64,000 nt of DNA from Paracoccus liaowanqingii (lineage in GTDB: Bacteria; Pseudomonadota; Alphaproteobacteria; Rhodobacterales; Rhodobacteraceae), in contig NZ_CP038439.1 in the NCBI RefSeq assembly GCF_004683865.2, forward strand, positions 2,978,001-3,042,000. The letters run 5' to 3'. The number at the start of each line of letters is the position of its first letter. Position 1 is the stretch's first letter. Of the stretch, positions 1-64,000 are shown piece after piece. The notes under the pieces are model-generated. The model had not been told where the DNA came from. It did not search any database and saw only the letters and a program-made list of their open reading frames with translations. The translations under genes and the position numbers were made by a program.

Positions 1-3000
1 CCGCGTCCCCACCGTGCGCTGCGTGTTCCGCACCGCATAGGACAGCTGCATCTTCTCGCCGTCCTCGAAGAAGCGGGCGGCATCCTTGACGATCTCGCTG
101 TCCAGCGTCTCCAGCACCGCATTGCGCGGCTTGGTGCGGTCATAGACGATCTTGTCCGCGCCATCGACGGTGATCAGCAGCGGATTGAGGTCCAGATCGT
201 CCAGGTTCGCCGCGCCCCGGCTGACCTGCGTCAGCAGATCCGCGCGCCCGATCACCTCGTCCAGGGACCGCGCCCCGATGCTTGCCAGGATCTCGCGCAC
301 CTCCTGGGCATAGAAGGTGATCAGGTTCACCACCTTGTCCGCCGATCCGGTGAACATGGCGCGCAGCTTCTCGTCCTGGGTGCAGACGCCCACCGGGCAG
401 GTGTTCGACTGGCACTGGCGCACCATGATGCAGCCCATGGCGATCAGGGCGGCGGTGCCGATGCCGTATTCCTCGGCCCCCATCATCGCCGCCATGACGA
501 TGTCGCGGCCCGTGCGCAGGCCCCCGTCGGTGCGCAGGGTCACCCGCTCGCGCAGCCGGTTCATGGCCAGAACCTGATGCGCCTCGGTCAGCCCCATCTC
601 CCACGGCAGGCCCGCGAACTTGATCGAGGTCGCGGGCGACGCGCCCGTGCCGCCGTTATGGCCGCTGATCAGGATCACGTCGGCCTTGGCCTTGGCCACC
701 CCCGCCGCGATCGTGCCCACACCGCTGGACGCCACCAGCTTGACGGTGATCTTGGCGCGCGGGTTGATCTGCTTGAGGTCATAGATCAGCTGCGCCAGAT
801 CTTCGATGGAATAGATGTCGTGGTGCGGCGGCGGGCTGATCAGCATCACGCCCGGCGTCGAATGGCGCAGCTTGGCGATCAGCTTGGTGACCTTCATGCC
901 GGGCAGCTGCCCGCCCTCACCGGGCTTGGCGCCTTGGGCGACCTTGATCTCCAGCTCCTCGCAGGCGTTCAGGTATTCGGCGGTGACGCCGAAGCGACCC
1001 GACGCCACCTGCTTGATCTTGGCGCAGGGGTTGTCGCCATTGGGCAGCGGATGGCTGTGGGCCGGATCCTCGCCGCCCTCGCCCGAATCGGACTTGGCGC
1101 CGATGCGGTTCATCGCGATGTTCAGCGTCATATGCGCCTCGGGCGACAGCGCCCCAAGGCTCATGCCCGGCGTCACGAAGCGCTTCCTGATCGAGGTGAT
1201 GCTTTCCACCTCCTCGATGGGCACCGCCTTGCCCAAGGGCTTGATGTCCAGCAGATCGCGGATGTGGATCGGCGGATTGGCCCGCATCGTGGCGCTGAAC
1301 TGCTTCCAGATGTCATAGCTGGCCTTCTCGCAGGCCACCTGCAGCAGCTTCATCGTGTTGGCTTCCCAGGCATGCTTCTCGCCCGTGCGCCGCAGCTTGT
1401 AGAAGCCGCCGACCGGCAGCATGTCCAGATTGTCGGTGTGGAAGGCCACCTGATGCAGCCCCTCCAGCTTGCCCTGCAAGCCGTGCAGGCCGATGCCCGA
1501 GATGCGCGACTGCATGCCGGGGAAATACTCCGCGACCATGGCGCGGCTCAGCCCCACCGCCTCGAAGTTGAGGCCCCCGCGATAGGAGGACAGGACCGAG
1601 ATCCCCATCTTGGCCATGATCTTCAACAGACCCGCGTCGATGGAGGCGCGATAGCGGCGCATGCATTCGACCAGCGATCCGCTCAGCAGCCCGCGCTCGA
1701 TCCGGTCGTTGATGCTGTCCTGCGCCAGATAGGGGTTCACGGTCGTGGCCCCGCAGCCGATCAGCACCGCGAAGTAATGCGGGTCGATGCATTCGGCGGC
1801 CCGCACGTTGACGGAACAGAAGGTCCGCAGCCCCTTGCGCGTCAGCCAGCTGTGCACCGCGCTGGTCGCCAGGATCATCGGCATGGCGACGCGGTTCGGC
1901 CCCTGCGCCTCGTCGGTCAGGACCAGATGGCCCGCGCCGCTGCGCACGGCATCCTCGGCCTCGGCCCGGATGCGCGCCAGCCCCTCGCCCAAGGCGTCCG
2001 GCCCGGCATCGTCGGGGAAGGTCGCGTCGATGATCGTCACCGTCTCGCCGAACATCTTGACCATCTCGGCGAACTCGCCGGTGGCCAGGAAGGGGCTTTC
2101 CAGCACCACGATCTCGGTCTGGCTGCTGCTCTCGTCCAGCACGTTCTTGAGGTTGCCGAACCGCGTCTTCAGCGACATCACCCGCGTCTCGCGCAGGCTG
2201 TCGATGGGCGGGTTCGTCACCTGGCTGAAGTTCTGGCGGAAGAAGTGGCTCATCGGGCGATACTGGTTGGACAGCACCGCCGGCGGCGTGTCGTCGCCCA
2301 TGGACGCGATGCTCTCCTTGCCGTCCTCGGCCATGGGGGCCAGCACATGCTCCAGCTCTTCCATGGTGAAGCCCGCCGCCGTCTGGCGCCGCCGCAGCGC
2401 ATCGCCCGAGAACTGCACGACCTCGGGCAGGTCGCGCATGAGGTCGTTCAGCTCGGTGACCTTCTCGATCCACTCGCCAAAGGGCTGGCTGCCCGACAGC
2501 CGGTCCTTGAGGTCGGTGTCGTGGTATAGCTTGCCCTCCCACATGTCGACGGCGATCATCTGGCCCGGGCCAAGCGCGCCCTTTTCGCGCACGTTAGATT
2601 CGTTCACCGGGACCATGCCGACCTCGGAGCCCGCGATCAGCAGGTTGTCGCCCGTCACGACATAGCGCATGGGGCGCAGCCCGTTGCGGTCCAGACCGCC
2701 GCAGACCCAGCGCCCGTCGGTCATCGCAAGCGCAGCGGGACCGTCCCACGGCTCCATCACCGCGTTGCAATAGGCGTACATGTCGGCCCAGGCGCGCGGC
2801 ATGTCGGTCGTGGCCTTGGACCAGCTTTCCGGAACCAGCATCGTCTTGGTCATGGGCGCGCTGCGCCCGGAGCGCACCAGAACCTCGAACACCGCATCCA
2901 GCGCCGCGCTGTCCGACGATCCGGCGGGCACGATCGGCTTGATGTCCTCGGCCGCCTCGCCGAAGGCGCTGGACGCCATGCGGATCTCGTGGCTCTTCAG

Positions 3001-3822
3001 CCAGTTCAGGTTGCCCTTCAGCGTGTTGATCTCGCCATTATGGGCCAGCATGCGGAAGGGCTGGGCCAGCCACCATTGCGGGAAGGTGTTGGTCGAATAG
3101 CGCTGGTGATAGATCGCAAAGGCCGATTCGAACCGCTCGTCCTTGAGGTCGGGATAGAATTCCGCGACCTGCTCGGCCAGCATCATGCCCTTGTAGATGA
3201 TCGACCGGCAGGACAGTGAACAGAAGTACAGATCGCGCACCTGGGCGGCGATGGCGGCCTTCTCGATCCGGCGGCGGATGATGTACAGCTCGCGCTCGAA
3301 GCGGACCTGGTCGATGTCCTTCTCGCAGCGGATCAGGATCTGCTCGATCTCGGGGCGGGTGGCATTGGCCTTGTCGCCCAGCACGGCGGTGTTCACCGGC
3401 ACATGGCGCCAGCCATAGATGTAGTGGCCCATCCGCAGGACCTCGGATTCCACGATGGTTCGGCAGGCCTCCTGGGCGGCAAAGTTCGTGCGGGGCAGGA
3501 AGACCTGGCCCACCGCGATCAGCTTGTTCTGGTCGGGCTCGTGGCCCGTGCGGCGCACCTGGTCATAGAAGAACGGCACCGGGATCTGGACGTGGATGCC
3601 CGCGCCGTCGCCGGTCTTGCCGTCCGCATCCACCGCGCCGCGATGCCAGATCGCCTTCAGCGCGTCGATGCCGTTCTGCACGACCGTGCGGCTGGCCTTG
3701 CCCTCGATGTTGACGACGAAGCCCACGCCGCAGGACGAATGCTCGTCCTCGGTCCGATAGAGGCTGTTCTTGTCCATCCAGTCGCGGCGGGCTTCTTCCG
3801 AGGCTTTCCAATCCATGGTCAT
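1..3822 (-). CDS. gltB: Glutamate synthase (NADPH) large subunit, 3' end beyond window
   Basis: Large subunit of glutamate synthase, which turns glutamine and 2-oxoglutarate into two glutamates in ammonia assimilation. 1,274 codons are visible and the frame is still open at base 1, so roughly the last 240 residues of a typical ~1,500-residue GltB (the C-terminal beta-helix end) are missing. A short propeptide precedes Cys31 in SSCGVGF, the expected class II glutaminase nucleophile. The synthase domain follows, with GGTGASP and a 3Fe-4S cysteine set at C1131, C1137 and C1142. The start is ATG 3822, which overlaps the stop of the upstream gene as ATGA, so translation is probably coupled. It forms a cluster with gltD at 4640-6136. 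The identification is very secure. Confidence 0.97.
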   Translation of the reverse strand, partial: MTMDWKASEEARRDWMDKNSLYRTEDEHSSCGVGFVVNIEGKASRTVVQNGIDALKAIWHRGAVDADGKTGDGAGIHVQIPVPFFYDQVRRTGHEPDQNKLIAVGQVFLPRTNFAAQEACRTIVESEVLRMGHYIYGWRHVPVNTAVLGDKANATRPEIEQILIRCEKDIDQVRFERELYIIRRRIEKAAIAAQVRDLYFCSLSCRSIIYKGMMLAEQVAEFYPDLKDERFESAFAIYHQRYSTNTFPQWWLAQPFRMLAHNGEINTLKGNLNWLKSHEIRMASSAFGEAAEDIKPIVPAGSSDSAALDAVFEVLVRSGRSAPMTKTMLVPESWSKATTDMPRAWADMYAYCNAVMEPWDGPAALAMTDGRWVCGGLDRNGLRPMRYVVTGDNLLIAGSEVGMVPVNESNVREKGALGPGQMIAVDMWEGKLYHDTDLKDRLSGSQPFGEWIEKVTELNDLMRDLPEVVQFSGDALRRRQTAAGFTMEELEHVLAPMAEDGKESIASMGDDTPPAVLSNQYRPMSHFFRQNFSQVTNPPIDSLRETRVMSLKTRFGNLKNVLDESSSQTEIVVLESPFLATGEFAEMVKMFGETVTIIDATFPDDAGPDALGEGLARIRAEAEDAVRSGAGHLVLTDEAQGPNRVAMPMILATSAVHSWLTRKGLRTFCSVNVRAAECIDPHYFAVLIGCGATTVNPYLAQDSINDRIERGLLSGSLVECMRRYRASIDAGLLKIMAKMGISVLSSYRGGLNFEAVGLSRAMVAEYFPGMQSRISGIGLHGLQGKLEGLHQVAFHTDNLDMLPVGGFYKLRRTGEKHAWEANTMKLLQVACEKASYDIWKQFSATMRANPPIHIRDLLDIKPLGKAVPIEEVESITSIRKRFVTPGMSLGALSPEAHMTLNIAMNRIGAKSDSGEGGEDPAHSHPLPNGDNPCAKIKQVASGRFGVTAEYLNACEELEIKVAQGAKPGEGGQLPGMKVTKLIAKLRHSTPGVMLISPPPHHDIYSIEDLAQLIYDLKQINPRAKITVKLVASSGVGTIAAGVAKAKADVILISGHNGGTGASPATSIKFAGLPWEMGLTEAHQVLAMNRLRERVTLRTDGGLRTGRDIVMAAMMGAEEYGIGTAALIAMGCIMVRQCQSNTCPVGVCTQDEKLRAMFTGSADKVVNLITFYAQEVREILASIGARSLDEVIGRADLLTQVSRGAANLDDLDLNPLLITVDGADKIVYDRTKPRNAVLETLDSEIVKDAARFFEDGEKMQLSYAVRNTQRTVGTR

Positions 3823-4643
3823 GAGGCGGCCCTTTCCTGCGGGATCTGCGTCATCAGCTGATCGCAGTCGAATTGTGGGGTGGTGGAGCCGAAGCCGGCC
3901 TCACCCGGAAAGATGAACAGCACGGGGCTGTCATTCGTCTGGTTGCGGGCACCGGTCCAGTCGCTGCTGGTCTCGATGCCGCCGAAGAAGCGGCCGAACT
4001 CGCGGCTGACATACTGGCTGCCGCTGCGTTCGACCAGCACCTCGCCATCGGCGCTGCGGGTGGTCAGCTGGAACTCGGTCCGCTCCAGATCCTGCCCGTC
4101 GATGGTCACCGTCTCGCCGGTCAGGATGTCGAAACCCTGATGGCGCAGGCTCTGGCCGTCATCGGTCCGGGTCTCGAAATCGAACTCGTCGCGGCCCGTC
4201 TCCAGCAGTTCGGTAAAGCTGGCATCGTCCGCCGCCCCCTCGACCAGCCGGTCGATCAGGCCCGACCCGGTGCTCTGGCTTTCGATCCAGCGCGTCTCGG
4301 CATCGATGACCGACAGGTGGAACAGCCCGTCCTGCCCGAAATGCGCGCTGCGCCGATGCCCCTCGGGATCTGCACTGCAGGTGTAATACTGGCTGACCGT
4401 GCAGCTGCGGTTCTGCACCGTCATCGTCATCTGGCACCCCGCCGGAGGGGAGAAACTGGCCGCCCCCGCCGCCTGCGCGCTGGCGGCCAAGGCCCCCGCC
4501 AGCACCAGAAGCGTCAGCAGGGCTGACCCGATCCGCTGCCCGTCGCGGGGGGCCTCGGCGGCGGCAACGGCCACCGCGCGTTGCCTGTGTACGCCCTGTG
4601 CACGCGCGGTGACTGTCCGGTGGCCCATCGGTGCGCCCCTCAT
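3819..4643 (-). CDS. Putative exported protein of unknown function between gltD and gltB
   Basis: A 274-residue protein I cannot assign to a named family. ATG 4643 is chosen because it overlaps the gltD stop as ATGA; its own stop overlaps the gltB start as ATGA. The first ~40 residues are Arg/Ala-rich, followed by a hydrophobic stretch (GSALLTLLVLAGALAASAQA) resembling a signal peptide, so a start further downstream is possible (ATG 4628 is also in frame). The mature part has cysteines in a CQMTMTVQNRSC-like pattern and a polar C-terminal half without membrane segments. The reading frame is fixed by the overlaps on both sides and by Rhodobacteraceae-like codon use. Its position implies co-expression with glutamate synthase, but no function can be inferred. 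Confidence 0.8.
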   Translation of the reverse strand: MRGAPMGHRTVTARAQGVHRQRAVAVAAAEAPRDGQRIGSALLTLLVLAGALAASAQAAGAASFSPPAGCQMTMTVQNRSCTVSQYYTCSADPEGHRRSAHFGQDGLFHLSVIDAETRWIESQSTGSGLIDRLVEGAADDASFTELLETGRDEFDFETRTDDGQSLRHQGFDILTGETVTIDGQDLERTEFQLTTRSADGEVLVERSGSQYVSREFGRFFGGIETSSDWTGARNQTNDSPVLFIFPGEAGFGSTTPQFDCDQLMTQIPQERAAS

Positions 4644-6136
4644 TCGGCGGCGATCCGGGCATCGCCCGTCAGGAAGGTGGCGATCGACTCGGCCGCCTCG
4701 CGCCCGTCGCGGATTGCCCAGACCACGAGGCTGGCGCCCCGCACGATGTCGCCCACCGCATAGACCCCGGGGATCGAGGTCATGTGCGTCTGGAAACTGG
4801 CCTTGATGGTGCCCCAGCGCGTGACCTCGAGGCCCTCGACGCCCCACAGCCTGGGCAGGTCCTCGGGTTCGAATCCCAGCGCCTTGATGACCAGGTCGGC
4901 GGGCTCGTCGTAATCGGCGCCCTCGATCAGTTCGGGGCTCTGGCGGCCGGTCACGTCGGGCTGGCCTAGGCGCATCTTCTGGATGCTGACCGAGGCGATC
5001 TGGCGGACCATGCGCACCGGCCCGTCCACATCGGCCTCCTGCGCGGCAGCGAAATCGCCCGTCACATGGCCGACAAAGCTGGCGGGGCCGGAAAGCCACA
5101 CGAATTCAACGCCCTCTTCCTCGGCGTTCTGGACCTCGCGCTGGCTGCCCGGCATGTTGGCGCGGTCGCGGCGATAGAGGCACTTGACCGATTGCGCGCC
5201 CTGCCGGATGGCGGTGCGCACGCAGTCCATGGCGGTGTCGCCGCCGCCGATGACGATGACGCGCTTGCCCTTGGCGTTCAGCTCGCCATCCTCGAAGTCG
5301 GGGACCTCGTCGCCGAAATCGATCTTGTTGCTGGCCGTCAGATAGTCGATCGCCCGCACGACCCCGCCGTGATCGGCATTGTCCAGATCCAGGTCGCGGG
5401 TCTTGTAGACGCCCGTGGCGATCAGCACCGCGTCATGCTTGCCGCGAATCGCGTCGAAGCTGATATCCTCGCCCACGGTGCAGTTCAGCACGAACTCCAC
5501 GCCGCTGTCGGCCAGCCACCTGTTGCGGCGCATGACCACGTCCTTCTCCAGCTTGAAGCCAGGAATGCCATAGGTCATCAGCCCGCCCGCGCGGTCGTAG
5601 CGGTCATAGACGGTGACCTGGAAGCCCTGCTTGCGCAGCATGTCCGCCGCCGCCAGCCCGCCCGGGCCCGCCCCGATGATGCCCACCGATTCGGGGCGCT
5701 CCTGCGCGGGGGCGAAGGGCTGGACCCAGCCGTTGTCCCAGGCCGTGTCGGTGATGTATTTCTCGACCGCGCCGATGGTCACGGTGCCATGGCCGGACTG
5801 CTCGATGACGCAGTTGCCCTCGCACAGGCGGTCCTGCGGGCAGATGCGGCCGCAGATCTCGGGGAAGGTATTGGTGGCCTGGCTGACCTGATAGGCCTCC
5901 TGCAGGCGCCCCTCGGCGGTCAGGCGCAGCCAGTCGGGGATGTTGTTGTGCAGCGGGCAGTGGCTTTGGCAGTACGGCACGCCGCACTGGCTGCAGCGCC
6001 CGGACTGCTCGGCCGCCTTGCTGGCCGCGAACTCGCGATAGATCTCGTGGAAATCCTCGCTGCGTTCGGCAGCGGACCGTTTCTCCGGCATCTCGCGCGG
6101 GGTCGAGACGAATGTGAGCATCTTCTGCGTGGCCAT
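4640..6136 (-). CDS. gltD: Glutamate synthase (NADPH) small subunit
   Basis: A 498-residue flavoprotein that passes electrons from NADPH to GltB. The N-terminal part has the two cysteine clusters that bind 4Fe-4S centres (CSQCGVPYCQSHC and CGRICPQDRLCEGNC). A first dinucleotide fold follows (GIIGAGPGGLAAA, FAD), then a second (VIVIGGGDTAMDC, NADPH) and a C-terminal GDIVRGASLVVWAI segment closing the FAD site. ATG 6136 follows an AGGGAGG ribosome binding site, and the length matches the family. It is the first gene of a gltD-orf-gltB cluster whose members overlap by four bases. The 149-base gap upstream contains palindromes that may be operators. Confidence 0.97.
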   Translation of the reverse strand: MATQKMLTFVSTPREMPEKRSAAERSEDFHEIYREFAASKAAEQSGRCSQCGVPYCQSHCPLHNNIPDWLRLTAEGRLQEAYQVSQATNTFPEICGRICPQDRLCEGNCVIEQSGHGTVTIGAVEKYITDTAWDNGWVQPFAPAQERPESVGIIGAGPGGLAAADMLRKQGFQVTVYDRYDRAGGLMTYGIPGFKLEKDVVMRRNRWLADSGVEFVLNCTVGEDISFDAIRGKHDAVLIATGVYKTRDLDLDNADHGGVVRAIDYLTASNKIDFGDEVPDFEDGELNAKGKRVIVIGGGDTAMDCVRTAIRQGAQSVKCLYRRDRANMPGSQREVQNAEEEGVEFVWLSGPASFVGHVTGDFAAAQEADVDGPVRMVRQIASVSIQKMRLGQPDVTGRQSPELIEGADYDEPADLVIKALGFEPEDLPRLWGVEGLEVTRWGTIKASFQTHMTSIPGVYAVGDIVRGASLVVWAIRDGREAAESIATFLTGDARIAAE

Positions 6137-6201
6137 GGCTGCGCACCCTCCCTGAAAGGTCTTCCGCAACCGCAATAAACCAAGGCAATTGTGATGAAAA
6201 G

Positions 6202-6285
6202 TCAGCAAGGCTGACCTATTGGCGAGTTTTTTGCGCTGCGGGGCGGAAAATAGCCGCCTCCGCGCGCATATTAGGTCAGCATGAC
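6202..6285. promoter_or_regulatory. Two AGGTCAGC-type palindromes upstream of gltD
   Basis: The gap before gltD holds GTCAGC-AAG-GCTGAC (6202-6216), a perfect 6+3+6 inverted repeat, and GTCA-GCA-TGAC (6275-6285). Read on opposite strands both begin with AGGTCAGC, which suggests two sites for one regulator. The second lies against the uppP stop codon. This is the natural place for a gltD promoter and operator; the cognate regulator is unknown. Confidence 0.4.
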
Positions 6286-7089
6286 TTACATACCCGCCAT
6301 AAGTGCCAGTAATGCCACGCTTCCAACGCCGATGCGCCACCATGCGAACAGGGCGTATCCATGCTGGGACACATAGCCCAGCAGCCAGCGCACGACCAGG
6401 ATTCCGGCCAGCAGGGCGGTCGCGAAGCCGACGGCGATGTCGCCCAAGGCCGCCGCGTCCAGGATATCGCGATTCTGCCACAGGTCGTAGGTGAAGGCCC
6501 CCAGCATCGTCGGCATCGCCAGGAAGAACGAGAATTCCGCCGCCGAGCGCTTGTCCGATCCCAAGAGCAGCGCCCCCACGATGGTCGCCCCCGACCGCGA
6601 CACCCCGGGGATCATCGCAAGGCACTGGATGAACCCGATCTTGAGCGCCATGGACAGCGGGAAGTCCTCGGCCCGGTGATAGCGCGGGGCGACCGCGCGG
6701 CGGTCGACCCACAGCAGCACGAAGCCGCCCAGGATCAGCATCACGGCGATCAGCATGGGCGTCTCGAACAGCACCGTCTTGATGAACTCGTGGGCCAGCA
6801 CGCCGATGACGACGGCGGGCGCGAAGGCCACCAGCACGGCCGCGACGAAGCGCCGGGCCGCCGGGTCATGCGGCGCATCGCGCAGGATCTGCACGATCCG
6901 GGTCGCATAGGCGCCCAGGATCGCCAGCAGCGCCCCCAGCTGGATCAGCACCTCGAAGCTGCGCCCGGGCGAGTCGAAGCCCAGGAAATGCCCCGCCAGC
7001 AGCAGGTGGCCGGTGGAGGATACCGGAATGAATTCGGTCAGGCCCTCGAGGATCCCGAGGACCGCGGCAACGATCGTGTTGGATTCCAT
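6286..7089 (-). CDS. uppP: Undecaprenyl-diphosphatase
   Basis: A 267-residue integral membrane phosphatase (UppP/BacA family) that recycles undecaprenyl pyrophosphate, the lipid carrier of peptidoglycan synthesis; overexpression confers bacitracin resistance. The family signatures are present: E15 to H28 ([14 protein letters not shown]) and [10 protein letters not shown] near residue 161, which together form the active site. Several hydrophobic helices span the sequence. The start ATG shares one base with the stop of the gene upstream (TGATG), so the two are probably cotranscribed. Confidence 0.96.
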
Positions 7090-8072
7090 CAGTCTTTACG
7101 CAGGTTCTTGGCCGAGCGCTTGATCGCGTCGTATTGTCCCGACGGCCGGAACCGCACCAGATAGCTGTCCAGGATGGCGCTGGCGGCCGAGGGCTGGATG
7201 CCCAGCTCGCGGAAGCCCCTGGCGCCCGGCGACACGACGTTGTCAGTGCGCAGCAGCGCCAGCTGGTCGCGGCTCAGCGGGCTGGTGAACAGCCCGCCGG
7301 TCAGCTTCTGCGTCATGTCCATCGCGGTCGCCGCGATGCGCGCCACCGGAAAGGGCAGGTTGACCACCGCGCGGCGGCGATGGACCGAGGCCAGCACCTG
7401 CGCGACGATCTGCCGGGTCGTCAGGATCTCGGGGCCGCCCAGCTCGTAGATGCCGGGTTCGGCGGCGCCCGTGGCGCCCATGACGGCGGCCTGGGCCACG
7501 TCCTCGACATGGACGGGCTGCATGCGCGTGCCGCCGCCCACGATGGGCATCACCGGGCCCATCCGGGTCATCCCGGCAAAGCGGTTGTAGAAATTGTCAT
7601 CCGCCCCGAAGATCACCGAGGGGCGCAGCACGACCGCATCGGGGCGATGCTTCAGCACCGCCGCCTCGCCGCGCGACTTCGAGGCGATGTAGGCGCTGTC
7701 CGAGTCCACGTCGATGCCCAGGCCCGAGATATGGACCATCCGCGCCACGCCCATCTCGGCCGAGAGGCGGGCGATATGCTCGGCGCCGGTCTCGAACACC
7801 GTCTGGAAGGTGCTCTTGCCCTGCGGGCTCAGGATGTTGACGCAGTTCACGGCGGCATCGGCATCCGACAGGGCGGCGCGGACCGACAGCTCGTCGCGGA
7901 TGTTGCACATGACGGGCATGACCTGGCCCACGGCGCCGAAGCTGCGGGTGAACAGCGCCTCGTCGGGGCGGCGGACGGCGATGCGCACGCGCCAGCCTTC
8001 CTTGGCCATCAGCCGGGCCACCTGCCGGCCGACAAAGCCCGATCCGCCGAAGATCGTGACCAGTTTCGCCAT
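7089..8072 (-). CDS. NAD(P)-binding protein of the complex I NDUFA9-like family
   Basis: A 327-residue atypical short-chain dehydrogenase. The Rossmann motif GGSGFVG is at residues 9-15, and a YIASK segment near residue 127 resembles the YxxxK motif. Downstream features ([24 protein letters not shown]) are typical of alphaproteobacterial relatives of the mitochondrial complex I assembly/accessory subunit NDUFA9. Whether it works with complex I or as a free NAD(P)-dependent enzyme cannot be told here, as no nuo genes are in the window. The stop overlaps the uppP start by one base. Confidence 0.85.
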
Positions 8073-8236
8073 GGGCGTCGCGCCTCCCTCTCATGTGCCG
8101 AATGTCGGGTGATCCTTACCCAAGCGCAGCCCCTGCGGCAAGCCACAGCGGGGTCGCGGCCCCTGCCCCGCCCCCGGGCCGGTGCCGGCCGGCAGAATGC
8201 TTTTCACAAACTGTCAAAAAACTTGCACGTCCCCCA

Positions 8237-8265
8237 TTGACGCCCCCCGGTGCTGCCTTTAATCA
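8237..8265 (+). promoter_or_regulatory. Candidate promoter of tRNA-Leu
   Basis: TTGACG (8237-8242) and TAATCA (8260-8265) are separated by 17 bases and lie 17 bases before the mature tRNA 5' end, a plausible housekeeping-sigma promoter with a short leader. The -10 match is only fair. Confidence 0.4.
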
Positions 8266-8282
8266 GCCGCTCATACCACGTT

Positions 8283-8367
8283 GCCCAGGTGGCGGAATTG
8301 GTAGACGCGCACGGTTCAGGTCCGTGTGCCGCAAGGTGTGGAGGTTCGAGTCCTCTCCTGGGCACCA
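8283..8367 (+). tRNA. tRNA-Leu (anticodon CAG)
   Basis: An 85-nucleotide class II tRNA. The acceptor stem GCCCAGG pairs with CCTGGGC before an encoded CCA (8365-8367). The anticodon stem CACGG/CCGTG encloses the loop TTCAGGT, with CAG at 8317-8319. The T arm has GTTCGAGTC, and a long variable arm fits leucine tRNAs. It stands alone with its own terminator. Confidence 0.98.
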
Positions 8368-8370
8368 CCC

Positions 8371-8408
8371 AAAAACCCCCCGGAAACATTTGTTTCCGGG
8401 GGGTTTTT
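8371..8408. terminator. Strong bidirectional terminator between tRNA-Leu and imuA
   Basis: A perfect inverted repeat with 18-base arms (AAAAACCCCCCGGAAACA and its complement) around a 2-base loop. It starts with A5 and ends with T5, so it gives a U-tract on either strand. It lies 3 bases after the tRNA CCA and 25 bases past the imuA stop, so one element serves both converging units. Confidence 0.92.
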
Positions 8409-8433
8409 GCTTGTCCGGCGCCCTGCGTTCGCC

Positions 8434-9045
8434 CTATCCCGCGCCGTCCCCGCCCCCTGCCAGGGACGGCATCGGGACCAGGATCGAGGACGGCAGGGCA
8501 GACGGCATGGGGGACGGCCCTCCCAAGTCCGGCGCGGGCCATTCCGGCAGCCATTCCCCCAGCAGCCCGCGCTTGTTCTTGATGCGCGTCCACCGCTGCC
8601 GCGCCATGCCGGGATGGGCCGCGGGCAGGGGCGCGCAGTGCCAGCGGCTTTCGGTGGCGTTCGATCCCGCGCCCTGCCCGATCAGCATCAGCCCGGTCGT
8701 GCGCCCCGCCTCGGCGGCCAGCTGCAGGCGGCGGCCGGCGGTCAGGGACAGCGGACGTTCCGGCTCGGCCAGCACGAAGCCCGTGACGCGGGCCCGCAGC
8801 GCCTCCTCCGTGGCCCACAGAAGGTCGGCGTCCGATTGCGGGCGGATCAGCTGCAGCCGCGCGGTCAGGCCCGGCGGCAGCCCGCCGGGAAAGGGGGTCC
8901 AGGCACAGCGCGCCCTGCGGATCCAGAAGACCGGGCCGGGATGGCGCAGGGCTTGGAAGATGGCGAAGACATGACGGCCCGGTCCCTCGGCCTCGTGGAT
9001 GCGGGCGGGGGCGAGGCCTGGCGGATCGGCGTCGGGGGCGGTCAT
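8434..9045 (-). CDS. imuA: ImuA-like SOS mutagenesis protein (orphan)
   Basis: A 203-residue protein resembling Rhodobacteraceae ImuA proteins. The pattern HEAEGPGRHVFA, FWIRRARCAWTPFPGGLPPG, LLWATEEALR, LAEPERPLSLTAGRRLQLA and RWTRIKNKRGLLGEW follows that family. ImuA is a RecA-like accessory factor of the ImuA-ImuB-DnaE2 translesion mutasome. ATG 9045 is preferred over ATG 9069 because it follows AAAGGAG at good spacing. A LexA-type box sits 19 bases upstream. No imuB or dnaE2 follows: the gene ends at a terminator facing a tRNA. The Walker motifs are not obvious, so the fold assignment rests on overall resemblance. Confidence 0.72.
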   Translation of the reverse strand: MTAPDADPPGLAPARIHEAEGPGRHVFAIFQALRHPGPVFWIRRARCAWTPFPGGLPPGLTARLQLIRPQSDADLLWATEEALRARVTGFVLAEPERPLSLTAGRRLQLAAEAGRTTGLMLIGQGAGSNATESRWHCAPLPAAHPGMARQRWTRIKNKRGLLGEWLPEWPAPDLGGPSPMPSALPSSILVPMPSLAGGGDGAG

Positions 9046-9361
9046 GGCTGCTCCTTTCAGAAGGAACAATACAGGAACATACGCCGCCCGGGAACCACCT
9101 GCGTTCCTCTGCGCGATGCGGTCAGCGCGCCCGCAACCGGCTTTCGATCAGCAGGCTTTCCTCGTTGGTCGCGTCATCTCGCGATTGCGGGTCATGACGA
9201 CCGTCTGCCCCCTTCCCGCGAAAACCACCACTGACCGATAAAAAATCGTAATATTAATGGCTTCTTAGGGACGACGTTCAAGCCGCAACCAGCCGCGCGC
9301 AATTCCGCAGCTACCTGCGTTGACGGTCCAGCGCCCGCCCTGCGACAGGCCGCGCCGGATT
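9046..9361. other. Intergenic region between imuA and hmuS
   Basis: About 316 bases between the imuA start and the hmuS stop. Apart from the LexA box at 9064-9078 it holds a small A+T-rich patch (9236-9262, AAAAAATCGTAATATTAATGG) and no credible reading frame or obvious terminator hairpin. Confidence 0.5.
9064..9078 (-). promoter_or_regulatory. LexA (SOS) box upstream of imuA
   Basis: On the minus strand this reads GTTC-CTGTATT-GTTC, an exact match to the alphaproteobacterial LexA site GTTC-N7-GTTC. It lies 19 bases before the imuA start codon, where bound LexA would block the promoter. The agreement between the site and the gene's family (SOS mutagenesis) supports both calls. Confidence 0.82.
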
Positions 9362-10414
9362 TCAGCGGGCGACGACCTGACCGCCGGGCATGTCCGGCAG
9401 TCCCTCGACCAGCCGCAACCAGGTCGCGGGATCGCCGCCCTGATCCTTCGGCAGCCCGCAGCACTTATAAACGGCCACGCCCTGCGCGTCGAAGGCCTCG
9501 ACCGACAGCGCCGGGCCCTGCGGGGTGGGCGTGTTGACCAGCCAGACCTCGGCCACAAGATCGGCGCGCAGATGCAGGCTGAAGCGCGCGTCGATCACGT
9601 TCAGCAGCGATCCCATCGGGCGCAGGCTGCGGATCGGGCCGGTATGGATTTGCATGCAGCCCGGATTGCCGATCCGCAGCCGCACCTCGATGCCCTGCGC
9701 CCGGATCGCTTGGAACAGCGCCTCGGTCGCCCCGGTGGGCAGGGGCCGTGCATGGGGGGGACCCGCCAGACGGCAGGCGCCAAGCCGGTTCATGTTCAAC
9801 CGCCGGGCCAGAGGGTCCAGCTGGCTCACCCCCGTCAGCGCCGCCCATTCGGTGCGCAGGGTCTCGGTCTGCGCCGCATCGACCAAGGCACCCTCGGGCG
9901 CGACGCGGGGGGCAAGGTCCGCACTGATCGTCATCTCGGGCAGCGCCAGCTCGCGGCACAGACCTTCCCACGCGCCCAGATCGCTGGCCTCGCGCAGATG
10001 GATCTTGTGGACCGCATCACCCGCCGCATCGAAGACCTGCACCGAGCGCAGGCCGTCAAGCTCGACGGCGAAGGCATGGACCCAGTGGCGCGGATCCAGG
10101 CGCAGGTCGATGGCCATGTCCCGTCCCGTCACCGCCCTGGGGCCGTCCTGGAAATCGCGATAGGTGCCGATCTTTTCGATCACGCAGGCCGGATTGCGCG
10201 TCGTGGCCATCACCTCGCCCAAGCGGCCGAGCGCCGGGATCAGCCGACCGGGGGTCGCGTCGATGCGCAGCACGCCCTGCCGCAGCCCGGCCTCCAGCAG
10301 GGCAGCCTCGGGAAGCCCCATCTCGGCCGCGAAATCATGATGGCGCAAGATCGCTTGGCGCTTGAGGGCATCCAGTCTGTCAGCATCCAGTCGCGCAGGG
10401 GTCGGATGGATCAT
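9362..10414 (-). CDS. hmuS: Hemin-degrading factor (ChuS/HmuS family)
   Basis: A 350-residue cytoplasmic haem-handling protein of the ChuS/HmuS family, which binds and degrades haem to release iron. The two halves look like repeats of one another: each has a conserved RNP..IEKIGTY or RIGNPGCMQIHTG strand, followed by DLRLDP..WVHAF or DARFSLHLRADLVAEVWLV. The length is right for the two-repeat family. ATG 10414 has GAGG upstream. Unusually it stands alone: no hmuRTUV haem receptor or transporter genes are adjacent. The upstream gap contains a marked A+T-rich stretch that is probably its promoter and iron-regulation zone. Confidence 0.85.
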   Translation of the reverse strand: MIHPTPARLDADRLDALKRQAILRHHDFAAEMGLPEAALLEAGLRQGVLRIDATPGRLIPALGRLGEVMATTRNPACVIEKIGTYRDFQDGPRAVTGRDMAIDLRLDPRHWVHAFAVELDGLRSVQVFDAAGDAVHKIHLREASDLGAWEGLCRELALPEMTISADLAPRVAPEGALVDAAQTETLRTEWAALTGVSQLDPLARRLNMNRLGACRLAGPPHARPLPTGATEALFQAIRAQGIEVRLRIGNPGCMQIHTGPIRSLRPMGSLLNVIDARFSLHLRADLVAEVWLVNTPTPQGPALSVEAFDAQGVAVYKCCGLPKDQGGDPATWLRLVEGLPDMPGGQVVAR

Positions 10415-10961
10415 GATGGCCTCGGTGAAAGGGCGACGCGAACGGCCCCATGGCCGAGCGTAGTAACTGAGTAGAACGCTAAGTTAATTAGAGGGTTACG
10501 AGGTTTTCAACAACCTCAAATCAATGTTTGTTTATTTTTCTCAACAGCATACGCTTATTTGGCCGCCGACGGTGGATTTCTTCTCGTAGATTCAGACAGG
10601 TCACCGTATTAGTCTGCTCTTTATACCGTAAGATGCTTGGCAACCAGATCGCGACGGGGACTTCTGTCAAAAAGGCGACAGTTCGCTCATGCCAGCGATC
10701 GGGCTTTCGGGTTCCTGCGGTCTGTCGCCGGGTTCAACCAGACCATCCGTGGTCCGGTTCCAAGTCTGCGGAAACTCGGCGGGCTTCCGCCCCGCATGTG
10801 CCTTCGAGGGCATCTTTACACCCGGCCTGTCCCGGGCGATGCCTGCGGGGCGGCGGGCACGGTCCGGACCCGCCGACCGGCGGCCGCATCTCCCCGCGCA
10901 CCGGCACGGGTGCCCTTGCCGCCGTCACGACTGCACCGACCGACCGACACGAAAGGCCGCC
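10415..10961. other. A+T-rich intergenic region between divergent hmuS and dehydrogenase genes
   Basis: 547 bases without a convincing gene. From about 10460 to 10560 the G+C falls far below the surroundings. This part contains a perfect inverted repeat GAGGTT-TTCAAC-AACCTC (10500-10517) and T-rich runs, typical of a regulated promoter. The frame open from 10528 has no recognisable protein features. The right half (10700-10960) is ordinary G+C-rich sequence, presumably the leader of the dehydrogenase gene. Confidence 0.5.
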
Positions 10962-12005
10962 ATGACCCCCGACACCCCCCATCGCATTGCCCTGATTCCC
11001 GGAGACGGCATCGGCACCCCCGTCACCGAGGCCGCCCTGCAGGTCGTGGCCGCCAGCGGCGCCACGGTCGAGACCGTCACCTTCCCCTGGTCCTGCGACC
11101 ATTACCTGACCACCGGCGCGATGATGCCCGAGGATGGCATCGCCACCCTGCGCGGCTTTGACGCGATCTTCCTGGGCGCCGTCGGCTGGCCCGCCCGGGT
11201 GCCCGACAGCGTCTCGCTGCACGGGCTGCTGCTGCCGATCCGCAAGGCCTTCGTCCAATACGCCAACATCCGCCCCCACCGCCTGCTGCCCGGGGTCGAG
11301 GGCCCGCTGAAGACCCGCGACTTCGACATCCTCTGCATCCGCGAGAACACCGAGGGCGAATATTCCGGCGCCGGGGGCCGCGTCCATGTGGGCACCCCCG
11401 ACGAGGTCGCGGTCGAGACCTCGGTCTTCACCCGCACCGGCGTCGAACGCATCCTGCGCTTCGGGTTCGAGCAGGCGCAGGCGCGACGGGGCCAGCTGGC
11501 CTCGGTCACGAAATCGAACGCGCAGCGGCACAGCATGGTCTTCTGGGACGAGGTGACTGAGGAACTGGCTGCCCAGTATCCCGACGTGCAGGTGACGCGC
11601 TATCACATCGACGCCATGTGCGCGCGCATGGTCATGGCGCCCGAGACGCTGGACGTGGTGGTGGCCTCGAACCTCTTCGGCGACATCCTGACGGATCTGG
11701 GCGCGGCGATCCAGGGGGGCCTGGGCTTCGCGGCCTCGGCCAATATCGACCCGACGCGCCAAGGCCCGTCGATGTTCGAGCCGGTGCACGGATCTGCCCC
11801 CGACATCGCGGACCAAGGCATCGCCAACCCGATGGCCGCGATCTGGTCGGCGGCGATGATGCTGGATCATCTGGGCCAGACCGAGGCCGGTGCCCGCATC
11901 ATGGCCGCGCTGGAGGCGACGACCGCCCAAGGCATCGGCACGCGACAGGGCCGCGACGGGACCGAGGCGATCACGCAGGCCGTGCTGACGAATCTGCAGG
12001 GCTGA
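10962..12005 (+). CDS. Tartrate/D-malate dehydrogenase-type isocitrate/isopropylmalate family enzyme
   Basis: A 347-residue NAD-dependent beta-decarboxylating dehydrogenase. Family features are IALIPGDGIG near the N-terminus, RKAFVQYANIRP (substrate-binding arginines), RENTEGEYSG, the SVTKSNAQRHS segment with a catalytic lysine, FGDILTDLGA (metal aspartates) and FEPVHGSAPDIA (nucleotide loop). The overall pattern is closest to the tartrate dehydrogenase / D-malate dehydrogenase branch rather than leuB or icd. ATG 10962 has GAAAGG upstream. It is monocistronic, with hairpins right after the stop. The true substrate among tartrate, D-malate and related hydroxyacids cannot be settled from sequence alone. 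Confidence 0.85.
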   Translation: MTPDTPHRIALIPGDGIGTPVTEAALQVVAASGATVETVTFPWSCDHYLTTGAMMPEDGIATLRGFDAIFLGAVGWPARVPDSVSLHGLLLPIRKAFVQYANIRPHRLLPGVEGPLKTRDFDILCIRENTEGEYSGAGGRVHVGTPDEVAVETSVFTRTGVERILRFGFEQAQARRGQLASVTKSNAQRHSMVFWDEVTEELAAQYPDVQVTRYHIDAMCARMVMAPETLDVVVASNLFGDILTDLGAAIQGGLGFAASANIDPTRQGPSMFEPVHGSAPDIADQGIANPMAAIWSAAMMLDHLGQTEAGARIMAALEATTAQGIGTRQGRDGTEAITQAVLTNLQG

Positions 12006-12034
12006 GCCTAGCCACGGGCCAGCGCCGGGGTTCT

Positions 12035-12058
12035 CCAAGGGGCCCAGGGGCCCCTTGG
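12035..12058. terminator. Hairpin after the tartrate dehydrogenase-like gene
   Basis: An inverted repeat CCAAGGGGCC-CAGG-GGCCCCTTGG with 10-base arms, 30 bases past the stop codon. There is no T-tract. It may act on the converging terC gene as well. Confidence 0.55.
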
Positions 12059-12070
12059 ACGTGGGGGTGC

Positions 12071-12088
12071 GGGGGAGCAGGCTCCCCC
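12071..12088. terminator. Second hairpin between convergent genes
   Basis: GGGGGAGC-AG-GCTCCCCC, 8-base arms, lying 8 bases past the terC stop and facing the dehydrogenase gene. It is probably a shared terminator with the adjacent hairpin. Confidence 0.5.
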
Positions 12089-12096
12089 GCCCTTGC

Positions 12097-13097
12097 TCAG
12101 TGCCTCGGCTCGCCGAATTCCAGCGGCTCGGGCTGCTGGCCGCGCGTCTTGACCAGCGAGACGACCACGCCGATCGTCAGGATCACGAAGGTGATGCCAA
12201 GCGACCAGGCGGGGGGAACTTCTCCCATCCCATCAGGTCCGCGATGAAGATCTTGGAACCGATGAAGATCAGCAGGATCGACAGCGCGTACTTCAGATAG
12301 GCGAAGCGGTGCAGGATCGCGGCCAGCGCGAAATACAGCGCCCGCAGGCCAAGGATCGCGAAGATGTTCGAGGTATAGACCAGATAGGGGTCGGTCGTGA
12401 TGGTGAAGACCGCCGGGACCGAATCGACCGCGAAGACCAGATCCGCCACCTCGATCACGATCAGCGCCAGCAGCAGGGGCGTCGCCCACCGGACCAGCTT
12501 GCCGGTCTTGGGGTCGGGCTTCTTCACCATGAAGGCATGGCCGTGCAGCTCGTCGGTGACGCGCATGCGGCGGCGCAGCCAGGCCAGCATCTTGTTGTCG
12601 GCCATGTCGTGGGGCTGGTCGCTGGCGAACAGCATCTTGACGCCGGTGAAGATCAGGAAGGCCGCGAACAGGTACAGCACCCAGTGATAGTTCTCGACGA
12701 TGGTGGCGCCCAGACCGATCATGATGCCGCGCAGCACGATCACCCCCAGGATGCCCCAGAACAGCACCCGGTGCTGGTATTCGCGCGGGATGGCGAAGAA
12801 GCTGAAGATCAGCGCGATGACGAAGATGTTGTCCATCGCCAGCGTCTTCTCGACGATGAAGGCGGTCAGGTACTGCGCCATGGCCTCGCCGCCCATCGAC
12901 CAGTAGATGAAGCTTGAGAAGGCGATGCCCAATGTGATGTACATGGCGGACAGCTTGAGGCTCTCCGCGATGCCGATTTCATGATCGTCCTTGTTCAGGA
13001 CGCCCAGGTCGAAGACCAGAAGCGCCACCACAAGCGACAGGAACAGAAGCCACATCCACAGCGGCTTGCCCAGAAAGTCCAACAGGAAAAGATCCAC
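12097..13097 (-). CDS. TerC family integral membrane protein, apparent frameshift near the C-terminus
   Basis: Membrane protein of the TerC/Alx family, linked in other bacteria to metal (manganese) export or metal insertion into exported proteins. About eight hydrophobic helices are visible, with the family segments FDLGVLNKDDHEIG, EKTLAMDNIFVIALIF and FAVDSVPAVFTIT. The GTG start at 13097 follows GAGGG and begins VDLFLLDFLG as relatives do. The frame runs from 13097 to a run of six C (coding strand; 12211-12216), after which it hits a stop at 12183. One extra base there restores FPPAWSLGITFVIL and a normal end at 12097. This is either a real lesion or an assembly error in the homopolymer. 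Without the shift the protein loses its last helix. Confidence 0.8.
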
Positions 13098-13329
13098 GAT
13101 GCCCTCGCACGATTGCCATCGCGCCCGGATCGGGGGAATAGAGGGCCGCCGATGCACCGAGCACGCTCGATGCGGTCCGACATCGCAAAGGATCTGCTGA
13201 TCACATTGCCAGAGGGGCCCGGTCCCGCGAGGACAAAGTGGCGTCGAACCCCAGCCGTTTCAAGCCCCCCTCGCGCGGGGATCGGCAGCGTGGCCCGCGC
13301 GCCACAGTCCTGCGCGGGCCGGCCCCCGG

Positions 13330-16300
13330 TCACGTCCGCGAAGCCTGCCGCCAGTCCAGGCAGGCCGACAGATAGTCGCGGGCGTCCCGGCTGAGGCGCG
13401 CGATGCCCATCAGCCGGGCCAGTTCCAGCGCCGGGTCCTCGGCTGTGCCGATGCGGTCAACGTGGCGGTCGATGACCTCGGCGATCTCGAAGCGCGAGAT
13501 GTCGCGCAGCGGGCGGTCGTCCATGCCCCGGAAGGCGACGGGATCGCCGGCCCGGCCCGTCGTCCACAGGAACCGCACCCCGTCCTCGACCGTGTGGTCG
13601 AAGCGGTCCTGCAGCGCGGTGATGCGGGTCTGGATGCGCGCCCCTGTGCGCTGCCAGCCATGCAGCTGCGAGATCCGCCGCGCCAGGGAGGCCTCGGGCA
13701 GCGGCCCATGGGCATCCACGACCTGCTGCATCAGCCGGCGCAGCTCGGGGGTATAATCGTCGTCGAAGAAGCGGTCGGGATCGGGCCGGACCTCCGCCCC
13801 GTCGGGCAGATCGGCGCCCTCTGGGGGCGCCGGCACCTCCTCGGGCAAGGGCGCCTCCTCGGGCAGATCGGGCTCATCCGCGATCACCTCCGCGACCTCG
13901 GCCCGGCGGGCGCGGTCGTCCGTCAGCAGTGCCTGCAGGCGGTCGTCGATGCGCTGCAGCGTGGCTGCGGGCGTACGGAACCAGTCGGTCGACCAGATGC
14001 GCAGGATCGACCAGCCCAGGCCCTCCAGCACCGCCTGCCGGATGCGGTCGCGGTCCCGCGCCGTGGCCGAGGAATGATAACGCGCCCCGTCGCATTCCAC
14101 CCCCGCCAGCCAGACCCCCGCATGGTCGGGATGACGCACGCCCAGATCGATGCGGAACCCCGACACGCCGATCTGGCTGTGGACCTGCCAGCCGCGCGCG
14201 GCCAGCGCATCGCGTACCGCCTCCTCGAAGGGCGATTCGACGGGGCCGAGCGAGCCGCTGTCCCGCGCCGCCAGCGCCACCGCACCCCGGTCCGCGAAAT
14301 CCAGGAACGCCCTGAGGTCCGCAACCCCGCGCGCCCGCGTCCGCATCGTGTCGATCTGGTCCGCGCCGATCGAGGCGAAGACATGCAGTTCGGACCGCGC
14401 GCGGGTCACCGCGACGTTCAGCCGCCGTTCCCCGCCATCCTTGTTCATCGCCCCGAAGTTCATCGTCAGCCGGCCCCCCGGATCCGGCCCGAAGGTGATC
14501 GAGAACAGCATCACGTCGCGCTCGTCGCCTTGGATGTTCTCGACGTTCTTGACGATCACCGGCTCGTCGCGCTCGTCGGCGAAGAACCATTCCAGCCGGG
14601 GATCGGCCTTGCGCGCCGCGTCCAGCAGATCCAGGATCAGGCTCTGCTGCTGGGAATTGAAGGTGATGACCCCCAAGGTGGGGCGGTCGCCCTCGGGCAG
14701 GCGCAGCCAACCGGTCAGGCGTCGGCGGATGAAATCGACGATGGCGCGGGCCTCGACGGGGTTCGTCGCGCCCTTGCCGCGCTGATAGACGCCCGCGACC
14801 CGGTGCAGCCGCACGGCATCGCGCGTCGCATCCGCCGAGGGGAAGGTCACCAGGCCGCCGTCGTAGTAGAAATGGTTGGAAAAGGCGATCAGCGCCTCGT
14901 CGCGGCTGCGGTAATGCCAGCTCAACCGCAGGGTCGGGATGCCCGCCGCCGCGACCTCGTCCAGGATCGAGGGCATGTCCTTCTCGAACTCGGCCAGTTC
15001 GGCGCCGTCCTCGGTGCCCTCGTCGGTGCGGCCGAAGAAGTTCGTGGGCGGCAGCTGCTTGGGATCGCCCACGATGATCGCCTGCCGCCCCCGCGCGATG
15101 GCCCCGATCGCGTCCCAGGTCGAGATCTGCGAGGCCTCGTCAAAGATCACCAGGTCGAACTGCGCCTGCCCGGCGGGCAGGTATTGCGCCACCGACAGCG
15201 GCGACATCAGCACGCAGGGCGCCAGCCGGGCAAAGCTGCCGGGCATGTCCGCGATCAGGCTGCGGATCGCCCGCGTCGGGCGCTGCAGCCCCAGCTGATG
15301 GCGCAGACCGCCCAGTTCGGAATTGCGCGGCACCGCGTCGCGCGCGGGCAGGTCGTTGCCCAAGCGGCGCATGACCTCGGGCGCGGCCAGCTGCGACAGC
15401 GCGTCGTCCAGCGCCCGGAACCGGGCGATCAGCGCGTCATGTTCCCAATGCGCGAAGCCCCGCAGGCAGGGATCGGCATCCATCGCCGGGCGCAGCCACC
15501 AGGCCATGTAGGCCTGCTCGAAGGCGCGGGCGGCATCGGGGATGTCGGCTCCCTCCTCCAGCGCGCGGACCAGCGGCGCCAGCCCGGCGCGGGTCGCGGC
15601 CTCGCGGGTGGCGCGCCATTTCAGCCAGTCCCCGAAGCGGCCCTGCAGATCCTCCAGCCCCGCCAGCAGCGCGGCGCCCCCGGGCGGCAGCGTGCCGCCC
15701 AGATCGGCGAACTCAGCCCCGGCCCGCGCGGCGGCGGCCCCGGCGTCGCGCAGGGCCAGCAGCAGCGGCGCCAGATCGCCGCCCGAGGGTTGCGCCAGCT
15801 GCGGCCGCTGGTCCTTCAGCGCGGCCGCCGGAAAGCCCGCCGCATAAAGCTGCCGTTCCAGATCCAGATAGCCCGCCGCGGCGTCCAGTTCGGCGCCGAT
15901 GCGGGCGATGTCCGATGCCTCGCCCGCAAATCCGGGCAGGGTCCGCAACTCCGATCCGGCGATCTCGGCCTGCGCGCGCAGCAGCAGCCGCAGCGCCGGG
16001 AGGTCGCGCGCCGGATCGGCCTTGCCCGAGGCGGCATAGCCCTGCAGCAGGCGGCGCAGCCTGCCCTGCGCCATGCCGCCGAAGGGCCAGGACCGGGCCA
16101 GCGCCTCGCGCCATTGCAGCTCCAGCGCCTCCAGCGGCATGTCGGGCAGCGCCGCATCGGGATAGCGCGCCGACAGCCCCGCCCGGGCCTGCGCGGCGCG
16201 CGCGATGGCCTGGGCCAGGGCGTCCAGCTGGCCACGCGCCTGCTGCGGATCGCGCAGCGCGTCCGGGGCGATGCCCGGCCCGTCCAGCCGCCGCCCCGCC

Positions 16301-19083
16301 AGCAGGTCCAGCGCGGTGGCGATGTCCGGGCGGTCCGCCCCCGCCGGGGGCAGGCCCAAGCGCAGGGCCAGCGCGCGGCGGGCCTCGGCGGAGGCGGTGC
16401 GGGCCATCCGCAGGGCGCGGGCAGCGGCCAGATAGCGGTCCTGCCAGGCAAAGGACCACGCGCCCCGGTCCAGCAGCGACAACGGCCCCGCCGGATCCAG
16501 GTCGCGGATGCTGCGATGGCGCGTGCCCAGGTCGGCGGCCAGATCCCGCAGGCGCGCCCAGCCCTCGGCGTCATGGCTGTCCTTGTTGTCGAAGCGCAGC
16601 GCAAAGCCCGGGCCGCCCGCCGCCACCCGGCCGATGGCCTGGAAGACGCTGAAGCCTTGCGTGCCGGGGCGGTGCAGCGCGTCGACATAGGCGTTCAGCT
16701 GGTCGCGGGTCAGCCGCAGGTCCTCGGCCACGCGCACCCAGTCCTGCGCCGCGGCGGCGCTGGCGCGGTCCCAGGACCGGCCCAGCTGGGCCAGGACGGT
16801 CTTGCGGTCGGCCTTGTTGGAATGCAGCTCCAGCACCGCCTCGCCCAGCCCGGTGCGGGTCAGGCGGCGATGCACCACGTCCAGCGCGGCGGATTTCTCG
16901 GCCACGAACAGCACGGTCCGGCCCCGGCCCAGCTGGTCGGCGATGATATTGGCGATGGTCTGGCTTTTCCCGGTGCCGGGCGGGCCGATCAGCACGAAGT
17001 CGCGCCCCTCGGCCGCCGCCAGCACCGCCGACAGCTGCGAGCTGTCGGCGGCCAGCGGCGCCAGCAGATCCCCCGGCCCGTGCCTGCGGTCGATCTCGGC
17101 GGGGCGCGGCAGCGGGGAGGCCGCGCCCGCGAAGGCCTCGGAGGGGTTGTCGACCAGATGCGCCACCAGCCGGCTTTCGCGCAGGCTGTCGGTTCGGTCG
17201 ACCAGATCCTTCCACATCAGGTACTTGGCAAACGAGAATGTCGACAGCGCGACATCCTCGACCACCTCGAACCCCGCCACGTCGCGGACCCGCGCGCGCA
17301 GGATTTCGATGATGCGGGCGATGTCCAGGCCGCTGTCGTCGCGCGGCAGGTCGCCCTCCAGCTCGGGGATGCGCAGCTCGAAATCGCGCTTGAGCATCTC
17401 CAGCAGGGTGGCGTTGATGCGGACCTCGTCCTCCAGCTGGCCAAGCCGGAATTCGGACTGGGCCGAGCGGCGGTCCAGCCGCGCGGGCAGCAGCAGCAGC
17501 GGCGCGCGATAGCTGCGCGCCTCGTCGCCGCTGCGCTTCCAGCGCAGGAAGCCCACCGCCAGGAACAGCGTGTTGGTGCCGCCCTCGGACAGGTCGCTGC
17601 GGGACTTGCGATACAGTTCGGTCAGCCGGTCGGTCATGTCGCGGGCCGACAGCGGCACGGCGATCTGGCCCCGCGTCAGCGCGTCCCGCGCCAGATCCCG
17701 GTCGATCCGCAGGGCCTCGTCGGCCGCGATGTCGCGCCCGGAAACCGCGTGCTCGTCCTTCAGCGCCAGCAGGCGGAAGACCTCACCATGGGCCAGCCGG
17801 TCCTCGGTCCCCGAGATGTCGACACACAGCAGCGGCACCGCGCCGCGCGTCTCGCGGAAGTTCAGCAACCGGTTGCCAAGCGACAGGTCCAGAAGCTTGC
17901 GCTGCCAGCGTTCGATGCGGCCCATGGCGGTCGAGGGCGCCTCGACCGACAGCTCGCCCGGCAGCAGGCCCAGATCCAGCGGGCGCGGCAGAGCGGCGGG
18001 CTGGGCCGCACCCTCGTCCGGGGCGCTGCCGTCCTGGGGCCGGTGGCTGGCCAGGGGCCGGATGCGGGCGGCGCGGGCGCGGTTGATGTCGACCGCCTGC
18101 AGGAATTCCGCCTCGCGCGCCTCGGACAGGCGGTCGCGGCCCTGCGCCGCCGCCTCCTCGAAGCCGATGGCGGGGCGCTTGGTCAGCAGCGTGGTCTCGA
18201 CCGCCACGAACTCGCGGGCGACCAGCGCCTTGCGGACCGCGACCACGTCGGGCTCGACCAGCTGCCCGAAATCCCGGGCGACCAGCCACACGCCCACCCA
18301 GGCATGGCCTTCGGCGAACAGGACCGCCGTGTTCAGCCCCGCCGCCTCGTAGGCCGCGGCCAGCAGCAGGCTGCTGTCGAGGCAGGTCGCCAGCCCCTCG
18401 CGGGCGATGCGGTCGGGATCGCGGATCTTCTGGCCCGCCTGTTCGAACGAGGCCGGGGGCACCGCATAGGTCAGCCCCATCCCGGTGGCTGCCGACCAGA
18501 TCGCCCCGGCCAGCATCCAGACCCGCAGCGGATCGCCCGACTGATAGCCGTCCATCGCGCCCGACAGGCCCGCCGCCTCCAAGAGCCGCCCCGCCTCCTT
18601 CAGCAGCCGGGCGACGGCGGGCTGGTTGGGCGAGACGAAGGCCGCCAGGATGTTGTCCATCTGGCCCAGCCCGCCCCATTCGTCGCGCGCCAGCATCTCG
18701 AGGGGATGGGTGGTCGTGACCTGGTCCAGACCGCGGGCCGACAGGTGGAACTGCATCTGCCCGATCTCGGCCTCGTCCAGCCCGGCCAGCAGGGCGGTGT
18801 CCAGCGCGCAGTCCAGATCGCCCAGCTGGATGACGGCCCCCGGCGCGATGCGGTCGATGACCCAGGTCTTCTCGCGCAGGATGCCGGGGCGGGCCGACAG
18901 GGTCAGGCGCAGATCCAGGACCGGATTCGGCCCCGGGTTCTCGATCCCCAGGGCCTTGACGATCGCGACCCCGTTCTGGGCCGAGGCGAAGTTGACCTTG
19001 GTGGCCAGCACGGGATGCAGGACCAGCCCGGCCCGCAGGGCGGCGGGGTCGGTCGGTCGGATGATCGAGGGCTGGTCCTGCAT
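13330..19083 (-). CDS. Giant DUF4011/DUF3320 helicase-nuclease with transglutaminase-like region
   Basis: A 1,917-residue multidomain protein. In order: a transglutaminase-like core (CLDSSLLLAAAYEAAGL with C234, then EGHAWVGVWL with H260); a DUF4011-like start at about 390 (RWQRKLLDLSLGNRLLNFR); and an SF1 helicase with Walker A GPPGTGKS at 700-707, Walker B-type IFDEAS near 1314, GDPKQLPP, WHYRSRDEALIAFSNHFYY and RLNVAVTRARSEL near 1552. Next comes a Vsr/MTES_1575-like nuclease region at about 1610-1710 (GVSGFRIDLGV, VECDGARYHSS), and finally a DUF3320-like end near 1830. ATG 19083 is chosen as the first start before the conserved N-terminus; the ribosome site is weak (GAAAG). The frame is intact and codon use matches its neighbours. 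Helicase-Vsr architectures are often associated with DNA repair or anti-phage defence, but its role here is unproven. Confidence 0.9.
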   Translation of the reverse strand: MQDQPSIIRPTDPAALRAGLVLHPVLATKVNFASAQNGVAIVKALGIENPGPNPVLDLRLTLSARPGILREKTWVIDRIAPGAVIQLGDLDCALDTALLAGLDEAEIGQMQFHLSARGLDQVTTTHPLEMLARDEWGGLGQMDNILAAFVSPNQPAVARLLKEAGRLLEAAGLSGAMDGYQSGDPLRVWMLAGAIWSAATGMGLTYAVPPASFEQAGQKIRDPDRIAREGLATCLDSSLLLAAAYEAAGLNTAVLFAEGHAWVGVWLVARDFGQLVEPDVVAVRKALVAREFVAVETTLLTKRPAIGFEEAAAQGRDRLSEAREAEFLQAVDINRARAARIRPLASHRPQDGSAPDEGAAQPAALPRPLDLGLLPGELSVEAPSTAMGRIERWQRKLLDLSLGNRLLNFRETRGAVPLLCVDISGTEDRLAHGEVFRLLALKDEHAVSGRDIAADEALRIDRDLARDALTRGQIAVPLSARDMTDRLTELYRKSRSDLSEGGTNTLFLAVGFLRWKRSGDEARSYRAPLLLLPARLDRRSAQSEFRLGQLEDEVRINATLLEMLKRDFELRIPELEGDLPRDDSGLDIARIIEILRARVRDVAGFEVVEDVALSTFSFAKYLMWKDLVDRTDSLRESRLVAHLVDNPSEAFAGAASPLPRPAEIDRRHGPGDLLAPLAADSSQLSAVLAAAEGRDFVLIGPPGTGKSQTIANIIADQLGRGRTVLFVAEKSAALDVVHRRLTRTGLGEAVLELHSNKADRKTVLAQLGRSWDRASAAAAQDWVRVAEDLRLTRDQLNAYVDALHRPGTQGFSVFQAIGRVAAGGPGFALRFDNKDSHDAEGWARLRDLAADLGTRHRSIRDLDPAGPLSLLDRGAWSFAWQDRYLAAARALRMARTASAEARRALALRLGLPPAGADRPDIATALDLLAGRRLDGPGIAPDALRDPQQARGQLDALAQAIARAAQARAGLSARYPDAALPDMPLEALELQWREALARSWPFGGMAQGRLRRLLQGYAASGKADPARDLPALRLLLRAQAEIAGSELRTLPGFAGEASDIARIGAELDAAAGYLDLERQLYAAGFPAAALKDQRPQLAQPSGGDLAPLLLALRDAGAAAARAGAEFADLGGTLPPGGAALLAGLEDLQGRFGDWLKWRATREAATRAGLAPLVRALEEGADIPDAARAFEQAYMAWWLRPAMDADPCLRGFAHWEHDALIARFRALDDALSQLAAPEVMRRLGNDLPARDAVPRNSELGGLRHQLGLQRPTRAIRSLIADMPGSFARLAPCVLMSPLSVAQYLPAGQAQFDLVIFDEASQISTWDAIGAIARGRQAIIVGDPKQLPPTNFFGRTDEGTEDGAELAEFEKDMPSILDEVAAAGIPTLRLSWHYRSRDEALIAFSNHFYYDGGLVTFPSADATRDAVRLHRVAGVYQRGKGATNPVEARAIVDFIRRRLTGWLRLPEGDRPTLGVITFNSQQQSLILDLLDAARKADPRLEWFFADERDEPVIVKNVENIQGDERDVMLFSITFGPDPGGRLTMNFGAMNKDGGERRLNVAVTRARSELHVFASIGADQIDTMRTRARGVADLRAFLDFADRGAVALAARDSGSLGPVESPFEEAVRDALAARGWQVHSQIGVSGFRIDLGVRHPDHAGVWLAGVECDGARYHSSATARDRDRIRQAVLEGLGWSILRIWSTDWFRTPAATLQRIDDRLQALLTDDRARRAEVAEVIADEPDLPEEAPLPEEVPAPPEGADLPDGAEVRPDPDRFFDDDYTPELRRLMQQVVDAHGPLPEASLARRISQLHGWQRTGARIQTRITALQDRFDHTVEDGVRFLWTTGRAGDPVAFRGMDDRPLRDISRFEIAEVIDRHVDRIGTAEDPALELARLMGIARLSRDARDYLSACLDWRQASRT

Positions 19084-19178
19084 GATCTGGCTTTCAGAAA
19101 GGTCGTGTCGGGCAGGACGGCAGGGCCATCCGCAAGGGCGCCGCCGCAAAAGCGAGCCGGAGGACCGGTTTAGCCCAA

Positions 19179-19197
19179 ATTGCAGGCAGGCTGCAAT
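19179..19197. promoter_or_regulatory. Palindrome upstream of the giant helicase gene
   Basis: ATTGCAG-GCAGG-CTGCAAT, a perfect inverted repeat with 7-base arms, 96 bases before the helicase start codon. Its position suits an operator or leader hairpin; the binding factor is unknown. Confidence 0.4.
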
Positions 19198-19299
19198 GCG
19201 GCGAACGGGGCCCATCGTCAGCGTCGGTGGGGAATGGGGGGCCGGGACGATCGTCGACCGGCGGGCGGGGATGTCCGGGAACCAGGTTCCCGACAGGGG

Positions 19300-19326
19300 G
19301 GCCGGCGCGGATGTCCCGCGCCGGCC
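19300..19326 (-). terminator. Terminator hairpin of the peptide ABC operon
   Basis: A perfect 11-base stem (GGCCGGCGCGG and its complement) with a 5-base loop, beginning 9 bases after the stop of the last gene of the operon. No T-tract follows. Confidence 0.6.
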
Positions 19327-19334
19327 CCGCGGTC

Positions 19335-21140
19335 TCAGCTGGCCATCACGAAATGCCGGTCCGAGACCTCGCGCCACTGGCGCTGCGGCGGCTGGAAGCC
19401 CAGGGGGCGGACGGGACTTTTCAGCTCGTCGATCTCGCCGCCGCGGCGCAGGCCCCGGCGGGCGGGATCGGGGATGGGCACGGCCTCGATCAGCCGGCGG
19501 GTATAGGGGTGCTGCGGATCGGCAAAGATCGCCTCGCGCGGGCCGATCTCGACGATCTCGCCCAGATACATGACCGCGACGCGGTGGCTGACGCGTTCCA
19601 CGACCGCCATGTCGTGGCTGATGAACAGATAGGCGATCTTGAGCCGTTCCTGCAGGTCCATCAACAGGTTGCAGACCTGCGCCTTGATCGACACGTCCAG
19701 CGCGGACACGCTTTCATCGGCCACGATCACCTTGGGGTTCAGCCCCAGGACACGCGCGATGGCGATCCGCTGGCGCTGCCCGCCGCTGAACTCGTGCGGA
19801 TAGCGGTCCATCATCGAGCCGTCCAGACCGACCTGGCGCAGCAGCTCGGCGGCCCGCACCCGCGCGCCCGCGCGGTCGGCCAGCTTGTGGGTGACGATGG
19901 GCTCGATCACCGTCTGGCCCACCGTCATGCGGGGGTTCAGGCTGGAGAAGGGGTCCTGGAAGATCATCTGCCCCGACCGGCGCATCCGGCGCAGATCGCC
20001 GCCGCTGGCGGTCAGCACGTCGAACCCGTCCAGCCGGACCGCTCCCGCCTCCGGCTGGACCAGCCGCAGGATCGACCGGCCCGTGGTGGATTTCCCGCAG
20101 CCCGATTCGCCCACCAGCGACAGCGTCTCGCCCTGCCAGAGATCGAAGGACACGTCCTCGACCGCATGGACCTTGCCCGTGGGCCGGCCCAGCAGGTCCG
20201 AGCCGCTTCCGAATCGGGTCACCAGGTTCTTCACCGACAGCACGGGGGTCGCGCTGCGGTCCACGCTGTCCACCACGGCGGGCTGGGGCGTGATGACGCC
20301 GCTGTCCATGTCGACCGATGGAAAGCGCAGCGGCCAGTCCTGCCCCCGCATCTGCCCAAGGCGCGGCACGGCGGCCAGCAGCGCGCGGGTATAGGGATGG
20401 CGGGCATCGGTGAACAGATCGGCGGTGGCGCCGGTCTCGACATGGTCGCCGCGATACATGACGACCGTGCGGTCGGCGATCTCGGCCACCACGCCCATGT
20501 CATGGGTGATGAACAGGACGGCCATGCCCTGCTCCTCCTGGATCTCCTTGATCAGGTCCAGGATCTGGCCCTGGATGGTCACGTCCAGCGCGGTCGTGGG
20601 CTCGTCCGCGATCAACAGGCGCGGGCGGGCGGCCAGCGCCATGGCGATCATCACCCGCTGGCGCATCCCGCCCGAGAACTGGTGCGGGTATTCCTCCATC
20701 CGCGCCGCGGCATTGGGGATGCGCACCCGGTCCATCAGGCGCAGCACCTCGGCCCGGACCTGGTCGCGGGCGACCTTGCCGTGGCGGATCAGCAGTTCCG
20801 CGATCTGGCGGCCCACGGTGAAGACCGGGTTCAGCGAGGTCATGGGTTCCTGGAAGATCATCGCGATCTCGTTGCCGCGCACGGACCGCATCTCGGCCTC
20901 GGACAGGGCCAGCAGATCGCGCCCGTCCAGCAGCACCTGCCCCGAGACGCGGGCTCGGCTGTCCAGAAGGCCCATGATCGACAGCGAGGTGACGCTTTTG
21001 CCCGACCCGCTTTCGCCGACGATGGCGACGGTCTCTCCGGGTTGGACGTCGAAGGTGATGTCGCGGATGACCTCCTTCCAGCCGTCCTCGGTCTTGAAGG
21101 CGGTGGTCAGCCCGCGCAGGGACAGGATCGGTTGGGTCAT
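19335..21140 (-). CDS. Peptide ABC transporter ATPase with two fused nucleotide-binding domains
   Basis: A 601-residue cytoplasmic ATPase joining a DppD-like and a DppF-like domain, as in GsiA. The first domain has Walker A GESGSGKS (42-49), signature FSGGMRQRVMIA and Walker B LLIADEPTTALDV. The second has Walker A GESGCGKS (about 344-351), signature FSGGQRQRIAIA and Walker B VIVADESVSALDV. Both domains have the oligopeptide-type C-terminal extension. ATG 21140 follows GGAGGTGA, which overlaps the stop region of the preceding ggt gene; ATG 21158 would lie inside that gene. It energises the two permeases at 22941-24757. Confidence 0.95.
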   Translation of the reverse strand: MTQPILSLRGLTTAFKTEDGWKEVIRDITFDVQPGETVAIVGESGSGKSVTSLSIMGLLDSRARVSGQVLLDGRDLLALSEAEMRSVRGNEIAMIFQEPMTSLNPVFTVGRQIAELLIRHGKVARDQVRAEVLRLMDRVRIPNAAARMEEYPHQFSGGMRQRVMIAMALAARPRLLIADEPTTALDVTIQGQILDLIKEIQEEQGMAVLFITHDMGVVAEIADRTVVMYRGDHVETGATADLFTDARHPYTRALLAAVPRLGQMRGQDWPLRFPSVDMDSGVITPQPAVVDSVDRSATPVLSVKNLVTRFGSGSDLLGRPTGKVHAVEDVSFDLWQGETLSLVGESGCGKSTTGRSILRLVQPEAGAVRLDGFDVLTASGGDLRRMRRSGQMIFQDPFSSLNPRMTVGQTVIEPIVTHKLADRAGARVRAAELLRQVGLDGSMMDRYPHEFSGGQRQRIAIARVLGLNPKVIVADESVSALDVSIKAQVCNLLMDLQERLKIAYLFISHDMAVVERVSHRVAVMYLGEIVEIGPREAIFADPQHPYTRRLIEAVPIPDPARRGLRRGGEIDELKSPVRPLGFQPPQRQWREVSDRHFVMAS

Positions 21141-21141
21141 G

Positions 21142-22923
21142 TCACCTCCCCGCCGCATAGGCTTGCATCAGGCGCGGGGTCGCCGCCGCGCGCAGCAGGC
21201 CGTCCGCATCGCGGCTGGCCGCCGTCAGCCGGCCGATGTCCCACGGGCCGGTGACGGTCACGTCATGGCCGCGCCGGCGCAGCTCGGCGATGGTGGCCTC
21301 GCCCACGCGATCCTCGATCAGCATGCCGCCCGGCGCCGCCGTGCGCGGATGGAACGAGGCGGGGAAATGCGTCGAATGGAACAGCGGCGCGTCGATGGCG
21401 GCCTGCAGGTTCGGCTCGAAATGGACGTGGCGCAGGAAGAAGACCAGCTGCCATTGGTCCTGCTGATCGCCGCCGGGCGTGCCGAAAGCCAGATGCGGCA
21501 CCCCGTCCCGCAGCGCCAGCGAGGGCGTCAGCGTCGTGCGCGGACGCCGCCCCGGTTCCAGCGAGGTGGGCAGGCCCGGCTCCAGCCAGAACATCTGCGC
21601 CCGGCTGTTCAGGCAGAAGCCCAGATCCGGGATGATCGGCGAGGATTGCAGCCAGCCGCCCGACGGCGTGGTCGACACCATGTTCCCCCACCGGTCGATC
21701 ACGTCGATATGGACCGTGTCGCCGCGCTTTTCCGACAGATGCGCCATGGTCGGCTCGTAGACCGCGCCCTTGCCCATGCCGTCCAGCAGGGCGAGCGTGC
21801 GGGCGCGCTGATCCTCATAGCCCGGCACGGTGCCGGGGCGCAGGTCCAAGGATGCCCTGTCACCGATCAGGGTGCGACGCTCGGCGGCATAGGCGTCCGA
21901 CAGCAGCGCCTGCATCGGCACCTCGTGGCGGTCGGGGTCGCCGTAATAGACCTCGCGGTCGGCATAGGACAGCTTCATCGTCTCGATGACGGTATGGACG
22001 AAATCGGGGCCGTTCGGGTCCATGGCGGCAATGTCGATGCCCTCAAGGATCTTCAGCCCCTGCAGCAGCACCGGCCCCTGACCCCAAGGGCCGGTCTTGG
22101 CGATGGTCCAGTCGTGATAGCTGGCCCAGGTCGGTTCCTCGGTCGTGGCGCTGTAGCCCGCCATGTCCTCGGCCGTCAGCACGCCGCGATGCTTGCGGCC
22201 GCTGCCATCCATCACCTCGGTCGTCTTGCAGAAGCGGTCGATCGCCTCGGCCACGAAGCCGCGATAGAAGGCGTCGCGGGCAGCCTCGATCCCGGCCTCG
22301 CGGGTGGGCGCGGCCTCCGCCGCGTGAACGATGCGGTCATAGGTGTCGGCCAGCACAGGGTTCTTGAACAGCGCATGGGCCTGGGGCGCCTGGCCCCCCG
22401 GCAGCCAGGTGGCATGCGAAGTGGGCCATTCGGCTTCGAAGAACCCGGCCAGCCCGCTGATGGAGTCCGCCACGCGGGGCAGCATCGGGTGGCCGTGCCG
22501 GGCATAGTGGATGGCGGGGGCCAGCACCTCGGCCACGCTCATCGTGCCGTGGTCGCGCAGCATCAGCATCCAGCCGTCGAAGGCGCCGGGAATGACGGTC
22601 GCCAGAAGCCCGTTGCCGGGGATCAGGTCCAGCCCCTCGGCGCGGTAATGCGCGATCGTGGCGCCGGCGGGGGCCGGGCCTTGCGCGCAGATCACCTGCG
22701 TCTTGCCGGTCTTTGCCGAATGGATGATCGCGGGCAGATCGCCCGCCGGGCCATTCAGATGCGGCTCGACGATCTGCAGCACGAAGCCGGTGGCGACGGC
22801 GGCGTCGAAGGCGTTGCCACCCTTTTCCAGCATGCTCATCCCCACGGCGGTGGCGATCCAGTGGGTCGAGGTGACGACGCCGAAGGTGCCGGCGATCTCG
22901 GGACGGGTGGTGAATTGGGTCAT
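21142..22923 (-). CDS. ggt: Gamma-glutamyltransferase family protein inside a peptide transport operon
   Basis: A 593-residue Ntn hydrolase of the gamma-glutamyltransferase family, which cleaves gamma-glutamyl bonds such as in glutathione after self-processing. The processing-site threonine is visible in KRGDTVHIDVIDRWGNMVS, with N-terminal MLEKGGNAFDAAVA and C-terminal GTPGGDQQ as family marks. There is no signal peptide, so unlike E. coli Ggt it should act in the cytoplasm on imported substrates. It lies between the permease and ATPase genes of a GsiA-like transporter (17 bases after the permease stop), which suggests the transporter brings in gamma-glutamyl peptides. Substrate specificity is inferred. 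Confidence 0.93.
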   Translation of the reverse strand: MTQFTTRPEIAGTFGVVTSTHWIATAVGMSMLEKGGNAFDAAVATGFVLQIVEPHLNGPAGDLPAIIHSAKTGKTQVICAQGPAPAGATIAHYRAEGLDLIPGNGLLATVIPGAFDGWMLMLRDHGTMSVAEVLAPAIHYARHGHPMLPRVADSISGLAGFFEAEWPTSHATWLPGGQAPQAHALFKNPVLADTYDRIVHAAEAAPTREAGIEAARDAFYRGFVAEAIDRFCKTTEVMDGSGRKHRGVLTAEDMAGYSATTEEPTWASYHDWTIAKTGPWGQGPVLLQGLKILEGIDIAAMDPNGPDFVHTVIETMKLSYADREVYYGDPDRHEVPMQALLSDAYAAERRTLIGDRASLDLRPGTVPGYEDQRARTLALLDGMGKGAVYEPTMAHLSEKRGDTVHIDVIDRWGNMVSTTPSGGWLQSSPIIPDLGFCLNSRAQMFWLEPGLPTSLEPGRRPRTTLTPSLALRDGVPHLAFGTPGGDQQDQWQLVFFLRHVHFEPNLQAAIDAPLFHSTHFPASFHPRTAAPGGMLIEDRVGEATIAELRRRGHDVTVTGPWDIGRLTAASRDADGLLRAAATPRLMQAYAAGR

Positions 22924-22940
22924 GGAAATGTCCTTGGTAT

Positions 22941-23813
22941 TCAGTGCTCGCGCGGGTCCAGCGCATCGCGCAGGCCGTCGCCGATCAGGTTGAAGCCGAT
23001 CACGACCAGAAAGATCGCCGCCCCCGGCCACCACGCCATCCACGGCGCTTGGGTCAGGAAGTTCTTGGCAACGTTCAGCATCGACCCCCAGCTGGGCGCC
23101 GGGGCCTGCTGGCCCAGTCCCAGGAAGGACAGCGAGGCCTCGGCGATGATGGCGGTGGCGACGGTCAGCGTGGCCTGCACGATGATCGGCGGGATGATGT
23201 TGGGCAGGATGTAGCGGCGCATGATCGCCATGTGGCCCAGGCCGATGGCGCGGGCGCCCTCGACGTAATCCTCGGTCTTGACGGACATGACCTGCGCGCG
23301 GGTCAGGCGGATGAAGATCGGCATGGCCGACAGGCCGATGGCGATCATCGCGTTCGACAGGCTGGGCCCCAGGAAGGCGGCCAGCGCGATGGCCATGATC
23401 AGGAAGGGCATCGCCAGCAGCGCATCGGTGAAGCGCGAGATGATCGTGTCGGTCCAGCCGCCGAAATAGCCGGCGATCAGCCCGATGGGCACGCCCGAGG
23501 CCACCGCGATGAAGACCGAGATCACCCCGGCCATCAGGGACGCCTGCGCCCCCCAGATCATCCGCGACAGGATATCGCGCCCGATCTCGTCCGAGCCCAT
23601 CGGGTATTCGGCCGAGGGCGCCAGCCGGATCGCCGTCCAGCTGGTCGCCAGCGGGTCGTCGATGGGCAGGATCGGCGCGGCGATGGCCAGAGCCGCGAAG
23701 AAGGCCACGATGACGCCCCCCACCATGGCCGCGCGGTTGCGGCGGAACTTGGTCCAGAAGCGGCTTTTGGCGCGCGGGGCGGCGGGGGCCAGTTGGGTGT
23801 CGGCGGCGCTCAT
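22941..23813 (-). CDS. Peptide ABC transporter permease (DppC type)
   Basis: A 290-residue inner-membrane permease with a cytoplasmic N-terminus, an early helix (MVGGVIVAFFAALAIAAPI), the DppC-type periplasmic motif YPMGSDEIGRDILSRMIWGAQ and the EAA loop (EGARAIGLGHMAIMRRYILPN) that contacts the ATPase. ATG 23813 overlaps the upstream permease stop as ATGA. It forms the transporter channel with the gene at 23810-24757. Confidence 0.95.
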   Translation of the reverse strand: MSAADTQLAPAAPRAKSRFWTKFRRNRAAMVGGVIVAFFAALAIAAPILPIDDPLATSWTAIRLAPSAEYPMGSDEIGRDILSRMIWGAQASLMAGVISVFIAVASGVPIGLIAGYFGGWTDTIISRFTDALLAMPFLIMAIALAAFLGPSLSNAMIAIGLSAMPIFIRLTRAQVMSVKTEDYVEGARAIGLGHMAIMRRYILPNIIPPIIVQATLTVATAIIAEASLSFLGLGQQAPAPSWGSMLNVAKNFLTQAPWMAWWPGAAIFLVVIGFNLIGDGLRDALDPREH

Positions 23814-24757
23814 AATGCGGCCCTCATCCGGGGGTTCAGAAGGACGCTGAGGACATCCGCGATCAGGTTCATCAGCAGGAAGCCCACGGCGGTGCACAGG
23901 ACCACGCCCTGCACGACGGCATAGTCGCGGTTGAAGACCGCATCGACGATCAGCTTGCCGAAGCCCGGGATGGTGAAGATCTGTTCGGTCAGCACCGCCC
24001 CCGCCAGCAATTCCCCGAACAGCAGCGCGGTCAGGGTGATGACCGGCAGCAGCGCGTTGCGGAACCCGTGCTTCAGGATCACCTCGCGCCGGGTCAGGCC
24101 CTTGGCGCGGGCGGTGCGGATGTAATCCGCGCTCATCACCCCCAGCATGGCCGACCGGGTGTGGCGCATCAGCGTCGCGGCCAGCCCGGTGCCCAGCACG
24201 AAGGCGGGCATGATCATCGTCTGCAACGACCGCCACGGATCGACGAAGGGCGATTCATAGCCCGAGGCCGGCAGCCAGCCCAGATTGACCGAGACCAGAA
24301 GGATCAGCATGATCCCCAGCCAGAAGTTCGGGATCGACAGGCCCGACAGCGCGACGAGGTTCGCGGCCCAGTCCACGGCGGACCCCTTGTTCACGGCGGC
24401 GATGATGCCCGTGGGGATGCCGATCAGGGCGGCGAAGATCATCGCCATCACCGCCAGCTGGATCGTCACCGGCAGCTTCTGCGCGATCAGCGCGGAGACC
24501 GGCTCTCCGGTGCGCAGCGAGGTGCCGAAATCGCCCTGCACGACACCCCCCAGCCAGCGCAGGTACTGGATCGGGATGGGCTGGTCCAGGTTCAGGCTGG
24601 CGCGGATGCGGGCCAGCGTCTCGGGGTCGCGTTCCTCTCCGGCCATGGCCAGCACGGGGTCGCCCGGCAGCAGGTGCTGCAGGCCGAAAACCAGCATCGA
24701 CACGATCAGAAGCGTGGGCAGCGCGATCAGCAGGCGCTTGGCGATATAGATCAGCAT
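23810..24757 (-). CDS. Peptide ABC transporter permease (DppB type)
   Basis: A 315-residue inner-membrane permease. It starts with the classic MLIYIAKRLLIALPTLLIVS helix and has LLPGDPVLAMAG early in the periplasmic part, six hydrophobic segments, and the EAA-type loop (RTARAKGLTRREVILKHGFRN). It follows the solute-binding protein gene by 66 bases and overlaps the next permease by four. Confidence 0.95.
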   Translation of the reverse strand: MLIYIAKRLLIALPTLLIVSMLVFGLQHLLPGDPVLAMAGEERDPETLARIRASLNLDQPIPIQYLRWLGGVVQGDFGTSLRTGEPVSALIAQKLPVTIQLAVMAMIFAALIGIPTGIIAAVNKGSAVDWAANLVALSGLSIPNFWLGIMLILLVSVNLGWLPASGYESPFVDPWRSLQTMIMPAFVLGTGLAATLMRHTRSAMLGVMSADYIRTARAKGLTRREVILKHGFRNALLPVITLTALLFGELLAGAVLTEQIFTIPGFGKLIVDAVFNRDYAVVQGVVLCTAVGFLLMNLIADVLSVLLNPRMRAAL

Positions 24758-24823
24758 GGGGGGGTCCTTTCACCGGTCGGACGGGGGCACGCGGACGCGC
24801 CCCCCGCCAAGGTCGCGCCGGGA

Positions 24824-26332
24824 TCACTCGGCGATGGTGACGTCCTGCAGGCGGATCATCCCGTCGGGCAGCGCCTGAAAGCCCTGGACGCTGTCGTCCA
24901 GCGCGAAGATGTAGGTCTGGTGGCCCAGGTAGATCACAGGCAGGTCCTGGTTCAGGATCACCCCCGCCGCGTCATAGGCGGCCTTGCGGACCGCAGGATC
25001 GGTCGAGGCGCGGGCCTCGTTCAGCAGGCGGTCGACCTCGGGGTTGCAATAGCGCGGATCGTTGATCCCGCCCTCGCAGGTGACGAACTGGTGCAGGTTG
25101 CCGTCCGGATCGGGACGTCCCGACCAGTCCGAGCGCGACAGCTGGAAGTTGCCCGCCGTCTGTTCGGACAAGAGCGTGGCGAATTCTGTCGCGCGCAGGG
25201 TCACGTCGAACCCGGCCTCGGCCACCATCGCCTGAACGACCTGCATCATCTGCGTGACGACGGGGTTGTTGGCGTGCTGGATCTCGACCGGCATGCGGTC
25301 GATCCCCGCCTCGGCCAGCAGGGTGCGCGCGCCTTCGACATCGCGGGCGGGCACCGGCAGATCGGTGTTGAACCAGGGCGAGGTCGGCGGGAAGGGCTGG
25401 TTGCCCGCCACCGCCGTGCCCTCGAAGACGACCTGGTTCAGCGCCTCGCGGTCGATGGCCATGGAAAAGGCCTGCCGCACGCGGGGGTCCTGCCCCATCG
25501 GCGTCTCGGACCGCTCGCCATTGCCGATGTTGAGATAGATGGCCATGTAGCCCAGGCCCACCGTCTCCTGCATGGTCAGCCCGCTGTCCTGGCTGACCGA
25601 AGCCACGTCGGGGGCGGCCAGCCGCTCGATCATGTCCAGCTCGCCCGAGCGCAGGTTGGCCAGGCGCACGGTCGTGTCGGGGATCGGCAGATAGGTGACG
25701 CGGTCGATGTTGATGCGGTCGGCGTCGTAATAATCCTCGAACTTCTCCAGCACGATGCGGTCCTGCTGGATGCGCTCGACAAAGCGGAAGGGGCCCGAGC
25801 AGACCGGGTTCTGGCCGAAATCGGCCCCCGCCTCTTCGGCGGCGGTCGGAGAGATCATCATCCCCGCCCGGTCCGACAGCTGCGCCACCAGCGAGGCGTC
25901 GGGCGCGGTCAGGGTGAAGGTGACCTGCATCGGTCCCGTCGCCGCGATGCTGGCGACCGAGGACAGCTCGGACTTGCGGCGCGATTCCTCCAGCGTCATC
26001 GACCGGGTGATGTTGGCCACCACCGCCTCGGCATCGAAGGCGGTGCCGTCATGGAAGACGACGCCGTCGCGCAGGTTCATCGCCAGCTCCAGCCCGTCGT
26101 CGGAATAGGCCCAGTCCGTGGCCAGCATCGGGATGATGTTGGCCTCGCCGTCCAGATCGACCAGCTTGTCGCACAGGCCCGCATAGACGATGCGGCCCAC
26201 GAAGGTGCGCGACTGGTCGGGATCGAGGATGTCGGCATCGTCCTGCAGCCCGATGCGCATCTCCTGCGCGGCGGCGGGCATGGCGGTCAGAAGCGCGCTC
26301 AGCGCGGTGGCGGTCAACAGAAATCGGGTCAT
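24824..26332 (-). CDS. Peptide ABC transporter solute-binding protein (family 5), copy 1
   Basis: A 502-residue periplasmic binding protein. The signal peptide is residues 1-22, with cleavage predicted after AAA before QEMRIG. Family 5 (DppA/OppA/GsiB) features include LATDWAYSDDGLELAMNLRDGVVFHDG, VRQAFSMAIDREALNQVVF and a conserved C-terminal region. ATG 26332 follows AGGAAG. It heads the structural genes of the transporter and is clearly paralogous to the protein at 28778-30283 (shared SLDP/ILDP-QSRTFV, ADFGxxPVCSGP, YLPIPDTTVRLAN). Confidence 0.95.
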   Translation of the reverse strand: MTRFLLTATALSALLTAMPAAAQEMRIGLQDDADILDPDQSRTFVGRIVYAGLCDKLVDLDGEANIIPMLATDWAYSDDGLELAMNLRDGVVFHDGTAFDAEAVVANITRSMTLEESRRKSELSSVASIAATGPMQVTFTLTAPDASLVAQLSDRAGMMISPTAAEEAGADFGQNPVCSGPFRFVERIQQDRIVLEKFEDYYDADRINIDRVTYLPIPDTTVRLANLRSGELDMIERLAAPDVASVSQDSGLTMQETVGLGYMAIYLNIGNGERSETPMGQDPRVRQAFSMAIDREALNQVVFEGTAVAGNQPFPPTSPWFNTDLPVPARDVEGARTLLAEAGIDRMPVEIQHANNPVVTQMMQVVQAMVAEAGFDVTLRATEFATLLSEQTAGNFQLSRSDWSGRPDPDGNLHQFVTCEGGINDPRYCNPEVDRLLNEARASTDPAVRKAAYDAAGVILNQDLPVIYLGHQTYIFALDDSVQGFQALPDGMIRLQDVTIAE

Positions 26333-26364
26333 GATGTCTTCCTGTGGGGTGGGGCCTTGGGGGG

Positions 26365-27156
26365 TCAGGCGATGGCCGGTTGTCCCGGCTCTGGGGTTGC
26401 GGAGAGATCGGCATCGGCGGAGCCGAGGCGGATCAGCTTTTCCTGGATGCTGAACAGATGCACCCGCATCCGTTCGGCGGCGCCCTGCGGGTCGCGGGCG
26501 GCGATGGCCTCGACGATGGCGCGGTGCTGGGCCACGGGGACGGCATGGCCCGCCAGCCCGCCCCGCGCCCGCTCGCGCACCGCCTGCCAGGCGGCGTCCT
26601 GGCGCACCTGGTTCACGATGTCGAACAGCGACAGGAACAGCGCATTGCCCGCCGCCTCGGCGATCTGGCGGTGCAGCGCGCCGTCCCACAGCTCGCCCTC
26701 GTCGGCGTCCTGGCTTTGCGCGATGCGGTCCGACAGGTCGTACATGCGCGCGATCTGGGCAGGCTTGCCGCGCAGGGCGGCCAGCGCGGCCAGCTGCGGT
26801 TCCAGCCGCAGCCGGACCTCCATGATCTCGAAGAAATCCGTGGCGCCGATCAGCGCGTCGCGGGTCACGGGTTGGGCGGGCGGGCTGCCGATGAAGGTTC
26901 CCGCGCCCTGCCGGCGGGTGATGCGGCCCTCGTTCTCCAGCACCTCCAGCGCGCGGCGGACGGCGCGGCGCCCGACGCCCATCTCTTCGGCCAGCTGGCG
27001 CTCGGTCGGAAGGCGGCTGCCCTGCCGGTCGCCCTGCGCGTCGATATAGGCGCGCAGCTGTGCCAGCGCATAGGTCGAGGTCGCACTGCCCTCGGCCTGG
27101 ATCGTCTCGTCATCCGAAAACGCCATCATGCCCGAACCAATCGTGATTTGGTTCAT
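26365..27156 (-). CDS. GntR family (FadR/FCD type) transcriptional regulator
   Basis: A repressor-type regulator of up to 263 residues. The N-terminal winged helix has LPTERQLAEEMGVGRRAVRRAL followed by the wing GAGTFIGS, and an all-helical FCD ligand-binding domain follows (EVRLRLEPQLAALAA, DGALHRQIAEAAGN, QHRAIVEAIAARD). It is the first gene of the minus-strand peptide transport cluster, 32 bases before the binding-protein gene, so it is likely the local regulator. The start is uncertain: ATG 27156 or the tandem ATGs at 27129/27126. A strong palindrome covers 27134-27154, so translation from 27129 would leave that operator in the leader. Confidence 0.9.
   Translation of the reverse strand: MNQITIGSGMMAFSDDETIQAEGSATSTYALAQLRAYIDAQGDRQGSRLPTERQLAEEMGVGRRAVRRALEVLENEGRITRRQGAGTFIGSPPAQPVTRDALIGATDFFEIMEVRLRLEPQLAALAALRGKPAQIARMYDLSDRIAQSQDADEGELWDGALHRQIAEAAGNALFLSLFDIVNQVRQDAAWQAVRERARGGLAGHAVPVAQHRAIVEAIAARDPQGAAERMRVHLFSIQEKLIRLGSADADLSATPEPGQPAIA
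27134..27154. promoter_or_regulatory. Candidate operator at the GntR regulator gene
   Basis: GAACCAA-N7-TTGGTTC, a perfect inverted repeat with 7-base arms, sits exactly at the start of the regulator gene. This is the usual place for an autoregulatory site of a GntR/FCD protein. A related GAACCA-N8-TGGTTC pair lies upstream of the second solute-binding protein at 28582-28601. Confidence 0.6.
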
Positions 27157-27326
27157 GGTGCCACAGATTCGTCACAATGCAAGGCTTCTGCTGGGGCAAC
27201 TGGCCGGCGACCTTCCTCATTGATCGCAAGACGGCATCGGCGCACATCACCCGCCCATCCGCGGGCAGCAGAAGCCGAACCATTTCAAGCGATTGGTTTC
27301 TTGTCTTGCCGCGCGACACAAAGAAA

Positions 27327-27343
27327 TGCCCATATGATGGGCA
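27327..27343. promoter_or_regulatory. Palindrome in the gap upstream of the GntR gene
   Basis: TGCCCAT-ATG-ATGGGCA, perfect 7-base arms, between the regulator and the small membrane protein gene. It may be an operator or, for the minus-strand gene ending at 27420, a weak terminator. A looser repeat GAACCA-N11-TGGTTT is at 27277-27299. Confidence 0.35.
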
Positions 27344-27419
27344 AAATCTGAAAACCGTCAGCCGAGGCGTCGAAAAGGCAGCCCCTGCACGGAAGAACCC
27401 AGCAGCGCCCCGACGTGCC

Positions 27420-27713
27420 TTACCCTGCCGGGCCAGATCGCCGCGCCTGCAGCCAGCGGAATGCCCAGACCATCCCCACCAGAAAGCCCAGCCCGGCCCC
27501 GGTAAGCGCCCCCATGCCCATTACCAGCATCTCGCCGCCCCGGGCCTCTCCGGCAGCATACCAGACCGCGATCCGTGCAAGACCGAAGCCCGCCGCCATG
27601 CCTGCGGCCAGGCACGAAACGACCCGAGCCAGGCCGCCGATCAGGTCCCACGCGACCCCCTGCGGCAGGCGACGCGGCACGATCCGCGTCCCGCGCACCT
27701 TCTCAGGGGGCAT
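27420..27713 (-). CDS. Small two-helix membrane protein of unknown function
   Basis: A 97-residue protein with two hydrophobic stretches rich in Gly and Ala (around VVSCLAAGMAAGFGLARIAV and MLVMGMGALTGAGLGFLVGM) and basic ends. I do not recognise the family. The start ATG 27713 lies inside the last codons of the upstream gene (11-base overlap), which supports cotranslation and fixes the frame. The longer frame from 27953 is rejected because it runs antisense-style through the neighbour. Confidence 0.6.
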   Translation of the reverse strand: MPPEKVRGTRIVPRRLPQGVAWDLIGGLARVVSCLAAGMAAGFGLARIAVWYAAGEARGGEMLVMGMGALTGAGLGFLVGMVWAFRWLQARRSGPAG

Positions 27714-28380
27714 CCTCGACCACGATGTCGCAATCGGGCACCGCCCCTGCGGCCCGGACGGCCGCGTTGCATTCGTCCAGCGCGGATTGCCGGGTATCCT
27801 CGCCGCCCCAGATGGCCCAGCTGGCCGTATCGCGCGACCGGGCCACGACGATCGGACCGTCGAGTCTGCCCGCACTTTGCGACAGCGCGTACATGACGTC
27901 ATGGGACAGGTCGGGCGTGTCGTCGGTCCACTCTTCCGGCAGGATTTGGCCAATCAGTCGGCAGGCCGAGGCCCCCTCGGTCCGCTCGGCCTCGCAATCG
28001 TCCAGCGCGGCCCGTTCGGCCGCCTCGATCGAGTGCAGCTTGGCACGCAGGCGGATCGCCAGCTGCCGAGAATCCTTGGGTAGATGGGCCGCGACGGCGC
28101 CGAAGAAATGATCCTCGCCAAGCGTGTCGATGATCCGGGTGCCGATGATTTGCACGGCATCCGGCGACAGGCCCTCGTCCAGGATGACCAGCCGATAGCG
28201 TTCGGGATCGGGCAGCAGGGCAAGGGTCTGCTCGGCCGTCGGCAGGACCGGCGCCTCGGCAGGCTGGGCCCGGGCCGCCGTTCCCGCCGCAGCAGAGGCC
28301 AACCCGGCCATCAGGCAGAGCCGCAGCAGCGGGCGCGGGCCTGTCCGGTCATCCTGCGCCCCTTGGTATCGTTCGGTCAT
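27703..28380 (-). CDS. Putative exported protein of unknown function
   Basis: A 225-residue protein without a family I recognise. ATG 28380 follows AGGGGAGAAG. After a polar start there is a hydrophobic segment (LLRLCLMAGLASAAAG, about 19-34) ending in ARAQPAEAP, which looks like a signal peptide with cleavage after AARA. The mature part is acidic, with cysteine pairs (DDCEAERTEGASAC and ECNAAVRAAGAVPDC) that could form disulfides in the periplasm. It overlaps the small membrane protein gene, so the two probably work together. Confidence 0.65.
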   Translation of the reverse strand: MTERYQGAQDDRTGPRPLLRLCLMAGLASAAAGTAARAQPAEAPVLPTAEQTLALLPDPERYRLVILDEGLSPDAVQIIGTRIIDTLGEDHFFGAVAAHLPKDSRQLAIRLRAKLHSIEAAERAALDDCEAERTEGASACRLIGQILPEEWTDDTPDLSHDVMYALSQSAGRLDGPIVVARSRDTASWAIWGGEDTRQSALDECNAAVRAAGAVPDCDIVVEDAP

Positions 28381-28777
28381 CGGCTTCTCCCCTGACAGGC
28401 CGGCGCCTGCGATCCCCCAAAGGCCATCAGGGCCCGGATCGCCCAAGGGGTCAATCCGGTTTTTGAACTACTCGGTATGCCTAGCGGACGCATTCGGGTG
28501 ACGGATTGCTGGGCATCGGCGCTCCGGATTCGCCTGGCTCGCACACCATGGTTGCCAGAGGCCGCCCACAAACCTTAGGGTGAACCAATGACAAGTGGTT
28601 CCACGTTGCAGCCCCTCGCGATCCGCACCGAACCCGGTCGCGCGCAGGGTTTCATGCGGGCAGCTCCGCCGACAGGGACCACCATGCCGAACGACCCGGC
28701 ATCGACCCCATCCGCGGTCCGGCGACACGGCCCGAACGGCCACGCGTCAACGATAAGAAACCAACTGGGAGACCCTG
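28381..28777. other. Divergent intergenic region before the second binding-protein gene
   Basis: 397 bases with no credible gene. It separates a minus-strand hypothetical gene from the plus-strand binding protein, so it should hold both promoters. The one clear element is GAACCA-N8-TGGTTC at 28582-28601. Confidence 0.5.
28582..28601. promoter_or_regulatory. Candidate second operator for the GntR regulator
   Basis: GAACCA-N8-TGGTTC, 6-base inverted arms, 177 bases before the start codon at 28778. The arms match those at 27134-27154, though the spacer differs by one base. This would place both paralogous binding proteins under one regulator. Confidence 0.4.
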
Positions 28778-30283
28778 ATGAAACTCACCACCTTCATGGC
28801 CACCGCCCTGGGCACCGTCGCCTTCGGCAGCATGGCCGCCGCCGCCGATCTGCGCATCGGCCTGAACGAGGATCCTGATTCGCTGGATCCGGCGCAGTCG
28901 CGCACCTTCGTGTCCTCGCTGGTCTATGAACAGCTCTGCGACCGGCTGTTCAACACCAATGCCGACATGGAGATTATTCCCGAACTGGCCACCGACTGGA
29001 CCTGGGCCGAGGACGGCATGTCGCTGGCGATCACGCTGCGCGAGGGGGTGACCCATCACGACGGCACGCCCTTCAACGCCGAGTCCGCGCGCCGCGTGCT
29101 GGACCGGAACATGACGCTGCAGGAAAGCCGCCGCCGGGGCGAGCTGTCCTCGATCGCCTCGGTCGAGGCCACGGGCGACCACGAGCTGACGATCACGCTG
29201 AACGCCCCCGACGTGACACTGCTGGCGCAGCTGGCCCATCACGCGGGCCGCATGTATTCCCCCGACGCCGCCGACGAGGCGGGTGCGGATTTCGGGCGCG
29301 CCCCGGTCTGCTCGGGCCCCTATTCCTTCGCCGAGCGAGTCGAGGGCGACCGCATCGTGCTGGAGAAGTTCGCCGATCACTGGGAGGCTGACGAATACCA
29401 CTATGACCGCGTGATCTATCTGCCGATCCCCGACACGACCGTGCGGCTGGCCAATGTCCGCTCGGGCGACATGGACATCATCGAGCGCACCGCCCCCGCC
29501 GACGTGCCCTCGATCCGCGAGGACAGCCGCCTGCAATTGTTCGAGGTGGCCAATATCGGCTATCAGGGCATCACGATCAACGTGGGCAACGGCGCGCGCG
29601 CCGAAGGGCCGCTCGGCTCGGACGCGCGGGTGCGCCAGGCCCTGTCGCTGTCCATCGACCGCGAGGCGCTGAACCAGGTCGTCTTCGAGGGCCAGTACGT
29701 GCCGGGCAACCAATGGGCGGCGCCGGGCTCGTTCTACTACGACGAGACCGATCCGATCCCCGCCCGCGATCCCGAGGCCGCCCGCGCGCTGCTGGCCGAG
29801 GCCGGCGTCGAAACGCCGATCCGCGTCGAGATGCAGATCGGCAACAACCCCATCGCCCAGCAGGTGGGCCAGGTGATCCAGGCCATGGCGTCCGAGACCG
29901 GGTTCGAGATCTCGTTGCGCGCGACCGAATTCGCCACGCTGCTGGCCGAGAACGTCGCGGGCAATTTCGACATGTCGCTGCAGGGCTGGTCGGGACGGAT
30001 CGACCCGGACGCCAACATCCACCCCTTCGTGGGCACCGACGGCGCCAACAACGACCAGCACTACCGCAACGACGAGATCGACGCCCTGCTGGCCCAGGCC
30101 CGCTCCGAGCCCGATCCCGAGGCCCGCAAGGCGCTGTACGACCAGACGCGCGAGATCCTGAAAATGGACCTGCCGCTGATCTATCTGTACCACATCAAGT
30201 ACTTCTACACGATGCGCCAGGGGATCGAGGGCTTCGAGCCCTATGCCGACGGCATCATCCGCCTGCGCGGCGTGTCGGGCTGA
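28778..30283 (+). CDS. Peptide ABC transporter solute-binding protein (family 5), copy 2
   Basis: A 501-residue periplasmic binding protein with a signal peptide (residues 1-23, cleavage after AAAA before DLRIG). It parallels the protein at 24824-26332 along its whole length (SLDPAQSRTFV, ADFGRAPVCSGPYSF, YLPIPDTTVRLANVRSG, SLSIDREALNQVVF). No permease or ATPase genes accompany it, so it probably delivers a different peptide to the transporter encoded at 19335-24757. ATG 28778 follows GGGAGA, and a strong hairpin closes the unit. It is likely a tandem duplicate later separated or inverted. Confidence 0.94.
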   Translation: MKLTTFMATALGTVAFGSMAAAADLRIGLNEDPDSLDPAQSRTFVSSLVYEQLCDRLFNTNADMEIIPELATDWTWAEDGMSLAITLREGVTHHDGTPFNAESARRVLDRNMTLQESRRRGELSSIASVEATGDHELTITLNAPDVTLLAQLAHHAGRMYSPDAADEAGADFGRAPVCSGPYSFAERVEGDRIVLEKFADHWEADEYHYDRVIYLPIPDTTVRLANVRSGDMDIIERTAPADVPSIREDSRLQLFEVANIGYQGITINVGNGARAEGPLGSDARVRQALSLSIDREALNQVVFEGQYVPGNQWAAPGSFYYDETDPIPARDPEAARALLAEAGVETPIRVEMQIGNNPIAQQVGQVIQAMASETGFEISLRATEFATLLAENVAGNFDMSLQGWSGRIDPDANIHPFVGTDGANNDQHYRNDEIDALLAQARSEPDPEARKALYDQTREILKMDLPLIYLYHIKYFYTMRQGIEGFEPYADGIIRLRGVSG

Positions 30284-30291
30284 TCCTGCAG

Positions 30292-30323
30292 GCCCTCCCC
30301 CGGCCCTGACGCCGGGGGAGGGC
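30292..30323 (+). terminator. Terminator hairpin after the second binding-protein gene
   Basis: A perfect 12-base stem (GCCCTCCCCCGG and its complement) with an 8-base loop, 8 bases after the stop codon. No T-tract is present. Confidence 0.65.
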
Positions 30324-30497
30324 TGGACCGGACGGCCCCGTGCCGGTCGAAACCTGTCCCCGGTGGCGCCCGCCCCCGGGGATTTTTCCTCTCCGGGTCC
30401 TGGTGCGGGCGGTGCGGTGCCGCCCTGCCGCGGACGAACCTTTGCGAACCAATCGAGGCGGGCTGACGGGGCTTGCGGGACTTTTGCTGCCGGCGTA

Positions 30498-30555
30498 TGT
30501 CCCGGGGTGGGACACCCCTCCCCAACGAGGGGCCTTTAGCTGGAAGGCTAGCCAG
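30498..30555 (+). ncRNA. serC leader RNA: two adjacent hairpins, candidate serC motif
   Basis: Just before serC two perfect hairpins abut: TGTCCC-GGGGT-GGGACA (30498-30514) and CCCCTC-CCCAAC-GAGGGG (30515-30532). Then TAGC-TGGAAG-GCTA can fold over the GGAAGG ribosome site. A conserved structured element called the serC motif is known upstream of serC in Alphaproteobacteria, and the position and layout fit it. I cannot run a covariance model, so identity with that motif is an inference. Confidence 0.55.
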
Positions 30556-31701
<1,146 letters not shown>

Positions 31702-31719
31702 TTCTGCATCCCGCGAAGG

Positions 31720-31774
31720 CCGGGGGACTTTGCGTCCCCCGGACCCCCTGCAGGATATTTTTCCCAAGATGAAA
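31720..31774. repeat. Dispersed intergenic repeat, copy A (with terminator-like hairpin)
   Basis: A hairpin CCGGGGGAC-TTTGC-GTCCCCCGG (31720-31742), then a segment ending in ATATTTTTCCCAAGATGAA. On the other strand this reads TTCATCTTGG..AAAATATCC..GGGGGTCCGGGGG, the same element as at 39498-39550 and 42475-42530. Here it lies in transcription sense as a hairpin followed by T5 after serC. Confidence 0.7.
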
Positions 31775-31821
31775 GCGCTGCGAGGCCCTGGGTGCCCGGC
31801 GCGATGCAAAGGACAAGTCAC

Positions 31822-33411
31822 ATGCCGAAGGTTCTCGTGTCCGACAAGCTGTCGGAAACCGCCGTCCAGATCTTTCGCGATCGCGGTGTCGAGGTGGATT
31901 ACCTGCCCGATCTGGGCAAGGACAAGGACAAGCTGGCCGAGGTGATCGGGCAATATGACGGGCTGGCCATCCGCTCGGCCACCAAGGTGACCGAGAAGCT
32001 GCTGGAAGCGGCGAGCCATCTGAAGGTGATCGGGCGCGCGGGCATCGGGGTCGACAATGTCGACATCCCGGCGGCCAGCAAGAAGGGCGTCATCGTGATG
32101 AACACGCCCTTCGGCAACAGCGTCACCACCGCCGAGCATGCCATCGCGATGATGTTCGCCGTGGCGCGGCAGCTGCCCGAGGCCAGCGTCAGCACCCATG
32201 CCGGCAAGTGGGAGAAGAACCGCTTCATGGGGGTCGAGCTGTTCAACAAGACCCTGGGTGTGATCGGCGCGGGCAATATCGGCGGGATCGTCATCGACCG
32301 CGCCCTGGGGCTGCACATGAAGGTTCTGGCCTATGATCCCTTCCTGTCCGAGGATCGCGCCAAGGAATTGGGCGTGACCAAGGTCGAGCTGGACGATCTG
32401 CTGGGCCGGGCCGATTTCATCACCTTCCACGTGCCCCTGACCGACAAGACCCGCAACATCCTGTCGCGCGAGGCGATCGCCAAGCTGAAGCCGGGCGTGC
32501 GGATCATCAACTGCGCCCGCGGCGGGCTGGTCGACGAGGAGGCCTTGGCCGAGGCCTTGACGGACGGTCGCGTGGCAGGCGCCGCCTTCGACGTGTTTGC
32601 CGTCGAGCCCGCCACCGACAGCCCGCTGTTCAACCTGCCCAATGTCGTCGTGACCCCGCATCTGGGCGCCGCCACCACCGAGGCGCAGGAGAACGTCGCC
32701 CTGCAGGTTGCCGAGCAGATGTCGGATTATCTGCTGACGGGCGCGGTGCAGAACGCGCTGAACATGCCCTCGGTCACCGCCGAGGAGGCGTCCGTGATGG
32801 GGCCCTGGATCAAGCTGGCCGCGCATCTGGGCGCCTTTGTCGGGCAGATGACCGACGAGCCGATCAAGGCGATCAACGTCCTCTATGACGGCGTCGTGTC
32901 CGAGATGAACCTGAACGCGCTGAACGCCGCCGTCATCGCGGGGGTGATGAAGGCCAGCAATCCGGACGTGAACATGGTCTCGGCCCCGGTCATGGCGAAG
33001 GAGCGCGGCGTGCAGGTCTCGACCACCCGGCAGGACAAGGCCGGCGTCTACGAGGGCTACATCAAGCTGACCTGCGTGACCGAGACGCGCGAGCGGTCCA
33101 TCGCCGGCACGGTCTTCAGCGACGGCAAGCCGCGCTTCATCCAGATCCGCGGCATCAATGTCGATGCCGAGGTGGGAAGCCACATGCTGTACACCCGCAA
33201 CAAGGACGTGCCGGGCGTGATCGGCGCGCTTGGCATGACGCTTGGCGATCTGGGGGTGAACATCGCGAACTTCACGCTCGGGCGGTCTGCGGGCGGCTCG
33301 GACGCGATCGCGATCCTCTATCTGGACGAGGCGATCAGCGACGGGGCCCTGTCCGCGCTGGAGGCGACCGGCAAGTTCCTGCAGGCGCGCCGGCTGCAAT
33401 TCGAGGTTTGA
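31822..33411 (+). CDS. serA: D-3-phosphoglycerate dehydrogenase
   Basis: A 529-residue NAD-dependent enzyme for the first step of serine synthesis. The layout is the long type: substrate domain, NAD fold (LGVIGAGNIGG), catalytic segments CARGGLVDEEAL (Arg), FDVFAVEP (Glu) and VTPHLGAATTEAQ (His), an intervening allosteric domain, and a C-terminal ACT domain (GVIGALGMTLGDLGVNIANF) that may sense serine. ATG 31822 follows AAAGGAC. It is downstream of serC, separated by 120 bases that contain repeat copy A. Confidence 0.97.
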   Translation: MPKVLVSDKLSETAVQIFRDRGVEVDYLPDLGKDKDKLAEVIGQYDGLAIRSATKVTEKLLEAASHLKVIGRAGIGVDNVDIPAASKKGVIVMNTPFGNSVTTAEHAIAMMFAVARQLPEASVSTHAGKWEKNRFMGVELFNKTLGVIGAGNIGGIVIDRALGLHMKVLAYDPFLSEDRAKELGVTKVELDDLLGRADFITFHVPLTDKTRNILSREAIAKLKPGVRIINCARGGLVDEEALAEALTDGRVAGAAFDVFAVEPATDSPLFNLPNVVVTPHLGAATTEAQENVALQVAEQMSDYLLTGAVQNALNMPSVTAEEASVMGPWIKLAAHLGAFVGQMTDEPIKAINVLYDGVVSEMNLNALNAAVIAGVMKASNPDVNMVSAPVMAKERGVQVSTTRQDKAGVYEGYIKLTCVTETRERSIAGTVFSDGKPRFIQIRGINVDAEVGSHMLYTRNKDVPGVIGALGMTLGDLGVNIANFTLGRSAGGSDAIAILYLDEAISDGALSALEATGKFLQARRLQFEV

Positions 33412-33420
33412 CCTGCCGCC

Positions 33421-33447
33421 CGCACGCCCCTACCCAAGGGGCGTGCG
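33421..33447 (+). terminator. Terminator hairpin after serA
   Basis: CGCACGCCCC-TACCCAA-GGGGCGTGCG, a perfect 10-base stem starting 10 bases after the stop, followed by a weak T-containing stretch. Confidence 0.65.
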
Positions 33448-33481
33448 GTCCCCTTCGCCGCATGCCGCGACCAGGTGACAG

Positions 33482-34204
33482 ATGCGACTTTACGCGATCG
33501 GCGACATTCACGGACAGCTGGACCTGCTGAAGGCCGCGCATCAGCGGATCTTCGAGGATGGCGGCCCCGATGCGGTCATCGCCCATGTGGGCGACCTGAT
33601 CGACCGCGGCCCCGATTCGCGGGGCGTGGTGGAGCATCTGCTGCGCGGGCAGCGCGCGGGGCGGCCCTGGATCGTCACGCGCGGCAATCATGACCGCTTC
33701 CTGCCAGCCTTCCTGAACGACCCTGACTGGATCGATCCCGGCCTGTCCTCGGGGCAGCACTGGGTGGATCATCCGGGGCTGGGGGCGGCGGCGACATTGC
33801 GATCCTATGGCGTGGATCCCGACCAGCCGCGGGATGCGCTGCTGGACGCCGCGCGGCGGGCGGTGCCTGCGGAGCACGCGCGGTTCCTGGCAGCGCTGCC
33901 GCTGTGGTACCTGCATCCGCTGGCGCTGGTCGTGCATGCGGGCATCCGCCCGGGCATCGACCTGCAGGATCAGGCCGAGGACGATCTGGTCTGGATCCGC
34001 CAGGGGTTCCTGGACAGCCCTGCCGATTTCGGCGTGCTGGTCGTGCATGGCCATACCGCGCTGGACCGGCCCACGCACTATCCCAACCGGCTGAACTTGG
34101 ATGGCGGCGCGGCCTATGGCCGGCCCCTGTCCGCCGCCGTGATCGAACGCGGCGCCGTGCATCTGCTGACCGATCACGGTCGCCATCCCCTGCCCGTGGA
34201 GTGA
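33482..34204 (+). CDS. Metallophosphoesterase (bis-tetraphosphatase / protein phosphatase type)
   Basis: A 240-residue calcineurin-like phosphatase. The metal motifs are in order: GDIHGQ (residues 7-12), GDLIDRGPDS (about 38-47), GNHD (about 66-69) and HGHTALD near the C-terminus. This layout is shared by bacterial PP1-like serine/threonine phosphatases and ApaH-like enzymes, so the substrate is not fixed. It starts after the serA terminator and is 4 bases from the CreA gene. Confidence 0.9.
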   Translation: MRLYAIGDIHGQLDLLKAAHQRIFEDGGPDAVIAHVGDLIDRGPDSRGVVEHLLRGQRAGRPWIVTRGNHDRFLPAFLNDPDWIDPGLSSGQHWVDHPGLGAAATLRSYGVDPDQPRDALLDAARRAVPAEHARFLAALPLWYLHPLALVVHAGIRPGIDLQDQAEDDLVWIRQGFLDSPADFGVLVVHGHTALDRPTHYPNRLNLDGGAAYGRPLSAAVIERGAVHLLTDHGRHPLPVE

Positions 34205-34208
34205 GCCC

Positions 34209-34673
34209 ATGCGCCTGATCCCCCTTGCCGCCGCCCTGCTGCTGATCGCCGCCCCCCTCGCCCGCGCCGACGAGATCGGCCGCGTCGGCGTGGACTGGGT
34301 CGGCAACGATGTCGTCATCGAGGCGATCCGCGACCCCGACGTGCCGGGCGTGACCTGCCATCTGGCCTATTTCAGCCGCTCGGTCCTGGATCGGCTGAGC
34401 CAGGGGAACTGGTTCGAGGATCCGTCGAACAGCGCCATCCAATGCGCGCGGACCGGACCCATCGACGCCTCGGGCTTGGATCCCGACAGCGACGGCGAGG
34501 ACGTGTTCAGCGAGGGCCGCTCTCTGGTCTTCAAGTCGCTGCGGGTGCGCCGCATCTGGGATGCCCAGAACCGGGTGCTGGTGTATCTGGCCCATGCCAG
34601 CCAGATCAGCGAGGGGTCCGCCAAGATGTCGATGGCGACGGTGCCCCTGGCCGAGGGCGACATCGCCCCCTGA
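34209..34673 (+). CDS. creA: CreA family exported protein
   Basis: A 154-residue protein with a clear signal peptide (MRLIPLAAALLLIAAPLARA, cleavage before DEIG). Mature features match the CreA family: EIGRVGVDWVGNDVVIEAI, DPDVPGVTCHLAYF, NSAIQCARTGPI and VFKSLRVRRIWD. CreA is a small periplasmic protein of unknown molecular function. It starts 4 bases after the upstream phosphatase stop, so the two are probably cotranscribed. Confidence 0.92.
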   Translation: MRLIPLAAALLLIAAPLARADEIGRVGVDWVGNDVVIEAIRDPDVPGVTCHLAYFSRSVLDRLSQGNWFEDPSNSAIQCARTGPIDASGLDPDSDGEDVFSEGRSLVFKSLRVRRIWDAQNRVLVYLAHASQISEGSAKMSMATVPLAEGDIAP

Positions 34674-34762
34674 GGGCCCGATGTGGACAGAATCGCCGTG
34701 GCGCGCTAGAGAACGCGCTGACCTGCGCGTGAACGCGGATCGTGACCGAAGGAAGCCCCCCG

Positions 34763-35095
34763 ATGCACAGCCAGAGCCGTCAAGCGAAGTACAGCCTGGG
34801 ACAGGTCGTGCGCCATCGCTCGCGGCCCTTTCGCGGGGTGATCTTCGACGTGGATCCCGAATTCGCCAATACCGAGGAATGGTACGCCTCCATCCCCGAG
34901 GACTCGCGGCCCCACAAGGACCAGCCCTTCTATCACCTGCTGGCCGAGACCGAGGCGACCTATTACGTGGCCTATGTGTCCGAGCAGAACCTGGAGCCCG
35001 ACGTGTCGGGCGAGCCGCTGGACCATCCGGAACTGGCCGACCGCTTCGGCGCCTTCGAGGATGGGCGCTATTACCTGTCCGGCCCGGTGAACTGA
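34763..35095 (+). CDS. hspQ: Heat shock protein HspQ
   Basis: A 110-residue HspQ. The conserved core runs from AKYSLGQVVRHRSRPFRGVI through DVDPEFANTEEWYASIPED and QPFYHLLAE to YVAYVSEQNLEPD. In enterobacteria HspQ is a heat-induced factor that modulates Lon protease. ATG 34763 follows AAGGAAG; an upstream in-frame GTG at 34742 is less likely because it would separate the gene from this ribosome site. Confidence 0.94.
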   Translation: MHSQSRQAKYSLGQVVRHRSRPFRGVIFDVDPEFANTEEWYASIPEDSRPHKDQPFYHLLAETEATYYVAYVSEQNLEPDVSGEPLDHPELADRFGAFEDGRYYLSGPVN

Positions 35096-35123
35096 CGGCA
35101 CCACGGTCGGGCGGCATGGCCGG

Positions 35124-35633
35124 TCACGTCGGCTCGGGCGGGACGAAGGGCAGGCTGAAGGCCAGGTAGTTGCGGCTGTCCTCGCGGTAATAGCACAGCG
35201 CCTGCGTCAGATCCTGGATCAGGAACCAGCCGAACCCGCCCTCGGGCAGATCGCCCGGGATCAGGGCGGGCAGGCTGCGCGGCAGGATGCAGCCCTCGGG
35301 CAGCGACACCCCGTCATCGGTCAGCGCGCAGGCCAGGCCGCCGTCATGGCGCACGATGCACAGGTGGATCACCGGCGGCCGGGCGACGGCCGGGGCGGGG
35401 TCGGGCCCTTCGAGCGGGGCGTGTTCGGTGACGTTGTTCATCACCTCGGCCAGGACCAGTTCCAGACGGCCGAGCGTGTCCTCGCTGACCTCGGGCAGGA
35501 ACCGCTGGCGCACGTCCTGCAGCGCGGCGCGCACCGTGACGGGGTTGGCGTCCAGCACGCGGTGGAACATCGGCTGCGCCCGGCATCTGGCCGGGCAGCC
35601 GATATCGGGGTCGGACCGTCCGGTGGCTGTCAT
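35124..35633 (-). CDS. ATP-binding anti-sigma factor-like protein (RsbW/SpoIIAB type)
   Basis: A 169-residue HATPase. The N box is visible in LELVLAEVMNNVTEHA, with the G1-type ALTDDGVSLP and the G2-type PEGGFGWFLIQDLTQAL, the small kinase fold of partner-switching regulators. It would phosphorylate the adjacent STAS protein and sequester a target, classically a sigma factor. ATG 35633 overlaps the STAS gene stop as ATGA; an internal ATG (MFHRVLDANP) is possible. No phosphatase or sigma factor gene is adjacent, so the output is unknown. Confidence 0.85.
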   Translation of the reverse strand: MTATGRSDPDIGCPARCRAQPMFHRVLDANPVTVRAALQDVRQRFLPEVSEDTLGRLELVLAEVMNNVTEHAPLEGPDPAPAVARPPVIHLCIVRHDGGLACALTDDGVSLPEGCILPRSLPALIPGDLPEGGFGWFLIQDLTQALCYYREDSRNYLAFSLPFVPPEPT

Positions 35634-35962
35634 GCATCGGGCTCCTTCTGGGCGGGAGGGGGCTGCAGGTCGAAGACGCTGTCCATCCGGGTCAGTCGGA
35701 AAACGCGTTCGACATTGGGCGTCAGCGCCGACAGGACCATCGCAAGATGCTGAGGCAGGCTCTTGCGGACGGCGATCATCGCGCCCAGGCCCGAACTGTC
35801 CATGAAATCGACTGCCGCCATGTCCAGCCGCACCGGCTTGCGGCAGGGGGCGACGATCTCTCGCAGCTTGTCCTTGAAGGGCGTGGCGATGGCGGCGTCG
35901 ATGCGCGCGTCCAGCACCTTGATGTGCAGATGGGTGTCGGCATCCTCGACGATGAACTGCAT
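35630..35962 (-). CDS. STAS-domain anti-sigma factor antagonist
   Basis: A 110-residue RsbV/SpoIIAA-type protein with the phosphorylation loop MDSSGLGA; the serine pair is at 56-57. ATG 35962 follows AAGGAAGGA at good distance. The gene overlaps the HATPase gene by four bases, so the antagonist and kinase are made together as in partner-switching modules. Confidence 0.92.
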   Translation of the reverse strand: MQFIVEDADTHLHIKVLDARIDAAIATPFKDKLREIVAPCRKPVRLDMAAVDFMDSSGLGAMIAVRKSLPQHLAMVLSALTPNVERVFRLTRMDSVFDLQPPPAQKEPDA

Positions 35963-36292
35963 GCGGGGTCCTTCCTTGCGCGGGTTCCTCAGCGCTAAGG
36001 CGGAAAGGTTGCGATCCGGTTAGCAAACGAGCCCTGCCGGAAAAAACTGCGGAAGAACCCGACGTCTCGAGCCCGCCGCAGGCCGCCCGCCCCGGCCACC
36101 GACTTAACATAAGTTGCACAATAATGCGGCAACGGCCCTCGGGCACCCGGACGCCGGCCCCGGCCCTGTCCCAAGGATGCGGAACTAACAGGCAACCGTT
36201 CCGGTTCTTCTGTGGACATCGCGGAACCGGGCGCGGATCATCAAGGTCACAGAACAGCCCGGACGGACAATGCGCCACAGAATGGGGGGATG
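35963..36292. other. Divergent intergenic region between the STAS gene and the ATP-grasp operon
   Basis: 330 bases with no gene. It has an A+T-rich patch with ACTTA-ACA-TAAGT (36102-36114). Near 36181 GGAAC-N17-GGTT resembles the alphaproteobacterial EcfG promoter (GGAAC-N16/17-CGTT) with one mismatch. It should contain promoters for both directions. Confidence 0.35.
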
Positions 36293-37702
36293 ATGAGTTA
36301 TTACAACGAGATGTTCGAGGGCGATCGCGTGCGCGATCCCTATGCCCGGCTTCGGGACTGGGTCGAGACGATGCCCGACGATTTCCGCCAGATGAAGCAG
36401 GCCGAGGCCGAGGCGCTGTTCCGACGCATCGGCATCACCTTCGCGGTCTATGGCGAGGGCGGCGATCCCGACCGGCTGATCCCCTTCGACATGATGCCCC
36501 GCGTGTTCGAGCAGGCCGAATGGCGCCGCCTTGAACGCGGCATCAAGCAGCGCGCCCGCGCCCTGAACGCCTTCCTGCGCGACGTCTATGGCCGCGGAGA
36601 GATCATCCGCGCCGGCCGCATCCCCGCGCGGCTCGTCTATCAGAACGAGGCCTACGAGAAATCCGTCGTGGGGGTCGTGCCGCCGCGCGGCATCTACTCC
36701 CACATCATCGGCATCGACCTTGTCCGCACCGCCAAGGACGAATTCTACGTGCTGGAGGACAATTGCCGCACGCCCTCGGGCGTCAGCTATATGCTGGAAA
36801 ACCGCGAGATCATGATGCGCATGTTCCCGCAGCTGTTCCGCAACAACCGGATCGAGCCGGTGGACCAGTACCCCGACCTGCTGCGCCGCACGCTGGAATC
36901 GGTGGCGCCTGCCAAGTGCAGCGACCGCCCCACCTGCGTGATCCTGACGCCGGGCCATTACAACAGCGCCTATTACGAGCACAGCTTCCTGGCCAACCTG
37001 ATGGGCGTCGAACTGGTCGAGGGGCAGGATCTGTTCGTGGACGGCGAATTCGTCTACATGCGCACCACCACGGGCCCCAAGCGCGTCGACGTGATCTATC
37101 GCCGGATCGACGATCCCTATCTGGACCCGCTGTGCTTCCGCCCCGATTCGATGCTGGGCATCCCGGGGCTGATGGATGTCTATCGCTCGGGCGGGGTGTC
37201 GATCTGTTCCGCGCCGGGAGCGGGCGTGGCCGACGACAAGGCCATCTACACCTTCGTCCCCGAGATGATCCGCTTCTATCTGGGCGAGGAACCGATCCTG
37301 AACAACGTCCAGACCTGGACGCTGTGGAAGGACGACGACTATCGCTATGTCATGGAGCACCTGCCCGAACTGGTGGTCAAGGAGGTCCATGGCTCGGGCG
37401 GCTACGGCATGCTGGTCGGCCCGAAATCCACGAAAGAGGAAATCGAGACCTTCCGCCTCAAGATCCAGGCCAATCCGTCGAACTACATCGCCCAGCCCAC
37501 GCTGGCCCTGTCCACCTGCCCGACCTTCGTGGACGAGGGCATCGCGCCCCGCCATGTCGATCTGCGGCCCTATTGCCTCTGCGGCGACCGGATCGAGCTG
37601 GTGCCGGGCGGGCTGACCCGCGTGGCGCTGCGCGATGGCAGCCTGGTCGTGAACTCGTCGCAGGGCGGGGGCGTCAAGGACACTTGGGTCCTGTCCGAAT
37701 GA
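36293..37702 (+). CDS. Circularly permuted ATP-grasp family protein
   Basis: A 469-residue member of the circularly permuted ATP-grasp family, predicted to form peptide or amide bonds. Recognisable segments are MSYYNEMFEGDRVRDPYA, RGIKQRARALNAFLRDVYG, FYVLEDNCRTPSGVSYMLEN, VKEVHGSGGYGMLVGP and RPYCLCGDRIELVPGG. Tandem ATGs occur at 36290 and 36293; the GGGGGG run upstream favours the second. It is followed 14 bases on by the alpha-E gene and then the transglutaminase gene, a known conserved trio often linked to the Anbu protease. The biochemical product is unknown. Confidence 0.93.
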   Translation: MSYYNEMFEGDRVRDPYARLRDWVETMPDDFRQMKQAEAEALFRRIGITFAVYGEGGDPDRLIPFDMMPRVFEQAEWRRLERGIKQRARALNAFLRDVYGRGEIIRAGRIPARLVYQNEAYEKSVVGVVPPRGIYSHIIGIDLVRTAKDEFYVLEDNCRTPSGVSYMLENREIMMRMFPQLFRNNRIEPVDQYPDLLRRTLESVAPAKCSDRPTCVILTPGHYNSAYYEHSFLANLMGVELVEGQDLFVDGEFVYMRTTTGPKRVDVIYRRIDDPYLDPLCFRPDSMLGIPGLMDVYRSGGVSICSAPGAGVADDKAIYTFVPEMIRFYLGEEPILNNVQTWTLWKDDDYRYVMEHLPELVVKEVHGSGGYGMLVGPKSTKEEIETFRLKIQANPSNYIAQPTLALSTCPTFVDEGIAPRHVDLRPYCLCGDRIELVPGGLTRVALRDGSLVVNSSQGGGVKDTWVLSE

Positions 37703-37716
37703 GAGGGGGAGCCACA

Positions 37717-38673
37717 ATGCTCAGCCGTACCGCATCGAACCTGTTCTGGATGGGCCGCAACCTGGAACGGGCCGAGACCGCCGCCCGTCTGCTGGACGTG
37801 GGCCAGCGGATCACGCTCCTGCCCAACACCGAGCTGGGCTATCAGAACGAATGGAACTCGCTGCTGCAGGCCTCGGGCAGCTCGGACTTGTTCCGCGAGA
37901 AATACGGCGACATCACCCAGGAGAACATCGAGGAATTTATCTTCTTCGACCGCGCCAACCCCTCCTCGGTGGCCAGCTGTTTGGAAAAGGCCCGCGAATC
38001 GGGACGCATCGTGCGCACGGCCCTGACCAGCCAGGTCTGGGACGCGCTGAACGTGTCCTACCAGGAACTGCGCAAGATCGAGCGGCTGCCCCGGTCCAAG
38101 CTGGACACGGCCTCGCTGACCGATTTCACCACCGGCCACACCTCGACCGTGCGCGGCGCGATCAACGCGACCCAGCTCAGGAATGACGGCTGGCACTTCA
38201 TGAACCTGGGCTATGGCCTGGAGCGGGCCGACGCCACGGCCCGCCTGCTGGACGTGAAGTACTTCGTCCTGCTCCCGCGGATCGAGTTCGTGGGCTCGGG
38301 CCTCGACACCTATCAGTGGCAGGTGATCCTGCGCGCGCTGTCCGCGCACCGGGCCTATCACTGGGCCTATGGCGGCGACATCACCGCGGGACAGGTGGCC
38401 GATTTCCTGATCCTGAACGGCGAGTCCCCCCGCGCGCTGATCACCTCGCTCTACGAGACGGTCTGGCATTTGGAAGGGCTGGCGCGGCGCTACGGCGACG
38501 GCGTGCCGATCTCGGCCCGCGACAAGGCGCGCGAGGTGCTGACCGCGCTGCAGGCCCGCGACATCGAGATGATCTTCGACGAGGGGCTGCACGAATTTCT
38601 CAGCTGGTTCATCCGCGAACTGGCCGAGATCTCGAATTTGGTGCACCAGGATTACCTGCTGGGAGGGGCGTGA
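37717..38673 (+). CDS. Alpha-E domain protein
   Basis: A 318-residue mainly helical protein of the alpha-E family, with MLSRTASNLFWMGRNLERAETAARLLD at the N-terminus and a partly similar GYGLERADATARLLD further on. No enzymatic motif is known to me; the family occurs almost only beside the circularly permuted ATP-grasp and transglutaminase genes. ATG 37717 follows GAGGGGGAG. It lies 14 bases after the ATP-grasp gene and 3 bases before the transglutaminase gene. Confidence 0.93.
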   Translation: MLSRTASNLFWMGRNLERAETAARLLDVGQRITLLPNTELGYQNEWNSLLQASGSSDLFREKYGDITQENIEEFIFFDRANPSSVASCLEKARESGRIVRTALTSQVWDALNVSYQELRKIERLPRSKLDTASLTDFTTGHTSTVRGAINATQLRNDGWHFMNLGYGLERADATARLLDVKYFVLLPRIEFVGSGLDTYQWQVILRALSAHRAYHWAYGGDITAGQVADFLILNGESPRALITSLYETVWHLEGLARRYGDGVPISARDKAREVLTALQARDIEMIFDEGLHEFLSWFIRELAEISNLVHQDYLLGGA

Positions 38674-38676
38674 GCC

Positions 38677-39486
38677 ATGAAGCTGCGCATTTCGCACGAG
38701 ACCGTCTATCGCTACGACCAGCCGATCCGCAACCTGGTGCAAAGCCTGCGCCTGACCCCCTCGGTCTTCGAGGGGCAGAAGATGCACGACTGGACGATCG
38801 ACGTGTCGGGCGGCATCCGGGGGCCGGGCTTCCGCGACGGTGCCGGCGACTGGATCGAGGGCTGGACCGTGCGCGGCCCGGTCGATCATGTGACCATCCG
38901 CATCGACGGGCGCATCGACACCCGCGACATGGCGGGCGTGCTGCGCGGCCATCGCGAGATGATCAACCCGCTGACCTATCTGCGCGACACCTCGGTCACC
39001 CGCCCCGACCCGGCGCTGCGCGAGCTGGCCTTCGGCATCACCGGCACGACCGACCAGCTGGACCTGGCGCACAAGCTGTCGGCGGCGGTCAGCGACCGCA
39101 TCGCTTTCCGCCCCGGCGTCACCCAGACCGGCACCACCGCCGCCCAGGCCTTGGCCCTGGGCGAGGGCGTCTGCCAGGACCACACCCATGCGCTGACCGC
39201 TCTGGCGCGCCTGCGCGGCCTGCCCGCGCGCTACGTCTCGGGCTACCTGCACTCGACCATCGACGGGCAGGCCCATGACGCCGCCCATGCCTGGGCCGAG
39301 ATCCAGGTCGAGGGGCTGGGCTGGATCGGCTTTGATGCGGCCAACCGCTGCTGCCCGGACGAACGCTATGTCCGGCTCGGCTCGGGCCTCGATTCCGCCG
39401 ACGCCGCCCCGATCCGCGGCATCGCCATGGGCACCGGCGCCGAGGAACTCGACGTCAGCGTCCGGGTCGAGGAGATGCCGCAGTAG
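38677..39486 (+). CDS. Transglutaminase-like cysteine peptidase
   Basis: A 269-residue transglutaminase-fold protein with a beta-rich N-terminal region typical of the bacterial family. The catalytic triad is visible as C166 (EGVCQDHTH), H204 (AHAWAEI) and D220 (GFDAAN). Bacterial members mostly act as proteases or peptide-modifying enzymes rather than cross-linkers. It closes the three-gene operon and is followed by repeat copy B. Confidence 0.94.
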   Translation: MKLRISHETVYRYDQPIRNLVQSLRLTPSVFEGQKMHDWTIDVSGGIRGPGFRDGAGDWIEGWTVRGPVDHVTIRIDGRIDTRDMAGVLRGHREMINPLTYLRDTSVTRPDPALRELAFGITGTTDQLDLAHKLSAAVSDRIAFRPGVTQTGTTAAQALALGEGVCQDHTHALTALARLRGLPARYVSGYLHSTIDGQAHDAAHAWAEIQVEGLGWIGFDAANRCCPDERYVRLGSGLDSADAAPIRGIAMGTGAEELDVSVRVEEMPQ

Positions 39487-39497
39487 ACCGGCCTCCC

Positions 39498-39550
39498 CCT
39501 TCATCTTGGCGAAAATATCCCGCGGGGGTCCGGGGGCGCGAAGCCCCCGG
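39498..39550. repeat. Dispersed intergenic repeat, copy B
   Basis: TTCATCTTGG-CG-AAAATATCC, then CGCGGGGGTCC and a hairpin CCGGGGGC-GCGAA-GCCCCCGG (39530-39550). The same order of blocks occurs at 31720-31774 (opposite strand) and 42475-42530. Read on the minus strand it is a hairpin followed by ATATTTTC, a plausible terminator for the converging nucleotidase gene. Confidence 0.75.
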
Positions 39551-39579
39551 TGCGGCCCCGTCCCCCGGTCCGGCCGCCG

Positions 39580-41541
39580 TCACAGGGTGATGCGATAGCG
39601 CGCGAACCCCTCCGCCGTCTCGCCCGCGGGCTCGATCCGCAGCGCCGTGACATCGTCCAGATAGGCTGCCGACCCCGGCCCCGTCTCGAACAGGACCGAA
39701 GCCCCCTCCAGCGGCGCGAACGACCAGTTCCCGTCCGCCGCCGGATCAATGACCCCCTGCTCGACGATATGGCGCACGATGACGTCGCGGTTCGTGTCCG
39801 GCCCCTCGAAGACGATGGTCGTCCCGTCCGCCCCCGGAAACGCCCCCCCGCCCGAGGCGCGGTAGTTGTTGGTGGCGATGATGAACTCCGCTTCCGGATC
39901 GACCGGCTGCCCGTCGAAGGCCAGGTCTGTGATGCGGTTCGCCTCCGGATCCGCGACCGCCCCCTCGCCGTCGAAGCGCGCGGGCTGCGACAGGTCGATC
40001 CGATAGGTCACCCCGTCGATCACGTCGAAATTGAAGCTGGGAAATTCGGGGTTCAGCAGCGGCTGGTCGGCCTCGCCCGGCACGATCCGGTTGAAGGCCC
40101 CGGCGCTGCGCTCCAGCCAGTCCTTGACCTCTGCACCGGTGACGCGCACCGCGCGGATGGTGTTGGGATACAGATAGAGGTCCGCCACGTTGCGGATGGC
40201 GATATCGCCCGCCGGCACGTCGGTGAAATAGTCCGGCCCCCCGCGCCCGCCCGCCTTGAAGGGCGCCGCTGCCGACAGGATCGGCAGCCCCTCATGCGCG
40301 GTCCCCGCCAGCATCTGCGCGATGTACCAGCTTTGCGCGTTCGAGACGACCTGCACCGACGGATCGTCCGCCACCATCGCGAAATAGCTGTAGAGCGCCG
40401 CGCTGGTCTGACCCACCGGGCGGCGCACATAGTCCAGCGTCTCCTGATGCTCGGCCGCCGTGGCCTCCTCGATAGCCGCTACGCTCTCGACCAGGGGAAC
40501 GACCGCGTTCTCGGCGTCGCGCTCGGAAATCGGGCGCGCCTCGACCTCGTGGCCGGCCACGACCCATCCGTCGCCCTGTCGCTGCAGCAGCAGATCGACC
40601 AGCCCCATATGCGATCCCCAGAACCCGGCCATCACCCCGGGCTTGCCGCCGATGGTGCCGGCGGCCACGTCCACGCCCTCGGCCTCCTCGTAATCCGGGC
40701 CGGGAAAGACCCGGTGCGAATGCCCGGTCAGGATGACGTCGATCCCCTCGACCCCGGCCAGCGGGATGGCCGCGTTCTCCATCCCCGGCTCGTGCGCCAC
40801 GGCGCCGATCCCCGAATGGCACAGCGCGATGACCAGATCGACGCTCTCGGCGCGCAGCCGCGGCACCCAGGCCTCGGCCGCCTCGACGATGTCGCGGGCG
40901 GTCACGCGGCCCTCCAGATGGGCGCGGTCCCATTGCATGATCTGCGGCGGCACGAAGCCGATGATGCCGATGCGGATCGGATGGGCCTCGCCCGCCCCGT
41001 CGACCAGTTCGCGCTCCAGCACGGCATAGGGCGGCAGCAGCGTCGCGCCGCTCTCCTCGACGATCTCGACATTGGCGCAGACCACCGGCCAGCCGGCGCC
41101 CGCCAAGCTGCGCTCCAGGAACTCCAGCCCATAGTTGAACTCGTGATTGCCAAGCGTGCCGCCGTCATAGCCCAGGGCGTCCATCGCCTGGATGACCGGA
41201 TGGGACGCGCCCTCGGGCATGCCGCGCTCATAGGCGATATAATCGCCCATCGGGTTGCCCTGCAGGAAATCGCCATTGTCCAGCAGCAGGCTGTTGGTCG
41301 CCTCGGCCCGCACGGCAGTGACCAGGGCCGCGGTCCGCGACAGGCCCACCGTGTCGATGGCCCGGTCGGCGTAATAGTCGTAGGGCCACACATGGACGTG
41401 CAGGTCGGTCGTCTCCATGATCCGCAGATGCGCCTGCCCCGCCTCGGCGCGGGCGGAATAGGGATGCAGAACCATCAGCGACAGCCCGGCGGCCCCCGAA
41501 GACAGGAACCCGCGGCGCGACAGGACGAAGATCTTGGTCAT
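39580..41541 (-). CDS. Tat-exported 5'-nucleotidase / 2',3'-cyclic nucleotide phosphodiesterase
   Basis: A 653-residue periplasmic nucleotidase of the CpdB/UshA family. A twin-arginine signal ([19 protein letters not shown]) precedes the metallophosphoesterase domain with [26 protein letters not shown] and [10 protein letters not shown] 5'-nucleotidase C-terminal domain follows ([15 protein letters not shown]). The closest pattern is the bifunctional 2',3'-cyclic phosphodiesterase/3'-nucleotidase. ATG 41541 is preferred to ATG 41550 because AAGGAA is then 8 bases away. It sits on the opposite strand, splitting the ATP-grasp/transglutaminase operon from anbu. Confidence 0.92.
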
Positions 41542-41731
41542 GGTCGTCATTCCTTGGTGATGTCCGGCGCAGGATGGGCGATTTCCGCGCCCGCGGCGAC
41601 CCACAGTTTGATGACAGGCGCCGGGCTGCCACCCGGGCGGGCATTCCCGCCCCCTCATCCGAAACGAGCGATTGCGCCCCCCGCGCCCCGGTCCTAGTCT
41701 TCGCCGGATCGAGAAACGGAAAGACATGCCG

Positions 41732-42457
41732 ATGACCTATTGCGTCGGGCTGAAACTGGACGCCGGACTGGTGCTGCTGTCGGACACCCGCACCAATGCG
41801 GGGCTGGACAACATCTCGTGCTATCGCAAGATGTTCTTCTTCGAGAACCCGGGCGAACGCATCATCACGATCATGACGGCGGGCTCGCTCTCGGTCACCC
41901 AGACCACCATCGCGCGCCTCGACGAGGCGATCGAGGACGAACTGGCCGACGAGACGACCTCGATCCTCAAGGCGCCCACCATGCTGCGCGTGGCCACGAT
42001 CATCGGCGACACGCTGACCCGCACCCGGCGCGAGATCGCCGAACAGTGCCGCGACCTGAAACAGCAGGCTTCGGCCAGCATGATCGTGGGCGGGCAGCGC
42101 GCCGGCGGCGACATGCGCCTCTTCCTGATCTATCCCGAGGGCAACTTCATCGAGGCCACCGAGGACACGCCCTTCCTGCAGATCGGCGAACACAAGTACG
42201 GCAAGCCGATCCTCGACCGGGTGGTGACCCCTGCCACCAGTCTGGCCGATGCGCAGAAGGCGGTGCTGCTGTCCATGGATTCGACCCTGCGCTCGAACCT
42301 GTCTGTCGGCATGCCGCTGGACATGGCGGTGATCGAACAGGGCGCCTGCGCCGTGACCACCCGCCGCCGCATCCTGGACGGCGACCCCGACTTCGCGCAG
42401 ATGAGCGCCGCCTGGTCCGCCGCCCTGCGCGACAGCTTCGTCAAGGTCACCATCTGA
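41732..42457 (+). CDS. Anbu proteasome-like peptidase
   Basis: A 241-residue Ntn hydrolase of the Anbu (ancestral beta subunit) family, an HslV/proteasome relative. The frame starts [21 protein letters not shown], with SASMIVGGQ and [12 protein letters not shown] as further family segments. ATG 41732 is chosen over ATG 41726 because removal of its methionine exposes a threonine, the expected catalytic residue, and because GGAAAG is then better spaced. Anbu is known to co-occur with the ATP-grasp, alpha-E and transglutaminase genes found at 36293-39486. Confidence 0.93.
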
Positions 42458-42474
42458 CCCCTCGGCGACCCCCG

Positions 42475-42530
42475 CCTTCATCTTGGCGGAAATATCCCGG
42501 GGGAGTCCGAAGGACGGGGGCAGCGCCCCC
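42475..42530. repeat. Dispersed intergenic repeat, copy C
   Basis: TTCATCTTGG-CGG-AAATATCC, then CGGGGGAGTCC and a hairpin GGGGGC-AGC-GCCCCC (42516-42530). It has the same block order as copies at 31720-31774 and 39498-39550. It lies after anbu and before the malic enzyme gene. Confidence 0.72.
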
Positions 42531-42627
42531 CTCAGCCCCTCCGTCGGCGCCCCCGCCGGGCATGCGCGTTGATGCGGCAGGGATGACGCGCTAAGCAGAC
42601 GCGACGTAATGCCCAAGGGGGGACCCC

Positions 42628-44904
42628 ATGACCGACAAGATCAGCCGCACCCGCATCACCCCCGAAGAGGCGCTGGCCTATCACATGGAGCCGCGCCCGG
42701 GGAAATACGACATCATCCCCTCGACCCCCATGACCACGCAGCGCGACCTGTCGCTGGCCTATTCGCCCGGCGTCGCGGTCCCCGTGCAGGCCATCGCCGA
42801 CCGGCCCGAGACGGCCTACGACTACACGACCAAGGGCAACATGGTCGCCGTCATCTCGAACGGCACCGCGATCCTGGGGATGGGCAATCTGGGCGCGCTG
42901 GCCTCCAAGCCGGTGATGGAGGGCAAGGCGGTGCTCTTCAAGCGCTTCGCCGACGTGAACGCCATCGACATCGAGCTGGACACCGAGGATGCGGACGAGT
43001 TCATCAATGCCGTCAAGCTGATGGGTCCGACCTTCGGGGGCATCAACCTGGAGGACATCAAGGCGCCCGAATGCTTCATCATCGAAAGCCGCCTGAAGGA
43101 GCTGATGGACATCCCGGTCTTCCATGACGACCAGCACGGCACGGCGGTGATCTGCGCGGCGGGCCTTCTGAACGCGCTGGAACTGTCGGGCAAGCGGATC
43201 GAGGACGTGCGCATCGTGCTGAACGGCGCGGGGGCCGCCGGCATCGCCTGTCTGGAACTCTTGAAGGCCATGGGCGCGCGGCAGGCCAACTGCATCATGT
43301 GCGACACCAAGGGTGTCATCTATCAGGGCCGCACCGAGGGCATGAACCAGTGGAAATCGGCCCATGCGGTGGTGACCGAGGCCCGCAGCCTGGAAGACGC
43401 CATCCGGGGCGCCGACGTTTTCCTGGGCGTCAGCGCCAAGGGCGCGGTGACGCAGGACATGGTCGCCAGCATGGCCGACAACCCGGTCATCTTCGCCATG
43501 GCGAACCCCGACCCCGAGATCACGCCCGAGGACGCCCATGCCGTCCGCCCCGACGCGATCGTGGCGACGGGCCGCAGCGACTATCCCAACCAGGTGAACA
43601 ACGTCCTAGGCTTCCCCTATCTGTTCCGGGGCGCGCTGGACATCCACGCCCGCGCCATCAATGACGAGATGAAGATCGCCTGCGCCGAGGCGCTGGCCAA
43701 GCTCGCGCGCGAGGATGTTCCCGACGAGGTCGCCATCGCCTATGGCCGCAAGCTGCAATTCGGGCGCGATTACATCATCCCGACGCCCTTCGATCCGCGC
43801 CTGATCCACGTGATCCCCCCCGCCGTGGCGAAGGCCGGGATGGAGACCGGCGTCGCGCGCCGTCCGATCATCGACATGGAGGGCTATGTCCAGACGCTGA
43901 AGAACCGCATGGACCCGACGGCGGCGATCCTGCAGGGCATCCATGCCCGCGCGCGACAGAAGCAGGCACGGATGATCTTTGCCGAGGGCGACGACCCGCG
44001 CGTGCTGCGCGCCGCCGTGGCCTGGCAGCGCGGCGGCATGGGCCAGTCGCTGGTCGTGGGCCGCGAGGCCGAGGTCAAGGCCGAGCTGGAGGCGCTTGGC
44101 ATGGGCGATGCCTTCCGCGAGATCAGCGTCGTGAATGCCGCCAATACCCGCCATCTGGATGCCTATCACGAGTTCCTGTACCAGCGCCTGCAACGGAAGG
44201 GTGTGGACCGCGAGGATGCCTTCAAGCTGGCCAATCGCGACCGCCATGTCTTCGCGGCCCTGATGCTGGCGCATGGGCATGGCGACGGGCTGGTCACCGG
44301 GGTGACGCGCAAGAACGCCCCCGTGCTGGCGCAGATCGGGCAGGTCTTCGACGTGCGCCCGCAGGATGGCGCGGTGGGCATCACCGCGGTGCTGCACCGG
44401 GGCCGGATCGTGCTGATCGGCGACACGCTGGTCCATGAATGGCCCGAGGCGGAGGATCTGGCCGAGATCGCCACCCGTGGCGCCGCCGTCGCCCGCAACC
44501 TGGGGCTGGAGCCGCGCGTGGCCTTCCTGTCCTTCTCCAACTTCGGCTATCCGGTCAGCGAGCGCGCCACCAAGATGTCGCAGGCCGCCCATGTGCTGGA
44601 CGCGCGCGGCGCGGATTTCGAATACGAGGGCGAGATGACCGTCGATGTGGCGCTGAACATCGAGGCCGCCGCGCGCTATCCCTTCAGCCGCCTGACCGCG
44701 CCCGCCAATGTGCTGGTCGTGCCGGCGCGGCACTCGGCCTCGATCTCGGTCAAGCTGCTGCAGGAGATGGCGGGGGCCACGGTGATCGGGCCGATCCTGA
44801 CCGGCGTGGCGCGGCCCATCCAGATCTGCTCGACCAACTCGACGGTCAGCGACATCCTGAACATGGCCGCCATCGCGGCGGGCGGCGTCGGCGCGCAGGG
44901 CTGA
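42628..44904 (+). CDS. maeB: NADP-dependent malic enzyme with C-terminal phosphotransacetylase-like domain
   Basis: A 758-residue MaeB-type enzyme converting malate to pyruvate and CO2 with NADP reduction. The N-terminal ~430 residues are malic enzyme (RDLSLAYSPGVAVPV, FADVNAIDIELDTED, FHDDQHGTAV, NGAGAAGIACLELL). The rest resembles phosphate acetyltransferase (RMIFAEGDDPRVLRAA, VAFLSFSNFGYP) and serves a regulatory role in known MaeB proteins. ATG 42628 follows AAGGGGGGA. It is a stand-alone gene feeding gluconeogenesis or NADPH supply. Confidence 0.97.
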   Translation: MTDKISRTRITPEEALAYHMEPRPGKYDIIPSTPMTTQRDLSLAYSPGVAVPVQAIADRPETAYDYTTKGNMVAVISNGTAILGMGNLGALASKPVMEGKAVLFKRFADVNAIDIELDTEDADEFINAVKLMGPTFGGINLEDIKAPECFIIESRLKELMDIPVFHDDQHGTAVICAAGLLNALELSGKRIEDVRIVLNGAGAAGIACLELLKAMGARQANCIMCDTKGVIYQGRTEGMNQWKSAHAVVTEARSLEDAIRGADVFLGVSAKGAVTQDMVASMADNPVIFAMANPDPEITPEDAHAVRPDAIVATGRSDYPNQVNNVLGFPYLFRGALDIHARAINDEMKIACAEALAKLAREDVPDEVAIAYGRKLQFGRDYIIPTPFDPRLIHVIPPAVAKAGMETGVARRPIIDMEGYVQTLKNRMDPTAAILQGIHARARQKQARMIFAEGDDPRVLRAAVAWQRGGMGQSLVVGREAEVKAELEALGMGDAFREISVVNAANTRHLDAYHEFLYQRLQRKGVDREDAFKLANRDRHVFAALMLAHGHGDGLVTGVTRKNAPVLAQIGQVFDVRPQDGAVGITAVLHRGRIVLIGDTLVHEWPEAEDLAEIATRGAAVARNLGLEPRVAFLSFSNFGYPVSERATKMSQAAHVLDARGADFEYEGEMTVDVALNIEAAARYPFSRLTAPANVLVVPARHSASISVKLLQEMAGATVIGPILTGVARPIQICSTNSTVSDILNMAAIAAGGVGAQG

Positions 44905-44979
44905 ACTCGCACAGGGGCTGTCCGCCCCCCGTCGCCTGACGGCGCCTCCCCCCGAGGATATGTGCGGACCCAAGGCAGG

Positions 44980-45855
44980 TCAGGACAGGCGGTCGACCTG
45001 TCTCTGGCGCTCGCGGAAGCGGGCGCGGTCAGCCTCGGTGTATTCGTCCGCGCAGCGGTGGCAGCAGGCGCCTTCCTCGTATTCGGGGTGGCGGCGATCC
45101 TCGGGAGAGAGCGGGCGGCGGCAGGCGTGGCAGAGGCCGTGGCGGCCCGGGGCCAGCCCGTGGGTCAGGCTGACGCGCTGGTCGAAGACGAAGCAGTCGC
45201 CCTGCCAGGTGCTGTCTTGTTCCGGGATCTCCTCGAGATATTTCAGGATGCCGCCCTGCAGGTGATGGACCTCGGGGACGCCCTGCGACAGCAGATAGTT
45301 CGTCGATTTCTCGCAGCGGATGCCGCCGGTGCAGAACATCGCGATGCGCTTGCCCTGAAAGCGGTGGGCATTCGCGGCCCACCAGGCGGGAAAGTCGCGG
45401 AAGCTTTTCGTGCCCGGATCGACGGCGCCCCGGAAGGTGCCGATCTGCACCTCGTAGTCGTTGCGGGTGTCGATGACCGCCACGTCGGGGGCTTCGATCA
45501 GCGCGTTCCAGTCGGCGGGGGCGACATAGCGGCCCACCGCCGCCACCGGGTCCACGTCGGGCTGGCCCATCGTGACGATCTCGCGCTTGAGGCGGACCTT
45601 CATGCGGGCGAAGGGCGGGGTGTCGGCGGGGCTTTCCTTCCACGTCAGCGCGGCGAAGCCGGGCCAGGCGCGGAGATGGTCCAGCACCGTCAGGATGCCG
45701 TTGCGGGGTCCGGCGATGGTGCCGTTGATGCCCTCGGGCGCCAGCAGCAGCGTGCCGCACAGGCCCTGCACCCGGCACAGGTCCAAAAGCGGCGCCTGCC
45801 GCGCGGCAGGGTCGGGAAGCCTGGCGAAATGATAGAGCGCGGCGACGGTCGGCAT
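44980..45855 (-). CDS. trhO: tRNA uridine(34) hydroxylase (rhodanese-like)
   Basis: A 291-residue TrhO/YceA family protein that hydroxylates U34 of certain tRNAs. It has an N-terminal acylphosphatase-like region ([16 protein letters not shown]), a rhodanese domain with C175 and C181 in [10 protein letters not shown], and a C-terminal cysteine-rich tail ([17 protein letters not shown]) that may bind metal. ATG 45855 ([10 protein letters not shown]) is the usual start; ATG 45891 would add an untypical extension. It converges on maeB. Confidence 0.92.
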
Positions 45856-45895
45856 GGGCGCGGCTTTAGACAGCCGCGCCCGCCAAGGCAAGGTC

Positions 45896-47491
45896 CTAGA
45901 AGGTCAGGCCCAGGGCCAGGCCGCCCAGCAGATAGGTCAGCCCGGTGATCAGCAGGATGCCCACGATGTTGAGCACGAAGCCCCCCTTCGCCATCTGCGC
46001 GATGGTCACCGTGCCGGTGCCGAAGACGATGGCGTTGGGCGGGGTGCCCACCGGAAGCATGAAGGCGCAGGTCGCGGCCAAGGCCGCCGGGATCAGCAGC
46101 GTCATCGCATCCGCCCCGATGCCCAAGGCGACGCCGCCCAGGATCGGGATGAAGGTCGCGGCGGTGGCGGTGTTCGAGGTGATCTCGGTCAGGAACAGGA
46201 TGATCGTGACCACCGCGCCCACCAGAAGGATCGTGGGCAGCGAGCCCAGCCCCGTGACCTGCTGGCCGAACCAGCCGTCCAGCCCCGACGAGGCCACGGC
46301 CGAGGCCAGGCTGAGGCCGCCCCCGAACAGCAGCAGCACGCCCCAGGGCAGGCCGGCTTCGGCATCCTTCCATTCCAGCACCATCTGGTCGCGCCCGCGA
46401 CCCGGCAGCAGGAACATGATCAGGCCCGCGCCCACCGCGATGGCCGTGTCGTCCAGGCTGTCCAGCCAGGGGGCGGCGGCACCGATGGCAGGGATGGTGG
46501 CCAGCAGCCCCGGCACCACCCACAGGAAGGCCGCGCCCAGAAAGACCATCAGGACCATCCGCTCTCCCTGACTGAGGGGGCCGAGGCCGGCGATCTGATC
46601 CTCGATCATCTGGCGGCCGCCCGGCACCTCGGGCAGGTCGAAGCGGTAGAGGACGCGGGTCATCAGGAACCACGCGATCAGGATGAACGAGAAGGCCAGC
46701 GGCGTGCCCAGCATCATCCATTCCAGAAAGCCGATCTCGCGGCCCAGCTCGTCCGAGGCATAGCCCGCGACGATGGCATTGGGCGGGCTGCCCAGGAGCG
46801 TGCCCAGGCCCCCCATCGAGGCCGCCCAGGCAATCGACAGTACCAGGCAGACGCCAAAGGCGCTGATGTTGGGATCCTTGACGACATCGGTGATCGTCGC
46901 GCCGCCCTTCAGCGCATCCTCGGCCGCCGCGCCGTCCTGGCGCGAGCTGCGGTCGACGACCAGCGACAGGACCGACAGGCCGATGGGCAGCATCATCAGC
47001 GTGGTGGCGGTGTTGGACACCCACATCGACAGAAAGCCCGTGGCCAGCATCATGCCCAGCACGATCTGGCGCGGCGCGGTGCCGACCTTGCGCAGGGTCA
47101 GCAGCGCCACGCGGGTGTGCAGGTGCCATTTCTCCATCGCGATGGCGATCAGGAAGCCGCCCAGGAACAGGAAGACGATCGAGCTGGCATAGGGCTGGGT
47201 CGCCTGCGCCACGGTCGTCTCGGTCAGGGCGGGGATCAGCACGATGGGCAGAAGCGCGGTGGCCGACAGCGGGATCGCCTCGGTCATCCACCAGACGGCC
47301 ATCAGCGTGCCGACGGCGGCGACAAACCGCGCATCGGCCGACAGACCCTCCTGCCCGCCCAGCAGGATCCAGACCAGACCGGCCACGGCCAGACCCAGGG
47401 CGCGCAGGCCCCAGATCATCCGAGCGGACCGAGTCGGCGTCTCGTTCTCGTCATATGTGGCGGGATGGTGCAGATCGTCCTTGATGCCCAT
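45896..47491 (-). CDS. Sodium-coupled anion symporter of the DASS/SLC13 family
   Basis: A 531-residue inner-membrane transporter for dicarboxylates (or a related anion such as sulfate). It has about twelve hydrophobic helices and the paired family motifs [13 protein letters not shown] and [12 protein letters not shown], plus GSPPNAIV and [10 protein letters not shown] in the two halves. ATG 47491 follows AGGGAGGA. It lies divergently from pncA; the nearby malic enzyme fits a C4-dicarboxylate role but does not prove it. Confidence 0.93.
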
Positions 47492-47633
47492 CGGGTCCTC
47501 CCTGGTTTGGCTCAGCCTATGCTGACGTCCGCCTAAAGCAATCGCGGAATCGCCGCCAGTGCCGGTCGCGGGTCTTGACCCCGGCCCGCCCGCGCGGTCC
47601 GATGGGGGATCGCCCCGCCCGGAAAGGATCGCC

Positions 47634-48230
47634 ATGTCCCGCGCCCTGATCGTCATCGACCTGCAGATCGACTTCTGTCCCGGCGGCGCGCTGGCCGTGG
47701 CCGAGGGCGACCGGATCGTCACGCCCGTCAACGCGCTGATGCGCGACGCCGATGCGGTGATCCTGACGCAGGACTGGCATCCGGCGGATCACGCCAGCTT
47801 CGCCGACACCCATCCCGGCGCGCAGCCCTTTTCCCAGGTGCAGATGCCCTATGGCCTGCAGGTCCTGTGGCCCGCGCATTGCGTCATCGGGTCCAAGGGC
47901 GCGGCGTTCCATCCCGACCTGCACACCGACCGCGCCGACCTGATCCTGCGCAAGGGCTTCCGCCCCGGCATCGACAGCTATTCGGCCTTCTTCGAGAACG
48001 ACCGCACCACGCCCACCGGGCTGGCCGGATACCTGCGCGACCGGGGCATCGACCGGCTGACCCTGGCGGGCCTCGCCCTGGATTTCTGCGTCGCGTGGAG
48101 CGCGATGGACGCCGCGCGCCTCGGGTTCCAGGTGCAGGTGATCCAGGACGCCTGCCGCGCCATCGACATGGACGGCAGCTTGGAGGCGGCGCAGGACGGG
48201 ATGCGGCAGGCGGGCGTCGCCTTGGCCTGA
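47634..48230 (+). CDS. pncA: Nicotinamidase
   Basis: A 198-residue isochorismatase-fold hydrolase converting nicotinamide to nicotinate. The catalytic triad is D9 (IVIDLQIDF), K107 (LRKGF) and C152 (ALDFCV), with the metal-site segment [15 protein letters not shown] 47634 follows GAAAGGA. It is directly upstream of pncB (59 bases), so the two act in series in NAD salvage. Confidence 0.96.
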
Positions 48231-48289
48231 GGCTTGCGCGCCCGCCCGCTTTTGGGCACCAAGGGCGAAATCTTGGGGGATCAGCACCG

Positions 48290-49582
48290 ATGGTCGATAT
48301 CGCCACGCGCGTCTACAATCACAAATGGAAGATCGACCCGATCGTCCGGTCCCTGATCGACACCGATTTCTACAAGCTGCTGATGTGCCAGTCGGTCCAT
48401 CGCAACAGCCCCGGGACGCGGGTGACCTTCAGCCTGATCAACCGCAGCACCGACGTGCGCCTGGCCGAGCTGATCGACGAGGGCGAGCTGCGCGAGCAGC
48501 TGGACCATGTGCGATCGCTGTCGCTGACGCGCGGCGAAAGCACCTGGCTGCGCGGCAACACCTTCTATGGCAAGCGTCAGATGTTCCGCCCCGACTTCAT
48601 GGAGTTCCTGGAAGGGCTGCGCCTGCCCCCCTATCATCTGGACAAGCGCGACGGTCAGTTCGAGCTGACCTTCGAGGGCCCCTGGCCCCAGGTCATGCTG
48701 TGGGAGATCCCCGCCCTGGCCATCCTGATGGAGCTGCGGTCCCGCGCCGTCCTGAAGGATCTGGGCCGGTTCGAGCTGCAGGTCCTCTATGCCCGGGCGA
48801 TGACGCGGCTGTGGGAAAAGATCGAGGCGCTGCGCGATCTGCCCGACCTGCGCATCGCGGATTTCGGCACCCGGCGGCGGCACAGCTACCTGTGGCAGGA
48901 CTGGACCGTGCAGGCGATGATGGAGGGGTTGGGCGACCGCTTCACCGGCACCTCGAACTGCGCCATCGCCATGCGGCAGGAGATCGAGGCGATCGGCACA
49001 AACGCACACGAGCTGCCGATGGTCCATGCGGCGCTGGCCGACAGCGACGCGGCGCTGCGGGTCGCGCCCTATGACGTGCTGGCCGACTGGCACGAGGAAC
49101 ACGAGGGCAATCTGCGCATCATCCTGCCCGACACCTACGGGACCGAAGGGTTCCTGGCCGGGGCGCCCGACTGGCTGGCGGGCTGGACCGGCATCCGCAT
49201 CGACAGCGGCGATCCGGCCACGGGGGCGGAAAACGCCATCCGCTGGTGGCGGGACCGGGGCGAGGATCCGCGCGGCAAGCTGATCATCTTCTCGGACGGG
49301 CTGGACGTGGACCGGATCATCGCCCTGCACCGGCAGTTCCACGGTCGCGTCAAGGTCAGCTTCGGCTGGGGCACGCTGATGACCAACGATTTCCGCGGGC
49401 TGGTGCCCGGCGACGGGCTGGCGCCCTTCAGCCTGGTCTGCAAGGCGGTGGCGGCGGACGGGCGCCCGACGGTCAAGCTGTCGGACAACCCCGCCAAGGC
49501 CACCGGCCCCGCCTCCGAGATCGCGCGCTACAAGCGGGTCTTCGGGGTGGGCGCGCAGCAGGCGCTGGCCGTGTCGGTCTGA
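48290..49582 (+). CDS. pncB: Nicotinate phosphoribosyltransferase
   Basis: A 430-residue enzyme forming nicotinate mononucleotide from nicotinate and PRPP, the step after nicotinamidase. Family features are [33 protein letters not shown] (substrate and phosphate binding), [17 protein letters not shown] and [13 protein letters not shown] 48290 follows GGGGGA. It is cotranscribed with pncA. Confidence 0.97.
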
Positions 49583-49589
49583 GGCCCCC

Positions 49590-51032
49590 TCAGACGCCGG
49601 TCGCCCACAGCAGCAGCAGGCAGGCCAGCGCCCCAAGCGAGGCGGTGATGGGCAGCGTCACCAGCCAGGCGGCGGTGATGGTGACCACATGGCTGCGGCG
49701 CACCAGGATGCGGCGGCGGGTCTCCTCGGCGGGCAGGGCCTCGGCCCGGGTCTCGCGGCGGTGATCCAGCCATTCGCGCGCGAAGCCCACGCCGAAGACG
49801 CCGCCCACCGCCACATGCGTGGTCGAGACCGGCAGCCCCAGCCCCGAGGCGCCCATCACCACGATCGCCGTCGCCAGCGAGACGCAGAAGGCCCGCCACG
49901 CGTTCAGCCGGGTGATGCCGCTGCCGACCATGTGGACCACGCGGCGCCCGAACAGCAGCGTGCCCGTGGCGATGGCCAGCCCCCCGCAGACCAGGACCAG
50001 CACCGGGACCACGCCGGGCCCCAGGCTCAGGCCCGGCGCGACCGACTGGCCCTGCAGGATCACCGACAGCGGGCCCGCGATGTTGCCCACGTCGTTGGCG
50101 CCATGGGCAAAGCCCAGGATCGCCACGGCCAGCAGCACGGCGGGACGCAGCAGGCGCCGGGTGGCGGGCTTGTCGGGATCGCGGGCCAGTTCGCGCCGCA
50201 CGCCCTGCCGGGTGACCAGCAGCCCCCCCAGCCCCAGGACCAGCGTCACCGCCGCCGTCGCCATGGCACTGCCCTGCAGCAAGATCATCACATAGCCCGC
50301 GAAGGCCCCCGACATCAGCCCGACCAAGGGCGGCAGCCAGCGCTGCGCGCCCTGCGCACGGTCGGCGGCATCGACGACCTTCCTGCGCAGCAGGATCAGC
50401 AGCGCGCCCGCCAGCGCGCCCGACAGAATCGGCGTGGCCACCCAGACCGAGGCGATCATCGCGACCGTGCCCCAAGCCACGCTGCCCGGCCCGAAGGCCA
50501 GGGCGCCCGCGCCCGCGATGCCGCCCACGATGGAATGCGAGGTGCTGACCGGCAGGCTGCCGGCGGTCGCCAGGGTGATCCAGGACGCCGCCCCGATCAG
50601 GGCCGCGACCATCACCATCGGCGCCCGCGCGCCCTGCGCCACGTCGCCCAGCTCGACGATGCCCTGCGCCAGCCGGGCCGAGACCGCCCCGCCCGCCAGC
50701 ACCGCCCCGGTGATGCCCGCCACCGCGACCAGCGCCAGGCCCGGCAGCAACCGGATCGCCCCGGCGCCGAAGGCGGGGCCAAGCGAGTTCGCCACGTCGT
50801 TGGCGCCGATCGCGATGCCCAGCCAGGCGGCGACGACCAGCCCCGCCCCCAGGGCCAGCACGCCGGGCGCCGCGCCCGACAGGGCCATCGCGACCATCAG
50901 CGTGCCGATCAGCGCCAGCATTCCCAGCCCGAGGCGCAGGACCGGGCGGATGGCATGCAGCTGCGCCATCTCGGTATGGGCCAGACGGCCCAGATCCTTG
51001 TCCAAGGCGCGAAAGCCCGGGCGACGGCTCAT
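49590..51032 (-). CDS. Inorganic phosphate transporter, Pit family
   Basis: A 480-residue low-affinity phosphate:cation symporter with about eleven hydrophobic helices. The duplicated Pit signatures are GANDVANSLGPAFGAGA in the first half and HGANDVGNIAGPL in the second, with SLPVSTSHSIVGG and GLPVSTTHVAVGG after them. ATG 51032 overlaps the Nudix gene stop, and the gene converges on pncB with only 7 bases between stops. Confidence 0.95.
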   Translation of the reverse strand: MSRRPGFRALDKDLGRLAHTEMAQLHAIRPVLRLGLGMLALIGTLMVAMALSGAAPGVLALGAGLVVAAWLGIAIGANDVANSLGPAFGAGAIRLLPGLALVAVAGITGAVLAGGAVSARLAQGIVELGDVAQGARAPMVMVAALIGAASWITLATAGSLPVSTSHSIVGGIAGAGALAFGPGSVAWGTVAMIASVWVATPILSGALAGALLILLRRKVVDAADRAQGAQRWLPPLVGLMSGAFAGYVMILLQGSAMATAAVTLVLGLGGLLVTRQGVRRELARDPDKPATRRLLRPAVLLAVAILGFAHGANDVGNIAGPLSVILQGQSVAPGLSLGPGVVPVLVLVCGGLAIATGTLLFGRRVVHMVGSGITRLNAWRAFCVSLATAIVVMGASGLGLPVSTTHVAVGGVFGVGFAREWLDHRRETRAEALPAEETRRRILVRRSHVVTITAAWLVTLPITASLGALACLLLLWATGV

Positions 51033-51511
51033 CCCTTGCGGGTCTTGACGGGAGCGGTCGGAAGGGCGCGGTCGGGCAGGCCCGCCAGGATCTGCTGCAG
51101 CCCGGGCTCGACGACCATGCGCGCGGCGTCCTGCGGCGCGAACCAGCGGCGCTTGCGCTGGCGGCGTTCGGGGAAATCGTCGGTCATGCTGTCCACGTCC
51201 AGCAGAAAGACCCGCATGTCGATGGGCACGGCAAAGCCCTCGTCCTGGGCCTTGTCATAGCGGAACCGGCCCAGCTCGCCCGGGCGGATGCGGCCGCGGA
51301 CCCCGGCCTCTTCCCAGGCCTCCTGCGCGGCGGCGCCCGACAGGGTCCGGCCCTTCATCGGCCAGCCCTTGGGGATGACCCACCGACCCGTGCCCCGGCT
51401 GGTGATCAGCAGGATCTGCCCCGTCGCGGAATCGCGGCAGACGGCACCGACCTGGATCGGGTCGGGCCTGCGGCCCAGCAGCATGTCGAAGGTGCGGCGC
51501 CAGGTCTTCAT
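51029..51511 (-). CDS. Nudix hydrolase
   Basis: A 160-residue Nudix protein. The box GWPMKGRTLSGAAAQEAWEEAG keeps the EEAG core but replaces the first Glu and the Arg of the textbook pattern with Arg and Gln. This variant is common in alphaproteobacterial relatives of diphosphoinositol/dinucleotide polyphosphate hydrolases. It overlaps its neighbours by four bases on both sides (arfB upstream, the phosphate transporter downstream). The substrate is unknown. Confidence 0.9.
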   Translation of the reverse strand: MKTWRRTFDMLLGRRPDPIQVGAVCRDSATGQILLITSRGTGRWVIPKGWPMKGRTLSGAAAQEAWEEAGVRGRIRPGELGRFRYDKAQDEGFAVPIDMRVFLLDVDSMTDDFPERRQRKRRWFAPQDAARMVVEPGLQQILAGLPDRALPTAPVKTRKG

Positions 51512-51930
51512 TCGCCGTCATCCACCTTGCCGCGCAGGGACTTCACCTCGCCACGCACCGTCTTGGCCTTCAGGCGGCGGCGCTGGCTGCCCAGGGTGGG
51601 GCGGGTGGCGATGCGCCGCTTGGGCGCGGCCAGGGCCTGACGGATCAGGTCGGCCAGCCGCTCGCGGGCCAGCTCGCGGTTGCGCGCCTGGCTGCGGGTT
51701 TCCTGCGACAGGATCAGCAGCGCGCCTTCCTGCGTCCAGCGCCGCCCGGCCAGCCGCTGCAGCCGCCGCTTGACCGGATCGGAGAGGCTGGGCGACCGGG
51801 CCGCCTCGAAACGCAATTCGACCGCCGTCTCGACCTTGTTCACGTTCTGTCCGCCCGGTCCCTGTGACCGGGTGAACTGTTCGGACAGTTCCCATTCCTC
51901 GATGGCGATGGCGTCGGTGACATAGAGCAT
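51508..51930 (-). CDS. arfB: Alternative ribosome-rescue aminoacyl-tRNA hydrolase ArfB
   Basis: A 140-residue peptidyl-tRNA hydrolase related to release factors. The catalytic GGQ is at residues 26-28 (SQGPGGQNVNKVE), and the lysine/arginine-rich tail (RPTLGSQRRRLKAKTVRGEVK) enters the mRNA channel of stalled ribosomes. ATG 51930 has no clear ribosome site; an in-frame upstream ATG would lie within an 8-base-stem hairpin (51941-51960). It is overlapped by the Nudix gene. Confidence 0.95.
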   Translation of the reverse strand: MLYVTDAIAIEEWELSEQFTRSQGPGGQNVNKVETAVELRFEAARSPSLSDPVKRRLQRLAGRRWTQEGALLILSQETRSQARNRELARERLADLIRQALAAPKRRIATRPTLGSQRRRLKAKTVRGEVKSLRGKVDDGE

Positions 51931-51940
51931 GATCAAGGAT

Positions 51941-51960
51941 ATGGCGCATTTCTGCGCCAT
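51941..51960 (-). terminator. Hairpin between the nitrilase-like gene and arfB
   Basis: ATGGCGCA-TTTC-TGCGCCAT, a perfect 8-base stem with a 4-base loop, 10 bases before the arfB start codon and 45 bases after the upstream stop. It may terminate, or act as a leader structure controlling arfB. Confidence 0.45.
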
Positions 51961-52005
51961 TGAAAGGTGGATTCCGTTCGCTTGACGCCAGTTCGTGCGC
52001 GAATG

Positions 52006-52857
52006 TCACACCAGACGGCAATTTTCCTGTTCGGGCCAGTGCGCATAGGGAAGAACGGCCCCGTCGCGGCGGCTGTCGCGGACCCGCGACAGGTCGACCT
52101 GGGCCTGGACCCAGCCCGGCGCATCCATCCCGCCTTGGGCGATGATCCCGGTCTCCGGCCAGAAGCCGTCGGGCGGGCCATAGATCGCGGCGCGGCCCCG
52201 GTTCTCGTCCAGCGCCGGCAGCCAGTCGCAGGCGCCGACCGTAGGGGCATGGACCACGACGCACTGGCTTTCCAGCGCCCGGGCCATGGCCCCGATCCTG
52301 ACCCGTGTGAACCCCGCGACCGTGTCGGTGCAGCTGGGCACCAGCAGGATCTCGGCCCCGGCCTCGGCCAGTACGCGGCCCAGCAGAGGAAATTCGCTGT
52401 CATAGCAGATCAGCACGCCCATCCGCCCAAGCGCCGTGTCGAAGACGCGCAGGCCCGGCGCGCCGGTCACATCCCAGTGCTCGCGTTCGAAGCGGGTCAT
52501 GATCTGCTTGTCCTGATGCCCGATCCGTCCCTCCGGGCCATACAGCACCGCGCGGTTCACCGGACGCGGCCCCTCGAAGACCGGCCCCGAGGCGCCCAGG
52601 ATGTGGCATCCCCGCGCCGCCGCCAGCCTGAGATGCAGCGCCTCGACAGCGGGTCCGTGGCGGGCGACCTCGTGCAGCCCGGCCTCCAGGTCGGCGGCGG
52701 TGGCGCGGCCGCCAAGCGAGGCCAGCTCCATCGCGCCGTATTCGGGAAAGACCAGCAGGTCGGCCTCGGCCGTCGCGACCCATCGGGTCAGCTTGGCCTC
52801 GTAGGCCGCGAAATCGTCGAACCAGTCGATGGGATAGGCGGCGGCGGCGATCCTCAC
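52006..52857 (-). CDS. Carbon-nitrogen hydrolase (nitrilase superfamily)
   Basis: A 283-residue amidase of the nitrilase superfamily. The Glu-Lys-Cys triad is visible in FPEYGAME, HQDKQIMTRFER and LICYDSEFP, followed by EILLVPSCTDTVAGFTR. The GTG start at 52857 overlaps the acetyltransferase gene stop as GTGA. Its substrate is unknown; pairing with a GNAT gene upstream recalls nitrilase-acetyltransferase partnerships seen elsewhere. Confidence 0.9.
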   Translation of the reverse strand: MRIAAAAYPIDWFDDFAAYEAKLTRWVATAEADLLVFPEYGAMELASLGGRATAADLEAGLHEVARHGPAVEALHLRLAAARGCHILGASGPVFEGPRPVNRAVLYGPEGRIGHQDKQIMTRFEREHWDVTGAPGLRVFDTALGRMGVLICYDSEFPLLGRVLAEAGAEILLVPSCTDTVAGFTRVRIGAMARALESQCVVVHAPTVGACDWLPALDENRGRAAIYGPPDGFWPETGIIAQGGMDAPGWVQAQVDLSRVRDSRRDGAVLPYAHWPEQENCRLV

Positions 52858-53438
52858 AGCGGCTTCATCCAGAACTGCAGCGTCTTCTCGGTCTCGGCGG
52901 CCTCGCCCAGATCCTTCCACGCGAAGGAGGCCGTGACGCCGGGCAGCGGCGCATAGCCCCGCTTGTCCCAGAAGGCGTCGAGGGGGCGATACTCGGCGGG
53001 GCGCAGCGGATGGGCCTGGGGCCGGATCACGCTGCAGAAGGCGCTGAAGCGGGCGCCCAGGGCGCGGGCGTGATCCTCGCGCGCGTCGAAGAAGGCGTGA
53101 CCCAGCCCCCGGCCCCGATAGGCCCGCAGCAGCACCGATTCGGCGCAGTAGAAGATGTCGGACAGCGCCTCGGGGCGGCCGTGGAAGGCCTCTCCGAAAT
53201 CGGCGGCGTGGTCGGACATGGGGGCGCCGGTGGCGGCCCCCACGATCCGCTCGCCATCCAAGGCCGCGACCACCACCGCGCCCGGCGACTGATAGGCCCG
53301 CAGGTAGTCGCGTTCGTAATCCGCGTCGCCGTCATAGAGATAGGGCCAGTCGCGGAAGACCGCGATCCGCAGCCGCGCCACGTCGGGCAGGGCCGCGGCC
53401 AGGTCGTCTCCGGTCAGGACGCGGGTGGTGACGGTCAT
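52854..53438 (-). CDS. GNAT family N-acetyltransferase
   Basis: A 194-residue acetyltransferase with the acetyl-CoA loop in VLLRAYRGRGLGHAFFD. It begins MTVTTRVLTGDDLAAALPDVARLR. Its stop overlaps the GTG start of the nitrilase-like gene, and its start overlaps the SnoaL gene stop as ATGA. The substrate is unknown; the two enzymes are likely to act on one compound. Confidence 0.88.
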   Translation of the reverse strand: MTVTTRVLTGDDLAAALPDVARLRIAVFRDWPYLYDGDADYERDYLRAYQSPGAVVVAALDGERIVGAATGAPMSDHAADFGEAFHGRPEALSDIFYCAESVLLRAYRGRGLGHAFFDAREDHARALGARFSAFCSVIRPQAHPLRPAEYRPLDAFWDKRGYAPLPGVTASFAWKDLGEAAETEKTLQFWMKPL

Positions 53439-53836
53439 CCGCCGACCTGTCGCGTCCAGTCGGCCAGGTTGTAATAGGTCGTCACGCGCGAGATCAGCCC
53501 GTCCTCGATCGTGAAGAAGGCGCCCGCCGGCAGGCGATAGGCCTGGCCATTGGCCTCGGGCAAGCCCGCGTCGGTCTTCAGATAGGTGCCGTTCACCACG
53601 AATTCCGCCGCCGCGCGGTCGCCGGCCTCGGTCGCCATGACGACGATGTCGGTCAGCGTCTCGCGATAGCTGACGGTCATGTGTTCGGTGAAGGCGGCGA
53701 ACTGGTCGCGGCCCTTGCGGACCTGCCCCTCGTTGACGTGATGTTCGACATGCGGGTGCAGCATGTCCAGCATGCGCTCGGTCTTGCCCGCGTTGAAGGC
53801 ATCGTAATAGGCGGTGATCAGGGCCTTGGCATCCAT
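53435..53836 (-). CDS. SnoaL/ketosteroid isomerase-like protein
   Basis: A 133-residue protein of the NTF2-like fold (ITAYYDAFNAGKTERMLDMLHPHVEHHVNEG at the N-terminus, GAFFTIEDGLISRVTTYYN near the end). ATG 53836 follows AAGGAG. Members range from isomerases to binding proteins, so no reaction is proposed. It heads a run of overlapping minus-strand genes to 51029. Confidence 0.85.
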   Translation of the reverse strand: MDAKALITAYYDAFNAGKTERMLDMLHPHVEHHVNEGQVRKGRDQFAAFTEHMTVSYRETLTDIVVMATEAGDRAAAEFVVNGTYLKTDAGLPEANGQAYRLPAGAFFTIEDGLISRVTTYYNLADWTRQVGG

Positions 53837-53981
53837 GTCGGTCTCCTTGTCGGAATGCGCCTTGGCATACCGGGCTTTGCGCGGCGCGTCACCCCGGCCC
53901 AAGGGTGCAGGACGGGGTGATCCCTTGAATTCTGAACCGAACCTGCTAGCGATTTGGCAAGTCAACATCGGAGAACACCGG

Positions 53982-55370
53982 ATGAACGGACCAGATCAGC
54001 TGGGCAGGCGCGAGATCACCTGCTTCAAAGCCTATGACGTGCGGGGCGAGCTGGGCAAGAACCTTGACCCCGACGTGGCCTATCGCATCGGCCGCGCCTT
54101 CGCGCAGGCCCGGTCGGCCAAGCGCGTGGTCGTGGGCCGCGACAGCCGCGAATCCTCGCCCGAACTGGCCGCGGCCCTGATCGAGGGGCTGACCGATGGC
54201 GGCGCCGACGTGCTGGATCTGGGCCTTGCGGGCACCGAGGAGGTGTATTTCCACACCGGCAACCAGGACACCGATGGCGGGATCGAGGTCACGGCCTCGC
54301 ACAACCCGATCAACTACAACGGCATGAAGATCGTGGGCCGCGGGTCCGCCCCGCTGGATCCCGCGACCGAGCTTCCGCCGATCATCGAACTGGCCACCTC
54401 GGGCGACTTCACGCCGGCCACCAAGGGCAGCGTCAGCGACTTCAGCCATGCCCGCGCCGAATATGCCAGCCGCATGGCCGATTTCGTCGACGTGGCCGCG
54501 CTGAAGCCGATGAAGATCGTCGTGAATGCCGGGAACGGCACCGCGGGCCCCACCTTCGACGCCATCGCCGCCGAACTGGAGCGTCGCGGCGCGCCGCTGA
54601 CCTTCGTGCGCATGCATCACGATGTCGATTCAAGCTTCCCGAACGGCATCCCCAACCCGCTGCTGGACGAGAACCAGCCCCCCACCGTCGCGAAGATGAT
54701 CGAGGAGAAGGCCGATCTGGGCGTGGCGTGGGACGGCGATTTCGACCGCTGCTTCTTCTTCGACGAGAATGGCCGCTTCATTCCCGGCGAATACATCGTG
54801 GGCCTGCTGGGCGCGGCCTTCCTGGAAAAGTCGCCGGGCGAGAAGGTCGTGCATGACCCCCGCGTCATCATGAACACGCGCGCGATGATTTCGGAAGCGG
54901 GCGGCGAGGCCGTGGTCAGCAAGACCGGCCACGCCTTCATCAAGCGCAAGATGCGCGATGTCAGCGCAATCTATGGCGGCGAGATGTCGGCGCACCATTA
55001 TTTCCGCGACTTCTACTATTGCGACAGCGGCATGATCCCGTGGCTGCTGATGATCGAGCTGCTCTCGCGCAAGGGCAAGACCCTGGCCGAGCTGCTGGAG
55101 GAGCGGATGCGCCTCTACCCGTCCTCGGGCGAGACGAACTACACGATCGAGGATCCCGACGCCGCCATCGCGCGCCTGATCGAGACCTACGAGCCGCAGG
55201 CCGACAGCCGCGACGATCTGGACGGCGTGTCGCTGGATTTCGGCACTTGGCGCTTCAACCTGCGCAAGTCGAACACCGAGCCCGTCGTGCGCCTGAACGT
55301 CGAGGCCGATGGCGATGCGGCGCTGGTGAAGGCCAAGCAGGCCGAGCTGGCCGCGATCCTGAAGGGCTGA
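53982..55370 (+). CDS. Phosphomannomutase/phosphoglucomutase
   Basis: A 462-residue alpha-D-phosphohexomutase. The four active-site elements are in order: phosphoserine loop TASHNP (S106), metal loop DGDFDR, sugar loop GEMSAHHYF and phosphate loop RKSNTEP. The pattern is that of AlgC/ManB-type enzymes supplying mannose-1-P or glucose-1-P for polysaccharide and lipopolysaccharide synthesis. ATG 53982 follows GGAG. The gene is monocistronic with a hairpin after it. Confidence 0.95.
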   Translation: MNGPDQLGRREITCFKAYDVRGELGKNLDPDVAYRIGRAFAQARSAKRVVVGRDSRESSPELAAALIEGLTDGGADVLDLGLAGTEEVYFHTGNQDTDGGIEVTASHNPINYNGMKIVGRGSAPLDPATELPPIIELATSGDFTPATKGSVSDFSHARAEYASRMADFVDVAALKPMKIVVNAGNGTAGPTFDAIAAELERRGAPLTFVRMHHDVDSSFPNGIPNPLLDENQPPTVAKMIEEKADLGVAWDGDFDRCFFFDENGRFIPGEYIVGLLGAAFLEKSPGEKVVHDPRVIMNTRAMISEAGGEAVVSKTGHAFIKRKMRDVSAIYGGEMSAHHYFRDFYYCDSGMIPWLLMIELLSRKGKTLAELLEERMRLYPSSGETNYTIEDPDAAIARLIETYEPQADSRDDLDGVSLDFGTWRFNLRKSNTEPVVRLNVEADGDAALVKAKQAELAAILKG

Positions 55371-55379
55371 CGCCCCGGT

Positions 55380-55410
55380 CCCGGGCGGCGCCACATTGGC
55401 GCTGCCCGGG
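55380..55410. terminator. Hairpin after the phosphohexomutase gene
   Basis: CCCGGGCGGCGCC-ACATT-GGCGCTGCCCGGG, 13-base arms with one G-T mismatch, 10 bases after the stop codon and 12 bases beyond the stop of the converging small gene. Confidence 0.6.
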
Positions 55411-55422
55411 GTTCCGGCGATC

Positions 55423-55554
55423 CTAGAACAGGATCGCCGCGCCGCCGATCAGGGCGGTCATCAGCCCCAGGAAGATCGCCCAGTGCAGCAGGGTGGTGCG
55501 CCCGCTGCCCATCGGCGCGGCGCGGGACCCCAGGTCCCCTTGGTCGTTGTCCAT
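55423..55554 (-). CDS. Small single-helix membrane protein
   Basis: A 43-residue protein (MDNDQGDLGSRAAPMGSGRT then one hydrophobic helix LLHWAIFLGLMTALIGGAAI). ATG 55554 follows AAGGA at good spacing; ATG 55581 would add nine residues. I do not recognise the family. It is supported by the ribosome site, the clean helix and codon use, but is too short for certainty. Confidence 0.45.
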   Translation of the reverse strand: MDNDQGDLGSRAAPMGSGRTTLLHWAIFLGLMTALIGGAAILF

Positions 55555-55618
55555 GTCGTTGTCCTTGCAGAAGATTTCCATTTCGGACGGTCCGCGGCGC
55601 GGCGTCCGGTGGCATCCG

Positions 55619-55990
55619 TCATGCAAGGGCAGGAGGCGCCCGGGGCCGCGTCGCCGGGCGCGGCGGTCCCGACAGGGAGGCGTCGGTGCCAGACTGTGCC
55701 CAGGCCGCGACGCGCGGCGCCGGGGCGTCGGGTGCGGACAAATCGCCCGGCCCGGGCGGGAGGCCCTTGGGCAGGGCCGGGGCGGCGGGGCGGTCCAGCA
55801 CGGCCTGCCCGGTGGGCAGGGCGGTGTCGCTCAGCTGCTCGTGGCTGGGCAGCAGGCTGCCCGGCAGGGCCAGGGGCCGCGCGGGCAGCCAGGCCGACAT
55901 CAGCACCAGCGCCAGCACCGCGACGACGGCCAGCAGCCGTCGCGCCAGGCCGGGGGTCATGGGAAGGGGATCAGCCGGGACGGGCGTCAT
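55619..55990 (-). CDS. Hypothetical membrane-anchored protein
   Basis: A 123-residue Pro/Ala-rich protein with one hydrophobic segment (RRLLAVVAVLALVLMSAWLP) near the N-terminus and a low-complexity remainder. GAGG precedes ATG 55990. No family is recognised. The bias could also reflect a chance frame in G+C-rich DNA. Confidence 0.4.
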   Translation of the reverse strand: MTPVPADPLPMTPGLARRLLAVVAVLALVLMSAWLPARPLALPGSLLPSHEQLSDTALPTGQAVLDRPAAPALPKGLPPGPGDLSAPDAPAPRVAAWAQSGTDASLSGPPRPATRPRAPPALA

Positions 55991-56141
55991 GGCGCCTCAC
56001 GCCGCCGTCCGGGACGCGGGCAACCCAAGTCTGGCGAAGGTCTGCGTCATGGCGGCGGTCCCGGGTCCGGCGAACGGGTCCGTCCCGCCGGGGCAGAATA
56101 TCCTGGCCGCACCGATCTGACCAGCGGGCATGACGCGCCCT

Positions 56142-56759
56142 TCAGCCGATCCACGGCCAGAGCAGCCTGGCCGCGATCGCCCACATGACCAGGGCGATGA
56201 CACCCTCCAGCCGGCGCCAGGCCGAGGGGCGGGCAAAGACCGGCCGCAGCCAGGCCGCCCCATAGCCCAGGCCGAAGAAGAACAGCACCGATCCGGTCAT
56301 CGCGCCTGCCGCGAACTGGACCTCGGCGCCGGGGAACTGCGTCGAGATCGTGCCCAGCAGCACCACCGTGTCCAGATAGACGTGCGGGTTCAGCCAGGTG
56401 ATCGCCAGGCAGGCCGCCAGCGTCGCGCCCAGGCCCTGCGCGGGGCGCGCGGCATCCACCGTCAGCGCCGCGTCGGATTGCAGCGCCGCCCGCAGGCTGC
56501 GTGCGCCATAGGCGAGCAGGAAGGCCGCCCCCGCCAGCCGCATCACCGGGTCCAGCCACGGCAGCCGCGCGGTCAGCGTCCCCGCCCCGGCCACGCCCAT
56601 CCCGATCAGCGCCGCATCCGAGAGGGCGCAGGTCAGGCAGACCGCCAGCACATGTTCGCCCCGCAGGCCCTGACGCAGGACGAAGGCGTTCTGCGCCCCG
56701 ATGGCGACGATCAGGCCAAGCCCGGTCAGAAGCCCGGTCAGGAAGATGTCGGCGGCCAT
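56142..56759 (-). CDS. LysE/ArgO family amino acid exporter
   Basis: A 205-residue inner-membrane exporter with about six hydrophobic helices. It has the family start (FLTGLLTGLGLIVAIGAQNAFVLRQG) and the AITWLNPHVYLDT motif. Relatives export lysine or arginine. The usual LysR-type regulator (LysG/ArgP) is not adjacent; the divergent neighbour is cydA. Confidence 0.92.
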   Translation of the reverse strand: MAADIFLTGLLTGLGLIVAIGAQNAFVLRQGLRGEHVLAVCLTCALSDAALIGMGVAGAGTLTARLPWLDPVMRLAGAAFLLAYGARSLRAALQSDAALTVDAARPAQGLGATLAACLAITWLNPHVYLDTVVLLGTISTQFPGAEVQFAAGAMTGSVLFFFGLGYGAAWLRPVFARPSAWRRLEGVIALVMWAIAARLLWPWIG

Positions 56760-57039
56760 GCGGGGGTCCTTTCGGCGGGGTCCGCCCGCGCCCTAGCCTG
56801 CCCGCCCGCCAGAGGCAAACGACACCCTCCGGGCCCGAGCCGCGCAGCCGGAATCGCGCAGGAGGATGCCGCCGACCGCCCCGCATGCGACGATGCCGCA
56901 CTTGCAAAAACCGGCCCCGCACGCGACATTCGTCGTAATTGAAAAACGTGCCCTGCCGGTTGTGTCATCGTGCAGGGGGGCTTTGCTGCCCGGCCCGGCG
57001 CCTGCCCGGACGGGCGGACCATGCCGCGAAAGGTCCGAG

Positions 57040-58479
57040 ATGTTCGACAACGCAGATGCCATCCTTCTGGCCCGCATCCAGTTCGCCTTCACCGTCAGCT
57101 TCCATTTCCTGTTCCCGGCCTTCACCATCGGCCTGGCCAGCTTTCTGGCCGTGCTGAACGGGCTTTGGCTGTGGACCAAGGATCACAAGTATCTGGATCT
57201 GTTCCGCTATTGGGTCAAGATCTTCGCGCTGGCCTTCGCCATGGGCGTCGTGTCGGGCATCGTCATGTCCTATCAGTTCGGCACCAACTGGTCGGTCTTT
57301 TCCGACAAGGCGGGCCCCGTCATCGGCGCGCCCATGGCCTATGAGGTGCTGTCGGCCTTCTTCCTCGAGGCCGGATTCCTGGGGATCATGCTGTTCGGCC
57401 GCGACCGGGTGGGCCCGACCCTGCACATGATCGCCTGCCTGGCGGTCGCGGGCGGCACGGCCATGTCGGCCTTCTGGATCCTGTCGGTGAACAGCTGGAT
57501 GCACACCCCCGCGGGGTTCGAGATCGACGCCGTCACGGGTCAGTTCCTGCCCACCGACTTCTGGCAGGTAATCTTCAACCCGTCCTTCCCCTACCGCCTG
57601 ATGCACACGGTCACGGCGGCCTATCTGACCACCGCCTTCATCGTCGGCGGCGTGGCGGCGCTGCACCTGCTGCGCCACCGCCACCGCCGCGACAAGGTCA
57701 GCCCGGCCACGCGCACCATGTTCTCCATGGCGATGTGGATGGCGGCGATCTTCGCGCCGGTCCAGATCGTGCTGGGCGACTTCCACGGCATCAACACGCT
57801 GGAACACCAGCCCGCCAAGGTCATGGCGATGGAGGGGCATTTCGAAAGCCACGAGGCCGGCGCGCCGTTGTACCTGTTCGGCATCCCCAACCAGGAGGAG
57901 CAGCGCCTGGACTATGCCATCGGCATCCCCAAGCTGTCCTCGCTGATCCTGAAGCACGACCTGAACGCCCCTCTGGCGGGCCTCGACACCATCCCGCGCG
58001 AGGATCAGCCGCCCGTGGCCATCGTCTTCTGGTCCTTCCGGGTCATGGTCGCGCTTGGCTTTGCGATGCTGGCGATCGGGCTCTGGTCGTCCTGGGCCCG
58101 CTGGCGCGGCACGCTGTTCGACAGCCCGATGCTGCACCGGGCGGCCCTGGCCATGGCGCCCTCGGGACTGGTCGCGGTGCTGGCCGGGTGGATCACTACC
58201 GAGGTCGGGCGCCAGCCCTTCACCGTCTACGGCTATCTGCGCACCGAGGACAGTGCGGCCCCCCTTGACGCGGCGGCGGTGGGTACCTCGCTGATCGCCT
58301 TCATCATCGTGTATTTCGCGGTCTTCGGGGCGGGCACCTACTACATCATGCGTCTGATGAACCGTGCCCCGACCAGTGGCGAGGCCAGCCTCAAGGACGT
58401 CACCAACAGCCCGATCCGCACGGCGGGGACCACCCCCGCCCAGCAGCACCCGACCCGCAACCCCCATCCCGGAGAGTAA
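57040..58479 (+). CDS. cydA: Cytochrome bd-type ubiquinol oxidase subunit I (cyanide-insensitive type)
   Basis: A 479-residue haem-bearing subunit of a bd-type quinol oxidase. It starts with ARIQFAFTVSFHFLFP (H22, a haem ligand), has SYQFGTNWSVF, an axial histidine in YRLMHTVTAAY, and GWITTEVGRQPFTVYGYLRT. The length is short for E. coli CydA (~520), consistent with the short Q loop of the CIO branch. ATG 57040 follows AAAGG. It is followed 2 bases on by cydB and then a 34-residue gene, a complete bd/CIO operon. Confidence 0.95.
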   Translation: MFDNADAILLARIQFAFTVSFHFLFPAFTIGLASFLAVLNGLWLWTKDHKYLDLFRYWVKIFALAFAMGVVSGIVMSYQFGTNWSVFSDKAGPVIGAPMAYEVLSAFFLEAGFLGIMLFGRDRVGPTLHMIACLAVAGGTAMSAFWILSVNSWMHTPAGFEIDAVTGQFLPTDFWQVIFNPSFPYRLMHTVTAAYLTTAFIVGGVAALHLLRHRHRRDKVSPATRTMFSMAMWMAAIFAPVQIVLGDFHGINTLEHQPAKVMAMEGHFESHEAGAPLYLFGIPNQEEQRLDYAIGIPKLSSLILKHDLNAPLAGLDTIPREDQPPVAIVFWSFRVMVALGFAMLAIGLWSSWARWRGTLFDSPMLHRAALAMAPSGLVAVLAGWITTEVGRQPFTVYGYLRTEDSAAPLDAAAVGTSLIAFIIVYFAVFGAGTYYIMRLMNRAPTSGEASLKDVTNSPIRTAGTTPAQQHPTRNPHPGE

Positions 58480-58481
58480 GC

Positions 58482-59513
58482 ATGCCCATCGCAGACGGCG
58501 TCTCCTTCGACCTGACGGTCATCTGGGCCTTCATCATCGCCTTCGCGGTGCTGGTCTATGTGGTCCTGGACGGGTTCGACCTGGGGCTTGGCATGCTGTT
58601 CGCGGTCGAGCCCGAGGGCGAGGACCGCGACATCATGATGAACTCGGTCGCCCCGGTCTGGGACGGCAACGAGACCTGGCTGGTGCTGGGCGGCGGCGGG
58701 CTGTTCGCGGCCTTCCCGCTGGCCTATGCGCTGATCCTGCCCGCGCTCTACGCGCCGATCATGGCCATGCTGCTGGCACTGATCTTCCGCGGCGTGGCCT
58801 TCGAGTTCCGCTGGCGGACCAAGCGCTGGCGCCCGGTCTGGGACCTGGCCTTCATCGGCGGCTCGGCCATGGCGGCGCTGACGCAAGGCATCACGCTTGG
58901 CGGGCTGCTGCAGGGGATCCAGATCGACAAGGCCGCGCGCAGCTATTCGGGCGGCTGGTGGGACTGGCTGACGCCCTTCACGATCATGGTCGGGCTGGCC
59001 GTCATGGTGGGCTACATGCTGCTGGGCGCGACCTGGCTGGTGATGAAGACCGAAGGCCCGCTGCAGACGCGGATGCGCAGCCGGGCCTGGGTGCTGGGCG
59101 TGGGCACGGTCATCTTCATGGGCGTGGTCAGCCTGTGGACGCCCTTCCTGCAGGACGGCTATTACAGCCGCTGGTTCGGAGGCTGGAACATCGTGCTGGC
59201 CGCCCTTGTCGGCGCCATGGTGCTGGGGCTGGCCTTCGGCATGTTCCGCACCCTGATGGTCAAGCATCACGACTACTGGCCGTTCCTGTTCGCGCTCGGC
59301 ATGTTCGTGCTGGGCTTCATCGGGCTGGGCTATTCGATGTTCCCCTATATCGTCCCGGTCGAGGTCACCATCTGGGAGGCCGCCGCCCCCCGCAACAGCC
59401 AGATCTTCATGCTGGTCGGCGCCTCGGTGCTGATCCCGGTGATCCTGGCCTACACCGCCTATTCCTACTGGGTCTTTCGCGGAAAGATGGACCCGAATGA
59501 CGGGTACCACTGA
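58482..59513 (+). CDS. cydB: Cytochrome bd-type ubiquinol oxidase subunit II
   Basis: A 343-residue membrane subunit, with about eight helices, LVYVVLDGFDLGLGML at the start, and the PVWDGNETWLVLGGGGLFAAFP and GVAFEFR segments. It lies directly after cydA and its TGA shares its A with the ATG of the small third gene (TGATG). Confidence 0.96.
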   Translation: MPIADGVSFDLTVIWAFIIAFAVLVYVVLDGFDLGLGMLFAVEPEGEDRDIMMNSVAPVWDGNETWLVLGGGGLFAAFPLAYALILPALYAPIMAMLLALIFRGVAFEFRWRTKRWRPVWDLAFIGGSAMAALTQGITLGGLLQGIQIDKAARSYSGGWWDWLTPFTIMVGLAVMVGYMLLGATWLVMKTEGPLQTRMRSRAWVLGVGTVIFMGVVSLWTPFLQDGYYSRWFGGWNIVLAALVGAMVLGLAFGMFRTLMVKHHDYWPFLFALGMFVLGFIGLGYSMFPYIVPVEVTIWEAAAPRNSQIFMLVGASVLIPVILAYTAYSYWVFRGKMDPNDGYH

Positions 59514-59617
59514 TGCCGCGCGGCATCACCAGGATGGCCTGGTTCGTGGCCATCTGGCTGGCCAGCGTCGCCGTGATCGGCACGGTGGCCTGGCTGATCC
59601 GCTTGTGGATCGTCTGA
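59513..59617 (+). CDS. DUF2474 family small subunit of the bd-type oxidase (CydX-like)
   Basis: A 34-residue protein with one membrane helix (WFVAIWLASVAVIGTVAWLI). Its ATG overlaps the cydB stop (TGATG), giving tight coupling. DUF2474 proteins are typically encoded right after cioAB/cydAB and, like CydX, are thought to stabilise the oxidase. The call rests on position and helix pattern. Confidence 0.85.
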   Translation: MPRGITRMAWFVAIWLASVAVIGTVAWLIRLWIV

Positions 59618-59627
59618 GGATCGCGCC

Positions 59628-60314
59628 TCAGCCCAGATAGGCGCGCAGGCCGGGCGGCGGATCGTCCAGCAGCGCCCCGGTGGGTCGGGGCGGATTGACG
59701 CGGCCGTCGTCTACCAGCAGCGTGTCGGGGGCGAAGGCGCGGGCATCCGCCGGATCATGCGTCACCATCAGCACCGTCGTGCCCGCCGCGATCCGCGCCA
59801 GCAGGCCCAGCATCTCGGCCTTCAGCGCCGGGCCCAAGGCCGCGAAGGGTTCGTCCAGCAGCAGCAGGGGCTGGGCGCGCAGCAGCACCCGGGCCAGCGC
59901 GACGCGGCCCTGCTGCCCCCCGGACAGCGCGCCGGGGCGGCGGTCCTGCAGACCTTCCAGCCCCACCTGCTCCAGCGCCTGCGCGACCTGTTGCCACTGG
60001 GCGCGGTCCAGACGCAGGTCGGGGCGCAGGCCCATCCCCAGGTTCTGGCCCACGCTCAGATGCGGAAACAGGTTGTGCTGCTGGAACAGGATCGACACCG
60101 GACGCCGCCCCGGCGCCATGTTGGTGATGTCCTGCCCGTCCCAGACCAGCCGCCCCTGCGACGGCGCCAGAAACCCCGCCACCAGCGACAACAGCGTCGA
60201 TTTCCCCGACCCCGAGGCGCCGATCACCGCATGGCGCCCCGGCGGGACCGTCAGATCGGCGGACAGGGTGAAGTCGTCCTGCCGCAGGACGATGTCGCGA
60301 AACTCAAGCGTCAA
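59628..60314 (-). CDS. thiQ: Thiamine ABC transporter ATP-binding protein
   Basis: A 228-residue ATPase with Walker A GASGSGKS (32-39), the Q-loop segment FQQHNLFPHLSVGQN, signature LSGGQQGR and Walker B LLLLDEPFAALGP. The start overlaps the thiP stop by 11 bases. It energises thiamine or thiamine pyrophosphate uptake with ThiP and ThiB. Confidence 0.95.
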   Translation of the reverse strand: MTLEFRDIVLRQDDFTLSADLTVPPGRHAVIGASGSGKSTLLSLVAGFLAPSQGRLVWDGQDITNMAPGRRPVSILFQQHNLFPHLSVGQNLGMGLRPDLRLDRAQWQQVAQALEQVGLEGLQDRRPGALSGGQQGRVALARVLLRAQPLLLLDEPFAALGPALKAEMLGLLARIAAGTTVLMVTHDPADARAFAPDTLLVDDGRVNPPRPTGALLDDPPPGLRAYLG

Positions 60315-61839
60315 GGCGCCCTCCCCGGTCGAACAGCCAGAACAGCGCGAAGCTGATCCCCATCAGCAGCACGGCGCAGGCCGCCGCGTCCTCCATCCGA
60401 TAGCTGCCCATCAGCTGGTAGAGCTTCAGGGGCAGGGTCGGCCGGTCGCCCGCGAACAGGGTGATCACCCCCAGATCGCCCATCGCCAGCGCCGCCGCCA
60501 GTCCCGCGCCGAAGCCCAGGGGCCGCGCCAGCCGGGGCAGCACCAGAAAACGCAGCCGCGCCCAGCCCCGCAGGTCCAGCGCCGCCGCCAGCCGCCCGTA
60601 ATCCGCCTGCAGCGCCTGCGCCGCAGGAATCAGCGCCCGCAGCCCGAAGGGCAGCGCCATGGCCGCGTTGATCGCCACCGTCACCGGCAGGGCCATCTGC
60701 TGCGGGCCGGCCACGTCGCGGAGCAGGAGGAACAGCCCCGTCCCCAGCACCAGCGGCGAGGCGATCAGCGGCAGCATCCCCGCCCCCTCGACCCACCGCC
60801 CGGCCCCGCGCGCGATCGCCAGCGCCAGCGCCAGGCAGGCCGAGGCCGACAGCAGCGCCGAGGCGAGCGCCATCCAGACCGAGCGCAGGGCCGCATCCCA
60901 GACATCCCCCGGCAGGCCGGGAATGCGCGGCACCCCGGTGGCGATCACCGCCAGCAGCGGCCAGAGGAGGAACGCCGCCGCGCCCGTGATCACAAGCGCA
61001 TCCGCGCCCCGGCGCCAGCCTGGCGGCCCGGTCACGCCCGGCCCCGCATCCATGCCCGCGCCGAAGGTCGCCGGCACGACGATCCGCCGCGCCAGCGCCA
61101 GCGCGCCCACGCACAGCGCGATCTGCACCAGCCCAAGCGCCGCCGCCCGGCCCAGGTCGAAATCGAAGCGGAACGCCTGATAGATGGCCAACTCGACCGT
61201 GGTGGCGCCCGGCCCGCCGCCAAGCGCAAGCGCGACGGTGAACGAGGTCAGGCAGACCAGGAACACCGCCAGCCAGACGCCCGGCAGGACCGCGCGCAGC
61301 ATCGGGCGTTCCAGATGCCGGAAGATGTCGCGGGGGGCGAAATCCAGGCTGGCGGCCAGGCGGAACCGCTCGGACGGGATGGCCTGCCAGCCCTGCAGGA
61401 TCAGCCGCACCGACAGCGGCAGGTTGAAGAACACATGCGCCAGGATCACCCCCTGCCAGCCATAGATGCCGACTTGGGGCAGGCCCACCGCCTCCAGCGC
61501 CTGGTTGATCGCCCCGTTGCGGCCGAAGACCGCGATCAGCCCCATGATCGCCACGATCACCGGCAGCAGGAAGGGCGCGCCTAGCAGCGTGACCAGCACC
61601 CCGCGCCCGGCAAAGCGCCGCCGCGCCAGCGCCCGGGCGACGGGGACGGCCAAGGCGGCGGACAGGGTGGCCGACAGCAGCGCCTGCCAGCAGGTGAACC
61701 AGACCGCGCGCCAGTCCCATCCGGTCAGCGCCGACAGCCCGCCCGCGCCCCAGGCCACGGCGGCCAGCGTCCCCAGGATCAGCGCGGCAAGGGCTGCGGC
61801 GACCGCGTGGCCGGGGCTCAGCGCAGCGCCCGCTGCCAT
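60304..61839 (-). CDS. thiP: Thiamine ABC transporter permease
   Basis: A 511-residue permease with about twelve hydrophobic helices in two homologous halves, as expected for ThiP. Each half has an EAA-like loop (ASLDFAPRDIFRHLERPM and AALDLRGWARLRFLVLPRLA). It overlaps thiB by 22 bases and thiQ by 11, so the three are translated from one message. Confidence 0.95.
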   Translation of the reverse strand: MAAGAALSPGHAVAAALAALILGTLAAVAWGAGGLSALTGWDWRAVWFTCWQALLSATLSAALAVPVARALARRRFAGRGVLVTLLGAPFLLPVIVAIMGLIAVFGRNGAINQALEAVGLPQVGIYGWQGVILAHVFFNLPLSVRLILQGWQAIPSERFRLAASLDFAPRDIFRHLERPMLRAVLPGVWLAVFLVCLTSFTVALALGGGPGATTVELAIYQAFRFDFDLGRAAALGLVQIALCVGALALARRIVVPATFGAGMDAGPGVTGPPGWRRGADALVITGAAAFLLWPLLAVIATGVPRIPGLPGDVWDAALRSVWMALASALLSASACLALALAIARGAGRWVEGAGMLPLIASPLVLGTGLFLLLRDVAGPQQMALPVTVAINAAMALPFGLRALIPAAQALQADYGRLAAALDLRGWARLRFLVLPRLARPLGFGAGLAAALAMGDLGVITLFAGDRPTLPLKLYQLMGSYRMEDAAACAVLLMGISFALFWLFDRGGRLDA

Positions 61840-62792
61840 TCGTCCAGCGCGGGCTGGCGCAGCGCCTCGGCCTGATCCTCGTCATAGAACAGGGTCGTGG
61901 CGGGGCGCGGCAGGTCGCGCATGACCTGCGGCCAGTCGGCCTGCGGCAGCTTGGCAGGCAGCGACCAGTTGGCCAGCGGGATCGTGGCTTGGAACTCGGG
62001 CGTCAGGATCCAGTCCATGAAGGCCTGCGCCAGGTCAGGCTGGTCGGTTCCGGCGACCTGCGCGGCCAGCTCGGCCATCAGGTAATGCCCCTCGGGAAAG
62101 ATCGCGGCGACCTTGGTCGCGTCATCCTCGGCGGCGATGTGATAGGCGGGCGAGGTGGTGAAGGACAGCACCATGTCGGCCTCGCCATCGGTGAACAGGC
62201 CATAGGCCTCGGACCAGCCGCGCGTCACCGTCAGGATCTTGGGCGCCAGCTTCTCCCACGCGGCGCCGGCCTCGTCGCCATAGACCTGCTTGACCCACAA
62301 CAGCAGCGCCAGCCCCGAGATCGAGCTGCGTGGGTCCTGGATCACGATCTGCAGATCGTCGGGCGCGTCCAGCAGCTCGGCAAAGCTGGCGGGCGGGGTC
62401 TCCAGCCGGGTCGCGTCATAGACGAAGGCCGTCTCACTCCAGTTGTAGGGCAGGAAGACGGGATCGGTCCAATCGACCGGCAGCGACATGTCGGAGGTGT
62501 CCTGCCCATGCGGCGCGAAGAGGCCCGAGGCCCGCGCCCGCGCCGTCACGTCGGTGTTCAGGCCGAAGACCACGTCGGCCTGCGTCCCCTCGCCCTCCAT
62601 CAGGATGCGGGGCAGGATGTCGCCGGTCACGAATTGCAGGTCGCAGTCGCAGATCGCCTCGAACCCCTGTTCGATCGCGGGGCCGGGGCCCCATTCGCTG
62701 GCGACATAATCGCTGGCATAGACGGTCAGCACGCGGTCCTGCGCGATGGCGGGGCCCGCCACCAGCAGCGCGGGGATCAGGAAAAATCTCAT
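61818..62792 (-). CDS. thiB: Thiamine-binding periplasmic protein
   Basis: A 324-residue periplasmic protein with a signal peptide (residues 1-17, cleavage after AIA before QD). Family traits include LTVYASDYVASEWGPG near the N-terminus, VFGLNTDVTARARASGLFAP and WTDPVFLPYNWSETAFVYD. ATG 62792 follows AAGGAGG. It is the first gene of thiBPQ and is preceded by a TPP riboswitch. Confidence 0.96.
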   Translation of the reverse strand: MRFFLIPALLVAGPAIAQDRVLTVYASDYVASEWGPGPAIEQGFEAICDCDLQFVTGDILPRILMEGEGTQADVVFGLNTDVTARARASGLFAPHGQDTSDMSLPVDWTDPVFLPYNWSETAFVYDATRLETPPASFAELLDAPDDLQIVIQDPRSSISGLALLLWVKQVYGDEAGAAWEKLAPKILTVTRGWSEAYGLFTDGEADMVLSFTTSPAYHIAAEDDATKVAAIFPEGHYLMAELAAQVAGTDQPDLAQAFMDWILTPEFQATIPLANWSLPAKLPQADWPQVMRDLPRPATTLFYDEDQAEALRQPALDEWQRALR

Positions 62793-62832
62793 GTCGCCTC
62801 CTTGTTTCATCAGTGAAAGAAGGGACATGCCG

Positions 62833-62914
62833 CACCTTCCCTCCGCCGGGCCTAGCCGGATCAGGTTCAACGGGTCCGCTGTCGCGTCTCAGCCCTAATG
62901 GGCGCCCCGAGGTG
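62833..62914 (-). ncRNA. TPP riboswitch (THI element) controlling thiBPQ
   Basis: On the minus strand the conserved blocks are present in order: GGGGCGCCC, GGGCTGAGA, ACCCGTTGAACCTGATCCGG and GGCGGAGGGAA, closed by a CACCT/AGGTG stem. This is the thiamine pyrophosphate aptamer. It ends about 40 bases before the thiB start, near the ribosome site, so it likely represses transport when TPP is high. Confidence 0.95.
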
Positions 62915-62966
62915 CCCTTGAATGTAGGCATTTCACCGACCCGCGCAAGCGGCTAGAACGTCCATC

Positions 62967-64000
62967 ATGACACAGGACCCCCACGACCCGCCGACGCCCA
63001 TGATGGCGCAATATCTGGCGATCCGCGCGGCCAATCCCGGCGCGCTGCTGTTCTATCGCATGGGCGATTTCTACGAGATGTTCTTCGACGACGCGGTCGC
63101 CGCCGCCAGCGCACTGGACATCGCCCTGACCAAGCGCGGCACGCATGAGGGCCAGCCCATCCCCATGTGCGGCGTGCCGGTCCATGCGTCCGAGGGGTAT
63201 CTGCTGACGCTGATCCGCAAGGGGTTCCGCGTGGCCATCGCCGAGCAGATGGAGGACCCCGCCGAGGCCCGCAAGCGCGGGTCCAAATCCGTGGTCGCCC
63301 GCGACGTGGTGCGGCTGGTGACGCCCGGCACCCTGACCGAGGAATCCCTGCTGGAGGCGCGGCGCCACAACTATCTTGCCGCCTTCGCCCAGGTGCGCGA
63401 CGAGGGCGCGCTGGCCTGGGTCGACATCTCGACCGGGGCGTTTCAGGTCATGGACTGCCCCCTGCCCCGGCTGGCGCCCGAACTGGCGCGCCTGGCCCCG
63501 CGCGAGGTTCTGGCCTGCGACCGGGGCTTGGACGAGGTGGTCGGCGATGCCGGCGCCGCGCTGACAGACCTGCATGCCAGCGCCTTCGACAGCGGGGCGG
63601 GGGCGCGGCGGCTCTGCGCCCTCTACGGCGTGGAGACGCTGGACGGGTTCGGCCAGTTCTCGCGCCCCGAACTGGCGGCGATGGGCGCCATCGTCGATTA
63701 TCTGGACATGACCCAAAAGGGCAAGCTGCCCCTTCTGTGCCCTCCGGTCCGCGAAAAGGCCGGGGGCGCGATGCAGATCGATGCGGCCACCCGGCGCAAT
63801 CTGGAACTGACGCAGGCGCTGTCGGGCGGGCGAGACGGCTCGCTGCTGTCGGCCATCGACCGCACCGTGACCGCGCCGGGCGCGCGGCTGCTGGAACGCC
63901 GCATCAGCGCGCCGTCGCGCGATCTGGCGCTGATCCACGCGCGTCATGATGCGGTGGCGGGGCTGGCGGGCGATCCGCGCCTGATGGCCGACCTGCGCAC
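62967..64000 (+). CDS. mutS: DNA mismatch repair protein MutS, 3' end beyond window
   Basis: The first 344 codons of MutS. The mismatch-recognition domain is visible ([20 protein letters not shown] then [16 protein letters not shown], with the Phe-Tyr-Glu that contacts the mispair), then the connector domain and the start of the lever region. The frame is open at the window end; roughly 530 residues, including the ATPase, are missing. ATG 62967 is the first start in frame. The opposite-strand neighbour is the TPP riboswitch, 52 bases away. Confidence 0.97.

Follow-up and report, generated by a model that had tools for sequence, protein, structure and literature searches.

The window considered here, a 64,000-nucleotide stretch of Paracoccus liaowanqingii DNA, carries five genes in the order ATP-grasp, alpha-E, transglutaminase-like (TG), CpdB-type nucleotidase and anbu, as assigned with Pfam profiles, the nucleotidase gene alone lying on the opposite strand. 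The first three genes, referred to below as the trio, are tightly packed on the forward strand between 36293 and 39486, in the same order as in the Anbu operon. The initial annotation had described them as a three-gene operon, and the genes proved to be real, correctly placed and intact in their catalytic residues. The circularly permuted ATP-grasp ligase (36293..37702, + strand) belongs to its family both by profile (PF14403/PF04174; CP_ATPgrasp_2, E=5.9e-166) and by the residues E155, N157 and K363, which form the ExN and Lys positions that we take to be catalytic. Loss of these residues had been raised as a possibility, and all three are kept here and at least 97% conserved in an alignment of 89 rows. 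The protein aligns over residues 4-468 with the putative glutathionylspermidine synthase 3n6x (E=5.6e-197).

The alpha-E gene (37717..38673, + strand; PF04168, 8.5e-88) most likely starts at 37717 rather than at the in-frame ATG upstream at 37702, because the resulting length of 318 amino acids is that of most homologues among the matches listed. The protein has the ER motifs of the helical alpha-E domain conserved at E22-R23 and E174-R175 (numbered from the ATG at 37702), and it is internally duplicated, its N part matching its C part in hhalign (97.5%, E=8.8e-12); the mean pLDDT of the AF2 model is 88.3. The TG gene (38677..39486, + strand) combines PF01841 (Transglut_core) with PF08379 (Bact_transglu_N), and its triad C166/H204/D220 is at least 97% conserved in an alignment of 115 rows.

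The anbu gene (41732..42457, + strand) encodes a proteasome-like Ntn hydrolase, recognized by the Proteasome Pfam profile (3.7e-6) and by the solved Anbu structures 5nyj (E=1.2e-69) and 5lox (1e-57). As anticipated by the initial annotation, it lies about 2.2 kb past the trio, measured from the TG stop to the anbu ATG, and its product has an N-terminal threonine: the ATG at 41732 is directly followed by the Thr1 codon at 41735, and a propeptide is absent. Thr1 is found in 121/121 alignment rows that reach that column, while the catalytic Asp17 and Lys32/33 positions are represented by D17 and K32, both at least 97% conserved in 131 rows. The protein, known here from its sequence, thus resembles the solved Anbu proteins 5nyj, 5nyw and 5lox (presumably from Hyphomicrobium, Yersinia bercovieri and Pseudomonas aeruginosa) in Thr1, Asp17, Lys32 and a near full-length alignment.

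A four-gene Anbu operon with the same families in the same order has been described in passages of PMC5666114 and PMC6376114, both of them with reference to Valas and Bourne 2008 and Iyer et al. 2009. The present locus differs from it in that anbu is not the fourth gene directly after TG: the nucleotidase gene intervenes on the opposite strand, and anbu has a promoter-like element of its own. Comparison of the gene order in relatives, which had been proposed along with the annotation, confirms that the genes normally run ATP-grasp, alpha-E, TG, anbu. The view of a rearranged locus that keeps all four partners is borne out in so far as the usual order lacks the nucleotidase and all four genes are still there, with conserved catalytic residues. 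What does not hold is the use of repeat copies B (39489..39532, + strand, on the TG side) and C (42466..42509, + strand, downstream of anbu) as marks of the rearrangement. The similarity between the two copies is 86% across 44 nt, but they belong to a genome-wide family and are not specific to the locus, because the TG-side copy matches at least 42 places in the genome, itself included, with 40 of 134 candidates scored. Repeat-mediated rearrangement of the locus is therefore unsupported.

The intervening gene (39580..41550, - strand) encodes a CpdB-type 2',3'-cyclic-nucleotide 2'-phosphodiesterase/3'-nucleotidase with Metallophos and 5_nucleotid_C domains and a match to PDB 5eqv. It scores 853.9 bits against NCBIfam NF006938, above the cut-off of 486, and 737.6 bits against TIGR01390, below the cut-off of 883. 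It differs from CpdB by its place beside anbu and, as far as the sequence shows, by a twin-arginine signal, which suggests export. The earlier description of an opposite-strand nucleotidase inserted between the trio and anbu is hence accurate, and among the genomes compared this arrangement is confined to some of the Paracoccus. We have also considered that the nucleotidase might work with the Anbu system as a fifth partner, which would fit with its position within 2 kb of anbu in 24/99 Paracoccus genomes, including three (G170, G142 and G218) where it stays by anbu although the trio is distant. However, it does not adjoin anbu in the other 75/99, and the adjacency requires at least 10 changes by parsimony on the four-gene tree. 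No adjacency was found in 40 other genomes of the family with both genes: the two share a contig in 9 of these, at a distance of 64 kb or more, and sit on separate contigs in the other 31. In addition, 13/54 family genomes with the nucleotidase (at least 60% identity) have no anbu match. In four genomes a homologue of 60-63% identity does occur at some 6 kb from a fused paralogue of ATP-grasp and alpha-E, but genes for an AI-2E transporter and an Hsp70-like protein lie between the two (Pfam on one of the four). Together with the suggested export, these observations make a fifth partner highly improbable, and the nucleotidase is probably an inserted chance neighbour. It may have entered the locus once or more than once, the copies at anbu being intermixed with copies elsewhere in the nucleotidase tree.

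Upstream of anbu, at 41672..41700 (+ strand), we identified a putative promoter, TTGCGC-N17-TAGTCT. The corresponding pattern, TTG[CA]NN-N17-TANNNT, is conserved in Paracoccus, where it occurs in 48/56 distinct anbu upstreams (duplicates and loci with less than 77.5% anbu identity having been left out), compared with 0.06 in shuffles and with 10/587 at other called genes. The spacing is exactly 17 nt in all matches, with 0/56 at each of 14-16 and 18-20 nt. Five of the 8/56 Paracoccus upstreams in which the element was not found form one clade with unlinked units. In other genera, the element is present in 44/64 loci (against 6/953 at other called genes) and was not found in 20/64. Shared ancestry links these upstreams, and likewise the TG genes, to one another, and the tests are uncorrected for it. 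With TTG at -35, a 17-nt spacer, TANNNT at -10 and conservation across species, the element has the features of a sigma70-type promoter and may well act as one.

The position of the element relative to TG deserves attention. In Paracoccus it is intergenic, with unchanged spacing. In other genera with a TG-anbu gap below 60 nt, by contrast, it overlaps the 3' end of TG, whose stop codon forms the first letters of the -10 hexamer in 35/40 loci. All 40 of these TG genes stop with TAG or TAA (299/953 among all genes), and the final T of the -10 hexamer, which falls outside the coding region, is present in 35/40 (167/953 among all genes). Among the 15 loci of other genera with gaps of at least 60 nt, the element is in the gap in 5 and on the TG stop in 1, while a full match is absent in 9; none was found in 3 loci with gaps above 800 nt. 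Of the five loci without TG beside anbu, four keep the pattern (L069, L081, L088 and L110, but not L103). Such overlap with the TG C-terminus, a region possibly under constraint of its own, raises the alternative that the motif, instead of being a promoter, is a by-product of the TG coding sequence or a protein-binding site. TG coding constraint alone is insufficient, because wide-gap loci carry the element on the stop in only 1/15, and the intergenic Paracoccus element, the non-coding last T, the motifs located off the TG stop in wide gaps and the retention without an adjoining TG also speak against this alternative, which we regard as improbable.

As for the sigma factor, passages of PMC3441632 report that RpoH-family factors likewise require TTG at -35, and the anbu element could instead be read by one of these. 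A search in print for RpoH control of anbu covered passages of PMC3441632, PMC10673084, PMC8307010 and PMC3688512, which name neither Anbu nor a partner gene. Our literature search found nothing on an anbu promoter or transcription start, an earlier mention in the founding papers being possible. For R. sphaeroides, a map of transcription starts is employed and cited in PMC8407463. The word "promoter" is absent from PMC5666114 and refers only to expression vectors in the passages of PMC6376114 at hand.

The trio is preceded by a different putative promoter, TGGACA-N17-GATCAT (36213..36241, + strand). Its general form, T[TGA]GAC[AT]-N17-NATNAT, is found in 42/57 Paracoccus trio upstreams (0.02 in shuffles) and in 0/53 from other genera. 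A GGAAC box (36181..36185, + strand) lies 32 nt upstream of the -35 hexamer, at that exact distance in 31/42 of the Paracoccus upstreams with the trio element. An ECF-like promoter, GGAAC-N17-[CG]GTT, was considered as well and discarded, occurring in only 20/57 upstreams versus 42/57 for the above pattern.

The two gene groups nevertheless travel together. A core ATP-grasp is found in 99/100 Anbu-bearing Paracoccus genomes; here the Anbu count is 100/102 after G211 (fragment) and G235 (E=5.8e-7) were dropped, and the ATP-grasp count 99/102 after G135 and G193 (30% paralogue only) and G211 (fragments) were dropped, while G180 and G149 (ATP-grasp over two frames, less complete assemblies) and G136 (TG in two pieces) were kept. 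In the remaining genome, G193, TG and an alpha-E match (from residue 13) adjoin anbu at an apparent contig end. In the family, 82 genomes have anbu and ATP-grasp, 1 has anbu only, 5 ATP-grasp only and 32 neither. In ten genomes the trio and anbu are separated by more than 10 kb or lie on different contigs, yet all four genes are kept (this number excludes G147, whose genes lie at contig ends). Three matched subtypes of the gene set were seen and no mismatched set, and in G211 the ATP-grasp and anbu fragments lie side by side.

Such coupling is what one obligate four-protein pathway would produce, in which peptide synthesis or tagging is followed by degradation by Anbu, the splitting of the locus has no significance and anbu cannot do without the trio. 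We consider this rather unlikely. Three genomes (G239-G241), at three separate tree positions, contain anbu but gave no ATP-grasp, alpha-E or TG matches, and their anbu genes are intact (76, 76 and 74 of 76 conserved sites). These were obtained by an anbu-centred search, two of them are draft bins from metagenomes and so possibly incomplete, and the TG search had no positive control within it, the same query matching 97/121 Paracoccus genomes. Conversely, the 99%-complete genomes G048 and G083 have the full trio but no anbu match. The separate promoter-like elements, and the Yersinia proteins that were co-expressed with no specific interaction in passages of PMC6376114, point in the same direction. 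The rule that anbu never occurs without the trio is overturned by G239-G241. Relatives in which anbu and the trio fail to co-occur, named beforehand in the initial annotation as the observation that would count against it, thus exist, but they are rare. Its proposal of four partners forming one system holds in that trio and anbu almost always co-occur, and is weakened as to their inseparability by the own element of anbu, the three anbu-only lineages and the two trio-only genomes.

Gene content, catalytic-residue conservation, promoter-like elements, unlinking, co-occurrence and anbu without a detected trio were all computed directly. From these we infer that the Anbu locus probably consists of two transcription units, with Anbu normally coupled to the trio yet capable of working in its absence. 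The first unit would be the operon of ATP-grasp, alpha-E and TG, driven by a sigma70-like promoter of its own, and the second anbu under its own promoter, which in other genera with a short gap would lie in the TG end, with the TG stop starting the -10. Because anbu would already have had its own promoter, it would not have been silenced when the CpdB nucleotidase gene came to separate the two units, or when these drifted far apart in other Paracoccus. In the usual coupling, the ATP-grasp enzyme may activate a carboxylate with ATP and form an amide or peptide bond, alpha-E may serve as carrier or scaffold, the TG-like cysteine enzyme may transfer or trim the product, and the Anbu threonine hydrolase may degrade the product or tagged proteins, while Anbu would have at least one job independent of the trio. 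For the broader claim, that the textbook "Anbu operon" is two overlapping units with the anbu promoter in the tail of its neighbour, and that Anbu is autonomous and selectively kept after loss of all three partners, we see the chances as evenly balanced.

Exceptions to the operon are already implied in print, as passages of PMC6376114 place anbu "predominantly" in it. The relatives of the present locus depart from the operon by their unlinked units and by anbu without a detected trio, and what the sequences suggest as new is the conserved promoter-like element of anbu and its outliving of the trio in three lineages. Two competing views of Anbu are in print. One, put forward by Iyer et al. 2009 according to PMC5666114, makes it the peptidase of a system for peptide synthesis or tagging; the other, in passages of PMC5666114 itself (Fuchs et al. 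2017), makes it a machine for degrading proteins. The separate elements, the co-retained unlinked units and the natural trio-minus and anbu-minus genomes would make these views distinguishable before the substrate is identified, and the embedded element predicts the exact site at which the anbu transcript would start.

The Pfam searches confirm the genes for a circularly permuted ATP-grasp (36293..37702), an Alpha-E protein, a transglutaminase-like enzyme (TG, 38677..39486) and a proteasome-family protein (anbu, 41732..42457) in the window, as the initial annotation had claimed, together with a metallophosphatase/5'-nucleotidase on the minus strand (39580..41550), which scores above the NCBIfam NF006938 cut-off (CpdB type) and has a twin-arginine signal predicted at its N-terminus. 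The ATP-grasp, which matches PDB 3n6x over nearly its full length, has E155, N157 and K363 at least 97% conserved in 89 alignment rows; the loss of catalytic residues that the initial annotation had named as counter-evidence is not seen in this alignment. The TG residues C166, H204 and D220 were also assigned correctly (at least 97% conserved, 115 rows). The claimed threonine T1 of Anbu is present in all 121 rows reaching that column, while D17 and K32 are at least 97% conserved (131 rows); with ATG 41732 as the start codon, Thr1 would be N-terminal once Met is removed. Judged from sequence, the catalytic set of the locus is intact.

The best PDB sequence match of alpha-E has an E of 0.084, and its AlphaFold2 model is all helices (mean pLDDT 88.3). 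The protein appears to be internally duplicated, because the profiles of its N- and C-terminal parts match (97.5% probability, E=8.8e-12, 95 columns) and each part has one conserved ER motif. By family, the ATP-grasp would form amide or peptide bonds at the expense of ATP, alpha-E may act as a carrier or scaffold, the TG-like enzyme may transfer or trim, and Anbu would hydrolyze. Proteasome inhibitors are bound by Pseudomonas Anbu, according to excerpts of PMC5666114. The gene families and the Anbu operon are already known, anbu being "predominantly" found in the operon in the excerpted text of PMC6376114.

Among the best 80 of 576 loci around anbu, some of which end early, the usual order is ATP-grasp, alpha-E, TG and anbu, and the nucleotidase lies inside the fetched locus in 8/16 Paracoccus versus 0/64 other loci. 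In the survey of 121 Paracoccus genomes, anbu and the core ATP-grasp are both present in 99, where they are contiguous (62), split by the nucleotidase (19), otherwise arranged (13) or on different contigs (5); in 24 of the 99, at most 2 kb separates the nucleotidase from anbu. In ten Paracoccus genomes (G166, G170, G142, G187, G218, G192, G136, G224, G208 and G199), the trio and anbu are either over 10 kb from each other or on separate contigs without being at the contig ends; all ten keep the four genes with the trio together, the TG of G136 being broken in two. On a four-gene tree from a short search (59 rows, 55 Paracoccus and 4 outgroup), this unlinking takes at least 4 changes and the adjacency of nucleotidase and anbu at least 10. 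Of the 120 family genomes outside Paracoccus, 40 carry anbu as well as the nucleotidase (at least 60% identity), and none of the 40 shows them adjacent: in 9 they share a contig at a distance of at least 64 kb, and in 31 each lies on a contig of its own. Most probably the nucleotidase is just a lineage-specific neighbor. In four loci (L117-L120), a nucleotidase homologue (60-63%) is divergent from genes for an Hsp70-like protein, an AI-2E transporter, a DUF2126 amidoligase and a fused ATP-grasp/alpha-E (Pfam for L119 only), with a TG gene next after the fused run in 2/4.

The proposal of a rearranged locus that keeps all four partners stands as to the four intact genes and the nucleotidase between TG and anbu, but not as to the repeats taken as its borders. 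The 44-nt copies beside TG (39489..39532) and anbu (42466..42509) are 86% alike, and the TG-side copy has at least 42 matches genome-wide, itself included (40 of 134 candidates scored). A looser pattern finds three copies in the window, at 31753-31774 (-), 39499-39520 (+) and 42476-42497 (+), 12 in 38 Paracoccus loci and 7 in 64 other loci, all between called genes and several within about 120 nt past a stop codon. The core reads CTTCATCTTGGC..AATATCC, which the window copies continue with a G/C-rich, hairpin-like stretch. As the family is genome-wide, with copies elsewhere between genes, the repeats are not supported as marks of this rearrangement.

Both units have a promoter-like element of their own. 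The putative anbu promoter, TTG[CA]NN-N17-TANNNT (41672-41700), begins about 60 nt before the start codon. Its two boxes are exactly 17 nt apart in 48 of 56 distinct Paracoccus anbu upstreams versus 0.06 expected from dinucleotide shuffles, and spacings of 14-16 or 18-20 nt occur in 0/56; the stricter ATTGC...TA[GA] with a free spacer gives a single spacing in 41/41 matches. Against a Paracoccus background of 10/587 other called genes, the element accompanies anbu when contiguous with TG, when split off by the nucleotidase and, in 5/10 unlinked genomes, when far from the trio; the other five, which lack it, form one clade. In other genera it is found at 44/64 loci versus 6/953 other called genes of the same loci. 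Where the TG-anbu gap is below 60 nt there, the element overlaps the end of TG, the -10 starting at the TG stop codon; the full motif is present in 35/40 such loci, the stop is TAG or TAA in 40/40 (299/953 for all genes) and the noncoding final T is found in 35/40 (167/953). With gaps of at least 60 nt (n=15), the motif is on the stop in 1, in the gap in 5 and without a full match in 9; three loci with gaps above 800 nt have none, and 4/5 loci without TG beside anbu keep it. In several Alphaproteobacteria, more than 60% of sigma70 promoters are without the final T (excerpts of PMC8407463), so the putative anbu promoter, which has this base, would be in the minority. TTG is also required by RpoH-type sigma factors (excerpts of PMC3441632). 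The putative trio promoter, T[TGA]GAC[AT]-N17-NATNAT (36213-36241), differs from the anbu element and occurs in 42/57 Paracoccus upstreams versus 0/53 elsewhere, with a GGAAC box (36181-36185) fixed 32 nt before it in 31 of the 42. Divergent from the ATP-grasp gene, Pfam identifies a STAS and HATPase_c_2 pair (35124-35962, -), an RsbV/RsbW-like partner-switch, which is still near the trio in several Paracoccus loci with trio and anbu apart (L131, L132, L134-L136).

The co-occurrence of the four partners is largely upheld. Besides the 99 Paracoccus genomes, the 120 family genomes comprise 82 with anbu and ATP-grasp together, 1 with anbu only, 5 with ATP-grasp only and 32 with neither, kinship being ignored. 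The sole anbu-only case among them (G119) is on a contig that starts inside alpha-E. Among the ATP-grasp-only genomes, the gene of G030 is close to the edge of its contig, and those of G017 and G059 are diverged (52-53%), but G048 and G083 have a full trio, 99% completeness and no anbu match. The gene set has three subtypes in Paracoccus, with anbu 75-100, 47-50 and 42-43% identical to the window and ATP-grasp 84-100 (69 in a broken G180 gene), 60-61 and 54-56%, respectively; no mismatched sets were seen in this survey. In the third (three genomes; L141, L142, L143), a zinc peptidase gene stands before ATP-grasp and alpha-E, anbu is encoded on the other strand, and TG gives no match at E<=1e-25; the peptidase is a zinc-ribbon Peptidase_Mx by Pfam in G151 (L141) and by clustering in the other two. 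The peptidase/ATP-grasp/alpha-E set is present twice in L141. In L140 (G211), ATP-grasp and anbu fragments are side by side with STAS/RsbW genes close by, an apparent joint decay of the gene set.

In three of the best 80 of 576 loci (L069, L081 and L088, the last belonging to an entry titled complete genome), anbu is intact and the trio is missing. Searches across the three entire genomes found no match to ATP-grasp at E<=0.001 (4/7 genomes searched gave matches), to the Alpha-E family with positive controls included, or to TG in a search without one. The block preceding ATP-grasp in relatives such as L054 is directly before anbu in L088, is represented by one gene in L081 and is separated from anbu by two other genes in L069; the genes past anbu are as in L054 in L088 and L081. 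This gene order suggests that the trio was lost in situ. In the anbu tree, which comes from a short search and has many weak forks, the three loci fall at separate positions; of 76 Anbu sites conserved elsewhere, they retain 76, 76 and 74. In the open-licence Anbu literature surveyed, including excerpts of PMC5666114, PMC6376114 and PMC8665760 and with the founding papers outside this scope, neither anbu without the trio in Rhodobacteraceae nor an embedded anbu promoter-like element was encountered. The genome evidence supports a coupling of anbu and the trio that is strong, not absolute.
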